Positions 1-40,365 of a stretch of DNA of 40,365 nucleotides are shown in pieces. Position 1 is the stretch's first letter; each line of letters begins with the position of its first letter. Below the pieces are notes generated by a model. That model saw nothing but the letters and a program-made list of their open reading frames with translations. It did no database searches and had not been told where the DNA came from. Source of the DNA: a virus. Both the position numbers and the translations under genes were made by a program. The DNA lies in the IMG/VR virus record IMGVR_UViG_3300037193_002910, positions 1 to 40,365 of that record. One strand, 5' to 3'.

Positions 1-106
1 GACCGCTCTATCCGACCTCGTCGGCGCTCTGCAGGCGGAAATGGCTGTTCTGCGAGCCGAGTTGAAGGCTCACAAGGCCGCCAAGGCGGGAGTCGTCCAC
101 AAATGA
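1..106 (+). CDS. 3' end of short fibre-like protein (complete copy at 40076-40330)
   Basis: This is the C-terminal part of the 84-residue protein that is complete at the right end of the window. The visible residues form an Ala/Leu/Glu/Lys-rich helix that could be a short coiled coil, followed by a basic tail. The stop TGA (104-106) overlaps the ATG of the next gene (103-105), so the two are translationally coupled. It appears here only because the circular molecule was opened inside the gene. Confidence 0.85.
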
Positions 107-141
107 GCCTTCAGACCATGCTCACCGAACAAGCGACCATC
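1..141. repeat. Terminal direct repeat, left copy
   Basis: Bases 1-141 are identical to bases 40225-40365. The repeat starts inside one small fibre-type gene and ends inside the next gene, so it does not follow a gene boundary. An exact 141-base overlap equals a common largest k-mer of short-read assemblers, so the simplest reading is a circular contig cut open at this point. A true terminal redundancy is less likely but not excluded. The unique length is then 40,224 bases. Confidence 0.95.
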
Positions 142-432
142 TACGAGCCGGCGTTCGATGCTCTCGACGCCTACGGCAATCCGCAGCCCGGCACCGAAAC
201 CTCGGCCAGCTGGCCGGCCCGCCTCGAACAGCTCTCCTCCGACGAGATCGTCCGCGACCGCGACACTGTCGTGGCCGACTGGCGCCTGTTCCTCCCGCCC
301 GGAGCGTCCGTGTCGCAGTTCGCCCGGGTCGAATCCGCCGGCCGCCGATTCGACGTGTGGGGCGACCCGATCGAACAACGCACCCCGAGAGGTGTTCATC
401 ATCTCGAAGTCAAGCTCCGGAGGGTGACGTAG
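103..432 (+). CDS. Head-closure / head-tail joining protein
   Basis: The 109-residue protein has the size and layout of siphovirus head-tail joining (stopper) proteins. It has an N-terminal segment with a YEP...DAYGNP turn, then a compact beta-rich body ending in a VWGDP...HHLEVKL strand pattern seen in the SPP1 gp16/head-closure group. Such proteins sit under the connector and keep packaged DNA in the head until the tail attaches. The ATG overlaps the preceding stop (ATGA). It follows the coat protein and connector genes on the circle, as expected for a neck protein. The family call rests on size, position and fold pattern, not on a catalytic motif. Confidence 0.65.
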
Positions 433-783
433 ATGGCGACCCCGACCGTCGATCTCCTCCCCGGGAAACTCAACGTGAAGGTGAGCCGGGGAGACACCGA
501 CGGCATCCCCATCGACATCACCGAAGGCGGTGTCGCCGCCGACCTCACCGGTCGCACCTACGCCGCCCAGCTCCGCCGCTCGCCGACCGCTGCCACCGCC
601 ATCGACATCACCGTCGACACGACCGACGCCGCCACTGGCCGGCTCGTTCTTCGCCTCGAACCGGCCGTCACCGAAACTCTCTCCGGTGATTACCAGTGGG
701 ACCTCCAACAGACCATCGGCGGCACTGTCCGCACGATCCTGGCCGGGAAATGGACCTTCGCTCCGGATGTGACCCGTGAGTGA
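433..783 (+). CDS. BppU-like N-terminal baseplate/fibre adaptor
   Basis: The 116-residue beta-rich protein carries the pattern of the phage BppU N-terminal domain: an early D-x-x-x-I-DIT strand, then an alternating GRLVLRL...SGDYQWDLQ...[13 protein letters not shown] pattern towards the C-terminus. In other phages this domain anchors receptor-binding proteins or fibres to the virion. It starts one base after the preceding stop and overlaps the start of the collagen-like fibre by 8 bases, so it probably forms the base or anchor of that fibre. A generic minor structural protein is the alternative. Confidence 0.5.
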
Positions 784-2293
784 CCCAGTCGCCGTCGTCG
801 AAATCGACGAAACCGAAGTCACCGTTACGGTCTTCGACGGCGTCGGGGTCGCTGTCGAGGGGGTCGGCGCTGTCGGCCCGCCGGGATCCATTGGCGCGAC
901 CGGCCCGACCGGTCCCGTAGGCGCAACTGGCCCGACAGGACCGGCCGGCGCCACCGGACCGACCGGACCCACCGGGCCGACGGGAGCGGCCTCCACCGTC
1001 GCCGGCCCGACCGGCGTGACAGGTGCGACAGGTCCCGCGGGGTCGGCTGGTCCCCAAGGCGCGACCGGGGTAACAGGCCCAACGGGACCCGCTGGCCCCA
1101 CCGGTGTAACCGGCCCGGCCGGTGTCGGCGCAACCGGCGCCACGGGCCCACTTGGCGCGACCGGGCCTACAGGTCCCGTCGGTGCGACAGGCCCCACGGG
1201 CGTGACAGGTCCCGCCGGGCCTGCCGGCCTTGAGTGGCGTGGCGCCTGGAACGCGGAGACCGCCTATGTCGAAGATGATGCCGTCGGGTTCGATGGTGCG
1301 TCATGGTTCGCCATCGCTCCGTCGACCGGCGACCAGCCGGACATCTCTCCGGTGTCGTGGGCGCTGCTCGCCGCCGAAGGCGCCGTCGGTGCTACCGGAC
1401 CGGTCGGCGCGACAGGCCCCGCCGGAGCGGTCGGAGCTACCGGACCCACCGGTCCTGCCGGCGCCACCGGACCGACCGGGCCGGCCGGGGCCGATTCGAC
1501 TGTCGCAGGCCCCGTGGGGCCTACCGGTCCGGCAGGTCCCACGGGTCCAACCGGGGCAACGGGTCCGACTGGTCCAGCTGACTGGACCGTCGTTGACGCC
1601 AAAGGCGACCTCATCGTCGCCACGGCCGCGGACACGGTCGGAAGGCTGGCGGTCGGTACCAACGGCCAGCTCTTAACAGCCGATTCGGCACAAGCCGCCG
1701 GGATCAAGTGGGCGGACGCTCCTGCCTCCGGTATCCAGGCGACGTTGTTCGACGCCAAAGGCGACCTGATTGTGGCGAGCGCGGCCGACACCGCAGCCCG
1801 CCTCGCTGTCGGCACTAACGGCCACGTTCTCACGGCCGATTCGGCCGAGACCGGCGGGGTGAAGTGGGCCGCACCTTCAGGCACTCCTGTATGGGCCCCC
1901 TATACCCCGGCGCTGACCGCAGCGACGACCAACCCGACGCTCGGTACCGGCTCGACGGCGACCGGCCGTTACTGCCAGTCCGGCAAGCTCGTCACCGTCC
2001 AGGTACATATCAAGTTCGGCACGTCGGGCACCAACGCCGGATCAGGCGCCTACAGGATCAGCCTGCCCGTCACGTCCATATCCCCTTTGCGCTTAGCGTT
2101 TCCGCTCGGCGTCGGCTGGATTCTCGACGCCAGCACCGGGGGCAACCCGTCTCACGTCGTGCCAGAGCACGACGCCACGACCTACGTCACGTTGCGGGCC
2201 ATTAGCGGCGGTGGCACCGTCACTCACAGCGGACCGTTCGCCTGGGCAGCCAACGATGAGATCACGCTCTCGTTTACCTACGAGGCCGCGTAA
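776..2293 (+). CDS. Collagen-like tail fibre with CBM5/12-like module
   Basis: The 505-residue fibre protein has a short N-terminal head. A first collagen segment of Gly-X-Y triplets (about residues 33-151) follows, with Thr very frequent at position Y ([12 protein letters not shown]). Residues about 152-205 form an aromatic-rich module (WRGAW..ETAY...V.FDGASWFA...W) like CBM5/12 carbohydrate-binding modules. A second collagen segment (about 205-268), two 40-residue repeats and a globular C-terminal domain (about 371-505) complete it. Trimeric collagen-like fibres in phages usually contact the host surface. The GTG start overlaps the upstream stop by 8 bases. Because a block of sugar-transfer genes starts 46 bases downstream, the Thr side chains are inferred O-glycosylation sites. 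Confidence 0.85.
1595..1714 (+). repeat. Tandem fibre repeat, copy 1 (120 bp, 40 residues)
   Basis: This unit encodes [14 protein letters not shown]... ending in IKWA. A second unit of exactly the same length lies at 1751-1870, offset 156 bases. The DNA copies have diverged at synonymous and some replacement sites while the protein repeat is kept, so selection acts on the protein. This AKGDLI...GTNGQ.L.AD repeat is widespread in phage tail fibres. Confidence 0.85.
1751..1870 (+). repeat. Tandem fibre repeat, copy 2 (120 bp, 40 residues)
   Basis: This is the second copy of the 40-residue fibre repeat ([14 protein letters not shown]... VKWA) and aligns with 1595-1714 without gaps. It leads into the globular C-terminal domain of the collagen-like fibre. 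Confidence 0.85.
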
Positions 2294-2339
2294 TGACCCC
2301 GCACACATCGCCTGCCCTGTTGCCGATACGGAGCGGCCG

Positions 2340-3383
2340 GTGAGGGTCCACATCCCCGGCCTGGTCCACCGGGACGCCAACTCGCAATGGGAACCCGACG
2401 CCTACGTCGGGAAGATCTGGCGGCTCTGCCGGATGCTCACCGAGCAGGGACATGAGGTGTTCCACTACGCCGGCCAAGCGGCCGACACCGCCGTCACCGA
2501 CGTCGAGGTGATCAACAACGACGACCGCCGCAGCTGGTTCGGTGGCGAGACATGGGCATCAACGGTGTTCAACGAGTTCGACCCGGCCCACCCGTCGTGG
2601 ACGACCATGAACACCCGCGCCGTCGAAGCCATCGGTGAGCGGCTCGAACCCGGCGACATCATCGGCCTCACCATGGGATCGGCCCAACACACCATCGCCG
2701 AAGCCTTCCCCGGCCATGTCGTCGCCGAGATGGGCGTCGGCTACGAGGGCGTGCTCCCTCGCACGCACCGCTGCTACGAATCCGAAGCGTGGCGCCACTG
2801 GCTCTGGGGAAAGCACGGCGTCACCGATGGCCGCTGGTTCGACACGGTCATCCCCAACGCCTTCGATCCGGCCGACTACACCGTCAACGCCGACAAGGAC
2901 GACTACCTGCTGTTCATGGGGCGCCTCACGGCCCGCAAAGGCCTCGAGGTCGTCGCCGAGCTGGCCAAACACCATCGGGTGTTGACCGCCGGGCAGGGTG
3001 AACCGGTCGCCGGCGCCGAACACCTCGGTGTCGTCAGGGGCGCGGCAAAAGCCGACCTGCTGGCCGGTGCCCGCGCCGTGCTTGTCCCGACGTTCTACAT
3101 CGAACCGTTCGGTGGTGTGGCGGTCGAGGCGATGCTGAGCGGCACGCCGGTCCTCACCTCACCGTTCGGGGCGTTCTCCGAGACGGTGGCCGACGGTATT
3201 TCCGGGTTCCGCTGTTCGACGCTCGGAGAGTTCCTCGAGGCGGCCGAACGGGTCGACGAGCTCGACCCGAAGTCGATCCGCCGGTGGGCCGAGGACCGTT
3301 ACACCCTCGCCGTCGCCGGGCCGCAGTACGGCCGGTGGCTCGAACGGCTCAGCAGCCTCTACGCCCGAGGTTGGTACCAGTGA
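2340..3383 (+). CDS. GT4-family glycosyltransferase
   Basis: The 347-residue GT-B fold transferase would move a sugar from a nucleotide-sugar donor to an acceptor in the cytoplasm. The C-terminal half has the GT4 donor-site pattern: YLLFMGRLTARKGLEVV (about residues 180-200), a VVRGAAKADLLAGARAVLVPT stretch, and the E-x7-E motif in EPFGGVAVEAMLSG. The GTG start at 2340 is chosen because a GGAG sits about 8 bases upstream; the open frame extends further but without a better start. It is the first of seven glycan genes, and its stop overlaps the next start (GTGA). The acceptor is unknown; the adjacent collagen-like fibre is the best guess from position. Confidence 0.85.
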   Translation: MRVHIPGLVHRDANSQWEPDAYVGKIWRLCRMLTEQGHEVFHYAGQAADTAVTDVEVINNDDRRSWFGGETWASTVFNEFDPAHPSWTTMNTRAVEAIGERLEPGDIIGLTMGSAQHTIAEAFPGHVVAEMGVGYEGVLPRTHRCYESEAWRHWLWGKHGVTDGRWFDTVIPNAFDPADYTVNADKDDYLLFMGRLTARKGLEVVAELAKHHRVLTAGQGEPVAGAEHLGVVRGAAKADLLAGARAVLVPTFYIEPFGGVAVEAMLSGTPVLTSPFGAFSETVADGISGFRCSTLGEFLEAAERVDELDPKSIRRWAEDRYTLAVAGPQYGRWLERLSSLYARGWYQ

Positions 3384-4339
3384 CGGTGCTGACCGTCGCC
3401 TACCGAGGCAATTTCCAGCCGGGCGTATCCCATCCCTGGTCGACCGAGACCCATGTCGCCGCCGCCCTCGAGGGGCTCGGCCACCGTGTCGTGCGCCTCC
3501 AGGAGAACCAGACGAGCTGGGCCGACTGCGAACGGGCCGGCTGGGCCGCCGACGTGTTCCTGTGGCAGCGGACGTGGGACATCGATCCCGAAGGCGGCCA
3601 CCGCACCCTCGCCGCCCTGGACAGCGCCGGTGTCCCGACCGTGTCGTTCCACCTCGACCTCTATGTCGGTCTGGACCGGGAGCGAGGCCTTCTCCACGAT
3701 CCGTTCTGGCGATGCCAGTTCGTGTTCACCGCCGACGGCGGCCACGACGACGTCTTTGCCCGGCTCGGGATCAACCATCGGTGGCTGCCCCCGGCGATTG
3801 CCGAGGAGGAATGCGCTCCGGCGGCGGCGGAACCCGGCCGGTTCCCGCACCGGGTGGTGTTCGTTGGTTCCCACCCTTACCCGCATCCTGAATGGCGGCC
3901 CTATCGGCACCGCATGATCTCCATGTTGCAGCGCCGGTATCGGGGCCAGTTCAAGGTGTGGCCCGAAAGGGGAGCGATCCGGGGCCGGGACCTGGCGACG
4001 CTGTACGCCTCCGCTGATGTCGTCGTTGGAGATTCCTGCCTCGCCGGTCAGGTCCCCCGCTACTGGTCCGATCGGATCCCCGAGACGTTGGGGCGGGGCG
4101 GGTTCCTGATCCATCCTGAGGTGCCGGGCATGGATGACTGGTATGTCCACGGCCGGGATCTCGTCACCTACCCGGTGGGGGACTGGGACGCGCTCTGCAA
4201 GCAGATCGACTATTTCCTGACCCGCCCGGCTGAACGGGCCGCGGTGGCCGCCCGGGGGCGGGCCAAGGTCCTGGCCCGCGACACCTACCGGCACCGCATG
4301 ACCTCGGTCCTCGACATCGTTACCGGGAATCGACGATGA
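3380..4339 (+). CDS. CgeB-like glycosyltransferase
   Basis: The 319-residue protein resembles the CgeB group of GT-B glycosyltransferases, named for a Bacillus spore-surface glycosylation protein. Features include the N-terminal VLTVAYRGNFQPG...TETHVAAALEGLGH, a VFTADGG segment, VVFVGSHPYPHPEWRPYRHR in the middle, and a C-terminal YWSDRIPETLGRGGFLIHPEVPGM segment. The last is the characteristic CgeB donor-site region (R-x-x-E-x-L-x-x-G). The GTG start forms a GTGA overlap with the upstream stop. The family is often linked to decoration of surface proteins. The sugar and acceptor cannot be read from the sequence. Confidence 0.75.
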   Translation: MTVLTVAYRGNFQPGVSHPWSTETHVAAALEGLGHRVVRLQENQTSWADCERAGWAADVFLWQRTWDIDPEGGHRTLAALDSAGVPTVSFHLDLYVGLDRERGLLHDPFWRCQFVFTADGGHDDVFARLGINHRWLPPAIAEEECAPAAAEPGRFPHRVVFVGSHPYPHPEWRPYRHRMISMLQRRYRGQFKVWPERGAIRGRDLATLYASADVVVGDSCLAGQVPRYWSDRIPETLGRGGFLIHPEVPGMDDWYVHGRDLVTYPVGDWDALCKQIDYFLTRPAERAAVAARGRAKVLARDTYRHRMTSVLDIVTGNRR

Positions 4340-5574
4340 ACGGCTGTGCCGACTGCGCCGGCGGCTGGACGTGCGCCGCCTGCGGATCGGTGAATCTCGA
4401 ATCGGTTGTCTGCCTGGGAGATCGGCCTTTGGCCAACGGTCTCCTCAGCGGCCCCACCCAGGATCCGGCCCGGTATCCGCTCCACGTCCTCATCTGCACC
4501 GCCTGCCTGGCCGTGCAACTCACCCGGCAGGTCCCTCCCGCGGTCATGTTCGGTGCCTACCCGTATTTTTCGTCGCAGTCGGCAACCATGGTCGCTTCCG
4601 CCGAACAGCTCGCCCGGCGGATCATCGCCGCCTACCGGCTCGGCCCGGCCGACGTTGTTGTCGAGGTCGGCAGCAACGACGGCTACCTCCTGCGCTGGTA
4701 CGCCGGCGTCGGTATCCGCACGATCGGGATCGACCCGGCGGTGGACTGCGCCGCCGCCGCTGAACGGTTCGGGATCGAGACGATTGTCGACTACTTCGGC
4801 TCCGACCTGGCCGACGCCCACGCCGGGACGGCAGCAGTCGTCCACGCCAACAACGTCCTCGCCCACGTCCCCGACCCGGCCACGATCCTGGAAGGGATCC
4901 ACCGGATGCTCCGCCCCCGAGGCGTCGCCATCATCGAAACGCCGTGGCTCGTCCCCATGGTCGACCAGGCCCAGTTCGACGTGATCTACCACGAGCACCG
5001 CTGGTACTGGTCGCTCCTCGCCTTCGAACGGCTTCTCACCCGGGCCGGTCTCCACATCGTGGACGTCGAACATCTCCCGCTCCACGGCGGGTCGCTGCGG
5101 ATCTTCGCCACGGCGGAGGCGGCCGGCACGACCCCTGCCGCGAAAACCGGCGTCATGGCGGCGGAGAGAGCCGCGGGGCTGGACTCGGCGGGTGGGCTCG
5201 CCGATTTCGCCGAGCGGGTCGCTGTCAGGATCGGCCAGCTCCACCGGTGGCGGGACCGGCTGCCGGGCCGGGTGGCCGGCTACGGCGCGGCGGCCAAAGG
5301 AACGATGATGCTGGCCCAGATCGGCCCGGTCGACTGGGTCGTCGATTCCACCCCGGCCAAGATCGGCCGGTGGCTGCCCGTCGCCGGCGGCATCCCGATC
5401 CGCCATACGGACACCCTCTTCGCCGACATGCCGCCGGACTGCGTCGTCCTAGCCTGGAATTTCGCCGACGAGATCGCCCATAAAGCGTCGGGGTACACCC
5501 GGCGAGGCGGGCGGCTGTGGACCACGACCCCGCACCCGACGCTCATCGAGGCCCAAGATGCGCTGTCGGCGTGA
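4336..5574 (+). CDS. Sugar C-methyltransferase (TylC3/TcaB9-like)
   Basis: The 412-residue protein has the three-part layout of NDP-sugar C-3 methyltransferases. There is an N-terminal zinc-binding domain (C13, C16 and a later CTAC), an SAM-binding Rossmann domain (VVEVGSNDGYLL near residues 109-121), and the C-terminal domain with YGAAAKG...VVDSTPAKIGRWLPV. The catalytic-type motif Y-H-E-H lies near residues 218-221, matching the Tyr/Glu/His positions of TcaB9, and LHGGSLRIF follows. Known relatives methylate C-3 of an NDP-4-keto-6-deoxyhexose. The ATG overlaps the upstream stop by 4 bases. No genes for making the keto-sugar are present, so the substrate should come from the host. Confidence 0.85.
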   Translation: MNGCADCAGGWTCAACGSVNLESVVCLGDRPLANGLLSGPTQDPARYPLHVLICTACLAVQLTRQVPPAVMFGAYPYFSSQSATMVASAEQLARRIIAAYRLGPADVVVEVGSNDGYLLRWYAGVGIRTIGIDPAVDCAAAAERFGIETIVDYFGSDLADAHAGTAAVVHANNVLAHVPDPATILEGIHRMLRPRGVAIIETPWLVPMVDQAQFDVIYHEHRWYWSLLAFERLLTRAGLHIVDVEHLPLHGGSLRIFATAEAAGTTPAAKTGVMAAERAAGLDSAGGLADFAERVAVRIGQLHRWRDRLPGRVAGYGAAAKGTMMLAQIGPVDWVVDSTPAKIGRWLPVAGGIPIRHTDTLFADMPPDCVVLAWNFADEIAHKASGYTRRGGRLWTTTPHPTLIEAQDALSA

Positions 5575-6187
5575 CGTCGTGGCCGAATTCTCCCGGGCGT
5601 ACTACAGCTCCCGGGCCTACTCGAAGATCACCTGGCGTGGCGTGCAGCTACTCAAGTACCCGACCGACCTGTGGGTCTACGGCGAGCTGCTGTGGCGGAT
5701 CCGGCCCGAGATCGTCGTCGAGACCGGCACCTACGTCGGTGGCGCCGCCCTCTTCTTCGCCGACATGCTCGACCACGTCGGCGACGGAACGGTGATCTCC
5801 ATCGACGTCAACGACTGGGCCGGCACCGACGGGCCCCCCGCCCATCCCCGCATCACCTACCTCTCGGGGAGTTCCGTCGACCCTCAGATCGTCGGGCTGG
5901 TCGCCGACATCGTCGCCGGCCGGACCTGTTTCGTGATCCTCGACTCCGACCACGCCGCCGACCACGTGACCGGCGAACTCGACGCGTACGGCCCGTTCGT
6001 CTCCCTCGGTTCCTACCTGATCGTCGAAGACACCAACGTCCACGAGGTACGGGCCGACTATCCACCCGGCCCCGACGACGCCGTCGCCAAGTGGCTCCCG
6101 CACCATCCCGAATTCGTCGTCGACCGGGACTGCGAACGGCTACTGCTCAGCGCCGCGCCGGGCGGCTACCTGCGGAGAATCCGGTGA
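5558..6187 (+). CDS. CmcI/rhamnosyl O-methyltransferase-like protein
   Basis: The 209-residue SAM-dependent methyltransferase resembles the CmcI (so-called cephalosporin hydroxylase) and mycobacterial rhamnosyl O-methyltransferase family. Motifs include ITWRG near residue 25, the SAM loop VVETGTYVGGAALFFADML (about 52-70), VISIDVN, FVILDSDHAADHV (about 126-138) and YLIVEDTNVH. Relatives O-methylate sugar hydroxyls and need a divalent metal held by the acidic and His residues around D-S-D-H. The ATG lies 17 bases inside the previous gene; an in-frame GTG at 5579 would avoid the overlap, so the exact start is uncertain. It probably methylates the same glycan as the neighbouring enzymes. Confidence 0.75.
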   Translation: MRCRRDVVAEFSRAYYSSRAYSKITWRGVQLLKYPTDLWVYGELLWRIRPEIVVETGTYVGGAALFFADMLDHVGDGTVISIDVNDWAGTDGPPAHPRITYLSGSSVDPQIVGLVADIVAGRTCFVILDSDHAADHVTGELDAYGPFVSLGSYLIVEDTNVHEVRADYPPGPDDAVAKWLPHHPEFVVDRDCERLLLSAAPGGYLRRIR

Positions 6188-6900
6188 GGACACTGCTCGT
6201 CGTGCCGGTCATCGACCCGGAACTGTCGACGCCGTGCCTCGATTCGATCCACCCCGACCTCGATCTGTACGTCGTCGACAACTGTCTCCTGCCGTTGCGA
6301 TGGTCGAGGCTCGGCGCCGACGTGGTCCGCCCGACCCGCAACCTGGGGGTTGCCCGGTCCTGGAACATGGGCGTCGCCCACGCCATCACATTCGGGTTCG
6401 ACGCCGTGGCACTCATCTCGGCCGCGGTCCGGTTCGGGGTCGACGGCGGCCGAGACCTCGCCGCCGTCGACCCCGGCAAGTGGGGATGCACCCCGCCGCC
6501 CGCCGGGTGGCATACCGCCATCCTCACCACCGGATTCTTCGATCGCGTCGGTGTGTTCGATGAGAACTTCTTTCCCGCCTACTACGAGGACATCGACATG
6601 ATCCGCCGCGCCGCGCTGGCCGGGATCCACCTCGGCGGCGGCGACAGGACGATGGATCTGACCACGACGGGACCCGGCCACGGCGTCGACGCTCTCCGCC
6701 ATCAGCATCCCGGGCTGGCCACGATCAACTACGACGCGCTGGCCGACTACTGGGAAGCCAAATGGGGAGTGCCCGTCGCCGCCGCCACCGACACCGCCCG
6801 GGGGCACATCACCCCGTTCGGCCGTGACGTCGCCCTGTCCTGGTGGGAACCGGCCACCATCGACGAGCTCCTCGCCCGCTATCGGATCGTGGGTCGATGA
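6184..6900 (+). CDS. GT2-like glycosyltransferase
   Basis: The 238-residue single-domain GT-A type protein starts with the typical GT2 strand VRTLLVVPV. It carries the RNLGVARSWNMGVA segment that matches the N-x-G-x-x-x-x-x-N nucleotide-sugar pocket motif, and has FFDRVGVFDENFFPAYYEDIDMIRRA, the usual GT2 acceptor-side ED-x-D region. A clean DXD motif is replaced by a weaker segment near LISAA, so activity should not be taken for granted. The GTG start overlaps the upstream stop (GTGA). It is the fifth gene of the glycan cassette. Confidence 0.75.
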   Translation: MRTLLVVPVIDPELSTPCLDSIHPDLDLYVVDNCLLPLRWSRLGADVVRPTRNLGVARSWNMGVAHAITFGFDAVALISAAVRFGVDGGRDLAAVDPGKWGCTPPPAGWHTAILTTGFFDRVGVFDENFFPAYYEDIDMIRRAALAGIHLGGGDRTMDLTTTGPGHGVDALRHQHPGLATINYDALADYWEAKWGVPVAAATDTARGHITPFGRDVALSWWEPATIDELLARYRIVGR

Positions 6901-7946
6901 AGATCGGCCTGTTCGGTGCCCGCGCCGACGACCGTGGCCTCGGCCGGATCAGCCACGACTTCTACACCCGGATCCGCCCCGACCGCACCGTCGTCATCGA
7001 CATGGGAATCCACGCCCACGGCTTCACCCAGCACCTCGACCGCTACCCCGACACCGTCATCGTCCCGTTCAACGGTGGCCGTCTCGACGACACCATGATG
7101 CGCCGGTTCTTCACCGGCCTCGACGTCGCCGTGATCTACGAAACGGCGTATGACCATCGGGCCTACGACATCGCCCGGACCGCCGGCTGCCGCACCGTGC
7201 TGATGACGATGCCAGAGTTCCACCGTCACGCCACCGAGACTCTCCCGCAGCCGGATGTGGTGTGGGCCCCGACCACCTGGCGGCTCGACACACTCCCATC
7301 AGACACCAGGGTCGTTCCCGTGCCGGTAGCGATCGATCCGGTCGTGTCACATCGGAGGCCGGACGGGTTGCTGCGGGTCCTGCATGTGGCCGGGCACCGG
7401 ACGAGCGGCGACCGCAACGGCACCATCGCTTTCCTCAGAGCGATCCGGGCCCTGAACCGCGCCGTCGCCGTGAGGGTCGTCTCCCAGGACCGGCGTCTCC
7501 CCAACGTTCAGCTTCCCCGCCGGATGCCGATCACCGTCGAGTTGGGCGGGATCGACGACTACCGCCGTCTCTACCACGATGCTGACGTCCTCGTCATGCC
7601 CCGCCGCTACGGCGGGCTTTGCCTCCCCGTCCAGGAAGCCCTCGGTGCCGGCCTCGGGGTCGTGATGACCGACTGCGAACCGAACCCCGCCACCTGGCCG
7701 ATCGCCCCGGTCGGCGGCACCGCCGGGACCACGATCCGCACTCCCGGCGGGCCCGTCACTCTCTACGACCCTGACCCGGCGGCGATCACCGAAACGATTG
7801 AGCGTCTCGCCGCCGCCCCCGCCGAGGTCGACGCCCTCAAGGCCCGGGCCCGGACGTGGGCGGCAGCCAACAGCTGGGAGACGCTCACCCGGCTGTACCG
7901 GGCGGAACTCGAACGGGCGGTGTCCCCGCCGGTGATGGTCGCATGA
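6897..7946 (+). CDS. GT4-like glycosyltransferase
   Basis: The 349-residue GT-B type protein has an N-terminal MKIGLFGARADDRGLGRISHDF segment and a central VLHVAGHRTSGDRNGTIAFLRAI donor-domain start. It also carries YHDADVLVMPRRYGGLCLPVQEALGAGLGVVMTDCEPNP, which contains the GT4 E-x7-E-like signature region and the typical G-LP-x-QEA-x-x-x-G pattern. The chosen ATG overlaps the upstream stop by 4 bases; the open frame extends 54 bases upstream but the overlap start fits the operon. It is divergent from the first GT4 gene, so the two probably add different sugars. Confidence 0.8.
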   Translation: MKIGLFGARADDRGLGRISHDFYTRIRPDRTVVIDMGIHAHGFTQHLDRYPDTVIVPFNGGRLDDTMMRRFFTGLDVAVIYETAYDHRAYDIARTAGCRTVLMTMPEFHRHATETLPQPDVVWAPTTWRLDTLPSDTRVVPVPVAIDPVVSHRRPDGLLRVLHVAGHRTSGDRNGTIAFLRAIRALNRAVAVRVVSQDRRLPNVQLPRRMPITVELGGIDDYRRLYHDADVLVMPRRYGGLCLPVQEALGAGLGVVMTDCEPNPATWPIAPVGGTAGTTIRTPGGPVTLYDPDPAAITETIERLAAAPAEVDALKARARTWAAANSWETLTRLYRAELERAVSPPVMVA

Positions 7947-8629
7947 CCGTATCCGTGCTGATCCCGTTCGCCTCTGAGGACCGCTGGCGGGTCGACGCCC
8001 GCACCTACGTCGGCGGCTGGTACGACGCGCTCGGCTACGAGGTCATCGAAGGGACCTGCGAACCGCCGTGGCGCAAAGCGGTCGCGGTCGCTCACGCCGC
8101 CCGACGCTCGACCGCCGATGTGTTCGTGGTGGCGGATGCCGACTGTCTCTGCGCCGGTGTCGCCCCCGCCATCGCAGCGGTCGAAACCGGCGTGGCGTGG
8201 GCGGTCCCCCACCTGATGGTGCATCGCCTCGACCAGTCCGCCACCGAAGCGGTCTATGCCGGCGCCGACCCCGCCGGCACGGCTGGCCGTACCCAGCGGC
8301 CCTACAAAGGATTTGCCGGTGGCGGGATCGTCGTCGTCCACCGCGACATCTGGGGACAGATCCCGATCGACGCCCGTTTCGAAGGGTGGGGAGGCGAGGA
8401 TTCCTCCTGGGCGATGGCCCTCACCACCCTCGTCGGCCCACCCGCACGTTTCGACGCCGACCTGTTCCACCTGTGGCATGAGCCGCCACCGCGGATGACG
8501 CGCCGCTGGGGATCCCCCCCGTCGCGGCAACTCGAGCTTCGCTACAAGCGGGCCGCCCGAGCCAGCCGGCGGGCCATGGGAGACATCGTCGCCGAAGCCC
8601 GCCAGGCCCTCGAGCCGGTGGCGGTCTGA
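7943..8629 (+). CDS. GT2/GT7-like galactosyltransferase-type protein
   Basis: The 228-residue GT-A type protein carries VSVLIPF at the start, a clear D-x-D (VVADADCL, about residues 66-73) for metal and donor binding, and the FEGWGGEDSSWA motif (about residues 148-159). That last motif is characteristic of the C-terminal part of GT7 and polypeptide N-acetylgalactosaminyltransferase-type enzymes, and is followed by a catalytic-type HLWHEPP. It overlaps its upstream neighbour by 4 bases (ATGA) and the tail-terminator gene downstream by one base (TGATG). It closes the glycan cassette and shows that the cassette is embedded in the virion operon. Confidence 0.8.
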   Translation: MTVSVLIPFASEDRWRVDARTYVGGWYDALGYEVIEGTCEPPWRKAVAVAHAARRSTADVFVVADADCLCAGVAPAIAAVETGVAWAVPHLMVHRLDQSATEAVYAGADPAGTAGRTQRPYKGFAGGGIVVVHRDIWGQIPIDARFEGWGGEDSSWAMALTTLVGPPARFDADLFHLWHEPPPRMTRRWGSPPSRQLELRYKRAARASRRAMGDIVAEARQALEPVAV

Positions 8630-9045
8630 TGGTCCTGAGGGTCCTACCCGACGCCGAACTTCTCACTGTCACTTGGCTGCAGAGCATCGACGAGCTCGCC
8701 AACCTCTACACGGGCATCTACACCGAGATCCCCGCCGAACCGGCCCTGCCATTGGTGCGGGTCGTCCGGGTCGGCGGCACCCCCGTCGTCCCCCAACACC
8801 TCGACGTCGCCCGCCTCCAGATCGACGTGTGGACCGACAGGGGCGAGAAACAGGCAGCCCACGACCTCGCCCGCCTCGTCCAGGCCGCCATGCACCTCAT
8901 GCCCGGCTCCCACGACGAAGGCGTCGTCACCGCCGTCGAGGACGGCGTCTTCCACTGGAGCGTCGACGAACCGACCGGCTGGGCCGGCTACAGCGCCGAC
9001 TACCTCGTTTATCTGCACCCCAACCCCGGCGACGCCGGCTCATAA
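8629..9045 (+). CDS. Tail terminator protein
   Basis: The 138-residue alpha/beta protein has the size and position of siphovirus tail terminators (tail-completion, gpU/gp17-like). It has an N-terminal helix, V-RVVRVGG...LDVARLQIDVWTD strands, a helix with EKQAAHDLARLVQAAMHLM, and a final strand G-YSADYLVYLHP. Terminators cap the tail tube and join it to the neck. It lies directly upstream of the tube protein, as is usual, but is separated from the other neck genes by the fibre and glycan block. The TGATG overlap fixes the start. Confidence 0.7.
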   Translation: MVLRVLPDAELLTVTWLQSIDELANLYTGIYTEIPAEPALPLVRVVRVGGTPVVPQHLDVARLQIDVWTDRGEKQAAHDLARLVQAAMHLMPGSHDEGVVTAVEDGVFHWSVDEPTGWAGYSADYLVYLHPNPGDAGS

Positions 9046-9061
9046 CAGAAGGAGATGATCC

Positions 9062-9601
9062 GTGGCACTCACCGCTGATGAGGTATTCATCGCCGGGGGC
9101 GGGCACGTCTACGTCGCCGACGTCGGCGCCACCGAACCCACCGACACCACCACCCCCTGGGATGCCGACTGGGTTGAACTCGGCTACACCACCGACGAGG
9201 GCGTCACCATCACCCCGAGCCAGACCATCACCGACATCCCGGCCTGGCAGTCCCGCTACCCGGTACGCCGAATCGTCACCGCCGAGAACTTCGAAGCATC
9301 GTTCTCGCTGCTCCAGTGGAACCAGGACACCCTCAGCCTCGCTCTGCGGGGCGGGACCTGGGTCGGCGACGTCTACACCCCCGGCGCGGCCGGCGTGGTC
9401 GACGAGCGGGCCCTCGGCATCGAGGCGATCGACGGCGACAAGATCGCCCGGATCGTCATCCCCCGCGGGCTGGTCACGACCGTCGGCGGGATCAACATGA
9501 CCCGCACCGGAGCCAACCCGATCCCGATCACCTTCTCGGCTCTCGCCAGCGAAGGCGAAGACCCCTTCACGGTCATCGCCGACTGGGCGTCCGCATCCTG
9601 A
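9062..9601 (+). CDS. Major tail (tube) protein
   Basis: The 179-residue protein matches typical tail tube proteins of small actinophages in size and place. It lies after the terminator and before the tail-assembly chaperones. It begins ALTADEVFIAGGGHVYVADVGATEP and contains GYTTDEGVTITPSQTITDIPAWQS...VRRIV, the usual tube-protein pattern of a DEGV strand followed by ...QS-PVR. The GTG start is preceded by AGAAGGAG about 7 bases upstream, one of the strongest ribosome sites in the window, as expected for an abundant virion protein. Confidence 0.85.
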   Translation: MALTADEVFIAGGGHVYVADVGATEPTDTTTPWDADWVELGYTTDEGVTITPSQTITDIPAWQSRYPVRRIVTAENFEASFSLLQWNQDTLSLALRGGTWVGDVYTPGAAGVVDERALGIEAIDGDKIARIVIPRGLVTTVGGINMTRTGANPIPITFSALASEGEDPFTVIADWASAS

Positions 9602-9993
9602 TGGGCGACCTGGACCTCGACGCCGCCCGGGCCGCCCGGGCCGAAGCCCGCGGCGAACCACCCACCGTCACGCTCGGCGGAGAGACCTTCACGCTCCCGC
9701 CCGAGATGCCCCTGCGGTACGTGTGGACACTGGTCGACGGCGACGACATGGCCGCCCTCAGGGTGCTGTTCAATGGACAGCTCGACCGGTTCCTCGCCAC
9801 CGAACCGACCCGGGAAGACATCCTCACCCTCATCGCCGGGGTGCCCGCGCTCTACGGGTTGGTATCCCCGGGGGAATCGCCGGCCTCGGCTGGTTCGTCC
9901 AACGATGGTTCGAGCCGCTCGAGGCCGACTTCGCCCGCTGCTACCAGATCGACCTCCGCCAAGCGGTCTACGGCCCGGCGCCGATCGGGGTAA
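9601..9993 (+). CDS. Tail assembly chaperone, short (G-type) product
   Basis: In the unshifted frame the gene makes a 130-residue protein. About the first 90 residues look genuine (TVTLGGETFTLPPEMPLRYVWTLVDGDDMAALRVLFNG...EDILTLIAGVPALYGL). Beyond the slippery site the residues become Ser/Arg/Pro-rich, as expected of a run-on frame. Such chaperones coat the tape measure during tube assembly and are absent from the virion. The ATG follows the tube gene stop directly (TGATG). Confidence 0.8.
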   Translation: MGDLDLDAARAARAEARGEPPTVTLGGETFTLPPEMPLRYVWTLVDGDDMAALRVLFNGQLDRFLATEPTREDILTLIAGVPALYGLVSPGESPASAGSSNDGSSRSRPTSPAATRSTSAKRSTARRRSG

Positions 9994-10166
9994 GACGCCT
10001 CCGTGCGCTCATCATGGGGCTCCCTCCCGATGCTGCCATCTGGCGGCACCAGGCTTCGGCACCGCCCGAGCAGTCGGTGTCGCAGCGGCGGCAGACATCG
10101 TCGCCCGACACGATCCGCAAGATCGGCGGAAAGGTGATCGAGATCCGCCGAGATAAGGCCGGCTGA
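9601..10166 (+). CDS. Tail assembly chaperone, -1 frameshift (G-T type) product
   Basis: A -1 slip at CCCGGGG (9867-9873) joins 91 codons of the upstream frame to 97 residues of the second frame, giving about 188 residues. The second part, GIAGLGWFVQRWFEPLEADFARC...IMGLPPDAAIWRH, lacks a convincing start of its own. The overlap of the two frames, the position directly before the tape measure gene, and the slippery heptamer are the classic arrangement of siphovirus G/GT chaperones. The stop TGA overlaps the tape measure ATG. Confidence 0.8.
9867..9873 (+). promoter_or_regulatory. Slippery heptamer CCCGGGG for -1 frameshift
   Basis: In the zero frame the site reads C CCG GGG, which fits X XXY YYZ exactly. 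After a one-base slip the tRNAs would pair with CCC and GGG, and translation would continue GGA ATC GCC GGC in the frame that encodes the second half of the chaperone. No other heptamer of this form was seen in the overlap of the two frames. Confidence 0.8.
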
Positions 10167-12136
10167 TGCCAGGCGGCGTAAAGGTCGGTGTCGGCTACGT
10201 CGACATCCGCCCGGACCTGACCGGGTTCGGTCGCGAACTTCAGACCGGCATGAACCGCAACGTCAGGAACGCCGGCGACGACGCGGCAAAAACGCTCAAA
10301 GGAAGCTTCGCCAGCGCCGCCAAGGGAGCGGCGGCGGCATTCGGGGCAGCGTTCGCCGCGGTCAAGGTCACAGATTTCATCGGTAGCAGCATCCAGGCCG
10401 CTTCCGACCTTCAAGAGTCCTTGTCGAAATCGGGTGTGGTGTTCGGCACGTTCGCCACCCAGCTCGACAATTGGGCAAAGGGAGCAGCCGAGGCTTTCGG
10501 TCTCTCCCGCCAGGAGGCCACCGAAGCCGCGGCCACGTTCGGCAACATGTTCGACGCCATGGGCCTGTCCCAGAGCGTCTCGATGGATATGAGTAAGTCG
10601 ATCGTCGAGCTGGCCGCCGATCTGGCGTCGTTCAACAACATCGATATCTCGGATGCCATCGAACGGCTCCGGTCCGGTCTTCTCGGCGAGCAGGAGGCCG
10701 TCGAGCGGCTCGGCATCAACATGTCGGAGACCCGCCTGAAGGCCAAGGCACTCGAGATGGGAATGGGTGACGGCAAGAAAGTCCTTGACGCCACCTCGAA
10801 GGCGCAGGCGGCTTACGCCATCATCCTCGAGGACACCACCAACGCTCAGGGCGACTTCGCCCGCACCGCCAGCAACCTCGCCAACCAGCAGCGCATCATG
10901 AACGCCCAGTGGAGCGATGCGAAAGCCGACCTCGGCGAAGGTCTCCTACCGATCATGACCGATCTGGCCGGCGTCATTAACAACAGTCTCATCCCGGCGT
11001 TCAAGACACTGTTCCTGTCGTCGGGAGCCGACGCCACCGGCTGGGCAGCCACCCTCCGGGACGTGATCGGCGACACAGTCGGGTTCGCCCTCGGCGCTTT
11101 CGCCGAGCTCGCTCGAGGGGTGGCCAACCTGATCGGGGCCATTCCCGGCAACGTCGGGGAGGGCGTGGTTCAGAATCTTCGCGACACGGCCGACGCGGCC
11201 GACGATGCTCGTGTCCGCCTCCATGCGTCGACCGGCGAGCTGCTGTTGTGGAACTCGGCCGCGGAGGACGGGGAACACGCGACGTCCCGTTTCGCTCTCG
11301 CTGTGCGAGGTGTTCTCCCTGAACTTGAAGGTATGGCCGGCGCAACAAAGGAATCGGCATCGGCTCTCCGGGAGAGCAACAAGACAACCCGGGACGCGGC
11401 GAGCGCTGAACGTGACTTTGAGGAAGCGACACGGGACTACAACAAGTTGCTGAAGCAGGGAGCTGTCGACGAAGAGAAGGTGGCCGACGCCCGGGAACGG
11501 CTCGATGACGCTACCCGCTCGCTGAACAAAGCGAACCGGGATCTGGCCGACGCCCAGGAGGACTACAACGACGCTCAGAACGCCTACCTCGCTCTGCCGA
11601 CCGACACCAACGCCGACAAGCTCCGCGACGCCAGCAACGGCCTCGCCGACGCCAAGGACAACGTTGCCGACGCCTCCGCCCGCCAGAAACAGGCCGAGGC
11701 CGAACTCGCCAAAGAGAAGGCCGGCGACCCCGACTACCAGGACAAGCTGGCCGACGCCAAAGATCGGGTCGCCGACGCCGAAGACAAGATCGCCAAAGCT
11801 TCGGACGCGATCGCGGTCGCATCGAAGAAGGCGGCCGACAGTCAGAAGGCCCTGAATACTGAACTGGGGTATACCCAGGACCAGCTCACCGATCTCCTGA
11901 CGCTTGTGCGCAGCATTGACCAGCCAGTACCCGGCCTGCCGACACCGGGCGTCCCGTCCGTCCCGACCTTCAGCATCCCTTCGGCCGCTCCGGGCAGCCT
12001 CGGCCCCACCGTGCCGAATGTGACCTACCAGCCTGTCACGCCGGCACCGACAACGACCAACAACATCACCGTCAACGTGACCGAACCGGTTCAAGATCCC
12101 GGCCTCATCGGGAAAGCGATCGCCTGGGTGCTATAG
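10166..12136 (+). CDS. Tape measure protein
   Basis: The 656-residue protein is the longest tail protein and follows the chaperone pair. It begins with a VGYVDIRPDLTGFGRELQTGM segment typical of actinophage tape measures. Next comes an Ala-rich, weakly hydrophobic region (AAKGAAAAFGAAFAAVKVTDFIGS) and a conserved TMP core (SGVVFGTFATQLDNWAKGAAEAFGLSRQEA...). A long heptad-rich coiled coil spans about residues 395-570, with many DA-x-DKVADAEDKIAKA units, and the C-terminus is proline-rich. The usual rule of about 0.15 nm per residue predicts a tail near 100 nm. No peptidase or transglycosylase domain is evident. Confidence 0.9.
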   Translation: MPGGVKVGVGYVDIRPDLTGFGRELQTGMNRNVRNAGDDAAKTLKGSFASAAKGAAAAFGAAFAAVKVTDFIGSSIQAASDLQESLSKSGVVFGTFATQLDNWAKGAAEAFGLSRQEATEAAATFGNMFDAMGLSQSVSMDMSKSIVELAADLASFNNIDISDAIERLRSGLLGEQEAVERLGINMSETRLKAKALEMGMGDGKKVLDATSKAQAAYAIILEDTTNAQGDFARTASNLANQQRIMNAQWSDAKADLGEGLLPIMTDLAGVINNSLIPAFKTLFLSSGADATGWAATLRDVIGDTVGFALGAFAELARGVANLIGAIPGNVGEGVVQNLRDTADAADDARVRLHASTGELLLWNSAAEDGEHATSRFALAVRGVLPELEGMAGATKESASALRESNKTTRDAASAERDFEEATRDYNKLLKQGAVDEEKVADARERLDDATRSLNKANRDLADAQEDYNDAQNAYLALPTDTNADKLRDASNGLADAKDNVADASARQKQAEAELAKEKAGDPDYQDKLADAKDRVADAEDKIAKASDAIAVASKKAADSQKALNTELGYTQDQLTDLLTLVRSIDQPVPGLPTPGVPSVPTFSIPSAAPGSLGPTVPNVTYQPVTPAPTTTNNITVNVTEPVQDPGLIGKAIAWVL

Positions 12137-12571
12137 ATGGCCGTCACCGAGGTGCGACTCGCCGGTCTGACATTCAATGGCGGGGTCGACGCCGATGGCG
12201 ACGATTTCATCATCTCGGACGTTGCCGGGTGGGATGGCACTGGCGTAGAACTCGTCACCGTCGAGCGGCCACTGTCGGCCGGGGCGGTCCTTGTCAGGGG
12301 CCGCAAAGCATCCCGTACGCTCACGGTGTCCGGTTGGGTCGTCGCTTCGTCCGGCGCCCATCTTGGCCGGGCCCGCCGCAAACTCGAGGTCGCCTTCGAC
12401 GGGATCATCACCGCCGACGGCACGTTCGAAGTCGAGCAGGATGACGGCACCTGGACCTTGACGGTACGGCTCGCCCAGGCGTTGCGGACCCGGTCCGCCG
12501 GCAGCGTCGCCATCACCTTCGAAGCCGACCTCCTCGCCGTCGGCCCGGCAAAGGCCTCTGCCGGTAGCTGA
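12137..12571 (+). CDS. Distal tail (Dit-like) protein
   Basis: The 144-residue beta-rich protein starts immediately after the tape measure stop. It opens with VRLAGLTFN and has paired strands VELVTVERPLSAGAVLVRGRKASRTLTVSGWV, resembling the N-terminal beta-sandwich of Dit proteins that form the ring at the tail tip. The protein is shorter than typical Dit proteins, so it probably has only the ring-forming domain. Position between tape measure and hub gene is the main support. Confidence 0.65.
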   Translation: MAVTEVRLAGLTFNGGVDADGDDFIISDVAGWDGTGVELVTVERPLSAGAVLVRGRKASRTLTVSGWVVASSGAHLGRARRKLEVAFDGIITADGTFEVEQDDGTWTLTVRLAQALRTRSAGSVAITFEADLLAVGPAKASAGS

Positions 12572-14115
12572 TGCCCGACTACAAGGTGTTCGTCGTGGAT
12601 CAGACGGGCACTCCCTACGCCGGAAGCGGCGACGATGGCGAGGTGGTCAACGCCCGGCTCAGCCCCGTTTCCACCGAACTCAACGCCGCCGGATCGGTGA
12701 CCGTCACACTGGCCACCACCGACCCCGACGCCGCCCTGTTCCAGACCGGCCGGGAAGTGCAGATCTTCGTCGCCGGCATCACCAACCCGGTCTTCTGGGG
12801 TCCGATCGTCAGGCCACAAGCCGGGCTCGACGAGTCGTCATGGCAATGCGCCGGGCTGCTCTGGTATTTCGCCCATCGGTTCATGGGCCGGGCCGACCGT
12901 GTCAACCAGCTCGCCAACGGCGACTTCGAAGCCGGTGAGACAGCCTGGGCGTTCGACGGGGTGACCCACGCGGTCAATACCAACCTGACCTACATCCTCG
13001 AAGGCACGAAGTCGTTGCGGCTCGAAGGGACCGCCGCCGACCACGCCCAGTTCGCCTACGCCGGGTGGACACATCCGGTCGGCGGCTACCCCGGCGGCGA
13101 CTACCTCACCGCTTCGGCTTGGGTTTATGTCCCGGCGGCCAGCTATGTCGGCGGTGCGGCCAACGACTACGGCCTCGTCGTCATCCACCGGCGGGGTTCC
13201 GATGTGATCTCGGGAAGTTTCGCCACCATCGGCGACGACTTCACCTTCGACGAATGGGTACCACTCGAAGCCGGTGTCGGCGGGGTGGTCGAAGGCGACA
13301 CCGTCGAAGTGCGGTTGTTCCCCCCGCATGGTGTCGCCTACTACGACCTTGCCACGCTCACCTTCATGGAGTCGCTGTCGTTCGGCTACCCGGGTCCAGC
13401 GGAGGACGTGACCGACATCATCGAAGGGATCGTCAACTATGCCCAGTCGCGTATCGCCGCTCTCGACCACGGTAAGAGCGACCTGAACATCGACTTCGCC
13501 GGCACCCCGACCGGAATCACCCGGCAGATCGCCTACCAGTTCGAGGAACACCGCAACATCCTCGACGCCATCATGGAGTACGTGAGGGCCGGCTACTGCG
13601 ACATCGACATCGCCCTCACCGCGACGACCCGGACGTTCACCGTCCACGTCCCCCGCAAAGGCAGCCTGTTCGGCACCACCCTCGACCTCGGCGACACCAC
13701 CACCCCGGGCAACATCGCCGACTTCACCTACTCGGAAGATCTGGAGAACGGTGCCTCATCAGTGGTGCTGCTCGGCCCCGGCGACGGACCCGACCGGCCC
13801 GAAGGTGGCGCCGTCGACACCAGCTTCGCCAACGGCGTCTTCACCGCCGAGATCGTCGAGAGCGCCCCCGACGACGCCACCGTCGGCCAGCTCGACGCCC
13901 GATCGGTCGAACGGCTCGTCACCGCCGCCCGCCCCGAGATCATCGAGGTCACAACTCTCCCCGGCACCGGCATCATCGGCGCCCTCAAGGTCGGCGACAC
14001 CGTCCCCCTCACCATCTCCTACGGCTGGGTCGACATCGACGACACCTACCGGGCCACCCGAATCGACGCCGACCTGTTCATGGACAAAGCGACGATCACT
14101 CTCAACGTCCCATGA
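12571..14115 (+). CDS. Baseplate hub / tail-associated protein with CBM-like insert
   Basis: The 514-residue protein looks like a gp27/Tal-type hub. The N-terminal beta domain (about 1-110) contains a GREVQIFVAGITNPVFWGPIV strand pair and a WYFAHRFM segment. The C-terminal half (about 275-514) has the EHRNILDAIMEYVRAGYCDIDI and NIADFTYSEDLENGASSV pattern of hub proteins. Between them, about residues 112-275, lies NGDFEAGETAWAF... with alternating strands and EGTKSLRLEGTA, like a CBM4/9-type jelly-roll carbohydrate-binding module. This suggests the tail tip binds a host glycan. Start and end overlap neighbours by 1 and 4 bases. Confidence 0.75.
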   Translation: MPDYKVFVVDQTGTPYAGSGDDGEVVNARLSPVSTELNAAGSVTVTLATTDPDAALFQTGREVQIFVAGITNPVFWGPIVRPQAGLDESSWQCAGLLWYFAHRFMGRADRVNQLANGDFEAGETAWAFDGVTHAVNTNLTYILEGTKSLRLEGTAADHAQFAYAGWTHPVGGYPGGDYLTASAWVYVPAASYVGGAANDYGLVVIHRRGSDVISGSFATIGDDFTFDEWVPLEAGVGGVVEGDTVEVRLFPPHGVAYYDLATLTFMESLSFGYPGPAEDVTDIIEGIVNYAQSRIAALDHGKSDLNIDFAGTPTGITRQIAYQFEEHRNILDAIMEYVRAGYCDIDIALTATTRTFTVHVPRKGSLFGTTLDLGDTTTPGNIADFTYSEDLENGASSVVLLGPGDGPDRPEGGAVDTSFANGVFTAEIVESAPDDATVGQLDARSVERLVTAARPEIIEVTTLPGTGIIGALKVGDTVPLTISYGWVDIDDTYRATRIDADLFMDKATITLNVP

Positions 14116-14534
14116 GCGAAAAGATGCTCGCCCCCGATGTGCGACGGATATTGAGTGCGCTGGAACGGCGAGTGGCCATCCTGGAACGGCGGATCGCTGT
14201 TTCCGCTGCCGTCGATGCCGTTCCAAATGACGACATCATCTTCTCTCACACCGGCCCTCTGTCGTCGGGCACCGAATCGCCGCCGGTCAAACTGCGCTAC
14301 AGCGGGATCCTTTCGATCCTGGCAGTCGGGCTCGGCACCGCGGGGTCTACCAGCACCACTCTTGAAGTGAAACGAAACGGGACCGTGGTCGCCACCGTGG
14401 TCATCGCCGGTGGTGCGGCCGACTACGGCGCCCATGTGGGGGTGCGGTTCGACGCCGAGGACCGACTTACCCTCAGGATCGCCACCGCCGGAACGGGTGC
14501 CGCCAACATGACCGCGTCGGCGAGGTTCACGTGA
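14112..14534 (+). CDS. Minor tail protein, coiled-coil head
   Basis: The 140-residue protein has a short N-terminal helix with heptad character (RRILSALERRVAILERRIAV, about residues 11-30). A beta-rich domain follows (VKLRYSGILSILAVGLG...LEVKRNGTVVATVVIAGG...LTLRIATAG), resembling small virion trimer proteins. It overlaps the hub gene by 4 bases. A tail-tip accessory or fibre-base role is inferred from position only. Confidence 0.55.
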   Translation: MSEKMLAPDVRRILSALERRVAILERRIAVSAAVDAVPNDDIIFSHTGPLSSGTESPPVKLRYSGILSILAVGLGTAGSTSTTLEVKRNGTVVATVVIAGGAADYGAHVGVRFDAEDRLTLRIATAGTGAANMTASARFT

Positions 14535-15103
14535 GCGTCAGTTTCGGGATGCACCTTGAATCGTCCACTGTCGTTGCCGCCTATCACAACGGTGCTGTCG
14601 TCGGCCGGTACACACACGCAGCACAAACGGGCGCCAACATCGCTCTCGCCAGCTCGTCTTTCTCGCCGGCGGTCGCAGCGCTACCGCACGTCGATCGGCT
14701 TGAAGTCCGCGACGCCCCCGGCGGCACCATCCTTTTCGCCGACGACTTCACCAGCCTCGCCGCCTGGTCCGTCGGGTGGTCACCCTCCGGGCCGTGGACA
14801 ATCAACCCGGCCGGGTTCGCATACCTCGCCGGTATCGGCGAAACCCTCTATCGAGCCAAACCATCAGGCGGGGTTTACATCGAGGCGCAAGGCGTTACGT
14901 TCGACGGCGGCGGCGGCGACGGCTGGGTCATGCTCATGCTCGAACGCACCGATCCCCATGCCAACCCGACCACCGCCACACTCGATGGCTACCGGGTCCT
15001 TCTCCGAGCGCCAGGAGCACCAAACGCTGGTGGTGTCGAAATCGTCAACGGAACTGTGCTCGTCGGTGGTTGGGGCGTCGGGCAGATCCGAATGAGCGCA
15101 TGA
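14531..15103 (+). CDS. Minor tail protein with lectin-like beta domain
   Basis: The 190-residue protein starts with GTG overlapping the upstream stop (GTGA). The second half contains FADDFTSLAAWSVGWSPSGPW and a GDGWVMLMLERTDP...LDGYRVLLRAP pattern. This alternation is common in concanavalin/LamG-like beta sandwiches of phage tail proteins. No catalytic residues are evident. It is the last clear structural gene before the lysis genes and could be a receptor-binding or tail-tip protein. Confidence 0.5.
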   Translation: MSVSFGMHLESSTVVAAYHNGAVVGRYTHAAQTGANIALASSSFSPAVAALPHVDRLEVRDAPGGTILFADDFTSLAAWSVGWSPSGPWTINPAGFAYLAGIGETLYRAKPSGGVYIEAQGVTFDGGGGDGWVMLMLERTDPHANPTTATLDGYRVLLRAPGAPNAGGVEIVNGTVLVGGWGVGQIRMSA

Positions 15104-15138
15104 GCATTGTCGCCCGTGCCGGCCGGGGCGTTCCCTGA
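15100..15138 (+). CDS. 12-residue bridging micro-ORF
   Basis: ATG 15100 overlaps the upstream stop (ATGA) and the micro-ORF stop TGA (15136-15138) overlaps the amidase ATG (TGATG). It encodes MSIVARAGRGVP. The amidase lacks a clear ribosome site, so the micro-ORF may carry ribosomes across the 34-base gap. A chance open frame is the alternative. Confidence 0.35.
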   Translation: MSIVARAGRGVP

Positions 15139-15995
15139 TGGCGCAGGCCACCTGGATCGCCGACAAGCTCCTCGAGCGGGGCCTCGATGTCATCGAGTGC
15201 CGCGGTTGGGAGACCAGGGCCCGGCCTGGCGGCCCGCCGTTCAACCCTCGCGGTGTTGTCTGTCACCATACCGGCCCATGGTCGACCATCGACGGGATGG
15301 TCAAACTCTGCATCAACGGCCGATCCGATCTCCCCGGCCCGCTCTGCCACGTCGTCCTCGACCCTGACGGCACCTGCCACGTCATCGCCGCCGGCCGCGC
15401 CAACCACGCCGGCGCCGGCAACTGGCGAGGCCTGTCGGGCAACTCGTCGGTGCTCGGCATCGAAGCCATCCACAGCGGCAACCGAACCACACCCTGGCCG
15501 CCCGTTCAGGTCGAGGCGTTTGTCCGCTGTGCCGCCGCGCTGGCCGACGGGATCGGCGCTGAACCGATCATGGTGTGCGGTCATAAGGAATGGACCCCGT
15601 CGAAGATCGACCCGGTCACGCTCGACATGGGCGAGTTTCGGGCCGGTGTTGGCGAGTTCCTCACCGACTGGAGAAGCGCCGGCGTAGCGGAGCGCACCCA
15701 GACCGTGCCTATCCCCGTCCACGATTACGAGGAGGCGGCCACGAAAACCACCATGGTTCATTGCGGCCCGCTCGACAGCCACGGCAACGGGTGGGCCGAC
15801 TGGCAGCCGGGACTCGGCCGCGACCCGATCATCGTCGGTGTCACCCTGCTCGGCCCGAGCCCACCCGACGACGGCTACTGGGAGAACCAGGAGAACGTGA
15901 CACTGGCCGCCCAACCCCGCGGCGGGGCGGTCAGGATCACCGTCCGCAACGGCACGCCGGGCGACACCGTCACCTGTTTCGTCACGGTGAGCTAA
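15138..15995 (+). CDS. N-acetylmuramoyl-L-alanine amidase endolysin
   Basis: The 285-residue endolysin has an Amidase_2/PGRP-type domain (about residues 30-175) that would cut the amide bond between MurNAc and the stem peptide. Zinc-site and catalytic motifs are visible: VVCHHTG (about 39-45), a central CHVV...NHAGAG region, and CGHKEWTPSKIDP (about 148-160), equivalent to the GH(K/R)-x(4-6)-K-x-D-P region of the family. The C-terminal 90 residues form a separate beta-rich domain (VTLLGPSPPDDGYWENQENVTLAAQP) of unknown type, probably for cell-wall binding. No signal peptide is seen, so release should depend on a holin. Confidence 0.85.
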   Translation: MAQATWIADKLLERGLDVIECRGWETRARPGGPPFNPRGVVCHHTGPWSTIDGMVKLCINGRSDLPGPLCHVVLDPDGTCHVIAAGRANHAGAGNWRGLSGNSSVLGIEAIHSGNRTTPWPPVQVEAFVRCAAALADGIGAEPIMVCGHKEWTPSKIDPVTLDMGEFRAGVGEFLTDWRSAGVAERTQTVPIPVHDYEEAATKTTMVHCGPLDSHGNGWADWQPGLGRDPIIVGVTLLGPSPPDDGYWENQENVTLAAQPRGGAVRITVRNGTPGDTVTCFVTVS

Positions 15996-16403
15996 GTGAC
16001 CCTGGCTGCCGACGCCGCCCTCGACCCGCTCTCCGCCCTGGTCGTCAACGGCGGGATCATCGGCGTGTTCTTCGCTCTGGCGCTCCTCGGCTGGATCGCC
16101 CTCAAACCGGAACTCAACCGGCGTGATGACCAGGAGAAACGCCAGCAGGCCCTCATCGACACGCTGCTGGCCGTGTACCACCACGAGGTGCTGCCCACCC
16201 TCGGCGACTACGAGAAACGCCTGTCACCCCTGCTGGGCCGGGTGGAACGGAAGCTGGACGAGCTGGAGTGGTTCCTGGGTCAGGAGGAAGGCGGCAGAAA
16301 TGAGGCGGCGAGGCATCCCCGAGGACGTGGCCCTCACGACCGCCCTGGAAGTGGCGTCCGTCAAGGCCCAGGTTCAGGCGATTATCCGCCGTCTCCAATC
16401 TGA
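15996..16403 (+). CDS. Small one-TM membrane protein (lysis region)
   Basis: The 135-residue protein starts with GTG directly after the amidase stop (TAA-GTG). A single membrane helix is clear near residues 15-36 (ALVVNGGIIGVFFALALLGWIAL). A charged helical region with coiled-coil character follows (RRDDQEKRQQALIDTLL...RVERKLDELEWFL). The last 35 residues are Arg/Gly/Pro-rich and overlap the next gene by 104 bases, so they look like a run-on tail. A holin or lysis regulator is possible from position. Confidence 0.55.
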   Translation: MTLAADAALDPLSALVVNGGIIGVFFALALLGWIALKPELNRRDDQEKRQQALIDTLLAVYHHEVLPTLGDYEKRLSPLLGRVERKLDELEWFLGQEEGGRNEAARHPRGRGPHDRPGSGVRQGPGSGDYPPSPI

Positions 16404-16524
16404 CCTCGCCGAACTCGAAACCGAAGTCGGGCGTCTGCCCGGACAGGAGGTCGTATCCGATGCCGGAACCGTGGGACGGGGAGGAACGCCGGCGCGGACC
16501 GACCCCGGCGAATCTTCAGAGTGA
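16300..16524 (+). CDS. Small helical protein in lysis region
   Basis: The 74-residue product starts at ATG 16300, preceded by AGGAGGAAGG. The first 50 residues are a plausible amphipathic coiled coil (VALTTALEVASVKAQVQAII...LQSDLAELETEVGRL). It overlaps the upstream gene by 104 bases and the downstream gene by 65 bases, and its last residues look like run-on sequence. It is soluble. Function is not recognised; lysis-cassette accessory proteins often look like this. Confidence 0.5.
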   Translation: MRRRGIPEDVALTTALEVASVKAQVQAIIRRLQSDLAELETEVGRLPGQEVVSDAGTVGRGGTPARTDPGESSE

Positions 16525-16996
16525 ACTCAAAGCGGTCCGCCAGGACGTCGGCCGCCTCGCCACGAGCGTCGCCACCCTCGGCTCCGACGAACGGATGCAG
16601 CGGGCCATCGAGTCCGTCGTCGAGGAAGAGCAACGCCACCGGCAGCGGATCCTGCTGACCATCGTGGTCGGTCTGCTCGTCGTCGGTGCGCTCACCGCCG
16701 TCGGTATCACCTTCTCCGGCTCGGCCAAGGACGCCGCCGAGAAAGCCGAGGCTGCGGCTGTTGATTCGGCCCGGGTGGCCAGCTATGTCGAGAACTGCCT
16801 CGTCCGTCCCGACCGGGCCACGCCTGGGGAATGCGGAAACACGGCAGCGACCGGGCAGCAGTCGGCCGCCGTCCTGGCCATCTTCTGCTATCTCCGGATC
16901 GATCCGGGGCAGCGAACCGATCAGAACGCCGCGGAATGTTTCCGCCAGGCGATCGAACAAGCCAAGGCCTCAGCGGCCACGACGACGACACGATGA
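16460..16996 (+). CDS. One-TM membrane protein (lysis region)
   Basis: The 178-residue protein has an ATG preceded by GGAGG. The N-terminal charged region has coiled-coil character (ELKAVRQDVGRLATSVATL...), followed by one strong membrane helix near residues 64-85 (ILLTIVVGLLVVGALTAVGITF). The outer or periplasmic part has three Cys (ENC, GEC, IFC) and a fourth in AAEC, which could form disulfides. Spanin-like, holin-accessory or signal-anchor roles are possible; none can be chosen from sequence. Confidence 0.6.
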   Translation: MPEPWDGEERRRGPTPANLQSELKAVRQDVGRLATSVATLGSDERMQRAIESVVEEEQRHRQRILLTIVVGLLVVGALTAVGITFSGSAKDAAEKAEAAAVDSARVASYVENCLVRPDRATPGECGNTAATGQQSAAVLAIFCYLRIDPGQRTDQNAAECFRQAIEQAKASAATTTTR

Positions 16997-17006
16997 CGGA
17001 GGATCG

Positions 17007-17216
17007 ATGAACCTGAAACGGCTGTGGGCCACCGAACCGGCCAGGATCATCGCGTTGGTGTTGACCGTGATGAACGCCGTAGTCGTACCGGAGGCGTGGG
17101 CCAAGGTCGTGGTGGCCGTCCTGACCCTGCTGGCCGGCGAGGGGATCCGCTCCCAGGTGTACGCGCCGGCGACTGTCGATGAGCTCACCGCCCCGCCTGG
17201 AACCGGCGGATCTTAA
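17007..17216 (+). CDS. Two-TM holin candidate
   Basis: The 69-residue protein has an ATG preceded by GGAGGATCG. Two hydrophobic segments are visible, RIIALVLTVMNAVVV (about 12-26) and AWAKVVVAVLTLLAGEGI (about 30-47), followed by a short polar tail. This matches the small class II holin layout and the usual place at the end of a lysis cassette. It ends 10 bases before the stop of a leftward gene, so transcription converges here. Confidence 0.6.
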   Translation: MNLKRLWATEPARIIALVLTVMNAVVVPEAWAKVVVAVLTLLAGEGIRSQVYAPATVDELTAPPGTGGS

Positions 17217-17226
17217 GCGGCGGGGG

Positions 17227-17592
17227 TCAGTCCGGATACCACCGGTCGCACTCGGTGGCCTTGAATCCGTCGAGGAGGCATTTCGCGTAGGACTCGGCCG
17301 GCGTCGGGACCGACATCGTGTTATCGGCTGCCGACTTGCTGAGGATGCCCAACCCGAAGGCGACGGCCGCCAAGGAGGCCACAACCGGGATGACGACCCA
17401 GACGATGCCGAATAAGCGCACCCACCAATGGATGCGGCGGATGTAGTCGTAGGACTGCTCGGCCGGGGTGAGGGTGGCCCAGAGGGCGTCAGGTGAGGGC
17501 TTCGGGTGATCGGTGGTCTGGGTCACCGGCTCGCCATGAAGGGGATGGCGGCAGGCGCCGCATGCTCTGAGTTGGGGGCGGGCGCCCCTCAT
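17227..17592 (-). CDS. Small membrane protein at the lysogeny-module edge
   Basis: The 121-residue protein opens with a Cys-containing segment (RACGACRHPLHGEP). A polar region follows, then one long hydrophobic stretch (RLFGIVWVVIPVVASLAAVAFGLGIL, about residues 62-87). The C-terminus AESYAKCLLDGFKATECDRWYPD has two Cys that may pair. The ATG at 17592 is chosen because it overlaps the stop of an upstream micro-ORF that has a good ribosome site; an in-frame GTG at 17526 is the alternative. It is read leftward with the integrase block, so expression in the lysogen is plausible. Function is unknown. Confidence 0.55.
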   Translation of the reverse strand: MRGARPQLRACGACRHPLHGEPVTQTTDHPKPSPDALWATLTPAEQSYDYIRRIHWWVRLFGIVWVVIPVVASLAAVAFGLGILSKSAADNTMSVPTPAESYAKCLLDGFKATECDRWYPD

Positions 17593-17657
17593 GCGAAGTA
17601 GGGGGCGAGTGCCAGGGCCAGGAGGCGGCGGATGTGGATACGATCAATGATGCTCAC
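17589..17657 (-). CDS. 22-residue leader micro-ORF
   Basis: GTG at 17657 is preceded on the minus strand by AGGAG about 7 bases away. The frame encodes a 22-residue basic then hydrophobic peptide (MSIIDRIHIRRLLALALAP...). Its stop overlaps the ATG of the membrane-protein gene (ATGA). The downstream gene lacks its own ribosome site, which supports translational coupling. Confidence 0.4.
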   Translation of the reverse strand: MSIIDRIHIRRLLALALAPYFA

Positions 17658-17677
17658 AGTTCACTCCTGTGGGTCGT

Positions 17678-17708
17678 GCCCCCGGTCGGTTGCAGCCGGT
17701 GCGGGGGC
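17678..17708 (-). terminator. GC-rich hairpin after the MmpS-like gene
   Basis: Arms GCCCCCG (17678-17684) and CGGGGGC (17702-17708) pair perfectly, with a smaller CGG/CCG pairing in the loop. The hairpin lies 20 bases beyond the stop of the leftward MmpS-like gene. There is no U-tract, which is common for terminators in GC-rich actinobacteria. It could instead limit read-through into the micro-ORF. Confidence 0.4.
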
Positions 17709-17727
17709 GTTTCTGCGGGAGGGGCGG

Positions 17728-18375
17728 CTAGAGCCGACCTGAGCAGGTCGCGATGGTGAACCCGCCATATGAGGTATTGGTCTCTACGACGACACCGTCG
17801 ACTTCGATGATGCAGGTGACCGACCCGGATCGTTTGCTGTTCTGGGCGGAGATGTAGAGGAAGGCACCGCGGCGCATCCCATTGAGGACGATGCCGTGGC
17901 CGCCATCGCTTTGGCGGGTCAGCGGCACATCGATGTCGCTCTGCTGGCTGGTGTCGCCGTTGGCGTTCTCGTAGGTGATGCTGGCCTGCGTGGTGGTCCC
18001 CTCGACCTTGTAGGTCACGGTGTGACCCCGGGACGAGGATCCCGTCCCGGGGCTGGACGGCCTCGAATCGTCGGAGGTGTCACTCGCTGCCGTTGTGATG
18101 GCCGCTCCGACGAGAAACAGACCGATGATCCCGGCCAGCCATCCGATCTTCGACGGCTTCTTCGGGACCGCTGCAGCCCCGTGGACGTGGTCCAGGTTCT
18201 GGTCGGCGAGATCTGTGCGGCCGTCGACCCCGTGTGCATACCGGTGCGCCTGGATCATCTCGATGCTCGGCGGTTGTGGGCTCCAGCCGTGGTGGGTGAC
18301 GAGGTGGGCGAGGGCGCTGTCCGGATCGTTGGGCATCGGACTGGCTGTCGGCCACGATGACTTATCGTTCTTCAT
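17728..18375 (-). CDS. MmpS-like membrane-anchored protein
   Basis: The 215-residue protein has a polar cytoplasmic N-terminus and one membrane helix (WLAGIIGLFLVGAAITTAA, about residues 78-96). A Ser/Gly-rich linker leads to an MmpS-type beta domain (about 118-215). Diagnostic features are VTYKVEGTTTQASITYENANG, QSDIDVPLTR, FLYISAQN, SGSVTCIIEVDGVVVETNTS and the final ATCSG. The paired Cys in VTC and ATC match the family disulfide. MmpS proteins partner RND transporters or act as envelope proteins in actinobacteria. The ATG has a strong ribosome site (AAGGAGGAG). The place beside the integrase suggests a lysogenic-conversion gene; the function in the prophage is unknown. Confidence 0.75.
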   Translation of the reverse strand: MKNDKSSWPTASPMPNDPDSALAHLVTHHGWSPQPPSIEMIQAHRYAHGVDGRTDLADQNLDHVHGAAAVPKKPSKIGWLAGIIGLFLVGAAITTAASDTSDDSRPSSPGTGSSSRGHTVTYKVEGTTTQASITYENANGDTSQQSDIDVPLTRQSDGGHGIVLNGMRRGAFLYISAQNSKRSGSVTCIIEVDGVVVETNTSYGGFTIATCSGRL

Positions 18376-18404
18376 GTCGCTCCTCCTTGGTAAGGGGCGG
18401 CCGG

Positions 18405-18435
18405 GCCCCGGGGGTGTTGACGCACCTGCCGGGGC
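18405..18435. other. Hairpin between integrase and MmpS-like gene
   Basis: Arms GCCCCGG (18405-18411) and CCGGGGC (18429-18435) pair perfectly; inside them GGTG and CACC pair around a TTGACG loop. The site lies downstream of the leftward integrase and 30 bases upstream of the MmpS-like start. It may be a partial terminator for integrase transcription or an operator. No U-tract is present. Confidence 0.4.
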
Positions 18436-18492
18436 GTTCTCTTGTGTTATCGGCCGGGTTGGCCGTTTCTTGACGTTGGGATAATTGGCAGT

Positions 18493-19632
18493 TCAGCCGA
18501 AGTCGAGCGCTTCGGCCGCCGCCGGCAGCTTGGTGCGCTGCTTCAGGTACCGCTCGGTGGTGGCCAGCTGGGCGTGACCGAGGGCCGCCTGGATGTCCCG
18601 CATGTCGGTGCCGGGGGTGTCCTCGAGCATCCCGGCGAACGAGCGGCGCAGGTCGTGGGGCCGGAGGTGATCGATCCCGGCCGCTTCGGCCCGCACCGCG
18701 ATCCGCTGGCGCACGGTGACCGCGGCGGTCACCCCCCGGTTCCAGATGACGACGAGCTCCCGCCGCTGCCCGTTCCCGGCCGGGCGCACACCGTGGGGCC
18801 AGAGGGTGCCGGCCAGGGTGATCCGGATCTGCTTCCCGCAGGCCGGGCACTGCGCCCGCCGGTCGGCCGGCCGTTGCTTGCCGGGCCGGGTGGCGAAGGT
18901 GTTGCGGCACGGCTCGAGGCCGGTGACCGGCGGGCCGACGATCAGGGAGCGGGTCTGGGGGATGATCCGCAGATCGGCGATGTCCTGGCCGACGGCGGTG
19001 ACGAAGCGGGCCCGCCACTCGAACAGCATCTTGCGGGCCGCCGGGTTGAGCGGCACCTGGGCCGGCTTGCCGCCCTTGCGGACGACGTGGAGGACCCCGT
19101 GGCGGCCGGAGGAGAAGTCGACGTCGCGCCACCGGACCCGGATCAGCTCCGAGAGCCGGAGCCCGGTGTAGAGGTAGAGGGCGATCATCATGGCGTCGCG
19201 CACGTCGATGGCCGACGTCCCGTCGCCCCGGGTGGTGGTGATCAGCAGCCGGGCCCGCTCGGCCGACAGCCACGTCTTGCGGTTGACGTCGCGGGGGGCG
19301 CGCCGGGTCTTGCGGGCCAGGGCCCGGAGGCGGGCGGCGGGGTTGGCGGTGACCTCGACGTCGATCTCGGGGTCCATGGCCCAGTCGAAGACCTGCCAGA
19401 CGATCCCCAGCAGGTGGGCCCGGGTCCGGTCGGCCCGGGGCCGGCCGCTGTAGCCGACCTCGGTGTAGTCGCGCACGTCGTCGGGGGTGATCTCGGCGAA
19501 GCGCTTCTCACCGACCCGGGCCTGGAACCGGCGCAGGACCTTCAGGTAGTCGTCGCGGGTCAGTCCCTTGATGCCGACGTCGTCGACCCACCGCTCGGCG
19601 ATGGTGGGGTAGAGCTTGGGGCCACGGAGCAC
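18493..19632 (-). CDS. int: Tyrosine integrase with cysteine-rich insert
   Basis: The protein is about 379 residues. It has an N-terminal core-binding domain (about 1-115) and a catalytic domain with TGLRLSEL (Arg near 157), a KGGK beta-hairpin lysine, HDLRRSF (about 326-332), LGHAQLATTERYLK with the second His near 350 and the Tyr nucleophile near 359. Between the first Arg and the H-x-x-R lies an insert with Cys241, Cys262, Cys265 and a nearby His, a likely zinc site that most phage integrases lack. The GTG at 19632 has GAGGAG 9 bases upstream; the GTG at 19641 is too close to that site. It should integrate and, with a helper, excise the prophage. Confidence 0.9.
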   Translation of the reverse strand: MLRGPKLYPTIAERWVDDVGIKGLTRDDYLKVLRRFQARVGEKRFAEITPDDVRDYTEVGYSGRPRADRTRAHLLGIVWQVFDWAMDPEIDVEVTANPAARLRALARKTRRAPRDVNRKTWLSAERARLLITTTRGDGTSAIDVRDAMMIALYLYTGLRLSELIRVRWRDVDFSSGRHGVLHVVRKGGKPAQVPLNPAARKMLFEWRARFVTAVGQDIADLRIIPQTRSLIVGPPVTGLEPCRNTFATRPGKQRPADRRAQCPACGKQIRITLAGTLWPHGVRPAGNGQRRELVVIWNRGVTAAVTVRQRIAVRAEAAGIDHLRPHDLRRSFAGMLEDTPGTDMRDIQAALGHAQLATTERYLKQRTKLPAAAEALDFG

Positions 19633-19641
19633 GACGGCCAC

Positions 19642-19958
19642 CTCCTCGCGGGACGTGCCTCCGTGACCCCATTCTTAGGCGCACCTGAAAAAAGGGACAC
19701 ACGAGGGCTACGTTTCCGCAGCAAAATCCAGGGCGGCACTGTTGATGCAGTAAGGCGGAACGCCGAACTGACCAGCGCCTTCGGTCAAGTGGAAGAGTGA
19801 CACAAGGTGCCGCCGAGAACAAGATCGGGGGGCTGACCAGCACCGGGACCAAACGGGCAGATGCACAGGCCATCCATACCATGTCGTAACGATGTTCCGT
19901 GAGACAAAGCGTCAGTGCCCTATCCCGGCGGCCTTCGCCGGGCGGGTTGGCCCGGCAG
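19642..19958. other. Intergenic region upstream of int; attP candidate
   Basis: No gene is supported in these 317 bases. A direct repeat CTGACCAGC(G/A)CC occurs at 19768-19779 and 19833-19844, and could be integrase arm-type sites. An A-run followed by GGGACACAC lies near 19688-19701. The base composition is less GC-rich than in the genes. This is the natural place for the integrase promoter and possibly attP, but no tRNA-like core sequence was recognised. Confidence 0.4.
19924..19942 (-). terminator. Hairpin after the small HTH gene
   Basis: CCCGGCG (19924-19930) and CGCCGGG (19936-19942) form a perfect 7-base-pair stem with a GCCTT loop, 16 bases beyond the stop of the leftward HTH gene. 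There is no U-tract. It would separate HTH transcription from the integrase promoter region. Confidence 0.45.
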
Positions 19959-20180
19959 CTACCGGCCGGACTTCCAGCGCTTGTGGGCCTCGGCGGCCGC
20001 CTTCGCCGACGACTTCCCCGTAGCCTCCGCGATCTGGGGCCAGTTGAGACCGGCGAGGAGGCCGGCCTCGACCAGTTCGCCCTCGGCGTCCCGGAGTCTC
20101 CGGAGGAGGGTCGCCACGGTGTCCATCGCCTGTGAGGTGCCCTGCCGGACCTGTTCGGGGGTCGGGTCTTTCCTCGGCAT
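19959..20180 (-). CDS. Small helix-turn-helix protein
   Basis: The 73-residue basic protein has an N-terminal MPRKDPTPEQVRQGTSQ segment. A helix (VATLLRRLRDAEGELVEAGLL) follows, then an HTH-like unit GLNWPQIAEATGKSSAKAAAEAHKRW. The ATG at 20180 is preferred; the frame extends upstream but the extra residues look non-coding. It lies between the integrase and the control region and is read leftward. Excisionase (recombination directionality factor), Cro-like regulator or small repressor are all possible. Confidence 0.55.
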   Translation of the reverse strand: MPRKDPTPEQVRQGTSQAMDTVATLLRRLRDAEGELVEAGLLAGLNWPQIAEATGKSSAKAAAEAHKRWKSGR

Positions 20181-20324
20181 AGCGGCGGGAAGTGTGAACG
20201 GTTGACCACTGTGTCCGCAACGCGAAGAATCTGTGCGGTTGTGATTCGACCGGACATCTCGGCTGGCTTCGCCGTCTGACGACAGCAGGGGAAAGCGCCC
20301 AGACCCCGCGCTTGTGTCCAAATT

Positions 20325-20351
20325 CACAACCTGTGTTATCCACACGTTGTG
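20325..20351. repeat. Palindrome centred on a DnaA box
   Basis: CACAAC, one base, TGTG, then TTATC, then CACA, one base, GTTGTG gives a 6+4 base inverted repeat. It contains TTATCCACA (20336-20344), an exact DnaA-box consensus. TGTGGATCA at 20361-20369 is a one-mismatch box in the opposite orientation. The site may be an operator, part of an origin, or both. Confidence 0.6.
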
Positions 20352-20549
20352 GGTCAGCATGTGGATCACTTAACCAGTTCAAGACCCAGCTAACCGCGCC
20401 GTTGTTTCTCGAACCAGAATCGTTGGATTCCCTTATCGGACAAGGGTTTCGGCGCGATCCCAAACGTCGGTTCGAAAGAGCTAGAGCATCATCATGTTTC
20501 CTATGCATGCAGCGAGAAGTTCGCTTGCGGGTCATGCGAAACGGGGGCT

Positions 20550-20696
20550 ATGTTCGACCCGTCGAAAGTGTCGGCGAGCTACGACCGGCCGACCAGGGGC
20601 AAGGAGACACGGATGTCCCAGCCGTCCTCCCCGGAGGTCCACGCCGCCTGGCGGTCGGTGCCTCCGGGTTGTGTCCGAATTGTCGCTCCCCCCTAA
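20550..20696 (+). CDS. Possible small ORF in control region
   Basis: This frame gives 48 residues from ATG 20550, or 27 residues from ATG 20613. The inner ATG has a good ribosome site (AAGGAG about 7 bases upstream) and encodes MSQPSSPEVHAAWRSVPPGC... . No family is recognised. It could be a real small gene, a leader peptide for the hairpin region that follows, or chance. Confidence 0.3.
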   Translation: MFDPSKVSASYDRPTRGKETRMSQPSSPEVHAAWRSVPPGCVRIVAPP

Positions 20697-20794
20697 CGAT
20701 GGGGGTCGAGCAGGGGCCGGTGCGGTTCGTCAGGCCCCTCGCCCGAGATGAGCGACGGGGTCCCCTTCACCCTTGCGAGATTGGGGGGACCCCG
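20687..20794 (+). other. Cluster of three hairpins in early leader
   Basis: Three inverted repeats follow each other. The first is CCCCC/GGGGG around the TAA-ATG junction (about 20689-20705). The second is AGGGGCC (20712-20718) with GGCCCCT (20733-20739). The third is CGGGGTCCCC (20756-20765) with GGGGACCCCG (20785-20794), a perfect 10-base stem with a 19-base loop whose arms are also nearly self-complementary. They precede the first early gene by about 90 bases and could be an attenuator, antiterminator target or small RNA. Confidence 0.5.
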
Positions 20795-20848
20795 CCGGTT
20801 CAGCAGCCAACTCACCGTGAGGCGAGTCGACCGCCCCTTGGAGAGTAA
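20699..20848 (+). CDS. Possible 49-residue ORF in control region
   Basis: ATG 20699 lies two bases after the previous small ORF stop and the frame ends at TAA 20848. The product (MGVEQGPVRFVRPLARDERR...) has no recognised domain, and the frame runs through the hairpin cluster, which makes a structural RNA role at least as likely. No clear ribosome site is present. Confidence 0.25.
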   Translation: MGVEQGPVRFVRPLARDERRGPLHPCEIGGTPPVQQPTHREASRPPLGE

Positions 20849-20881
20849 CCCTCACCCGGTTAATCCCAAGGATCGATCGGC

Positions 20882-21724
20882 GTGACCTCCGGTGACATTT
20901 CACCCCGGGGGGAAACAACGGTGGGGGATCCCGATACCACGGCCGACTGGCCGGACGAAGACCCGATTGACTGGGTCCGGCTCTTCATGCTGTCGCCGGC
21001 GACCTGGTTCGCTCTGCTGGAAGAGCTCAGCCGGCGCCAGGAACCGGCTGCTGTCGCCTGGTTCCACGACGCCTGCGAGGAAGCCCTCCGCCGGCTCACC
21101 GACGTCCACCACCAGCTGCCCGTCCTCGGGCTGACCGTCAGCGGCCTGGCCGCTATCTACGAGAAGGCCTGGGCGGCGCAGAACGAGGCCGTCGAACACG
21201 ACGACCGGCCTCTCGGCGAGACCGAGACCAGCCGGGAACGGAACAGCAGCCGCCGCACCGGCTGGCGCGACGATCTCGACGCGGTGCTGGCCCCGGCCAT
21301 GGCCGACGCCGTGATCAACCTCCACCTCCGGGGAGCGACGGACAGCCACATCTCGACGATCCTTCTCATCCCCGCCGACTGGCCGGCCAAGATCGTCGGG
21401 GCCGCCCGGCTCAGCCCCAAAGCCCGGGCCGTCGTCCGGGCCCACCTCGAGGGCGCCTCCCTCGCCGGCATCGCCAAAGCGACCGGAGTACCGGCCACGT
21501 CCGCCCTGCGCATCCTGCGCCAGGTCGGCGAGGTTCCCCACGGCGCCAGGGAACGGGTCGACGCCGCCGCCCGCGCCCGGGCGATCGTCCGGCTCCGGGA
21601 GCGCGAAGGGATGACCTACAAGGAGATCGCCGAGCGTCTCGGCTGCTCCATGGACACGGTCAAGAACGTGCTGCGCCGGAAACGCCGGTCCCGCTACGGC
21701 AAAGGGAAAGGACCGGCGGCATGA
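20882..21724 (+). CDS. HTH DNA-binding protein, first early gene
   Basis: The 280-residue protein has an acidic N-terminal third (IDWVRLFMLSPATWFALLEELSRR) and a long helical middle. Two helix-turn-helix units are visible: GASLAGIAKATGVPATSALRIL (about residues 180-200), and GMTYKEIAERLGCSMDTVKNVL (about 242-263), the latter like sigma region 4 or LuxR-type helices, followed by a basic tail RRKRRSRYGKGKG. It probably regulates the early operon or assists replication initiation. GTG 20882 has AAGGA 12 bases upstream; GTG 20921 with GGGGGGA is an equally good start. Confidence 0.7.
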   Translation: MTSGDISPRGETTVGDPDTTADWPDEDPIDWVRLFMLSPATWFALLEELSRRQEPAAVAWFHDACEEALRRLTDVHHQLPVLGLTVSGLAAIYEKAWAAQNEAVEHDDRPLGETETSRERNSSRRTGWRDDLDAVLAPAMADAVINLHLRGATDSHISTILLIPADWPAKIVGAARLSPKARAVVRAHLEGASLAGIAKATGVPATSALRILRQVGEVPHGARERVDAAARARAIVRLREREGMTYKEIAERLGCSMDTVKNVLRRKRRSRYGKGKGPAA

Positions 21725-21770
21725 GGTCGTGTGTCCAACTTCACCGCCCGCCTAATAGTGGGGGGACGTG

Positions 21771-21956
21771 ATGCGGCTCTCCCTCGTTGCCGGAGCTCCC
21801 CCGGCGAAACCCACGACAGCCCTCATCCGAGAACTCGAGGCAGCCGGAGTCCACATCCCAGGGATCTCAGCGGGACGGTCCGCGTCGGTGCGCCATCTCC
21901 GCCTGCTGCGTCCCGTCCGCACCGACGGGCGAACCCGGAACGAGGTGCCCGAATGA
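21771..21956 (+). CDS. Small hypothetical early protein
   Basis: The 61-residue basic protein is preceded by GGGGGGAC, and a GTG lies directly before the ATG at 21771. The visible pattern PPAKPTTALIRELEAAGVHIPGI...VRHLRLLRP suggests one or two helices. The stop overlaps the next ATG (ATGA). No family is recognised. Confidence 0.5.
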   Translation: MRLSLVAGAPPAKPTTALIRELEAAGVHIPGISAGRSASVRHLRLLRPVRTDGRTRNEVPE

Positions 21957-22186
21957 ACACCGCTCGACTCGGGACGGCGTTGCTGGCCGGTCACGTCCTG
22001 GTCGCCGCCATCAGCTGGACGATGGGCTACATCGCCGGCCGGCTCATGGAGCGCCGCACACGGGATGTCATCGATCTCTCCGAGCGTGTCCAGGGCGACG
22101 TCGCCGAGTTCATCCGTCTGCTCACACCGCCGTCGGCGCCGTACGACTGGCAGCGCGACGGCGACGCCATCGGGGCCCGCCGATGA
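21953..22186 (+). CDS. Small one-TM early protein
   Basis: The 77-residue protein has one membrane helix near residues 5-28 (ARLGTALLAGHVLVAAISWTMGYIAG). A cytoplasmic amphipathic region follows (RRTRDVIDLSERVQGDVAEFIRLL). ATGA overlaps at both ends place it inside the early operon. It could affect the host envelope or anchor a complex; function is unknown. Confidence 0.6.
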   Translation: MNTARLGTALLAGHVLVAAISWTMGYIAGRLMERRTRDVIDLSERVQGDVAEFIRLLTPPSAPYDWQRDGDAIGARR

Positions 22187-22428
22187 CCCGGGCCTGCAAG
22201 GTGTGCGGCCAGCCGGTCGAACGGCGGGGTCCGGCCTACTGCTCGGGGCCGTGCTGGGACAAGGCGGCCGCACGGCGCCGCGGTGTCGCCGCCGGCCGGT
22301 CCCGGGCACGGCGTGCCGCCATCAGCACCGCGGCCAACACCACGATCGACACCGAGGCCGCCGAGATCGTCACCCGCGTCTGGGTCAACGGGCGGCTGCA
22401 GTCCGAAGACCGCGAGCCGGTCGCATGA
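22183..22428 (+). CDS. Small zinc-finger protein
   Basis: The 81-residue basic protein has an N-terminal four-Cys finger CKVCGQPVERRGPAYCSGPC (C-x2-C-x12-C-x3-C). A very basic region follows (ARRRGVAAGRSRARRAA), then an acidic C-terminus. Nucleic-acid binding is likely. It overlaps both neighbours by 4 bases. Confidence 0.6.
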   Translation: MTRACKVCGQPVERRGPAYCSGPCWDKAAARRRGVAAGRSRARRAAISTAANTTIDTEAAEIVTRVWVNGRLQSEDREPVA

Positions 22429-22769
22429 CCGCGTTCCGGGACCTCGGATGGTTTCAGCTGCCCGACGGGCGGCGGAAGCTGCTCACCTGGTGGTCCGACG
22501 GGGCCGTGACACTCAACGGGCCTGGCGGCGTCGAGATCCTCGGCTTCATCACCACCGAAGAGACCGCCCTCCGGGTCTTCGCCGGGTGGGCTGACGAACC
22601 CGGCCGGCCCGTCACCTGGGTACGGGCCCGTATGGCCGCCGCCGCCGCCGAGGGCCTCCTCGCCTGCTCCGACTGCGGCGGCACAGGCCGCACAACGTTC
22701 CACGACCCGTTCCAGCGGGGCGGGCTCATCGACGCCGTCTGCCCGACCTGCGCGGCGGTGAACCGATGA
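22425..22769 (+). CDS. Hypothetical protein with C-terminal zinc ribbon
   Basis: The 114-residue protein has a beta-rich N-terminal half (GWFQLPDGRRKLLTWWSDGAVTLNGPGGVEIL) and a helix (EETALRVFAGWAD). The C-terminal ribbon CSDCGGTGRT...CPTC (C-x2-C and C-x2-C) resembles DnaJ-type or rubredoxin-like knuckles. It is one of several small Cys-rich early proteins here. ATGA overlaps at both ends. Confidence 0.6.
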   Translation: MTAFRDLGWFQLPDGRRKLLTWWSDGAVTLNGPGGVEILGFITTEETALRVFAGWADEPGRPVTWVRARMAAAAAEGLLACSDCGGTGRTTFHDPFQRGGLIDAVCPTCAAVNR

Positions 22770-22972
22770 TCCCCGCCGGCCTCGCCGCCACCTCGGTGGC
22801 CTTCAAGGCGTGGAAAGCGGCCGCCGTCCCGAACCTCGACGCCCTCGGCGACGAGGAACTCAACGACGTCTACAACGCGCTCGCCGCGCTCCTGCGGGAC
22901 ATGGACGACACCCACGCCCAAGTCCGCCAGCTCGTCGTCCGCCGCGTTATGGCCAGGAAACGCCAGCCGTGA
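22766..22972 (+). CDS. Small helical hypothetical protein
   Basis: The 68-residue protein is nearly all helical (LAATSVAFKAWKAAAV...LDALGDEELNDVYNALAALLRDMDDTHAQVRQLVVRR) with a basic C-terminus. The ATG overlaps the upstream stop, and its own stop overlaps the next ATG (TGATG). No family is recognised. Confidence 0.55.
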   Translation: MIPAGLAATSVAFKAWKAAAVPNLDALGDEELNDVYNALAALLRDMDDTHAQVRQLVVRRVMARKRQP

Positions 22973-23478
22973 TGAATCTCACCGACCTCCGCCAGGTCCA
23001 CACCGCCGGGCCACGCGACCCGCTCGGCCATCCCCGCTGCGAAGCCTGCGGGTTCATCTGGCCCTGTCCCGAGCTCCGCAACGCCCTCCCGTCGCAGACC
23101 GCCGACGAAATGGAGGTCGTCGCCCTCGTCGACATCGGCTGGTCGATCTGGCGGCTCCGGCCCGGCGGCCGCGACAGCTGGAACGACTGCCCCGCCGACG
23201 GCGGCACCGTCATCGGCTGGTGGGACCAACCCAACGACGACAACGACACCACCCAGAGGATCTTTCGGTGCGTCGACTTCCCCAAAGGACGGCACGCCTT
23301 CATCCAGATCCCCGCCGCCGACGTCGACGTCACCGCCTGCGCACTCCCCAACGCCTCGACGCTGCGTTCCCACTCGCGCCGACTCGCCCGCGAGTACTCG
23401 CAACGCAAAGGAACCGTCACCCAGCACGACCTGCAGCTCCTCGAGACGGCCCTCACCCTCATCCGCTGCGTCGCCTGA
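22972..23478 (+). CDS. Hypothetical early protein with Cys motif
   Basis: The 168-residue protein has an N-terminal CEACGFIWPC motif (C-x2-C-x5-C) preceded by HPR, a possible metal site. A compact alpha/beta region (EMEVVALVDIGWSIWRLRPGG...GTVIGWWDQPN) and a helical C-terminus follow. It sits two genes upstream of the RecT-like gene. No function is recognised. Confidence 0.55.
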   Translation: MNLTDLRQVHTAGPRDPLGHPRCEACGFIWPCPELRNALPSQTADEMEVVALVDIGWSIWRLRPGGRDSWNDCPADGGTVIGWWDQPNDDNDTTQRIFRCVDFPKGRHAFIQIPAADVDVTACALPNASTLRSHSRRLAREYSQRKGTVTQHDLQLLETALTLIRCVA

Positions 23479-23497
23479 CCGGAAGGGACCAGACCCC

Positions 23498-23773
23498 ATG
23501 CCCGACACGCCGCTGCAGTACTTCTCGACATGGCTCGCCCAGCACCGCCGCGGTGAACTCGACGCCGAGATCGCCGCCGCTCTGGCCGACGTTGCCGGCG
23601 CCGCTCAACAGACCGGTAAGAGCGGCTCCGTCACGATCGTGCTCAGTCTCAAGCCGAATCCGAACTCTGACAGGCCCGACCTTGTCGAGAGAGCAGTGTT
23701 CGACGAGGTCGTCGACGAAGTCGCCGCCGGCGCGAACCCGCCGGCGATCCTCCGCGGACCGGCACCGTCATGA
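23498..23773 (+). CDS. Small protein upstream of recT-like gene
   Basis: The 91-residue protein has a ribosome site GGAAGGGAC before ATG 23498. The N-terminal helix (YFSTWLAQHRRGELDAEIAAALADVAGAAQQTGKSG) leads into a strand SVTIVLSLKPN. This layout is common in small proteins beside phage recombination genes, but their role is not established. It overlaps the RecT-like start by 4 bases. Confidence 0.6.
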   Translation: MPDTPLQYFSTWLAQHRRGELDAEIAAALADVAGAAQQTGKSGSVTIVLSLKPNPNSDRPDLVERAVFDEVVDEVAAGANPPAILRGPAPS

Positions 23774-24906
23774 GCGGCCAGACCTCGCTCGTGCGGGCCT
23801 CCGCCGCGGCTCCGACCCTCTCGGAAAAAGCGTTCGAGACGATGAAGCGCCAGGCCGTCGTCCTCTCCAAGACCGAGCTCGTCCCCAAAGCTCTTCAAGG
23901 GAAACCCGAAGCAATCATGCTCGTCGGGATCTGGGGCGCCGAACACGGCATCCCACTCGCGACCGCCGTCCAGGAAGTCCACATCATCGAGAACCGTCCG
24001 TCGCCTTCGGCGCAGCTCCGCCTCGCCCTGATCCGCCGCTACGGCCACGAGATACGCTTCATCGACACCGATACCACCAAGGCTGTCCTGCGGGCCCGGC
24101 GCCGTGAGAACCACGACGACCCCGACGCCTGGGTCACCGTCACCTACAGCCTCGACGACGCTCGCAAAGCCGAACTCCTCGACGAGTGGGTCGAGCGGTG
24201 GCAGAAGGCCCCCGGCGCCAAATACGACAAGAAGTTCACCTACAAGATCGGCGACGACCGCGGCCGCGTCGACCTCACCGACGCCCCCGACTGGGTCCAC
24301 GAAGAGATCCAGGCCGGGCGCGTCCACTCCAAGGACAACTGGCGGAAGTACCCGAGCGACATGCTCAGGGCCCGCGCCGCCGGCGTCATGTCCCGCATGG
24401 AGTTCTCCGACGTCATGCTCGCCCTCGGAATCGACCTCTATACCCCCGAGGAGCTTGGTATCGACGTCGGCCAGGACCTCGACGAGCCCGCCGCCAGCGA
24501 GGGCGGGCCCGCCGACGAACACGACGACGGGGGAGGGGAGGTGATCGACGAAGCCGTCGTCGTCGAAGACCTCGCCCCGGAGCCGGAGGAGACACCACCC
24601 AGCCCGCCTCCGGCTCCGGGCGAGACCCCGCCGACCAGCTCCGCCGAACCCCAGCCTGCCGGGCCGCCCCAGGAACATCCCGTGCCCCGCCCCGGCCCAG
24701 GGGAACGCCAGGACCAGGCCGACCTCCGCTACCGGCTCTGGGCCCACGTCCCGAACGAGGACAAGGCCGACGTGCGGGCCTGGCTCGAACGGTGCGGCCT
24801 CGACCCCGACGACAACAACATCTCCGAAGGCAAGGTCGCCGCCGTCAACGCCGAGCTCGACCGGCGCGGCTACCCCACGATCGACCGTCCCACCGGCTCG
24901 GCCTGA
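23770..24906 (+). CDS. recT: RecT-family single-strand annealing protein
   Basis: The 378-residue protein has a RecT-like domain over about residues 15-230. Typical parts are LPKALQGKPEAIMLVGIWGAEHGIP...QEVHIIENRPSPSAQLRLALIRRYGHEIRF, then WVTVTYSLDDARKAELLDEW and a late KDNWRKYPSDMLRARAAGVMSRMEFSDVMLALG signature. Such proteins anneal single strands during recombination-dependent replication. The C-terminal third is an acidic and proline-rich linker (about 240-310) followed by a small helical domain, longer than in minimal RecT proteins. No partner exonuclease gene is recognised next to it. Confidence 0.75.
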   Translation: MSGQTSLVRASAAAPTLSEKAFETMKRQAVVLSKTELVPKALQGKPEAIMLVGIWGAEHGIPLATAVQEVHIIENRPSPSAQLRLALIRRYGHEIRFIDTDTTKAVLRARRRENHDDPDAWVTVTYSLDDARKAELLDEWVERWQKAPGAKYDKKFTYKIGDDRGRVDLTDAPDWVHEEIQAGRVHSKDNWRKYPSDMLRARAAGVMSRMEFSDVMLALGIDLYTPEELGIDVGQDLDEPAASEGGPADEHDDGGGEVIDEAVVVEDLAPEPEETPPSPPPAPGETPPTSSAEPQPAGPPQEHPVPRPGPGERQDQADLRYRLWAHVPNEDKADVRAWLERCGLDPDDNNISEGKVAAVNAELDRRGYPTIDRPTGSA

Positions 24907-24918
24907 CCAACGGAACGG

Positions 24919-26400
24919 ATGACCCGCCAACGATCACCCAACCCGGCCCCGCACGACAAGGACGACGAAGCCGCCCTCCTCGGAGCGGCGCTCCTCACCC
25001 GCGAAGCCGCCCAACTCGTCGCCGAGCGCACCACCGAAGCCGACTTCTACGTCCCGTTCCACAAACGGATCCGGGCCGCCATCGCCGACCTCGTCGCCGG
25101 CGGCCAGGCCGTCGACATCGCCACCGTCGGCTCTGACCTGTCCCGCCGCAACGGCGTCGCCTCGGTCGACGAGGCAAAGCAGGCGCTTCTCCGCCTCCAG
25201 GCGGCCTGCCCGGCGTCGTCGAATGCCCCCGCCTACCTCCGCAACGTGCGTAGCTGGACACGGCGCCGCCGGGCCATCGGCCTCGCCGACCAGCTCCGCC
25301 AGCAGGCCGTCCGCGACCAGCCCATCGAAGGGGTCATCGCCCAGATCGAAGGGCTCGTCGCCGAAGAGAAGATCGACACCACCAGCTGGCACGAACTGCC
25401 GCTCCTCGGTGTCCTCGAAGGCGAACCGGAAGACGACCAGCCAACCATGCTCGTCCGAGACGACGGCGCCTGCCTCATCTACCCCGGCCGGGTCCACGTC
25501 TTCGCCGGCGAACCCGAATCCGGCAAGACGTGGCTCGCCCTCCACGTGTGCGACGAGCAGATGGGCTGCGGCCGCCACGTTGTCTACATCGACTTCGAAG
25601 ACACCCTCGCCGGGGTGGTCGCCCGGCTCCTCGCCCTCGAGGTCGACGCCCAGACGGTCCTCTCCCGGTTCCACTACATCCGGCCCGCCGACCCGTTCAG
25701 CCCCGAGGGCCGCCACGCCCTCGTCGAGCTCCTCACCCGCACCCAGCCGGCCGTCGTCGTCATCGACGGCCTCACCGAGGCCTTGACACTGCACGGCCTG
25801 GCCCTCGAATCGAACCGGGACGTCGCCCAGTTCCTCGAGCTCGTCCCCCGCTTCATCGCCCGCCAGGGCCCGGCGGTCGTGATCATCGACCACGTCGAGA
25901 AGGACAAGGAACGGCGGGGCCGGTGGGCCATCGGAGCGCAGCACAAGCTGGCCGGCGTCGACGGCGTCTCCTACGGCCTCGAGGTCGTCAAACCGGTCGT
26001 CCGCGACGGCGACGGCCTGGTCCGCCTCGTCGTGGCCAAGGACCGGCCCGGCCATGTCCGCCGCGTGGCATTTGAACGCAAGACCGCCGCCGAGGTCGCC
26101 ACCACCTCCGAGAAGGACGTCCTCACCGTCACCTTGACCACTCCCGGTGGCAAATTGAGAGGGGCGGAATGGCGGCCGACAGGGCTCATGGAACGCCTCT
26201 CGATGTGGCTGGAACGCAACCCGGGGGCCAACACCAGGCTCATCCGGGCGTCCGTCACGGGGAAGGGACCGTCGATCGACGAGGCCCTCAAGTATCTCGT
26301 CGCCGACGGTCACGCCGTCATCGAAATCGGCCCCCGAGGAGCTCACCTCTACCGGATCAAGACCGCCTATCGGGAACACCCCGAGGACGACTCCGAATGA
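24919..26400 (+). CDS. DnaB-N / RepA-like replicative helicase
   Basis: The 493-residue protein has a DnaB N-terminal domain (about residues 10-110; EAALLGAALLTREAAQLVAERTTEADFY...HKRIRAAI). A RecA-type ATPase core of the RepA/AAA_25 kind follows, with Walker A GEPESGKT (about 197-204) and Walker B AVVVIDGL (about 278-285). The C-terminal region looks like a winged-helix unit (MERLSMWLERNPGANTRLIRASVTGKGPSIDEALKYL). It should unwind DNA at the phage origin. The iteron-like array begins right after its stop. The start has GGAACGG upstream. Confidence 0.8.
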   Translation: MTRQRSPNPAPHDKDDEAALLGAALLTREAAQLVAERTTEADFYVPFHKRIRAAIADLVAGGQAVDIATVGSDLSRRNGVASVDEAKQALLRLQAACPASSNAPAYLRNVRSWTRRRRAIGLADQLRQQAVRDQPIEGVIAQIEGLVAEEKIDTTSWHELPLLGVLEGEPEDDQPTMLVRDDGACLIYPGRVHVFAGEPESGKTWLALHVCDEQMGCGRHVVYIDFEDTLAGVVARLLALEVDAQTVLSRFHYIRPADPFSPEGRHALVELLTRTQPAVVVIDGLTEALTLHGLALESNRDVAQFLELVPRFIARQGPAVVIIDHVEKDKERRGRWAIGAQHKLAGVDGVSYGLEVVKPVVRDGDGLVRLVVAKDRPGHVRRVAFERKTAAEVATTSEKDVLTVTLTTPGGKLRGAEWRPTGLMERLSMWLERNPGANTRLIRASVTGKGPSIDEALKYLVADGHAVIEIGPRGAHLYRIKTAYREHPEDDSE

Positions 26401-26554
26401 CCGTGTCCCACCGTGTCCCCACCGTGTCCCGGCTCCGGGGGACACGCTCTGACCCACTGTGTCCCCGTGTCCCCCCCCCGAAGGGGACACGGTGGTCAGG
26501 CAGTCCCGAAGACACCCACCTCGGAAACGACCGTGTCCCGACAGAAAGGGACAC
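26401..26554. repeat. GTGTCCC iteron/hairpin array, putative origin
   Basis: The heptamer GTGTCCC occurs six times forward (26403, 26413, 26424, 26459, 26467, 26533) and three times inverted (26439, 26484, 26548) in about 150 bases. Several copies are extended to CCGTGTCCC. The inverted copies create hairpins; the best has a perfect 10-base stem CCGTGTCCCC/GGGGACACGG at about 26465-26492. A 60-codon frame crosses the array (26397-26579) but its residues only mirror the repeats. The place next to the helicase suggests a replication origin or initiator-binding region. Confidence 0.65.
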
Positions 26555-26578
26555 AGTCAAAACCCGCGGGGCGACCTG

Positions 26579-27319
26579 ATGAGCACCATCGAACAGCTCA
26601 CCACCACCAGGCCCGCGACGTTCTGGGCCGAAGGGAACTGCCGCGACCTCCCCGCCGACTGGTTCCACCCCGACCGGGGCGAATCGACAGGCGAGGCACG
26701 GGCGGTCTGCGCCGCCTGCCCCGTCCGGCCCGACTGCCTCCAGTGGGCCATCACCAACGGCGAGCGTTTCGGAGTCTGGGGCGGAACCTCGGAGCGTGAA
26801 CGCCGGCGGATCCGACGGCGTCTCGCCGCCGGAGATCCCGTGCCCGAACTCGAGCCCGACTGGACACCCACCGACAGCCGAGGCCGACCACCCCTGCTCG
26901 TCCTGCCGCCGACCCCGGAGGAACCCGAAGTGGATCTCGCCACTGCCACCCCGGAGCCCACCACCAACAACGGGACGGGCCCGCCGCTCGACCCGGCCAC
27001 CGGCCGGCCCACCGACGTCTGCGTCAACTGCGGGAAGCGCTACACCCCGAAGCGCCGCGACCAGCGGTTCCACACCAAGGAATGCGCACGAGCCTGGTAC
27101 GCCACCCACCCCAGAGGCGAAAACGGCAAGCGCACCCCTCGGATCCGCAAACCTCGCCGCGCCGCCGAAGCGCCCGTGCCGGTCACCACGACCGCTACCG
27201 CCGGGCCCGGCGTCGACGTCCAGGCCCTCCTCGGCCAGCTCCTCACCGCCTGTGACCGGTGGGCAATCGAAGCCGACCTCGGCGACATCCGCGTCTCGGT
27301 CACCCGAGGCTGCCGCTGA
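26579..27319 (+). CDS. WhiB-like regulator with second zinc site
   Basis: The 246-residue protein has an N-terminal WhiB domain (about residues 12-80) with Cys21, Cys44, Cys47 and Cys53 in the C-x(n)-C-x2-C-x5-C order for a 4Fe-4S cluster. GVWGG is at 65-69, followed by a basic segment ERERRRIRRR for DNA contact. A Pro-rich linker leads to a second metal site CVNCGKRYTPKRRDQRFHTKEC (about 147-168), and a basic and helical C-terminus. WhiB-like proteins bind sigma-factor region 4 and are confined to actinobacteria and their phages. Usual length is about 80-130 residues, so this is an extended form. It may redirect host or phage transcription. Confidence 0.85.
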   Translation: MSTIEQLTTTRPATFWAEGNCRDLPADWFHPDRGESTGEARAVCAACPVRPDCLQWAITNGERFGVWGGTSERERRRIRRRLAAGDPVPELEPDWTPTDSRGRPPLLVLPPTPEEPEVDLATATPEPTTNNGTGPPLDPATGRPTDVCVNCGKRYTPKRRDQRFHTKECARAWYATHPRGENGKRTPRIRKPRRAAEAPVPVTTTATAGPGVDVQALLGQLLTACDRWAIEADLGDIRVSVTRGCR

Positions 27320-27882
27320 TGCGCCTCTGCGGCTACTGGACCCAGACGCGGCCGAGCGACCCGCTCTCGCCATGCGCCGCCGGACCCCTCCTTCCCGGCG
27401 ACAACCCAGAACTCCTCCGCTGCGCCCGCTGCAGCGGCTGGACACCCCACGGCGGACTCCCCAGCATCGAACGAGTCGCCATCCTCACCCGCGAGATCAC
27501 CAGCCTCACCACCCGCCTAGCCGACGACTACGCCTGGGCCCACGGAATCGCCTTCGCCCCCGGCAGCGGCAACGGCGCCGGGAGACGACGCGGGGGGCAC
27601 AGCGACCCGACCGGCGGTGTCATCGCAGACCAGACCCGCATCACCGTCCGCGCCTACACCGCCATCGCCGCCCGCCTACTCGAGGGCGCCGTACGGAGCC
27701 TCCGCAACGCCGACGAAGCCATCGGCGACGCCCTCTACGCAGCCGAACCACCCGGCCCGAAAGATCACACCCCCGCCCCATTCCACGACCCGGCCACGCT
27801 CTACCCCGGCCGGCCCGATCTCGCCGAAGCTCACGCCGCTCAGGACCGGCGCCACATCCGAGGCGAGGGGATCCCCACGTGA
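27319..27882 (+). CDS. Conserved-looking hypothetical protein with Cys pair
   Basis: The 187-residue protein begins with a Cys-containing segment (LCGYW...SPCAAG...LRCARCSGW). A helical core follows (IERVAILTREITSLTTRLADDYAWAHGIAFAPG...TRITVRAYTAIAARLLEGAVRSLRNADEAIGDAL). This layout is familiar from early regions of actinobacterial phages, but no function is known to me. TGATG overlap with the WhiB gene fixes the start; the end overlaps a 31-residue ORF. Confidence 0.6.
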   Translation: MRLCGYWTQTRPSDPLSPCAAGPLLPGDNPELLRCARCSGWTPHGGLPSIERVAILTREITSLTTRLADDYAWAHGIAFAPGSGNGAGRRRGGHSDPTGGVIADQTRITVRAYTAIAARLLEGAVRSLRNADEAIGDALYAAEPPGPKDHTPAPFHDPATLYPGRPDLAEAHAAQDRRHIRGEGIPT

Positions 27883-27974
27883 CGCCCGCTCAGCAGGTCG
27901 CCTGGGAACACCGATGGTACCTGGCCGGTGAGACAGCTCACCCCGTTGCGGGGACTGGCAGGAGTAGCCCATGA
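27879..27974 (+). CDS. 31-residue coupled ORF
   Basis: GTG 27879 overlaps the upstream stop (GTGA) and its TGA overlaps the next ATG (ATGA). It encodes MTPAQQVAWEHRWYLAGETA... with no stop gap on either side. The perfect fit into the chain of 4-base overlaps supports translation even though the product is very short. Confidence 0.5.
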   Translation: MTPAQQVAWEHRWYLAGETAHPVAGTGRSSP

Positions 27975-28270
27975 CGTTCTTCGACCGGTTCGCGGACTGG
28001 GTCGCCGACCACGTTTCCCGCCCCTGGTTCTTCAGCTTCTGCCTGGGACTCGTCGCCGGCTGGGCGATCGGGCTGCCGTTCGTCGGCGTCCGCAACGAGC
28101 TGTGGCATCTCGCACTCAACAGCCCAACGACCGCGATCACCTTCCTCCTAGTAGCGCTCCTTCACAACACACAGGAACGGTTCGAGGACGCCACCAACCA
28201 GCGCCTCGAGGAGATCCTCGAAGTCCTCGGCACCTACGACCCCGTCGACGACGAAGGACAGAAGCCGTGA
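27971..28270 (+). CDS. Fet4-like low-affinity iron permease family membrane protein
   Basis: The 99-residue protein has two membrane helices, about residues 18-37 (PWFFSFCLGLVAGWAIGLPF) and 50-68 (PTTAITFLLVALLHNTQ). The pattern FFDRFADWVADHVSRPWFF...LWHLALNSPTTAITFLLVALLHNTQ...RLEEILEVLG matches the low-affinity iron permease family: FDRF, W-L-x-N-(S/T)-x-TTx-TFL, (Q/H)NTQ, K/RL-EL. Family members that are this small are not proven transporters. It could alter host ion balance or act as a superinfection factor. The ATGA overlap fixes the start. Confidence 0.65.
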   Translation: MTFFDRFADWVADHVSRPWFFSFCLGLVAGWAIGLPFVGVRNELWHLALNSPTTAITFLLVALLHNTQERFEDATNQRLEEILEVLGTYDPVDDEGQKP

Positions 28271-28593
28271 CCGCTCCGGACGCCCCCGAACCCGCACAGG
28301 TCGCCGAAAGAGCAGCGTTTTCGGCCGCGGATATGTGCGGACGATTAGTGCGGCCCCACCGCCACCTGTGCCCCGAGGCCGACCTCCGCGACGCCATGAC
28401 CGACGACGAGTTCTGGGCGCACGTCTACCCCCAGGGCGACGACGGCCCCGACACCGAGGGACCGGAGGACTTCGATCTCCTGCGCCACTACGGCCGGGCC
28501 TGCGAGGTCTGCGGCGAGCTGGGGCCGTGCGGCTACGACGCCGAGGGACGGCCCATGATCCACACCGAAGAGGAGGCCAACCCAGATGCATGA
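28267..28593 (+). CDS. Small acidic protein with Cys-rich C-terminus
   Basis: The 108-residue acidic protein has a middle segment MCGRLVRPHRHLCPEADLRDAMTDDEFWAHVYP. A C-terminal CEVCGELGPCGYD motif (C-x2-C-x5-C) could bind metal together with nearby His. The GTG start overlaps the upstream stop, and the end overlaps the next ATG by 8 bases. No family is recognised. Confidence 0.55.
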   Translation: MTAPDAPEPAQVAERAAFSAADMCGRLVRPHRHLCPEADLRDAMTDDEFWAHVYPQGDDGPDTEGPEDFDLLRHYGRACEVCGELGPCGYDAEGRPMIHTEEEANPDA

Positions 28594-29167
28594 TCCGATG
28601 GTCGTCGCCTGGGAGATCCCGTCCCCCTTCATCCGCCGGGAGAAGTACCGGGACGCCCGGCCCGGCCAGCCCCGCTGGACCCTTGGCCGGAGGCGTCGCA
28701 CGAACCCGGAGAACCTCGGTGAGCCGGTCTACTCCTGGTATCGGCCCAAGGGCTGGGAGCCGAAGCTCGCCGGTCGGGCCTTCGGGCTGAGGCAGTTCGC
28801 CACCATCTGGCACGTCGAGCCCGGAGGCCACGACAGCGGCGACATCTGCAAGCACTGGATCGACGGGAAGCACACCAACGCCTGGCGCTGGCACGTCCAC
28901 CACTGGCACATCCAGGTCATCCCCTACCAGCGGGTCGAGCGGTGGCTCCGAGCCCGCTGCGGCGAATGCGGGCGGCGGTTCTTCTGGAAGGACTCCCGCC
29001 ACGGCTACATGAGCAGCGACACCGTCTACCACGACAAGTGCATGACCCTTCGCCACGTTCAAGGCCAGCTCGCCGACGCGACGAAGGTGCTTCAGGGCAC
29101 AGCCGACAACACCGAGTGCTGGCGGGTCGGTTACCGGCTCGACAACCTCGACAAGGAGACATCATGA
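28586..29167 (+). CDS. Hypothetical protein with Trp/His-rich core and zinc motif
   Basis: The 193-residue protein has a Trp- and His-rich core (ATIWHVEPGGHDSGDICKHWIDGKHTNAWRWHVHHWHIQVIPYQ). A likely zinc knuckle follows (CGECGRRFFWKDSRHGYMSSDTVYHDKC), with C-x2-C, His and a final Cys. Similar layouts occur in early genes of actinobacterial phages without known function. ATG 28586 is used; an in-frame ATG lies four codons downstream. Confidence 0.6.
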   Translation: MHDPMVVAWEIPSPFIRREKYRDARPGQPRWTLGRRRRTNPENLGEPVYSWYRPKGWEPKLAGRAFGLRQFATIWHVEPGGHDSGDICKHWIDGKHTNAWRWHVHHWHIQVIPYQRVERWLRARCGECGRRFFWKDSRHGYMSSDTVYHDKCMTLRHVQGQLADATKVLQGTADNTECWRVGYRLDNLDKETS

Positions 29168-29652
29168 GCGACGACGGAGCCGATCTCGGCATGACCGCCG
29201 AGGATGGGATGCGAGGCGCCCTCGGCGATGAGAGCGTGAACGAGGAAGCGACCCGTCGGACACCAGCCGAACTGCTGGCCGAGATCCAAGCAGACCAGGC
29301 GAACACCTACAGCGGCTGCGCCAACCGAGCAGCTCTAGCCATCCTCGATCTGTTCAGGACCGAGCCTGAAGCGATGGGGTGGCCCGCCACACCGGAAGGT
29401 GCCTTCCACGTCAAGGCAACGGGCCAACTGGCCACGCCCGAGGAGCTTCGGTCCCTCTCGTTCGATGACATGGAGTTCCGCCCGACCGGCCCCGACCTCT
29501 ACGAGACGGTCAAGGCGCAGCGCCCCGATCTCTACGACGAGGTGTTCAGCGCGATGACTGGCTTCCAGTGGGGGTGGGCTGTCAACGCCGCCAAGTACAT
29601 CGTCGGCGCTCCGCCCGTTCCCAACCCGGCGATCATGACCATCGGCGGATGA
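29164..29652 (+). CDS. Hypothetical protein, last gene of early operon
   Basis: The 162-residue acidic protein is mostly helical (ADQANTYSGCANRAALAILDLFRTEPEAM) and ends GFQWGWAVNAAKYIVGAPPVPNPAIMTIGG. That last segment is typical of small phage proteins with an unknown role. The ATGA overlap places it in the early operon, and its stop lies 5 bases from the stop of the leftward recombinase, so transcription converges. Confidence 0.55.
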   Translation: MSDDGADLGMTAEDGMRGALGDESVNEEATRRTPAELLAEIQADQANTYSGCANRAALAILDLFRTEPEAMGWPATPEGAFHVKATGQLATPEELRSLSFDDMEFRPTGPDLYETVKAQRPDLYDEVFSAMTGFQWGWAVNAAKYIVGAPPVPNPAIMTIGG

Positions 29653-29657
29653 GCCCG

Positions 29658-30557
29658 CTACGCCCCGCCGACGAGGAAGGCCGCGACGACGTAGTTGCCG
29701 TGCCGGTCGAGGTTGTTCCTGGCCCGGTCGTACCGCGTGGTCGTCCGGGGATCAGCGTGACGCGCAGCAATCTGAACATCCCGCAGGGGAACCCCGGCGT
29801 CGAGCATGGCGGTGATGTACGTGTGGCGCAGGGAGTGTGGACTGATGCGCTTCGTGATGCCCGCCTTCTTGCAAAGACGCTTCACGATCCTGCCCGCCAT
29901 GTCTCTGGTCATCGGCAGGCCGGTGGCCGACAGCAGCACGTTGCCCTCTTTGCGGTCCCCGATGGCGAGGTCGATGGCCCGGAAGATCGGCGGGGGCATC
30001 GGGACCGTGGCTCGCTTATGGCCTTTCCCGAGAACGCGTATCGTGCGATGGCCTCGTTCGCGGCCGAGGTCCTCGATGTGGATCGAGCACGCCTCGGACA
30101 CCCGGAAGCCCAGCAGGCCGAGCATGATGATCAGGGCGTGTTCCATGACGGTGCCTCCGGCGGCCACGGCCAGGAGGTGGCCCATCTCCATCCGGTCGAG
30201 CCCGTTGGTGGTGGACTCATTGTCGATGGCGGGCCGGCGGACGTAGGCGGCCGGGTTCGAGTTGATGTACCCGTCGAGGTGGGCGAACTTGTAGAACCCC
30301 GCCACGGTGGAGATGCGCCGCTTGACGGTGGACAGGGCGAGCCGTGTCTCCATGTCCCTGGCCCAGACCTCGATGTGTGCCCGCTTCACCTTGAACAGGT
30401 GCAGCTTGGCTGTCTCGCACCATCGGAAGAAGTCCCGCAGGTCGTAGACATAGCCCGTCCGGGTCGGTTCCCCATAACGGGCCAGGAAGCCAGCGATGGC
30501 GAGCTGCACCGGATCGAGGTAGTCGATCTCAACAGTGGCAAGGGCGTTTCGGGCCAT
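29658..30557 (-). CDS. Tyrosine recombinase A (XerC/D-like)
   Basis: The 299-residue protein has an N-terminal SAM-like core-binding domain (GFLARYGEPTRTGYVYDLRDFFRWCETAKLHLF) and a complete catalytic domain. Visible residues are LGFRVSEAC with the first Arg, GKGHKRATVP with the Lys, PHSLRHTY with His and Arg, ARHADPRTTTRYDR with the second His and the Tyr. It is a paralogue of the rightward recombinase at 31663, sharing VSEAC, PHSLRH, LDAGVPLRDVQ and DPRTT. It faces away from that gene. The ATG at 30557 gives a normal family length; the frame extends to 30638. Roles in integration, inversion or multimer resolution are possible. Confidence 0.85.
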   Translation of the reverse strand: MARNALATVEIDYLDPVQLAIAGFLARYGEPTRTGYVYDLRDFFRWCETAKLHLFKVKRAHIEVWARDMETRLALSTVKRRISTVAGFYKFAHLDGYINSNPAAYVRRPAIDNESTTNGLDRMEMGHLLAVAAGGTVMEHALIIMLGLLGFRVSEACSIHIEDLGRERGHRTIRVLGKGHKRATVPMPPPIFRAIDLAIGDRKEGNVLLSATGLPMTRDMAGRIVKRLCKKAGITKRISPHSLRHTYITAMLDAGVPLRDVQIAARHADPRTTTRYDRARNNLDRHGNYVVAAFLVGGA

Positions 30558-30559
30558 GG

Positions 30560-30647
30560 TGCAACAGTTCGACGTGCGGAGAACCCGCACCTCTGGGGCT
30601 GCAACAGTAACCCGCCGGGAAACGACTCCAGCCTGCAACGGTACGAC
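30560..30647. repeat. Three TGCAAC-type repeats upstream of recombinase A
   Basis: TGCAACAGTTCGAC (30560), TGCAACAGTAACCC (30600) and TGCAACGGTACGAC (30634) are similar direct repeats spaced 40 and 34 bases apart. A short palindrome GTGCGG-agaac-CCGCAC (30574-30590) lies between the first two. They could be recombinase arm sites or operators. Confidence 0.45.
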
Positions 30648-30666
30648 GGTTCTCGGAGCGATTCCG

Positions 30667-30882
30667 ATGGCTGATACGGGATCCGATCGTCGCGCCGAAA
30701 GTGTGCGGGTCCAAGTGGGCGTCCGCTACTGCGTGAACCATGACGGCGTCGCCAACGAGGACGACGAATACTGCGACTTCTACCGGGACGAACCCGATCC
30801 CTGCGATCTGCGTCAGCTCTGGTACGAGGAGCCCGCCACCGAACAGTTCGACGGAGAGGTGTCACGCGATGCCGATACCTGA
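30667..30882 (+). CDS. Small acidic protein with Cys/His motif
   Basis: The 71-residue protein is preceded by GGAGCG about 8 bases upstream of ATG 30667. Cys residues in RYCVNHDG...EYCDFYRDEPDPCDL may bind metal. The protein is very acidic. It is the first of a run of tiny rightward genes between the two recombinases. Function is unknown. Confidence 0.5.
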   Translation: MADTGSDRRAESVRVQVGVRYCVNHDGVANEDDEYCDFYRDEPDPCDLRQLWYEEPATEQFDGEVSRDADT

Positions 30883-31069
30883 GGGCATGGAAACAGCCGA
30901 CGAGGGTCTGAATCATTCCCGCCTTCTGGGCCGGCTCGAAGCCGATGTGGCGTGGCTGGTTCGAGACATCGACGGCGCGACCACGCTGGAGGGTCTGCGG
31001 ATGAGCGAGGCTCTGCGACGGGTCCGGGAATACCTGGCCGAGCAGTTCGACGGTGCCGATGAGGCTTGA
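30869..31069 (+). CDS. Small helical protein
   Basis: The 66-residue product is strongly helical (RLLGRLEADVAWLVRDIDGATTLEGLRMSEALRRVREYLAEQFDG) and could form a helical hairpin. ATG 30869 has GGAGAGG upstream. It overlaps the previous gene by 14 bases. No family is recognised. Confidence 0.5.
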   Translation: MPIPEGMETADEGLNHSRLLGRLEADVAWLVRDIDGATTLEGLRMSEALRRVREYLAEQFDGADEA

Positions 31070-31265
31070 ACTCGACTTCCAGGACGACGTACCCGAAGGT
31101 TGGGTACCGCTCGAAGCCACCGTCGTCTACAAGGCGATGGACGACCAGGGCGTCGTTCGTCTCGGCCAAAGCAGCACCCCTTCCGTGAGTGGTTGGGAGG
31201 TAGCGGGGATGCTTCTCTGGGCTTTGGACGGCACCCGAGACGATCTGCGGGAGGCCACCGAGTGA
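31053..31265 (+). CDS. Small conserved-looking phage protein
   Basis: The 70-residue protein has strands LELDFQDDVPEGWVPLEATVVYKAMDDQGVVRLG followed by a helix (VSGWEVAGMLLWALDGTRDDL). GTG 31053 and ATG 31059 are both possible starts. The stop overlaps the next GTG. Proteins of this layout recur in phage accessory regions, with no known role. Confidence 0.5.
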   Translation: MPMRLELDFQDDVPEGWVPLEATVVYKAMDDQGVVRLGQSSTPSVSGWEVAGMLLWALDGTRDDLREATE

Positions 31266-31396
31266 GCCGGTGGCACTTCGGCAAGAAGTTCGTGCCCGGC
31301 GGCAAGACGAAGCCGTTCTGGTCGAACCAATGGCTCACCCATCCCTGTGGCGATTTGGCCCTCCCCTTTCGAGCTAGGCGTTCGAGTCATGACTGA
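31262..31396 (+). CDS. 44-residue basic ORF
   Basis: GTG 31262 forms a GTGA overlap with the upstream stop. The product MSRWHFGKKFVPGGKTKPFW... is basic and Trp-rich. It ends inside the next ORF. The overlap supports it, but no family is recognised. Confidence 0.4.
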   Translation: MSRWHFGKKFVPGGKTKPFWSNQWLTHPCGDLALPFRARRSSHD

Positions 31397-31577
31397 GATC
31401 GAGCGCCAAGCCCTCCAGATCGTCCGCCAGATGCTCATCGGCGGCCTGGCCCAATCCGAGCACGACGACGTGCGCGACCTGGCCGGCGAGAGAATCGCCG
31501 CGATCGAACAGCAGCTCCTCTGGGCTTCGGAGTGTGACGAGTTCGGCTGCCACGGGCAGGAAACCGACCGGCCGTGA
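31389..31577 (+). CDS. Small helical protein upstream of recombinase B
   Basis: The 62-residue product is helical (TEIERQALQIVRQMLIGGLAQSEHDDVRDLAGERIAAIEQQLL) and ends with CDEFGCHG. A GTG start at 31347 would add 14 residues. It overlaps the previous ORF by 8 bases. A recombination accessory role is only a guess from position. Confidence 0.45.
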   Translation: MTEIERQALQIVRQMLIGGLAQSEHDDVRDLAGERIAAIEQQLLWASECDEFGCHGQETDRP

Positions 31578-31604
31578 CGAAACGGACCTCCACACACAAC
31601 GAGC

Positions 31605-31635
31605 GGCCCGGGCGAGATTGGCGTCTCCCCGGGCC
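31605..31635 (+). other. GC-rich hairpin upstream of recombinase B
   Basis: GGCCCGGGCGAGA (31605-31617) pairs with TCTCCCCGGGCC (31624-31635) apart from one bulged G, around a six-base loop. It lies 27 bases before the recombinase B ATG. It may terminate the small-gene transcript or regulate recombinase expression. Confidence 0.5.
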
Positions 31636-31662
31636 CGGCCGGAACCCCGTGGAGGTCCCGAC

Positions 31663-32589
31663 ATGCACCAGTCTGACGCGCGCTACGGCACCATCGAAAC
31701 CCCCAGCGCACCCCTCGCCGACCCCGCCCTCATGGCCGCCGCCGGTTTCCTCGCCGGCTACTCAGGCACCACTCGGGCCGGCTACACCATCGACCTGCGC
31801 AACTACTGGACCTGGGCCGAACAGAACCGGCTCCACGTCTTCGAAGCACGGCGCCCCCACATCGAACTCTACGTACGCCACCTCGAAGACCACGGCTACG
31901 CCCGCAGCACCATTGGCCGGCGTCTCTCGACCGTCGCCAGCTTCTACAAGTGGTGCACCGACGAAGAACTCCTCATTCGCAACCCCGCCGCTAACGTGCG
32001 CCGCCTCAAGATCAGCCAGGACAGCACCACCCTCGGCCTCGACCGGCAGGAGCTCGGCCAGTTCCTCGTCGAAGCAGGCCTCACCGGTGGCCGCGACCAC
32101 GCCCTCGCCTGCCTCCTCGGACTCAACGGCCTCCGCGTCTCCGAAGCCTGCGGGGCTGACATCGACAACCTCGGATTCGAACGAGGCCACCACACCCTCC
32201 TCATCGACCGGAAGGGCGGCAAACGAGCCCTCATCCCCCTCGCACCCCGCACCTACCGGGCCGTCGCCCTCGTCATCGACGACCGAGACAGCGGCCCGAT
32301 CCTCCTCGGCAACGACGGCCTCCGCCTCGACCGGTTCGCTGCCTACCGGATCGTCCGACGCCTCGCCAAACGAGCCGGCATCAACCACCGGGTGCACCCA
32401 CACTCGTTGCGTCACGCCTTCATCACCGCCGCCCTCGACGCCGGCGTACCGCTCAGGGACGTCCAGGAGGCAGCCAGCCACTCCGACCCTCGGACAACGA
32501 GCCGGTACGACCGGCACCGGGTCAGCCTCGACCGGCACGCCGCCTACACCGTCGCAGCCTTCATCGCTGGCGCCACCAACGGCAGATAA
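31663..32589 (+). CDS. Tyrosine recombinase B (XerC/D-like)
   Basis: The 308-residue protein has a core-binding domain (GFLAGYSGTTRAGYTIDLRNYWTWAEQNRLHVF) and a complete catalytic set. Visible are LNGLRVSEACG with the first Arg, DRKGGKRALIPL with the Lys, PHSLRHAF with His and Arg, and ASHSDPRTTSRYDR with the second His and Tyr. GGAGG lies 8 bases before ATG 31663. It is a clear paralogue of recombinase A and is transcribed away from it. A perfect inverted repeat follows the stop. The pair may resolve multimers, invert DNA or act with the integrase. Confidence 0.85.
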   Translation: MHQSDARYGTIETPSAPLADPALMAAAGFLAGYSGTTRAGYTIDLRNYWTWAEQNRLHVFEARRPHIELYVRHLEDHGYARSTIGRRLSTVASFYKWCTDEELLIRNPAANVRRLKISQDSTTLGLDRQELGQFLVEAGLTGGRDHALACLLGLNGLRVSEACGADIDNLGFERGHHTLLIDRKGGKRALIPLAPRTYRAVALVIDDRDSGPILLGNDGLRLDRFAAYRIVRRLAKRAGINHRVHPHSLRHAFITAALDAGVPLRDVQEAASHSDPRTTSRYDRHRVSLDRHAAYTVAAFIAGATNGR

Positions 32590-32590
32590 C

Positions 32591-32615
32591 GGGCGGGCCC
32601 ACCACGGGCCCGCCC
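32591..32615 (+). terminator. Perfect hairpin after recombinase B
   Basis: GGGCGGGCCC (32591-32600) and GGGCCCGCCC (32606-32615) form a perfect 10-base-pair stem with the loop ACCAC, starting 2 bases after the recombinase B stop. There is no U-tract, but the stem is very stable and the position fits a terminator. Confidence 0.65.
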
Positions 32616-32685
32616 TGGCAGCCCGAGCTGCGAGCAGCCCCCCGGGGAAGCACGAGGACCAGCCCGCCAGGGTACAGAACCCGGC

Positions 32686-32841
32686 ATGACCCTCTGCCGG
32701 AATTGCGGGTTCGACCCACCCAAAGCACGCGGCCTCTGCTCCGCCTGCCTCGAACACGAACGATCCAAAGGCGTACCCCGACCCGCCGAGCTCATCCTCC
32801 GCCACATCGAACGCAAGATCTGGCGACCCACCAATACTTGA
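32686..32841 (+). CDS. 51-residue zinc-knuckle protein
   Basis: The short protein has CRNCGFDPPKARGLCSACLEHE (C-x2-C-x10-C-x2-C), a clear zinc knuckle, then a basic helix (PAELILRHIERKIW). The ATG has no strong ribosome site. Its stop TGA lies inside the -35 box of the promoter candidate for the packaging genes. A regulatory or DNA-binding role is possible. Confidence 0.55.
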   Translation: MTLCRNCGFDPPKARGLCSACLEHERSKGVPRPAELILRHIERKIWRPTNT

Positions 32842-32867
32842 CAACACCACACTCAAGTCTCCAGAAT
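32838..32867 (+). promoter_or_regulatory. Candidate sigma-70-type promoter for packaging/late genes
   Basis: TTGACA (32838-32843) is a perfect -35 box, followed after 18 bases by CAGAAT (32862-32867), a 4/6 match to the -10 box. The spacer is unusually AT-rich for this genome. It lies 70 bases upstream of the first ORF of the packaging and head block. Confidence 0.45.
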
Positions 32868-32937
32868 CACCACAGTGTCGGCCGGTCTGTCCCCAGGGCA
32901 GCCCGGCCGAATCGCGTCCAGAACGAGGAGAAGCAAC

Positions 32938-32982
32938 ATGGCTGGCGGTGTCGGCGACCAGGACGACGAGGATGCCGGGTAA
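32938..32982 (+). CDS. 14-residue leader ORF with strong ribosome site
   Basis: ATG 32938 has GAGGAGAAG 7 bases upstream and the frame encodes MAGGVGDQDDEDAG before TAA. The stop region overlaps the start of the next small gene at 32972, which lacks its own strong ribosome site. This looks like a coupled leader for the packaging operon. Confidence 0.4.
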   Translation: MAGGVGDQDDEDAG

Positions 32983-33109
32983 GAAGTACGCCAGCATCAA
33001 GCGGCCCAGGATCTACGAAGCCCTCAAACGCAAGGGCATGAGCAAGACCAGAGCCGCCAGCATCTCCAACGCCATGGTCTCGAAGGGCAAGGGCAGGCAG
33101 AAGAAGTGA
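32972..33109 (+). CDS. 45-residue basic protein (KKYASIKRP...SNA family)
   Basis: The small basic protein MPGKKYASIKRPRIYEALKRKGMSKTRAASISNA... is recognisable as a short family found widely in phages and bacteria. It has the K-YxS-x-K-x-P-x-x-YE-AL-x-x-KGMSK-x-x-AA-x-ISNA pattern. Its function is not established. The stop overlaps the HNH gene GTG (GTGA). It is too short for common gene-size limits but fits the coupled operon. Confidence 0.65.
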   Translation: MPGKKYASIKRPRIYEALKRKGMSKTRAASISNAMVSKGKGRQKK

Positions 33110-33396
33110 GCGGTTGGCAGGGCAGCAACCGGCAGCGCCGCCTCCCCGCCGACTGGGCCCAGCGCCGCGCCACCGTTCTCAAGCGCGACCCGATATGCCG
33201 GCTCCGCCTCGTATGTCATGGAGCACCCAGCACCGAGGCCGACCACATCCAGCCCGGCGATGACCATCGGCTCGCCAACCTCCAGGGCGCCTGCCACCCA
33301 TGCCACGCTGTCAAGAGTTCCGCTGAGGGGCACGCCGCCCGCTACGCCTACTCCCGGCGCCGCCCGGCCGAACGCCACCCGGGCGTGGTCGCATGA
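33106..33396 (+). CDS. HNH endonuclease
   Basis: The 96-residue protein has the HNH beta-beta-alpha-metal motif: CRLRLVCHGAPSTEADHIQPGDDHRLANLQGACHPCHAVKSS, with the DH dyad, the Asn in LANLQ and the C-x2-CH metal site. In HK97-type phages an HNH protein beside the terminase helps cleave at cos. The gene lies directly upstream of the terminase pair, so a packaging role is likely. GTG start with GTGA overlap. Confidence 0.85.
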   Translation: MSGWQGSNRQRRLPADWAQRRATVLKRDPICRLRLVCHGAPSTEADHIQPGDDHRLANLQGACHPCHAVKSSAEGHAARYAYSRRRPAERHPGVVA

Positions 33397-33505
33397 CCCT
33401 GGGTGTCCGATATGGGTGGGGGAGGACCCCTTCGTCCCTTTCCGCCGCACCGGCAGCGATAGCAGCTCGCTGTGCGTGCGGGTTTCCGAGAGCGGGCTGG
33501 GCCTG
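33397..33505. other. HNH-terminase gap; cos-region candidate
   Basis: These 109 bases hold no gene. A hairpin CAGCGA (33454-33459), TAGCAGC loop, TCGCTG (33467-33472) and a GGAC/GTCC pair near 33423-33437 are present. The position between HNH and small terminase is where cos-type sites are often found, but the cut site cannot be seen. Confidence 0.35.
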
Positions 33506-34033
33506 ATGCCTCGTGGCCCGCTTCCCGATCCGAAACACCACCGGCGCAATGCTCCGACGATCCCGACGACGAATCTCCCGGCCGGTGGCCGTCAGGGTCC
33601 TGCGCCTCGGATCCCGAAGGGCTCGGTGGAGCTCGGGGCGGCCGGCCGGGCGTGGTGGCGGTGGGCGTGGTCGACACCTCAGGCGGCGGCATGGGATGCC
33701 GGGTCGTTCCAGGTCGTGCTGCGCCGGGCCCGCCTCGAGGACGCGGTCGCCCTGTTGGAGGAATTCGATCTGGGCGAGCCGCCGTCCGATCCAGCCGAGG
33801 TGCCTGAGTATCTCGAGACGCTCAAGTGGGTCATCCAGGTATTGAAGGGCGCGGCGACCGGGGTGCTCGGGGTGATGCGGGAGATGCGGGAGCTCGATGA
33901 TCGGCTCGGTCTGACACCGAAAGCGATGGCGCAGCTTCGCTGGTCGATCGTTGCTGAAGAGGAGCCGGAGCGGGTGGCGGTCGAGGTGGTGGACCGGTTG
34001 GCTGAGCGGCGCCGGCGGTTGGCCAGTGCGTGA
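33506..34033 (+). CDS. terS: Terminase small subunit
   Basis: The 175-residue protein begins MPRGPLPDPKHHRRNAPTIPTTNLPAGG, the typical opening of actinophage small terminases. A segment GAAGRAWWRWAWSTPQAAAWD follows, then helical parts (RARLEDAVALLEEFDLG...YLETLKWVIQVLKGAATGVLGVMREMRELDDRLGLTPKAMAQLRW). It binds the packaging site and regulates the large subunit. ATG 33506 is chosen from the conserved MPRGPL opening; the frame extends upstream. It overlaps terL by 8 bases. Confidence 0.8.
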   Translation: MPRGPLPDPKHHRRNAPTIPTTNLPAGGRQGPAPRIPKGSVELGAAGRAWWRWAWSTPQAAAWDAGSFQVVLRRARLEDAVALLEEFDLGEPPSDPAEVPEYLETLKWVIQVLKGAATGVLGVMREMRELDDRLGLTPKAMAQLRWSIVAEEEPERVAVEVVDRLAERRRRLASA

Positions 34034-35708
34034 GCGGATCGTCGCCCCGGCACATGACCGGGACCGATCGCTCGGCTGGCTGGCCCTCGAGTGGATGGAG
34101 CACTTCTGTGTGCACGGCCCGGGTGACGTCGAGGGCCGCCCGCTGCTCCGCGACGCCTCGGATGGTCTTCCCCTGGACGACGAGTTCGCCGTGTTCGTGG
34201 TCGACGCCTATGCGCTTAACGAGCGGGGCCGGCGCCTGTACGACTCGGTGTTCTTGTCGCGGGCGAAGGGACGGGCGAAGTCGGAGCTGGCCGGGCTGCT
34301 GGCGTTGTGGGAGGGGATGGGGCCGTGCCGGTTCGCCGGGTGGGCGGAAGGCGGCGAGGTGTTGAAGTGGCGGGATTTCCGCTACGTGTACGTGGCCGGG
34401 GAGCCGATGGGTCGCCCGGTGACCTACCCGTTTGTGCGCTGCCTGGCTACCGAGGAGACCCAGGCCGGGAACACGTACGACAACGTGTACTTCAACCTGA
34501 CCGAGGGGCCGCTGGCCGAAGGGTTGGCGAAGAACGCGGCGGGGCTGACCCGGATCTTCCTCCCGAACGGCGGGGAGATCGTCCCGTCGACCGCGTCCTC
34601 GTCGGCGAAGGATGGCGGGAAGGAGACGTTCACCGTCTTCGACGAGACGCACCTGTACCACTCGCCGGAGCTGCGCCGGATGTACGTGACGGTGGACCGG
34701 AACTGCCGGAAGCGGCGCGAGTCGACTCCGTGGGCGTTGCAGACGTCGACGATGTACCAGCCAGGGGAGGACTCGATCGCGGAGCGGACCCACGCCCGGG
34801 CGCGGGCGATCCTCGACGGGCGGGTCCGGGAGTCGCGCCTCCTGTTCGATCATCGGGAGGCGCCGGCCGATGTCGACCTGACCGATAAGGCCGCCGTCGT
34901 CGAGGCGCTGGGGGAAGTGTATGGCCCGTTCGCCGCGCAGATGGATCTCGACGGGATCGTCGAGAACGAGTTCTGGAACGTCGAAAAGGACGTGGAGGAC
35001 TCTCGGCGCTACTTCTTCAACCAGCCGACCGCTGCCCGTGACGCCTGGATGACCCATCCTGACTGGGCGGCGTGCGCCGACCCGGAGCGGGTGGTCGCCG
35101 ACGGGGACACGATCGTGATGTTCTTCGACGGGTCGAAGAACGACGACGCCACCGGCCTGGTGGGCTGTCGGGTCGACGACGGCCACGTGTTCGTCCTCGG
35201 CTGCTGGGAGAAACCGGAGCAGGCCGACGGGTGGGAGGTGCCGAGGGCTGAGGTCGACGTGGCGGTCCGGCAGGCATTCGACCGGTTCGATGTCGTCGCC
35301 TTCTACGCGGACGTCCGCGAGTTCGAGCAGTACGTCGACGATTGGGGGGCGGCGTTCCGCGACCTGCTTCTGGTCGACGCCACCCGGGGTGCCCATCCGC
35401 ACCCGGTGGCATGGGACATGCGGGCGAAGACAGCTGACTTCACAGCGGCGTGCGCCCGTTTCCTCGTCGATGTCGACGATCGGGCCGTCTCGCACGACGG
35501 TGACAGCCGTCTCCGCCGCCACATCCTCAATGCTCGCCGGGCACCGAACAAGTGGGGCGTGTCGATCTCGAAATCGGGGAGGGAATCGCCGGACAAGATC
35601 GACCTGGCTGTATGTGCTGTCGGAGCTCGTCAGGCCCGCCGCGACGTCATCGACTCCGGGAAACTCGCCAAGCGGCGGGTCCGTACGGGGAAGGCGTCGT
35701 TCCTGTGA
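34026..35708 (+). CDS. terL: Terminase large subunit
   Basis: The 560-residue packaging ATPase/nuclease carries a Walker A-like segment SRAKGRAKSE (about 78-87), a common deviant form in actinophage terminases. Walker B TVFDETHLY lies near 200-208. The nuclease domain has MFFDGSKNDD (about 362-371) and a late acidic DKIDLAVCAVGA (about 522). It drives DNA into the prohead and cuts it. GTG 34026 starts 8 bases inside terS. The stop overlaps the portal GTG. Confidence 0.9.
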   Translation: MRERIVAPAHDRDRSLGWLALEWMEHFCVHGPGDVEGRPLLRDASDGLPLDDEFAVFVVDAYALNERGRRLYDSVFLSRAKGRAKSELAGLLALWEGMGPCRFAGWAEGGEVLKWRDFRYVYVAGEPMGRPVTYPFVRCLATEETQAGNTYDNVYFNLTEGPLAEGLAKNAAGLTRIFLPNGGEIVPSTASSSAKDGGKETFTVFDETHLYHSPELRRMYVTVDRNCRKRRESTPWALQTSTMYQPGEDSIAERTHARARAILDGRVRESRLLFDHREAPADVDLTDKAAVVEALGEVYGPFAAQMDLDGIVENEFWNVEKDVEDSRRYFFNQPTAARDAWMTHPDWAACADPERVVADGDTIVMFFDGSKNDDATGLVGCRVDDGHVFVLGCWEKPEQADGWEVPRAEVDVAVRQAFDRFDVVAFYADVREFEQYVDDWGAAFRDLLLVDATRGAHPHPVAWDMRAKTADFTAACARFLVDVDDRAVSHDGDSRLRRHILNARRAPNKWGVSISKSGRESPDKIDLAVCAVGARQARRDVIDSGKLAKRRVRTGKASFL

Positions 35709-37057
35709 TCCCTGAATCGGAAGTGGTCGACTGGACCCGCCGCCTCCTCAAGATCCGCAAGGCGGAATGCGATCAGCTGGACCGGATCCACATGTACTGG
35801 CGGGGTGAGCAGCCGCTGCCGGTCGTGCCGCGGGGTACACCGACCGAGGTTCGCCGCATGGCCGAGATGTCCCGCGTGAACGTGTTGCCATTGGTGGTCG
35901 ATGTGCCGGCCCAGTCGCTCTATGTCGTCGGGTACCGCCAGGAAGGCGAGGGGAACGACGACCCGGCGTGGGAGATCTGGCAGGCCAACAAGCTTGACGC
36001 CCACCAGACCGGCGTGCACCGGGCCGCGCTCGGCTACGGAACGAGCTACACGGTGGTCGTCCCCGGTGATCCCCATTCGGTGATCCGGGGCGTGTCACCC
36101 CGGCGGATGACGACCCTGTACGGCGACGATCCGGAGTGGCCGGAGGCAGCGCTCGAGGTGCGCCGCACCGAAACGGGCGGCACGACCTATCGCCTCTACG
36201 ACGACGCGCATGTTTGGTTCCTGGATGAGGACACGGCGAACATGCCGGCGGGGGAGAAGAACAACCCGGTGCTGGCCGGACCGCCGAGCGTGCACGGCGC
36301 GGGGGTGTGCCCGGTGGTCCGGTTCCGTAACCTCGACGACCTCGAGGACGAGGTGAACGGGGAGATCGCCCCGCTCATCCCGCTCCAGGACCAGATCGAC
36401 TTCACCACGTTCGATCTGATGGTGGCGCAGCACTTCACGGCGTTCCGGCAGCGGTACATCATGGGCTGGTTGGCGCCGACGGAGAACGAGAAGGTCAAAG
36501 CGTCGGCGTCGCGGCTTCTCACCTTCGAGGACCCGGATGTGAAGGTGGGGGAGTTCGGTCAGACCGACCTGTCCGGCTATCTGGAGTCCCGTGAATCGAC
36601 TCTGCAGCACCTGGCCACCATCTCGCAGACCCCGCCGCACTACCTGCTTGGGAAGCTGGTGAACCTGAGCGCGGAGGCGTTAGCGGCCGCGGAAGCGGGG
36701 CAGCGCCGCAAGATCGCCGAACGGGAGGTCCTCTTCGGTGAGGCGTGGGAACAGACCATCGCTCTCGCCGCCGGCCTCGAAGGGCTCGAGGTGTCGGACA
36801 GCGCACAGGTGCGGTGGCGCGACACCGAAGCCCGGGCCCTGGCCTCGACCGTCGACGCGCTGGGGAAGATGGCGCAGATGCTCAACGTCCCGCCTCAGGT
36901 CCTGTGGGAGAAAATCCCCGGCTGGACCCAGCAGGACGTGGAACGGGCCAAGGCGGTGGCGGCGTCGACCGATTCGATCGGGAGCCTGACCGCTCTCCTC
37001 GACCGGCAGATGGGTGCCATCCCGGCAGCGCCGGCGCAGAACGGGGCGGGTGGCTGA
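35705..37057 (+). CDS. Portal protein (SPP1 gp6-like)
   Basis: The 450-residue protein has the usual length and motifs of the SPP1 gp6-like portal family. It opens YWRGEQPLPVVPRGTPTEVR...MSRVNVLPLVVDVPAQSLYVVGY, then shows GYGTSYTVV, IPLQDQIDFTTFDLMVAQHFTAFRQRYIMGW, and the conserved ISQTPPHYLLGKLVNLSAEALAAAEAG...KIAERE segment. It forms the dodecameric ring for DNA entry. GTGA overlap at the start and TGATG at the end. Confidence 0.9.
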   Translation: MIPESEVVDWTRRLLKIRKAECDQLDRIHMYWRGEQPLPVVPRGTPTEVRRMAEMSRVNVLPLVVDVPAQSLYVVGYRQEGEGNDDPAWEIWQANKLDAHQTGVHRAALGYGTSYTVVVPGDPHSVIRGVSPRRMTTLYGDDPEWPEAALEVRRTETGGTTYRLYDDAHVWFLDEDTANMPAGEKNNPVLAGPPSVHGAGVCPVVRFRNLDDLEDEVNGEIAPLIPLQDQIDFTTFDLMVAQHFTAFRQRYIMGWLAPTENEKVKASASRLLTFEDPDVKVGEFGQTDLSGYLESRESTLQHLATISQTPPHYLLGKLVNLSAEALAAAEAGQRRKIAEREVLFGEAWEQTIALAAGLEGLEVSDSAQVRWRDTEARALASTVDALGKMAQMLNVPPQVLWEKIPGWTQQDVERAKAVAASTDSIGSLTALLDRQMGAIPAAPAQNGAGG

Positions 37058-37782
37058 TGGCCGTCACCACCGAGGCGGCAACGCTGACCGAGACCCACCG
37101 GCTGGCCCAGCTCGCGTTGCGGGCGGCGATCATCGACGCGCTGGTGCGGATCTGGCCGGCGTTCAATCCCGACGATCTGGTCGGGTCGTGGGCGACGATC
37201 GAACCGGCCCTCCTCGCTCTGATCGCGGCCGGGGGTCACACGTCGGCCGGGCTGGCCGCCGCCTACTACGACGAATTCCGGGCCGCCGAGCAGATCGCCG
37301 GTCGGGCCACCCCGGTGCTGGCCGCTCCGCCGCCGGTCGAGGATGCTGTCCGGTCGCTCCGGTTCGTTGGTCTGGTCGAAACCCGCCAGCTCATCGCGGC
37401 CGGCCGGGCCGACGCCGCCGAGGTGGCCTTCACCAACGTGTCCGGTGAGATGTCCCGCCAGGTCCTCAACCAGGGCCGCGACACCCTCGTCGTCTCGGTT
37501 GAAACCGACAGGCAGGCACTCGGCTGGGCCAGGGTCACCGATTCGAAGCCGTGCGCGTTCTGCCGGATGCTCGCTTCCCGCGGCCCTGTCTACTCACGGG
37601 GCGGAGGGTTCTCCGCCCACGGCCACTGTGGCTGTTCCCTCGAGCCGGTCTACTCGGAGGATCAGCCGTGGCCCGGCCGGGCCCGCGAGTTCCGGGCCCA
37701 GTGGGACGAAGTCACCGAAGGGCTGTCCGGGGCGGATGCCCGGCTGGCGTTCCGCCAGCACGTCGAAGGTCGCAGCAACTGA
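37057..37782 (+). CDS. VG15/MuF-like head morphogenesis protein
   Basis: The 241-residue minor head protein has a C-terminal motif CAFCRMLASRGPVYS...FSAHGHCGCSLEPVY (C-x2-C, then H-x-HC-x-C), typical of the VG15/MuF-type minor capsid proteins. These follow the portal gene and may be ejected or aid head assembly. The N-terminal part is helical. No protease triad is visible. TGATG overlap with the portal gene fixes the start. Confidence 0.8.
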   Translation: MAVTTEAATLTETHRLAQLALRAAIIDALVRIWPAFNPDDLVGSWATIEPALLALIAAGGHTSAGLAAAYYDEFRAAEQIAGRATPVLAAPPPVEDAVRSLRFVGLVETRQLIAAGRADAAEVAFTNVSGEMSRQVLNQGRDTLVVSVETDRQALGWARVTDSKPCAFCRMLASRGPVYSRGGGFSAHGHCGCSLEPVYSEDQPWPGRAREFRAQWDEVTEGLSGADARLAFRQHVEGRSN

Positions 37783-37825
37783 CTTCTCGGGCCGTGATGG
37801 CCCACACCATGAAAGGACGGCCGTG

Positions 37826-38323
37826 ATGGCTGACGACAACAACACCACGCCCGAGACGGGCGACGAAACCGAAGACAAGCCGCCGACGCCTCGCTCCGAT
37901 GACCACGATGTCGAGAAGCTCAAAGCGGCGCTCCGCAAAGCCAACAAGGAAGCGGAACAGTTCCGCCTGAAGCTGAAGGAGTTCGAGGACCGCGACAAGA
38001 CCGAGTCGGAGAAACTCGCCGATACCAACCGCTCCCTCGAGGAACGGGCCCGGAAAGCGGAGATTGACCTGTGCCGCTACCGGGTGGCGATGCGGAAAGG
38101 CCTGACCGAGACGCAGGCCCGCCGCCTCGTTGGTGAATCCGAAGAGGATTTCGAATCGGACGCCGACGAGCTCGTCGCCGCCTTCAAGAGCAGCAGCGAA
38201 CCGGAGGCCACGCCACCCGCGACGGGTGGGAGGCCCAAGGAGAAGCTCCGCCCGGGCGCGGTGTCTGACGCCGAACCCGATCCGGATCCGGCGGAGGTCG
38301 TCGCTGCGATCCCACGTTTCTAG
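37826..38323 (+). CDS. Scaffolding protein
   Basis: The 165-residue protein has an acidic N-terminus and a long charged coiled coil (VEKLKAALRKANKEAEQFRLKLKEFEDRDKTESEKLADTNRSLEERARKAEIDL). A short region (RKGLTETQARRLVGESEEDFESDADELVAAF) and a Pro-rich tail follow. This is the standard layout of phage scaffolds directly before the coat gene. ATG has GGACGG upstream. Confidence 0.85.
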   Translation: MADDNNTTPETGDETEDKPPTPRSDDHDVEKLKAALRKANKEAEQFRLKLKEFEDRDKTESEKLADTNRSLEERARKAEIDLCRYRVAMRKGLTETQARRLVGESEEDFESDADELVAAFKSSSEPEATPPATGGRPKEKLRPGAVSDAEPDPDPAEVVAAIPRF

Positions 38324-38389
38324 CCACACCGCCTGTGCTCCGCGCCACGGGGCCAGTTGCGGCCAATACATCGACCGTAGGAGGTCACC

Positions 38390-39289
38390 GTGGCGAACAC
38401 GTTCCTGAAGCCTGAAGTCATCGCCCGCACCGCGCTGCAGCTCCTGCAGCGTGAGATCGTCCTGCCCCGTCTGGTGTGGCGGTTCGGCCAGGCCGATTTC
38501 CAGGGCGCCAAAGACGACACGATCACTCTGCGGGTCCCCGCCGTTCTGACCGCCCGCGACTACGAGTGGCGGACCCGGAACGCGGCGATCGTCATCGACG
38601 ACCTGACCGAAACCGGAGTCGACGTCACACTCGACACGCACCCCTATTCGGCGGTGGCGGTCACCGACGAACAGCTGACTCTCGACATCGTCAACTTCGG
38701 CGCCCAGGTCCTCCAGCCGCAGGTACGGGCCGTCGCCGAACGGCTCGAGAACCTGATCGCCACCACGCTCGGTGGGGCGATCGTCCCCGCTGCAGCCGAA
38801 ATTGCCCACACCATCGGCACCACTGACGGCTACACCACCGCAGTCAACGCCCGCAAGGTGTTGAACATGCAGAACGTCCCGATGGCCGGCCGGGTCATTC
38901 TTCTGGGCGCCAACCTCGAGGCGGACTTCCTCAACTCCGACCATCTCACCCTGGTCGACCAGTCCGGGTCAGACTCGGCGCTGCGCGACGGCACCCTCGG
39001 CCGCATCCTCGGGTTCACCGTCGTCACGTCCAATGCGATCGACCCGGATATCGGCTATGCCTTCCACGCCACCGCCGTCGCTTTCGGCAACGTTGCCCCG
39101 ACCGTTCCCGACGGTGCGACCTTCGGTGCGTCGGAATCGACGGACGGGCTGGCCATGCGGTGGATCCGGGACTACGACCCCAACTATCTCCGGGACCGCT
39201 CGGTCGTCTCCTCCTTCGCCGGCGCCGCGTCGGTCGAGGAAGACGGCGAGAACAAGCGGCTGGCCAAGATCAACATGGCGGCCTCGTAG
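38390..39289 (+). CDS. Major capsid protein (P22 coat-like)
   Basis: The 299-residue protein opens ANTFLKPEVIARTALQLLQREIVLPRLVW, has DTITLRVPAVLTARDYEWR and GVDVTLDTHPYSAVAVTDEQLTLDIVNFG, and ends with the DYDPNYLRDRSVVSSFAGAASVEE segment. This pattern is that of the P22 coat-like branch of HK97-fold capsids found in many actinophages. A strong ribosome site (TAGGAGG) precedes the GTG, as expected for the most abundant protein. Confidence 0.9.
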   Translation: MANTFLKPEVIARTALQLLQREIVLPRLVWRFGQADFQGAKDDTITLRVPAVLTARDYEWRTRNAAIVIDDLTETGVDVTLDTHPYSAVAVTDEQLTLDIVNFGAQVLQPQVRAVAERLENLIATTLGGAIVPAAAEIAHTIGTTDGYTTAVNARKVLNMQNVPMAGRVILLGANLEADFLNSDHLTLVDQSGSDSALRDGTLGRILGFTVVTSNAIDPDIGYAFHATAVAFGNVAPTVPDGATFGASESTDGLAMRWIRDYDPNYLRDRSVVSSFAGAASVEEDGENKRLAKINMAAS

Positions 39290-39291
39290 CC

Positions 39292-39774
39292 ATGGCGCTG
39301 CCTGCGCTCGTATCGCTCGACGATTTCGCGTTGCGACTCGGGGGGATCGCCGCGGCCGACGAGGACCGGGCGCAGGCAGCCCTGAACGACGCTTCGGCTC
39401 TCATCCGGGCCGAAGCGGGCGACGAGGACTGGGTCGACGCCGACGGCGGCCTCGAGGAAGTCCCCGACGTCGTCGCCGCCGTCTGCGTGGCGGCGGCCAT
39501 CCGGGCGTTCCGCAACCCTGACGGGGTCCGCCAGGAAACGATCGGGAATTACTCCGTCGCCTACGCCGACGCCTCCACCGCCGTGTTCCTCACCGAAGGG
39601 GAACGGCGCATCATCCGCCGCGCCGCCGGTGTCAGCGGTCTCAACTCTGTCGCTCTCGAGGGGGAATGGACGCTCAACCCGGCCGTGTATGTCCCGGTCG
39701 AAGGCGGCGGCGACGATTTCCCGTTGGGTGTTCCCGAAGGTGATCTCGGATGGCGACTGTCCGGATCCAACTGA
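39292..39774 (+). CDS. Head-tail connector (gp6-like)
   Basis: The 160-residue helical protein starts 3 bases after the coat gene. It has the connector pattern VSLDDFALRLGGIAAADEDRAQAALNDASALIRAEAG...VPDVVAAVCVAAAIRAFRNPDGVRQETIGNYSVAYAD, typical of HK97 gp6-type adaptors that dock under the portal. It overlaps the next gene by 25 bases. Confidence 0.8.
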   Translation: MALPALVSLDDFALRLGGIAAADEDRAQAALNDASALIRAEAGDEDWVDADGGLEEVPDVVAAVCVAAAIRAFRNPDGVRQETIGNYSVAYADASTAVFLTEGERRIIRRAAGVSGLNSVALEGEWTLNPAVYVPVEGGGDDFPLGVPEGDLGWRLSGSN

Positions 39775-40079
39775 CGCCCGGCTACGAACAGGCCCTGGCT
39801 CGCACCCCGGCCATGGTCGAGCTCCTACGGAAGGCCGGCGAACACGTCCAGGACCAGGCGGAACGGCTCGCTCCCCGCGACCCCGGCCTCCCCAGGGACC
39901 GGCAACGCCACTACGCCGACATGTTCGACACCCAGGCCGGTCTCGACCGGGGAACCGCCCGGGCCACCGTGAACAACCGCCACTTCATCGCCCTGTTCGT
40001 CGAGTTCGGCACTGTCCACAATCCGCCGCTCGCTGTTCTCCGCCGGGCGCTCGACGCCTCCCAAGGCCGGGCATTGTGA
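39750..40079 (+). CDS. HK97 gp10-like neck protein
   Basis: The 109-residue protein has the HK97 gp10 pattern: an N-terminal helix (MVELLRKAGEHVQDQAERLAPRDPG), then a beta region with ATVNNRHFIALFVEFGTVHNPPLAVLRRALD. The VEFGT-x-x-x-PP-x-PxLR ending is characteristic. It acts in head-tail joining. The start lies inside the connector gene and the stop overlaps the next GTG. Confidence 0.8.
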   Translation: MATVRIQLTPGYEQALARTPAMVELLRKAGEHVQDQAERLAPRDPGLPRDRQRHYADMFDTQAGLDRGTARATVNNRHFIALFVEFGTVHNPPLAVLRRALDASQGRAL

Positions 40080-40330
40080 AGCGACCCGAGAACCGGGCGG
40101 GGCCGTGGCTGTCGACCGCCCACGGCGATCAGCACAAGCCGGGTGGTGGCGACGAGCTCACCGCCGCTGATATCGGCGCCGCGCCCATTGAGCACACCCA
40201 TGCCGCCACCCCCGGGGCCGAGCCGACCGCTCTATCCGACCTCGTCGGCGCTCTGCAGGCGGAAATGGCTGTTCTGCGAGCCGAGTTGAAGGCTCACAAG
40301 GCCGCCAAGGCGGGAGTCGTCCACAAATGA
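40076..40330 (+). CDS. Short fibre-like protein, spans the circle junction
   Basis: The 84-residue protein has an N-terminal GDQHKPGGGDELTAADIGAAPIEHTH motif, the H-x-PGG-D pattern with IGAA and HTH seen at the start of phage tail fibres. A C-terminal helix ([26 protein letters not shown]) may trimerise. The GTG overlaps the gp10-like stop and the TGA overlaps the head-closure ATG. On the circle it starts the fibre module. Part of it is repeated at 1-106. Confidence 0.7.
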   Translation: MKRPENRAGPWLSTAHGDQHKPGGGDELTAADIGAAPIEHTHAATPGAEPTALSDLVGALQAEMAVLRAELKAHKAAKAGVVHK

Positions 40331-40365
40331 GCCTTCAGACCATGCTCACCGAACAAGCGACCATC
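40225..40365. repeat. Terminal direct repeat, right copy
   Basis: This stretch is identical to 1-141 and marks the closure point of the circular assembly. Confidence 0.95.
40327..40365 (+). CDS. 5' end of the head-closure gene, second copy (partial)
   Basis: The first 13 codons of the head-closure protein ([13 protein letters not shown]) are repeated here because of the terminal overlap. The complete gene is at 103-432. Confidence 0.85.
   Translation, partial: MSLQTMLTEQATI

Follow-up and report, generated by a model that had tools for sequence, protein, structure and literature searches.

A repeat array directly behind a phage DnaB-like helicase gene is a probable replication origin whose spelling changes with the helicase's own winged helix

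DnaB-type helicases are normally brought to the replication origin by other proteins, namely separate initiators and loaders. In the stretch of DNA considered here (a phage record from IMG/VR, 40,365 bp long, hereafter the window), the gene for a DnaB-like helicase is followed at once by a dense array of short repeats, which raises the question of what the array does and which protein reads it. We computed the array, its fixed place in relatives, its changing word, the predicted winged helix of the helicase, and the covariation of word and winged helix, and regard it as highly probable that the array is the phage replication origin and that the DnaB-type helicase encoded upstream is its initiator.

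A reading made earlier from the sequence alone (the sequence-only reading) had described nine GTGTCCC copies, six forward and three inverted, in about 150 bases between the helicase and a WhiB-like gene, and both the copies and their place were recovered. The heptamer starts at 26403, 26413, 26424, 26459, 26467, and 26533 on the + strand and at 26439, 26484, and 26548 on the − strand, spanning 152 bp (26403-26554). The true repeat unit is the 10-mer ACYGTGTCCC: all seven of its copies in the window belong to the array, which also contains two looser ones. The resulting array of nine 10-bp sites (26400-26557, no strand assigned) consists of site 1 (ACCGTGTCCC, 26400-26409, +), which starts at the last base of the helicase stop codon, site 2 (ACCGTGTCCC, 26410-26419, +), site 3 (ACCGTGTCCC, 26421-26430, +), site 4 (AGCGTGTCCC, 26439-26448, −), site 5 (ACTGTGTCCC, 26456-26465, +), site 6 (CCCGTGTCCC, 26464-26473, +), site 7 (ACCGTGTCCC, 26484-26493, −), site 8 (ACCGTGTCCC, 26530-26539, +), and site 9 (ACTGTGTCCC, 26548-26557, −).

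Counted over the window, GTGTCCC occurs 13 times (about 12 copies are expected from shuffles), and 9 of the 13 fall within the 0.4% of the sequence taken up by the array; the heptamer is thus not equally common elsewhere and is, if anything, scarce rather than common outside the array. It is the top clustered 7-mer of the 40 kb, with 9 copies in 160 bp against a maximum of 5 for non-array words, and in dinucleotide shuffles of the downstream segment no 7-mer exceeded 4 copies, which upholds the earlier claim of a density above chance. No AT-rich unwinding region lies beside the repeats, the GC content of array and gene being equal (68.5% in the window; mean difference of array minus gene, -0.2 points over 97 arrays), and GC skew makes no clear turn at the array.

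The helicase gene (24919-26400, +) encodes 493 aa with a DnaB N-terminal domain, an AAA_25 RecA-fold motor, and a C-terminal winged helix, and its product is the proposed initiator. Pfam matches (PF00772, E=1.4e-16; PF13481, E=1.6e-15) and the PHROG assignment (DnaB-like helicase, phrog_19) agree, and the Foldseek matches listed for the AlphaFold2 model, built from a 34-sequence alignment, are DnaB-type helicases over the whole chain. The protein therefore has the DnaB N-terminal domain and RecA-fold motor by which a DnaB-like replicative helicase is recognised, and an SF3/D5-type motor was not found in it either by Pfam, which returned AAA_25 and DnaB_N, or by Foldseek. The predicted winged-helix DNA-binding domain covers residues 421-480 (26179-26358, +; pLDDT about 95), with modelled helices at 421-433, 439-445 (helix 2), and 450-462 (the recognition helix), and wing strands at 466-470 and 476-480; remodelled alone, it gave weak matches to winged helices.

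Beyond the array, the WhiB-like gene (Pfam PF02467 on ORF 26459-27319) most likely begins at ATG 26579, a start read from the sequence, and ends at 27319 (+). A RecT-like gene lies at 23770-24906, and the window further encodes tail, endolysin, terminase (33951-35708), portal (35552-37057), and head genes, with glycosyltransferase-like genes near the tail genes (2211-3383 and 5671-6900). ARAGORN also calls a probably spurious tRNA-Ala at 25145-25243 (−), within the helicase gene.

Relatives of the helicase carry arrays in the same place with different spellings. In L004, whose helicase is 64% identical, and in L005 and L006, the array stands directly 3' of the stop codon and is spelled GTGCGTCCC, GCGTCCC, and GCGCCCC, while Microcystis phage MinS1 (helicase 40% identical) carries TCGTCCC ten times. 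This led us to collect 142 loci, drawn both from virus contigs and from bacterial genomes (145 scored, 129 distinct), and to call an array where one 7-mer occurred at least five times within 350 bp after the helicase stop. A downstream array was present in 83 of the 129 distinct relatives vs 31 of 2090 control windows taken from elsewhere in these loci, and in 57 of 72 further new distinct relatives. Among the 145 scored loci (duplicates included), 48 had no downstream array, and 24 of these have an array overlapping the gene's 3' end, a count taken from sliding windows in which a few may be due to chance; about one sixth of relatives are without an array by these criteria. In L455 (pKRAD02, 1784-2100) and L456 (phage Dagobah, about 3000-3260), the C-terminal tail of the helicase is itself repetitive (GNH...VVPG and EPVGEPV, respectively), apparently as a result of the array extending through the coding region. 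Most relatives' words share the frame ACY-NNNY-CCC with a variable centre, which is GTGT in the window and TCGT, TCGC, GCGT, GCGC, CTTT, AGTT, GGTT, or GTGC elsewhere.

GTGTCCC arrays are also found away from this helicase family, directly after VapE/D5-type helicase genes (L009, L012, L048, L055, L125) in phages with other replication genes. The common word was considered as a sign of one reader and this was rejected; since the C-terminal sequences differ by eye and the word itself had served to find the loci, we treat these arrays as convergence plus search bias. A reversed control pattern matched 43 contigs vs more than 119 for the actual pattern, so that single pattern hits alone count for little. 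L039 (2439-2540) and many similar contigs hold a 102-bp array of six GTGTCCC copies (+++++-) beside short unknown genes, with no helicase recognised nearby, and L016 (5438-5552), L017 (1619-1844), and L085 (790-1088) hold dense TGTCCCG repeats in both orientations, where no helicase relative was found.

The changing word offers a means of identifying its reader. A mutual-information scan of 339 helicase columns against 10 word positions (58 sequences, effective number 28), which treats all columns alike and was run on data in which the top-ranking sites had earlier been noticed by eye, gave as its top pairs word position 7 with residue 450, position 5 with residues 443 and 454, and position 4 with residue 440, all of them in the winged helix; residue 451 also ranks high. 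In the window, the codons of these specificity residues (R440, R443, G450, P451, and D454) lie at 26236-26280 (+). Winged-helix and word distances remain correlated when core distance is controlled for (partial Mantel, r=0.18, p=0.0025), whereas core and word distances do not when the winged helix is controlled for (r=-0.07, p=0.89), and on the core tree word position 7 changed at least 12 times and the 450/451 class at least 13 times. Some natural pairs of relatives have different arrays although their helicase cores are 99% identical, and the helicases diverge mainly in the winged helix: L239 (ACCAGTTCCC, centre AGTT) and L394 (ACCTCGTCCC, centre TCGT) share 214 of 215 core residues and 20 of 27 residues in helices 2-3. 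Similar near-isogenic swaps involve L217, L218, L215, and L005/L006, and same-word pairs show the reverse.

Three rules were fixed before the new relatives were fetched: (i) R at 440 goes with G at word position 4, (ii) E443 plus R454 goes with CG at positions 5-6, and (iii) where position 6 is G, a small residue 450 goes with T at position 7, and R/N then E/D with C. They held in 37/40, 39/40, and 34/34 cases, respectively (40 usable of the 57 new relatives with arrays), in a sample that shares ancestry with the training set, belongs in large part to one TCGT clade, and contained no case for the C branch of rule (iii). The window itself obeys, R440 accompanying G, R443/D454 accompanying TG, and G450 accompanying T. 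Exceptions are L004, L108, L182, L190, L226, L250, L263, L355, and L416/L423/L425; the words of the last three (ACCGATCCGC/ACCGTTCCGC) violate rule (i) and maybe represent a different reading frame of the site. To judge from these comparisons, the winged helix of the helicase very probably reads the array, and nothing in the analysis points to the HTH protein encoded at 20882-21724 as its binder.

An initiator-binding origin, the first of the functions offered by the sequence-only reading, is accordingly the best supported option, given the same place of arrays in most relatives, the covariation of the winged helix, the pairing of helicase and array on a small plasmid, and the layout of the Sfi21 origin, although the plasmid, Sfi21, and published origins are other replicons and bear on the window array only indirectly. 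The 7,863-bp Streptomyces plasmid p-XQ-29-C has no evident replication gene other than a helicase of this type; ACCTGCCC repeats and a pyrimidine-rich hairpin come after this gene, and nowhere else does the plasmid have such a segment. In Streptococcus phage Sfi21, the annotated origin ('phage inhibitory sequence', NC_000872) lies directly after a D5-type helicase gene and contains AGTAAC nine times in both orientations. It resembles the window in having noncoding one-word repeats of both orientations directly 3' of a helicase/primase gene, and differs in the word itself, in its AT-rich centre, and in its D5-type helicase (DUF5906 + Pox_D5).

Regulators often contain winged helices and the array occupies a junction between genes, so the helicase might instead bind it as a transcriptional regulator, acting on its own operon or on the WhiB gene. 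We consider this improbable, as the array stands after the helicase gene and not before it, arrays can sit inside the 3' end of the gene, and helicase plus array constitute the evident replicon of the small plasmid.

The array also folds, and the perfect 10-base stem announced by the sequence-only reading is present (CCGTGTCCCC, 26465-26474; GGGGACACGG, 26483-26492; loop 8). This central hairpin (26465-26492, no strand assigned) has a pyrimidine-rich 5' arm. The single-stranded fold of the array beats 200/200 shuffles (z=-3.8), the best stem measures 9.5 bp in relatives' arrays vs 5.9 in controls, and 56/83 arrays vs 188/2039 control windows contain a hairpin core that is rich in pyrimidines and frequently has a TA step at its tip. 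A terminator, already discounted in the earlier reading, is rejected here as well, no T-run following the hairpins 3'. The same figures would suit hairpins that act in single-stranded DNA as a primase-loading structure or single-strand origin, with the repeats serving as stems only. So would pRN1, in which the gene for a replication protein ending in a winged helix is followed directly by an essential stem-loop whose integrity matters, a layout similar to that of the window; pRN1 differs in its SF3 helicase plus prim-pol and its lack of iterons, and specific binding could not be shown in it (PMC4234260). Such a role is nevertheless quite unlikely to be the main one: several copies lie outside the hairpin as direct repeats, stem counts rise with inverted words alone, and the word-helicase code implies that each copy is read in a sequence-specific manner. 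What stands of the earlier single-strand proposal is that the hairpins are real, that their core recurs, and that a secondary role is possible, while an initiator-binding origin is better supported. Because there is no AT-rich region, the hairpin may be the place of strand opening.

Other phage or host proteins are most unlikely readers; the window does encode further DNA-binding proteins (the WhiB-like and 20882-21724 HTH proteins), but word and helicase winged helix change together even where cores are 99% identical, and the array keeps its place behind the helicase gene across many distantly related genomes. A partition, packaging, or recombination site is hardly credible either. Such sites are also built of repeats, and centromere-binding proteins are among the weak structural matches of the winged helix; yet the genes adjoining the array include no recognised partition, terminase, or integrase gene, and its fixed neighbour is a replicative helicase.

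The reading of the array as an origin recognised by its helicase has precedents. In SaPI and SCCmec elements the initiator-helicase gene has the origin immediately behind it, and as in the window short repeats directly follow the SaPI Rep or Cch2 gene; the C-terminal domain of these proteins binds the repeats, as shown for Cch2, and self-loading is thought to occur (PMC7581432), both of which we propose for the window. Rep and Cch2 belong to other helicase families, Cch2 and SaPI5 Rep carrying D5-type domains, whereas the window helicase has a DnaB/RepA-like RecA-fold motor and a DnaB N-terminal domain, and the Cch2 origin has three iterons against nine sites here. In P4 alpha, a winged helix binds origin repeats and the same protein unwinds (PMC4234260). 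P4 alpha has a fused primase, whereas none was seen in the window helicase; L005 has a Toprim domain. P4 alpha is an SF3-type helicase, in contrast to the RecA fold of the window protein. Repeats directly downstream of the helicase gene, a feature of SaPI Rep, Cch2, and P4 alpha, are found in the window and its relatives; as its motor is not of SF3/D5 type, the window helicase appears to work like this class without being a member of it. With bacterial DnaB it shares the N-terminal domain and motor fold, and it differs in its C-terminal winged helix, the proposed reader of origin words; bacterial DnaB, unlike the proposed system, relies on separate initiators and loaders. Iteron plasmid-type theta origins likewise contain multiple copies of one word, predicted here to bind the initiator, but have an AT-rich unwinding region beside the iterons, which the window array lacks.

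From the foregoing we infer physical binding, melting, self-loading, and origin activity. The C-terminal winged helix would bind each 10-bp ACYGTGTCCC site in double-stranded DNA, its variable centre being read by helix 2 together with the beginning of the recognition helix. Subunits bound in both orientations would gather helicase rings around the central hairpin, where the duplex would open, and the same protein would then drive the fork. The window helicase would thereby load itself, against the DnaB norm of a separate loader, and its predicted extra winged helix with a word code would argue against a DnaB-like lack of intrinsic origin recognition.

Our best reading is that the logic is known from SaPI Rep, Cch2, and P4 alpha, that the DnaB-type helicase class is new to it, and that the word code renders the claim testable; no earlier description of the origins of this DnaB-like helicase family was found in the open-access literature. 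More generally, we lean towards the view that phages, prophages, and at least one plasmid possess a large family of DnaB-type (RecA-fold) helicases with an origin-reading domain of their own. Within this domain, a handful of winged-helix residues would act as an evolvable lock, changes in which accompany respelled words in the adjacent origin. If so, replicons would switch origin specificity with the motor unchanged, perhaps escaping competing replicons or origin decoys. A helicase family with an added winged helix that recognises its own origin would provide one-protein, DnaB-type replication starters, and the covariation would amount to a protein-DNA code that can be read, with near-isogenic swap pairs occurring in nature that make origin specificity testable. 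Origins would then be predictable from sequence alone in many uncultured phages and prophages.
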